In this document: positions 1-5,095 of the stretch, piece by piece
Layout of the letters: every line of letters starts with the position of its first letter
Numbering within the stretch: position 1 is the stretch's first letter
Assembly: GCA_029974875.1 (NCBI GenBank)
Contig: JARKQP010000306.1
Location: 1-5,095, forward strand
DNA from: Mobilitalea sp.
Lineage (GTDB): Bacteria > Bacillota_A > Clostridia > Lachnospirales > Lachnospiraceae
DNA: 5,095 bases
Reading direction: 5' to 3'
Translations under genes and position numbers: made by a program
The notes under the pieces: generated by a model
What the model was told of the DNA's origin: nothing
The model's database searches: none
The model's input: the letters and a program-made list of their open reading frames with translations, nothing else

Positions 1-156
1 GCTATTAAAGGTGATAAGGCGCTGGCTGAGGTCAAGGCGGTGAAAAATGGAAAGCTGATCGCTTTGCCATATCCTCACATCACTGCATTATCGCAGTATG
101 CAGTCTTGGGTGTAGAAGACGCGGCTAAGGCTGCTTATCCTGAGCTTTTCAACTAA
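1..156 (+). CDS. ABC transporter substrate-binding protein, C-terminal end (partial; FecB/BtuF-like)
   Basis: Only the last 51 residues and the TAA stop are in the window; the gene enters from the left edge in frame 1. The visible part has the typical end of a class III periplasmic-type binding protein. A segment around residues 14-25 (VKAVKNGKLIALPY) is the usual 'l.AVKNGrvy.lp' strand, and it is followed by a helix ending in AAKAAYPELFN. In this family the protein is a lipid-anchored extracellular receptor that captures an iron chelate, haem or cobalamin and delivers it to a FecCD/BtuC permease. The permease and ATPase lie directly downstream in the same orientation, which supports this role. 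The substrate cannot be read from this fragment. The nearby CobC-like phosphatase makes a corrinoid the preferred guess. Lipobox and ligand-binding residues lie outside the window. Confidence 0.8.
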   Translation, partial: AIKGDKALAEVKAVKNGKLIALPYPHITALSQYAVLGVEDAAKAAYPELFN

Positions 157-169
157 GTACAAAGTGTGA

Positions 170-214
170 TGGGCGCATATTTTTCTTATGACCTATATTA
201 GAAAAATGCACCCA
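170..214 (+). other. Intercistronic hairpin between binding protein and permease genes
   Basis: An imperfect inverted repeat lies 14 nt after the binding-protein stop. The left arm is TGGGCGCATATTTTTC (170-185) and the right arm is GAAAAATGCACCCA (201-214), separated by a 15-nt loop. The pairing has one C/A mismatch and a two-base bulge. There is no run of T after the right arm, so it is not a good intrinsic terminator. A stem here could protect the 3' end of the binding-protein message or reduce read-through into the permease, a common way to make more receptor than membrane subunits. The role is inferred; the repeat itself is visible. Confidence 0.45.
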
Positions 215-240
215 AATGTGGTTTTGAAAGAAGGCAGGAC

Positions 241-1299
241 ATGAGCGCTAATGTTGATATTCAAAAGAAAAAAATTAATTACCCGAATATAAAAGGTATC
301 ATACCCATTATGCTGATGATTCTTATTGCAGTGATGATCATAGCTACTGCCGTAGGTGCCGTCAGTGTTCCTTTTATTCAAACGGTAAAAATAATATTGA
401 AAAACTGGGGATTGCTTGGAAATGTGGCTTTTCCCGAAGGACAGGAGCCTATCATATACCTGGTCAGATTCCCCAGGGTAATTGTTGCAGCGCTGGTAGG
501 GATAGGACTTGCTACGTCAGGTGCAATAATGCAGGGAATGTTCAGAAATCCTATGGCGGATCCGGGAATAATTGGTGTCTCAAGCGGTGCGGGCCTTGGA
601 GCGGTAATAGCCATAACCTTGGGGCTTACTGCAAAAAGTATTTACTTTATGCCCTTGTTTGCATCTGTAGGCTCATTTGCTGCTACATTCATAATATACA
701 TGCTTGCCTCCAGAGGTGGCAAGGTACCCGTTCTTACTCTTGTGCTGGCGGGTATAGCCGTAAGCACATTTATAAGTGCCATTACAAATATCATCCTTAC
801 CCTGTCATATGATTATCAGGTCAAGGAATTTCTGTTCTGGTCGGTGGGAGGCCTGAACGGCAGACGGTGGGAACATGTAGGGCTGGTATTTTTGCCTGTA
901 ATGACCTGCGTTTTGCTGCTGTTTACCTTCTCAAGAGATTTGAATATTCTTCTTATGGGAGAGGAGGAGGCACAGGCTGTAGGGCTTAATCCCTCAAGAA
1001 CAAGGAAGATATTATTGATTCTGGTTTCCGTCACTACGGCCTCTGCAGTATGTGTCGCCGGAGCTGTGAGCTTTGTAGGTCTTATAGTACCTCATATAAT
1101 GAGGCTTATAGTGGGGCCAAACCACAGGATTCTGCTTCCGGTAAGTGCCATCGGAGGCGCGATTTTCCTGGTTGTTTGCGATTTGGTATCCAGGCTTTTT
1201 CCAAATGAAATTGGTGTCGGAATTGTGACATCCTTACTTGGAGCGCCCTATTTCCTGTATCTCCTGTTAAAGGCAAGGAAGGATGGGGGTATAATGTGA
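241..1299 (+). CDS. ABC transporter permease, FecCD/BtuC family (cobalamin or iron-chelate import)
   Basis: This is a 352-residue integral membrane protein, the usual length for the FecCD/BtuC family, whose members have about ten transmembrane helices and act as homodimers. The first helix spans roughly residues 18-42. Family motifs appear in order: RFPR (76-79), a conserved stretch at 94-117 containing MQGMFRNPMADPG and GVSSGA, a coupling-helix segment MGEEEAQAVGLN (239-250) that contacts the ATPase, and SFVGLIVPHIMR (277-288) near the C-terminal gate. Start ATG 241 follows a good ribosome binding site, AAAGAAGG at 227-234, with 6 nt spacing. The stop TGA overlaps the next start by one base (TGATG), so the permease and ATPase are translationally coupled. 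The family is clear. Cobalamin as cargo is inferred from the CobC-like gene in the operon; siderophore or haem remain possible. Confidence 0.92.
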   Translation: MSANVDIQKKKINYPNIKGIIPIMLMILIAVMIIATAVGAVSVPFIQTVKIILKNWGLLGNVAFPEGQEPIIYLVRFPRVIVAALVGIGLATSGAIMQGMFRNPMADPGIIGVSSGAGLGAVIAITLGLTAKSIYFMPLFASVGSFAATFIIYMLASRGGKVPVLTLVLAGIAVSTFISAITNIILTLSYDYQVKEFLFWSVGGLNGRRWEHVGLVFLPVMTCVLLLFTFSRDLNILLMGEEEAQAVGLNPSRTRKILLILVSVTTASAVCVAGAVSFVGLIVPHIMRLIVGPNHRILLPVSAIGGAIFLVVCDLVSRLFPNEIGVGIVTSLLGAPYFLYLLLKARKDGGIM

Positions 1300-2525
1300 T
1301 GGATTACAATGAAAATCAGGTTGTCGTGATAGAGGGTCTTCGATACAGCGCCAATCAGGCAGAGATACTAAAGGGAATATCTCTTAGCATCGGCAAAGCC
1401 GAGCTTGTGGGACTTATCGGACCTAATGGGGCAGGTAAGACCACTTTGTTAAAATGCATAAACAATATTAATAAAGCCGATGGTGATATACAAATCAAAG
1501 GCAAAAGTATAAAGGATATGAATGATAGGGAAATTGCCAGAGGGGTTGCCATGATGAGCCAGAACACTTCTGTTTCCTTTTCTTTTCCGGCCCTGGATAT
1601 TGTTTTGATGGGCAGATATCCTCATATGAACAGATTTAAAAGGGAAAGCAGGGAGGATTATCGTATAGCAAGAGAAAATATGGAGCTCACCGATACTCTC
1701 AGATTTGAAAAGACTCCTGTTACACAAATGTCAGGAGGAGAAAGTCAGAGAGTTTTGTTTGCGAAGGTGCTCACGCAGGAAACAGAGATAATTCTTCTGG
1801 ATGAGCCTACCGCAAGTCTGGATATCACTCACCAGGAGCAGATATTCAAACATGCCCGGGATTTAAGCGAGGCGGGAAAAACAGTTATTGCAGCCGTACA
1901 TGACTTAAAGATAGCAGTAAAATATTGCACCAAGCTGGTCTTAATGAAAGACGGAGCAATTGTTGCAGCCGGAAATCCTGAAGAGGTCCTGACGGCTGAA
2001 AATATTTCCAGGGCTTATGGAGTTAATGCATTGGTTTATAGAAATAGGGTGACGGGGCTGCTTGATTTCTATTTGCACTCGGCAGAAGGCCATAAGGATA
2101 GAGCAAGGATTCATGTCATAGGAGGAGGCGGAGCTGCTTCAGGCGTCATAAGACAATTGTTTGAATATGGGTATAGCTTGTCGGCAGGAGTTTTTGCGCA
2201 TGGGGACAGTGATCTTCAATGCGCAGAGGTGTTCAACATCCGGCATATCGTTGGGGAGCCCTTTAGCGATATTTCTGACAAATTGTTTGAAGAAAACATC
2301 CGGTTGACAAAAGCGGCAGATGTGACCATTTTATGCAACATGCTTTTTGGAAGGCAAAATATCCGGAATCTTGAAGCTGCTTCATATGCAGGCAAGCTTA
2401 TAATAATTGAGGATGATAAGCCTGAAGCCCGGGATTTTACGGGAGGACAGGCTTTAAAGCTATATAATGAGCTTAAGAAGAAGGCTGTAATTACTACATC
2501 TGCCAGACTGCACGAAGTATTGTAA
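1299..2525 (+). CDS. ABC transporter ATP-binding protein with fused C-terminal Rossmann-like domain (FepC/BtuD family)
   Basis: The protein has 408 residues and energises the upstream permease from the cytoplasm. The ATPase core occupies about residues 8-255: Walker A GPNGAGKTT (41-49), Q-loop glutamine Q88, signature SGGES (145-149), Walker B IILLDE (164-169) followed by the D-loop SLD, and switch histidine H201. All catalytic residues are intact. FepC/BtuD ATPases normally end near residue 255-265. This one continues for about 140 residues with an alpha/beta region starting IHVIGGGGAASG (271-282), a glycine-rich turn after a beta strand as in Rossmann folds. Further hydrophobic strands lie near 341-346 (DVTILC) and 366-371 (KLIIIE). 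The extension could sense a nucleotide or ligand, but its function is unknown to me; longer ATPases of this kind are known in some archaeal cobalamin systems. ATG 1299 is preferred over GTG 1296 because it gives the TGATG stop-start overlap, with GGGGG at 1285-1289 as ribosome binding site. Confidence 0.9.
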   Translation: MDYNENQVVVIEGLRYSANQAEILKGISLSIGKAELVGLIGPNGAGKTTLLKCINNINKADGDIQIKGKSIKDMNDREIARGVAMMSQNTSVSFSFPALDIVLMGRYPHMNRFKRESREDYRIARENMELTDTLRFEKTPVTQMSGGESQRVLFAKVLTQETEIILLDEPTASLDITHQEQIFKHARDLSEAGKTVIAAVHDLKIAVKYCTKLVLMKDGAIVAAGNPEEVLTAENISRAYGVNALVYRNRVTGLLDFYLHSAEGHKDRARIHVIGGGGAASGVIRQLFEYGYSLSAGVFAHGDSDLQCAEVFNIRHIVGEPFSDISDKLFEENIRLTKAADVTILCNMLFGRQNIRNLEAASYAGKLIIIEDDKPEARDFTGGQALKLYNELKKKAVITTSARLHEVL

Positions 2526-2568
2526 ACCCTGCCGAATAGTTTATAAAAAAATAAATGTGAGGGATAAA

Positions 2569-3162
2569 ATGTTGGAAATTATATTGGTGAGGCATGGCGA
2601 GACAGACAGCAACAGGAAGGGAACATATCTGGGATGGACCGATGTGGATTTGAATGAGGAAGGCATTAGACAAGCTTATGAAGCCAAGCGTAAATTGAGC
2701 GGTCAAAGGATTGATGCCATTTACTCAAGTCCTCTGTTAAGGACGAGAAGGACTGCAGAAATTATCAATGAGAGCTTCGGCCTGGAGGTTAAATTTGAGG
2801 AAAGCCTTAAAGAACGCTGCTTTGGAGTGTGGGAGGATCTGACACATGGAGAAATCCTTGAGAGATATCCTGCAGAATATGATCTGTGGAAAAAGGATCA
2901 TGTAAATTATTGCATGGAAGGCGGAGAGAGCACAATTCAAGCTTATAGACGGGTTACAGCCTTTCTTGACAGGCTTGTGAAGGAGAATAACAGCGGAACC
3001 TTCATGCTTGTCACTCATCTGGGGTGCATAAGAAAAATGGTTTCATACCTGCTGGATATGGGCCTGGAGGGCTCGTGGCGTTTTAGAGTGGATAATTGCA
3101 GCATAACCAGGATTAGTATCAATGATGAGAAGTATGCATATATGACTTTAATGAATGGCTAG
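2569..3162 (+). CDS. cobC: Histidine phosphatase family protein, probable alpha-ribazole phosphatase (CobC-like)
   Basis: This 197-residue cytoplasmic enzyme belongs to the phosphoglycerate-mutase-like branch of the histidine phosphatases. The catalytic set is complete: RHGE motif with nucleophile H9 and phosphate-binding R8, R58 in SSPLLRT, acid E82 in KERCFG, and H150 in VTHLG. Length and motif spacing fit CobC, which removes the 5'-phosphate of alpha-ribazole phosphate or adenosylcobalamin phosphate late in cobalamin assembly. Sequence alone cannot separate CobC from general phosphoglycerate-mutase-like phosphatases; the call rests on the upstream BtuC/BtuD-type importer. The gene follows the ATPase stop by 43 nt. 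ATG 2569 is chosen because GTGAGGGA (2557-2564) is its ribosome binding site; an in-frame GTG at 2557 lies inside that site. The stop falls 7 nt before the next gene's promoter. Confidence 0.7.
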   Translation: MLEIILVRHGETDSNRKGTYLGWTDVDLNEEGIRQAYEAKRKLSGQRIDAIYSSPLLRTRRTAEIINESFGLEVKFEESLKERCFGVWEDLTHGEILERYPAEYDLWKKDHVNYCMEGGESTIQAYRRVTAFLDRLVKENNSGTFMLVTHLGCIRKMVSYLLDMGLEGSWRFRVDNCSITRISINDEKYAYMTLMNG

Positions 3163-3169
3163 AAATATG

Positions 3170-3198
3170 TTGACAAAACTTTCCCTTGGCATTACAAT
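3170..3198 (+). promoter_or_regulatory. Sigma-A promoter for the first ECF S-component gene
   Basis: A perfect -35 box TTGACA (3170-3175) is separated by exactly 17 bp from a -10 box TACAAT (3193-3198), one base from consensus. The predicted start of transcription is near 3204-3206. It begins 7 nt after the phosphatase stop codon, with no terminator in between. The S-component gene can therefore be read from this promoter and perhaps also by read-through. The layout matches the promoter at 3918-3946 base for base in spacing. Confidence 0.85.
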
Positions 3199-3209
3199 AT
3201 CTGAAATTA

Positions 3210-3239
3210 ATCGATATGATAAGTAGATGTATCGATACA
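3210..3239. promoter_or_regulatory. Operator 1: paired ATCGAT boxes downstream of promoter 1
   Basis: Two palindromic ATCGAT cores (3210-3215 and 3231-3236) lie 21 bp apart centre to centre, two helical turns, so proteins on them would sit on the same DNA face. The right box is part of a perfect 12-bp palindrome, TGTATCGATACA (3228-3239); the left box matches that sequence at 8 of 12 positions. The element can also be read as ATCGATA-N13-TATCGAT. It starts 12 nt after the -10 box, covering about +5 to +35, a position typical of repression. The same element with identical spacing occurs at 3958-3987. The binding protein is not encoded here. Confidence 0.75.
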
Positions 3240-3263
3240 ATTCGAGAAGGCGAGGGGAATAAA

Positions 3264-3806
3264 TTGAGTAGAGTAAATACAAAAAAAATTGTATTAGCAG
3301 GATTATTTATTGCGTTAGTGTTTTTATGTACATATTTTACGCGAATACCGGGTCCCATACCGCCGGGCTATATAAATTTCGGTGATGCGGTTATCAAGGT
3401 TGCCGCCGTATTGTTCGGGAAAAGCTTTGGATTTTTTGCAGGCTCTATAGGCTCGGCCATAGCAGATCTGGCATCGCCGGGCGGGATAATATATGCTCCT
3501 ATCACTTTCATAGTAAAAGGGGTGGAAGGGTACATCATTGGTGCAATAGCTTCTTCCTCAGCCGAATCAGGCAGGAAAAGAGAAGTGCTGCGGATTGTTT
3601 CTGTAATTGCGGGAGCAATTGTAATGATTGCAGGTTACTTTCTGGCTGAGGCTACCGTATTAAAGGTTTTCGACAGCAGCTTCGGGTATGTTGCGGCTGT
3701 GACCAACCTTCCTTTTAATGTCATTCAGGGAGGAGTCAGCTCCATAGTCGGGTATTTATTGGTTACAGTGCTGGAAAGGGCCGGTGTAAAGAAGGCGCTT
3801 ATTTGA
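3264..3806 (+). CDS. ECF transporter S component (vitamin-type substrate-binding membrane subunit), paralogue 1
   Basis: This 180-residue hydrophobic protein has about six membrane segments, the size and shape of an ECF S component, which binds a vitamin or precursor in the membrane and docks onto a shared EcfA-EcfA'-EcfT module. Features typical of the DUF1393-like group are an N-terminal helix LAGLFIALVFLCTYF (11-25), INFGDAVIKVAAVLFG (37-52), a segment IADLASPGG (66-74), and YAPITFIVKGVEGYIIG (77-93). It is clearly paralogous to the gene at 4007: both share APxTFIVxGVxGYIIG and the same length. TTG 3264 is chosen as start because GAGGGG (3252-3257) precedes it by 6 nt; an in-frame TTG at 3186 lies within the promoter and would put the operator in coding sequence. 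No EcfA/T genes are present, so it belongs to the group using a shared energising module. Its substrate is not readable; vitamin B6 compounds are the leading guess from context. Confidence 0.85.
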   Translation: MSRVNTKKIVLAGLFIALVFLCTYFTRIPGPIPPGYINFGDAVIKVAAVLFGKSFGFFAGSIGSAIADLASPGGIIYAPITFIVKGVEGYIIGAIASSSAESGRKREVLRIVSVIAGAIVMIAGYFLAEATVLKVFDSSFGYVAAVTNLPFNVIQGGVSSIVGYLLVTVLERAGVKKALI

Positions 3807-3830
3807 GATTTTATCTGTTTTAAAATTATT

Positions 3831-3871
3831 GCAAAGAAGCTGATTCTGCTACTGGAATCAAGCTTCTTTGC
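3831..3871 (+). terminator. Hairpin after the first S-component gene, probable terminator
   Basis: A strong inverted repeat begins 24 nt after the stop codon. The arms GCAAAGAAGCT (3831-3841) and AGCTTCTTTGC (3861-3871) are perfectly complementary. The stem continues with GATTC/GAATC (3842-3846, 3855-3859), separated by a single bulged A and closed by an 8-nt loop. The tail is TTTGTAATATCTTT, a weak, interrupted T tract, so termination may be partial. Its position between the first gene and the second promoter supports a terminator role. Confidence 0.65.
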
Positions 3872-3917
3872 TTTGTAATATCTTTACCCTCATCTATATA
3901 TTTTTTGATAATCTGTA

Positions 3918-3946
3918 TTGACAATTATACTCCAGGTAGCTAAAAT
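3918..3946 (+). promoter_or_regulatory. Sigma-A promoter for the second S-component and aminotransferase genes
   Basis: A perfect -35 box TTGACA (3918-3923), a 17-bp spacer, and a -10 box TAAAAT (3941-3946) form a near-consensus promoter. The expected transcript start is near 3952-3954. It sits in the 200-bp gap between the two S-component genes, after the hairpin at 3831-3871. The distance from -35 to the operator is 40 bp, exactly as at the promoter at 3170. Confidence 0.85.
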
Positions 3947-3957
3947 ATTTAAAACTG

Positions 3958-3987
3958 ATCGATACACTTTATTGGTGTATCGATACA
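3958..3987. promoter_or_regulatory. Operator 2: paired ATCGAT boxes downstream of promoter 2
   Basis: ATCGATACA occurs twice as a direct repeat (3958-3966 and 3979-3987) with a 21-bp period. The right copy is the centre and right part of the perfect palindrome TGTATCGATACA (3976-3987), identical to that in the other operator. The left box matches it at 9 of 12 positions. Because the cores are palindromic, the whole also forms an inverted repeat, ATCGATACAC / GTGTATCGAT, with a 7-nt loop. It begins 12 nt after the -10 box, as at the first operator, and ends 8 nt before the GGAGG ribosome binding site. A bound repressor would block early transcription; an RNA hairpin role is a weaker alternative. 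Confidence 0.78.
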
Positions 3988-4006
3988 AAATACCTGGAGG
4001 TAATAT

Positions 4007-4549
4007 ATGCAGAACAATTATGCGGAAACTTACAAAACTGGCGTAAAAGTGAGAGATGTTGTTGTATCAGGCTTGTTGATAGCTCTTGTATTTGTAGCAA
4101 CCAAGTTTATCAATATCCGCCTGCCCATATCCATAAACGGTGGTCTCATTCATCTCGGAAATGTTGCACTTTTTATGTCTGCCATAGTTTTTGGCAAAAG
4201 AAAGGGAGCAGTAGCAGGAGCCTTCGGAATGGCTTTATTTGATGTTCTGTCCCCATATGCGGTATGGGCTCCTTTTACTTTCATTGTGAGAGGAGTTATG
4301 GGTTATATTATCGGCAGTATTGCACATGCTAAAGGAAAGCAAGGGATGAATATCGCTTTAAACGTCATAGCTATAGTTGCCGGGGGTATCTGGATGCTGG
4401 GAGGATATTATATCACTGAAGTGATACTTTATGGAAGCTGGGCAGCTCCTATGACATCTATACCGGGGAATATCACACAGATTGCCATAGGCGGGATATT
4501 GGGACTGCCTGTCGCCTACACCCTTAAGAAGCTGAAGCTTCCAATATAA
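4007..4549 (+). CDS. ECF transporter S component (vitamin-type substrate-binding membrane subunit), paralogue 2
   Basis: A 180-residue membrane protein paralogous to the product of the gene at 3264. Membrane segments lie at roughly 17-35, 46-63, 66-82, 88-106, 115-138 and 155-174. Shared landmarks are GLLIALVFVATKF (22-34), LIHLGNVALFMSAIVFG (47-63), and WAPFTFIVRGVMGYIIG (87-103). One difference in a conserved spot is GN (51-52), where paralogue 1 has GD (40-41); this may reflect a different ligand. It also has about ten extra polar N-terminal residues. Start ATG 4007 follows an ideal GGAGG (3996-4000) with 6 nt spacing. The gene is read from its own promoter and is followed after 20 nt by an aminotransferase gene, so the transported compound may be that enzyme's substrate or product. 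Family assignment is strong; substrate (possibly pyridoxamine or pyridoxal) is inferred. Confidence 0.87.
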   Translation: MQNNYAETYKTGVKVRDVVVSGLLIALVFVATKFINIRLPISINGGLIHLGNVALFMSAIVFGKRKGAVAGAFGMALFDVLSPYAVWAPFTFIVRGVMGYIIGSIAHAKGKQGMNIALNVIAIVAGGIWMLGGYYITEVILYGSWAAPMTSIPGNITQIAIGGILGLPVAYTLKKLKLPI

Positions 4550-4569
4550 ATTAAAATGGAGTGATCGAA

Positions 4570-5095
4570 TTGAAGAATCCGCTGATAATGACGCCGGGAC
4601 CAACGTACATACATGAAGAGGTAAGGAAGGCTATGGCCCGGGAGATCACAAACCCTGACCTGGACCCTGATTTTTATGAGTTTTATAAACTAACCTGCGA
4701 ATGCATAAAAGTTTTAATGAATACAAAAAATGATGTGCTGATCCTGAGCGGAGAAGGGATACTGGGCCTAGAAGCAGCCTGTTGCTCTGTGATTGAGCCG
4801 GGCGACAGGGTGTTGTGCATAGATAACGGTATTTTTGGAAAAGGCTTTGGAGAATTTGCTTCCATGTATGGAGGAGATGTTACATACTTTACGTCGGAAT
4901 ACCGCAAGGCTATCGATATAAATGAACTAAGGGAATTTCTGAAAAGGGATAATAACTTTAAGGCTGCTACCCTGGTACATTGTGAGACGCCCTCAGGAAT
5001 AACAAACCCTGTGAGCGCGATATGCCCTTTATTGAAGGAATACGGAATACTATCAATAGTTGATTCCGTTTCTGCCATAGGGGGGGAGGAGCTTG
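4570..5095 (+). CDS. Class V aminotransferase, pyridoxamine-pyruvate aminotransferase-like (partial, N-terminal 175 residues)
   Basis: This is the first 175 residues of a PLP-fold (type I) aminotransferase of the alanine-glyoxylate aminotransferase group; the right edge cuts the gene. Visible landmarks are the N-terminal MTPGPTYIHEEV (7-18), SGEGILGLEAA (60-70) in the cofactor-phosphate region, GIFGKGFGEFA (87-97), HCETPSG (137-143), and IVDSVSAIGG (163-172) with D165 expected to pair with the pyridine nitrogen. The Schiff-base lysine lies beyond the window. Ordinary alanine-glyoxylate enzymes have SGTG and E-S-S-T-G at two of these points. SGEG, GKGFG and ETPSG here recall pyridoxamine-pyruvate aminotransferase, which converts pyridoxamine and pyruvate to pyridoxal and L-alanine. 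Start TTG 4570 is 8 nt after GGAG (4558-4561); an in-frame GTG at 4561 overlaps that site. It lies 20 nt after the S-component gene with no terminator between, so co-transcription is likely. Other class V activities remain possible. Confidence 0.8.
   Translation, partial: MKNPLIMTPGPTYIHEEVRKAMAREITNPDLDPDFYEFYKLTCECIKVLMNTKNDVLILSGEGILGLEAACCSVIEPGDRVLCIDNGIFGKGFGEFASMYGGDVTYFTSEYRKAIDINELREFLKRDNNFKAATLVHCETPSGITNPVSAICPLLKEYGILSIVDSVSAIGGEEL

Follow-up and report, generated by a model that had tools for sequence, protein, structure and literature searches.

The two promoter–operator modules in a 5,095-nucleotide stretch of Mobilitalea sp. DNA (hereafter the window) are very probably operators of a PdxR-type regulator of the MocR subfamily, by which the supply of vitamin B6 would be controlled. 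This assignment is based on the sharing of the module by vitamin B6 genes of related genomes, on its co-occurrence with one group of MocR proteins, and on the presence of the palindrome at some promoters of the regulator itself. We infer binding by the MocR protein, PLP as its ligand, and repression from comparisons of sequences.

Two Modules of Identical Geometry in the Window

All genes of the window were on one strand and ran in the same direction: a FecCD/BtuC-like permease, an ABC ATPase (1296-2525), an alpha-ribazole phosphatase (CobC, 2569-3162), two ECF transporter S-components (S1, 3264-3806, and S2, 4007-4549), and the start of a class V aminotransferase (4570-5095) that is truncated by the window end; these genes, as well as the other window features described below, lie on the + strand. 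The ATPase has 409 residues with a long C-terminal extension past the ATPase domain, and its top NCBIfam model was NF007082 (a 402-residue corrinoid transporter ATPase), with a score under the cut-off. CobC scored above the cut-off of TIGR03162 (170.3 vs. 162.9 bits) and carries no module of its own. S1 and S2 belong to PF07155 and are 36% identical; S1 is a probable vitamin B6 importer and S2 a probable pyridoxamine/vitamin B6 importer. The aminotransferase follows directly 3' of S2, likewise without its own module in the window. Between S1 and S2 lies a strong, terminator-like hairpin with a weak T run (3831-3871; −24.3 kcal/mol over 3825-3885, z −5.9 by folding), which was not among the calls of a terminator scan of the window. 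Because this hairpin splits S1 from the second module, S1 and S2–aminotransferase look like two transcription units under the same switch. The MocR regulator gene was absent from the window contig, and no known RNA, riboswitches included, was found in the window at gathering scores.

The initial annotation had described, twice, TTGACA, 17 bp, a -10 box, 11 bp and ATCGAT, with a second ATCGAT 21 bp on, and this proved exact to the base. In module 1, the -35 box TTGACA (3170-3175) is followed after 17 bp by the -10 box TACAAT (3193-3198), and the predicted start is the A run at 3204-3206. Operator box 1 (3207-3218) contains ATCGAT at 3210-3215, 11 bp after the -10 box; its right half-site (3213-3218) reads GATATG vs. 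the consensus GATACA. The perfect palindrome TGTATCGATACA occupies 3228-3239, 29 bp after the -10 box, with ATCGAT at 3231-3236. Module 2 consists of TTGACA (3918-3923), TAAAAT after 17 bp (3941-3946), box 1 (3955-3966; ATCGAT at 3958-3963, 11 bp after the -10 box, and half-site GATACA at 3961-3966), and again TGTATCGATACA at 3976-3987 (ATCGAT at 3979-3984), 29 bp after the -10 box, so that the second box is indeed the identical 12-mer in both modules, as had been claimed. The two promoters were the two best promoter matches in the window (11/12 each). ATCGAT was seen five times against 1.3 expected, a number reached by 1 of 200 shuffles, the fifth copy being at 4912 within the aminotransferase reading frame; not one ATCGAT pair at 21 bp arose in 2,000 Markov simulations. 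The further claim that differing filler sequence spoke against a simple duplication stood in part. The geometry does occur before unrelated genes as well, but from the -10 box through box 2 the modules are 73% identical over 48 nt, and an old duplication together with the S gene is therefore possible.

S1 often lies downstream of the cobalamin gene cobC, yet has the B6 switch: this arrangement was seen in the window (2569-3806) and at seven loci of relatives (L001, L003, L005, L008, L022, L058 and L211). Cobalamin control, for which the BtuCD and CobC neighbors might speak, was rejected, since the module is absent from those window genes and stands at B6 genes in relatives.

Conservation of the Module and Its Target Genes

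The S1 family is narrow, comprising 114 proteins at E 0.001, and 80 S1 loci were collected by scanning genome contigs with an alignment of 34 S1 proteins. The initial annotation had made its reading depend on conservation of the motif upstream of orthologous S-component genes, and such conservation was found. In Anaerobacterium chartisolvens (L001), whose S1 is 63% identical to that of the window, the module occurs at both S1 and S2, the S2 copy with the 21-bp spacing. It also precedes S1 in L003, L005, L006, L008, L016, L018 and L022, and it is retained where the S proteins share 44-76% identity with those of the window. In L013 the MocR regulator is present and a site with 22-bp spacing precedes S2, with none at S1.

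The targets in relatives include pdxS-pdxT (PLP synthesis), pyridoxamine kinase, S1, S2, and the pyridoxamine-pyruvate-transaminase-like gene. A pattern search of the 24 genomes of the S1 loci revealed a site before pdxS-pdxT in L096; in L094 the site precedes pyridoxamine kinase, followed by another S-component, and in L143 it precedes S2 with the aminotransferase. The aminotransferase has an operator of its own, standing alone, in two Acetivibrio loci (L102 and L082), as well as in L188; in L218 a site precedes a short frame of 174 aa. The NCBIfam cut-offs were exceeded by PdxS, PdxT and pyridoxamine kinase; apart from genes checked with NCBIfam or Pfam, labels came from BLASTP against a small reference set.

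With two mismatches allowed, the looser pattern gave 43 matches vs. 15 for its reversed control in the 24 genomes, and a shorter pattern with one mismatch showed no clear surplus over its control, so the exact 12-mer was used for counting. In the order to which A. chartisolvens belongs (58 genomes), TGTATCGATACA was present in 45 copies in 34 genomes, compared with 4 copies of the reversed control. We judged 37 of the 45 to be at a B6 gene or a MocR-family regulator gene, counting among them an additional site in G051, which lies 189 bp upstream of that genome's pdxS site, as well as the site at the distant regulator homologue of G057. Seven were within unrelated frames (G001:C10, G050, G051:C97, G052, G021, G007 and G020:C48) and one (G020:C133) was unclassified. 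In a class sample of 391 genomes, the 12-mer was found in 82, and its reversed control in 26 by hand count. Among 17 further class palindromes that were opened (L232-L248), 2 were at S2-like genes and 15 had no B6 gene of the reference set, 11 of the latter being inside reading frames; thus, beyond the order, little weight attaches to the 12-mer by itself. In L236 and L237, from this wider class, the palindrome lies at 1501, at the start of S2-like genes with 38-40% identity. Upstream of S2–aminotransferase in Acidaminobacter (L057), TGTATGCATACA occurs within 220 bases upstream of 10001, with GC rather than CG at its center; this genome has a regulator homologue at 46% identity, and a co-evolved operator variant is possible.

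Operator Geometry and Base Conservation

The geometry was measured in 46 script-collected sites at S1, S2, aminotransferase, PdxS and kinase genes, two of them the window's own. The distance from the -10 box to the palindrome was exactly 29 bp in 32 sites and 30 bp in 6 (five pdxS sites of a distant group and the aminotransferase of G036). Regarding the remaining eight, L013 was scored on box 1, its box 2 being 22 bp further on; in L191, L196, L197 and L209 the script had picked the palindrome of the adjoining regulator gene instead; and in L181, L182 and L200 it had picked a different promoter, L200 reading by eye as TTGACA-17-TAATAT at 29 bp. All 32 sites of the 29-bp geometry had a promoter spacer of 17 bp; TTGACA was exact in 27, and a consensus match of 11/12 or better was likewise found in 27.

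Letter counts over these 32 sites gave 1.1-1.8 bits for each palindrome position, 0.8-1.6 bits for the right half of box 1 (GATACA), and 0.3-0.9 bits for its left half. The right half is thus the conserved part of box 1, and a complete ATCGAT was present there in only 9 of the 32 sites, both window sites among them. The exact palindrome TGTATCGATACA occurred in 20 of the 32. The operator pattern is therefore GATACA-N15-GATACA (21 bp) plus an inverted TGTATC, i.e., a half-site plus a palindrome, with direct and inverted boxes lying whole helical turns apart, as in MocR operators. The poor conservation of the left half of box 1 makes the earlier proposal of two dimers on two palindromes less likely. 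A run of A lies 7-8 nt past the -10 box (A in 29/32 and 28/32 sites at those two positions) and is the likely start site. Counted from this start, the palindrome would lie at about +23 to +34 and box 1 at about +2 to +13, of which +8 to +13 form the conserved half.

Co-occurrence with a Group of MocR Regulators

GntR matches numbered 5-23 in each of ten genomes scanned, and nine of the ten shared one MocR group, whose members were 59.6-65.7% identical to the queries (G008 and G001). The other MocR proteins fetched reached at most 34% over long alignments and 38% over one stretch of 82 residues. G007, which lacks this group, has an S1 without the module. Within the order, 36 of the 58 genomes had a MocR match at E 1e-100: 24 formed a close group (at least 60% identity; including one fragment, one split gene and one gene with an internal stop), 11 were at 45-49%, and one was at 40%. 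Three regulators of the close group and one 46% homologue all contained GntR (PF00392) and Aminotran_1_2 (PF00155) above cut-off. All nine close-group genes inspected, including one that is split in a draft, had the PLP-lysine motif SFSK, and eight had NPTG. By these sequence features the regulator is a member of the MocR subfamily, a GntR winged helix fused to an aminotransferase-like domain predicted to sense PLP. In L113 (Acetivibrio straminisolvens), a stop divides the draft regulator gene in two, with the operators intact, from either a sequencing error or a recent loss.

The exact palindrome was present in 29 of the 36 genomes with a MocR match vs. 5 of the 22 without (p 1.8e-5). Seven of the 36 lacked it, and three of these (G013, G054 and G055) had sites with 1-2 mismatches at S genes. 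Among the five genomes with the palindrome and no MocR match, G057 carries the palindrome within the first codons of a 41-45% homologue; G031, a 1.6-Mb genome, has its site at pdxS; and in G021, G007 and G020 the opened sites were in unrelated frames, one G020 site being unclassified. At the S1 loci (L001-L022 and L058), the module was present in 8 of the 9 genomes that have the close group and in none of the 14 that lack it (Fisher 1.8e-5), with the reservation that two of the 14 (G011 and G015) have a 45-48% homologue and that some of the 14 S1 genes are operon-internal (e.g., L058), where a missing upstream module says little. In the class sample, 33 of the 60 genomes that had a MocR match at E 1e-100 contained the palindrome vs. 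49 of 331 without (p 1.5e-10; at most three candidates scored per genome), while 27 of the 60 had no exact palindrome.

The regulator genes themselves carry the palindrome in part of the genomes. In the close group it stood (0-2 mismatches) right after a -10-like box in 5 of 13 regulator genes examined (G003, G005, G006, G018 and G051), and the other 8 had no own site within 2 mismatches; where present, it occurs once, unaccompanied by a second box 21 bp away. Among the 45-49% homologues of the order, 8 of 11 had the exact palindrome in their first codons, so that the operator doubles as N-terminal coding sequence. In L190-L197 and L209 this palindrome lies at 1501, within the first codons of the regulator. 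In the class sample the regulator match was preceded by the palindrome at a distance of about 30-120 bp in G082, G098, G115, G166, G210, G251, G271, G290, G356, G373 and G390. The suggestion of a MocR/GntR-type protein is thus supported by the co-occurring orthologue group and by the palindrome at MocR genes; of the expected co-occurring or autoregulated MocR gene, co-occurrence was borne out, and candidate sites for autoregulation were found in some genomes only.

Probable Targets in Vitamin B6 Supply

Among the 24 close-group genomes, pdxS was over the Pfam cut-off in 13, of which 11 had the palindrome at pdxS (G050 with 2 mismatches). In every one of the 11 without a pdxS hit (G001, G003, G006, G008, G016, G018, G022, G036, G052, G055 and G058), the operator was found at either an S-component gene or a kinase plus S-component, as would be expected of cells relying on B6 import; many of the 11 are drafts, in which a missing gene may be a gap. 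The oxidase PdxH needs oxygen. Its C-terminal domain was matched in none of the 24 close-group genomes, while Escherichia coli and two others of 14 controls matched. The aminotransferase was present in 8 of the 24 at E 1e-60, five of these without pdxS, and G037 (L218) had a shorter aminotransferase frame with the operator.

The window aminotransferase is pyridoxamine-pyruvate-transaminase-like, with this activity being putative and assigned by similarity. The top PDB match of the full-length homologue in L143 was 2z9u (191.5 bits; next 166.9), which we take to be pyridoxamine-pyruvate aminotransferase, the PDB label reading "aspartate aminotransferase." The top NCBIfam model was also pyridoxamine-pyruvate aminotransferase, at scores below its cut-off of 600 bits (129 for the cut window protein, 245 and 257 for full-length relatives).

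For S2 and for the S1 family profile, the sole PDB match at E 0.01 was HmpT/PdxU2 (4hzu_S). Pyridoxamine was extracted from HmpT (PMC4860826); according to PMC9997740, the characterized B6 transporters of prokaryotes are limited to PdxU, PdxU2/HmpT and P5PA. Two of the four HmpT pocket residues given in PMC4860826 are kept in both proteins: Asn140 and Gln143 correspond to N155 and Q158 in S2 and to N152 and Q155 in S1. Glu41 and His84 of HmpT differ, being Asn52 and Arg95 in S2 and Asp41 and Lys85 in S1, and the preferred B6 vitamer may therefore differ. The Asp/Lys pair in S1 vs. the Asn/Arg pair in S2 is a hint that S1 and S2 may also differ from each other in the B6 vitamer they take up.

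Mode of Action and Alternative Explanations

The regulator probably represses its target promoters. The operator lies downstream of the -10 box (about +8 to +34), which implies repression, unlike the characterized PdxR activators; since this is where polymerase sits or passes, and since the promoters are near consensus, a PLP-corepressed repressor is the simplest reading. When PLP is sufficient, the regulator would bind the palindrome (about +23 to +34), the upstream half-site (about +8 to +13, two helical turns away) would assist, and initiation at the strong promoter would be blocked. A drop in PLP would release the regulator, and S1, S2 and the transaminase would be made. S1 and S2 would then import B6 vitamers through the shared ECF motor, and the transaminase would convert pyridoxamine and pyruvate to pyridoxal and alanine, from which the kinase would produce PLP by an oxygen-free route.

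The fixed distance of 29 bp is stricter than a simple road-block needs, leaving room for a mechanism with polymerase contact. Based on one exact -10 distance across five unrelated gene families, a B6 MocR repressor might touch or lock promoter-bound RNA polymerase, stalling its escape, instead of only competing for DNA, and might govern an oxygen-independent pyridoxamine salvage (ECF import, transamination with pyruvate, kinase) replacing PdxH in strict anaerobes; we regard this extended proposal as rather unlikely. It is less likely still that this PdxR-type MocR protein activates its targets, or that it does so without PLP and represses them with PLP, although PdxR proteins do activate pdx genes without PLP (PMC5320631, PMC11619246) and the invariant 29-bp spacing could reflect contact with RNA polymerase. 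In all 32 sites with the 29-bp distance, the operator begins downstream of the -10 box, and box 1 falls within the polymerase footprint, which usually extends from about -55 to +20. Moreover, promoters with a consensus match of 11/12 or better (27/32) would need no activation.

If repression by the MocR protein is set aside altogether, the site might be used by another DNA-binding family, such as a HutC-type GntR repressor, the MocR link being a coincidence of shared ancestry. TGT groups are common among GntR-family binding motifs, and each of the ten scanned genomes offers 5-23 GntR matches, but a sizeable share of the genomes have the palindrome at their MocR gene, its targets are genes of PLP supply, and whether an S1 locus has the operator follows the presence of the MocR group; such a family is improbable. 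Selection for an RNA hairpin at the mRNA 5' end, with box 1 pairing box 2 for stability or attenuation, is more improbable again. The predicted 5' end of the S2 mRNA does fold at −18.2 kcal/mol (z −4.5), whereas that of S1 is near random (z −1.1), and a directly repeated palindrome folds this way automatically. No box-1/box-2 pair exceeded the column expectation by more than 1.3 sequences in the 32 sites, which argues that base pairing is not the conserved feature, and the single palindrome at close-group regulator promoters would have no partner. Hardly credible at all is a duplication of S2 with its promoter in which the shared geometry is mere descent devoid of regulatory meaning. The similarity of the modules and of the two S proteins within the window fits it, but the same geometry precedes unrelated pdxS, kinase and transaminase genes, survives at 44-76% S-protein identity, and is missing from S1 loci lacking the regulator group; the unrelated genes and the regulator-linked S1 loci already largely refute it.

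Significance and Comparison with Known Systems

The repressor reading, if confirmed, would widen the PdxR paradigm of pdx-gene activation. The results also offer a candidate substrate class, vitamin B6, for two groups of ECF S-components annotated by domain only, link the transaminase to B6 salvage in anaerobes without a match to the PdxH C-terminal domain, and provide a 12-bp tag, TGTATCGATACA, for locating B6 genes within this clostridial order. Acetivibrio is the present genus of Clostridium thermocellum. The latter has been reported to require pyridoxamine (PMC4143619), and the regulon in Acetivibrio species offers a testable reason for this requirement.

According to the initial annotation, the operator belonged to no described regulator. 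This holds for the operator letters, which the open literature contained only in an unrelated context, judged by title (they may be listed in the supplementary tables of PMC5320631), but not for the kind of regulator, as PdxR/MocR proteins are described (PMC5320631). PdxR and thermocellum were not found mentioned together in the open literature, and a search on MocR, pdxS and Ruminiclostridium gave no title on this operator among the matches listed. We thus found no prior description of the site and its locked promoter position, while the protein family is known.

The comparison with PdxR covered domains, targets, autoregulation and operator position. PdxR proteins of Bacillus clausii, Corynebacterium glutamicum, Listeria monocytogenes and streptococci likewise combine GntR and aminotransferase domains, and they activate pdx genes when PLP is absent (PMC5320631, PMC11619246). 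Their targets are pdxST, pdxK and pdxU-type transporters (PMC5320631, PMC11619246), resembling the pdxS-T, kinase and S-component genes here, whose control we infer. PdxR is autoregulated (PMC5320631, PMC11619246), and here corresponding candidate sites exist in part of the genomes. In contrast, activation of pdx genes with PLP as anti-activator does not fit the present system, judging by operator geometry only: the operator is downstream of the -10 box of the targets, a repressor geometry not serving activation. The present regulon also has a pyridoxamine-pyruvate-transaminase-like gene, which section 11 of PMC5320631 does not mention among the targets of PdxR. MocR operators with three boxes that alternate in direction form a recognized class (33 of 284 regulogs; PMC5320631), to which GATACA, TGTATC and GATACA, with the two GATACA boxes two helical turns apart, correspond; what differs from that class is the position, fixed here at 29 bp from the -10 box across five gene families.
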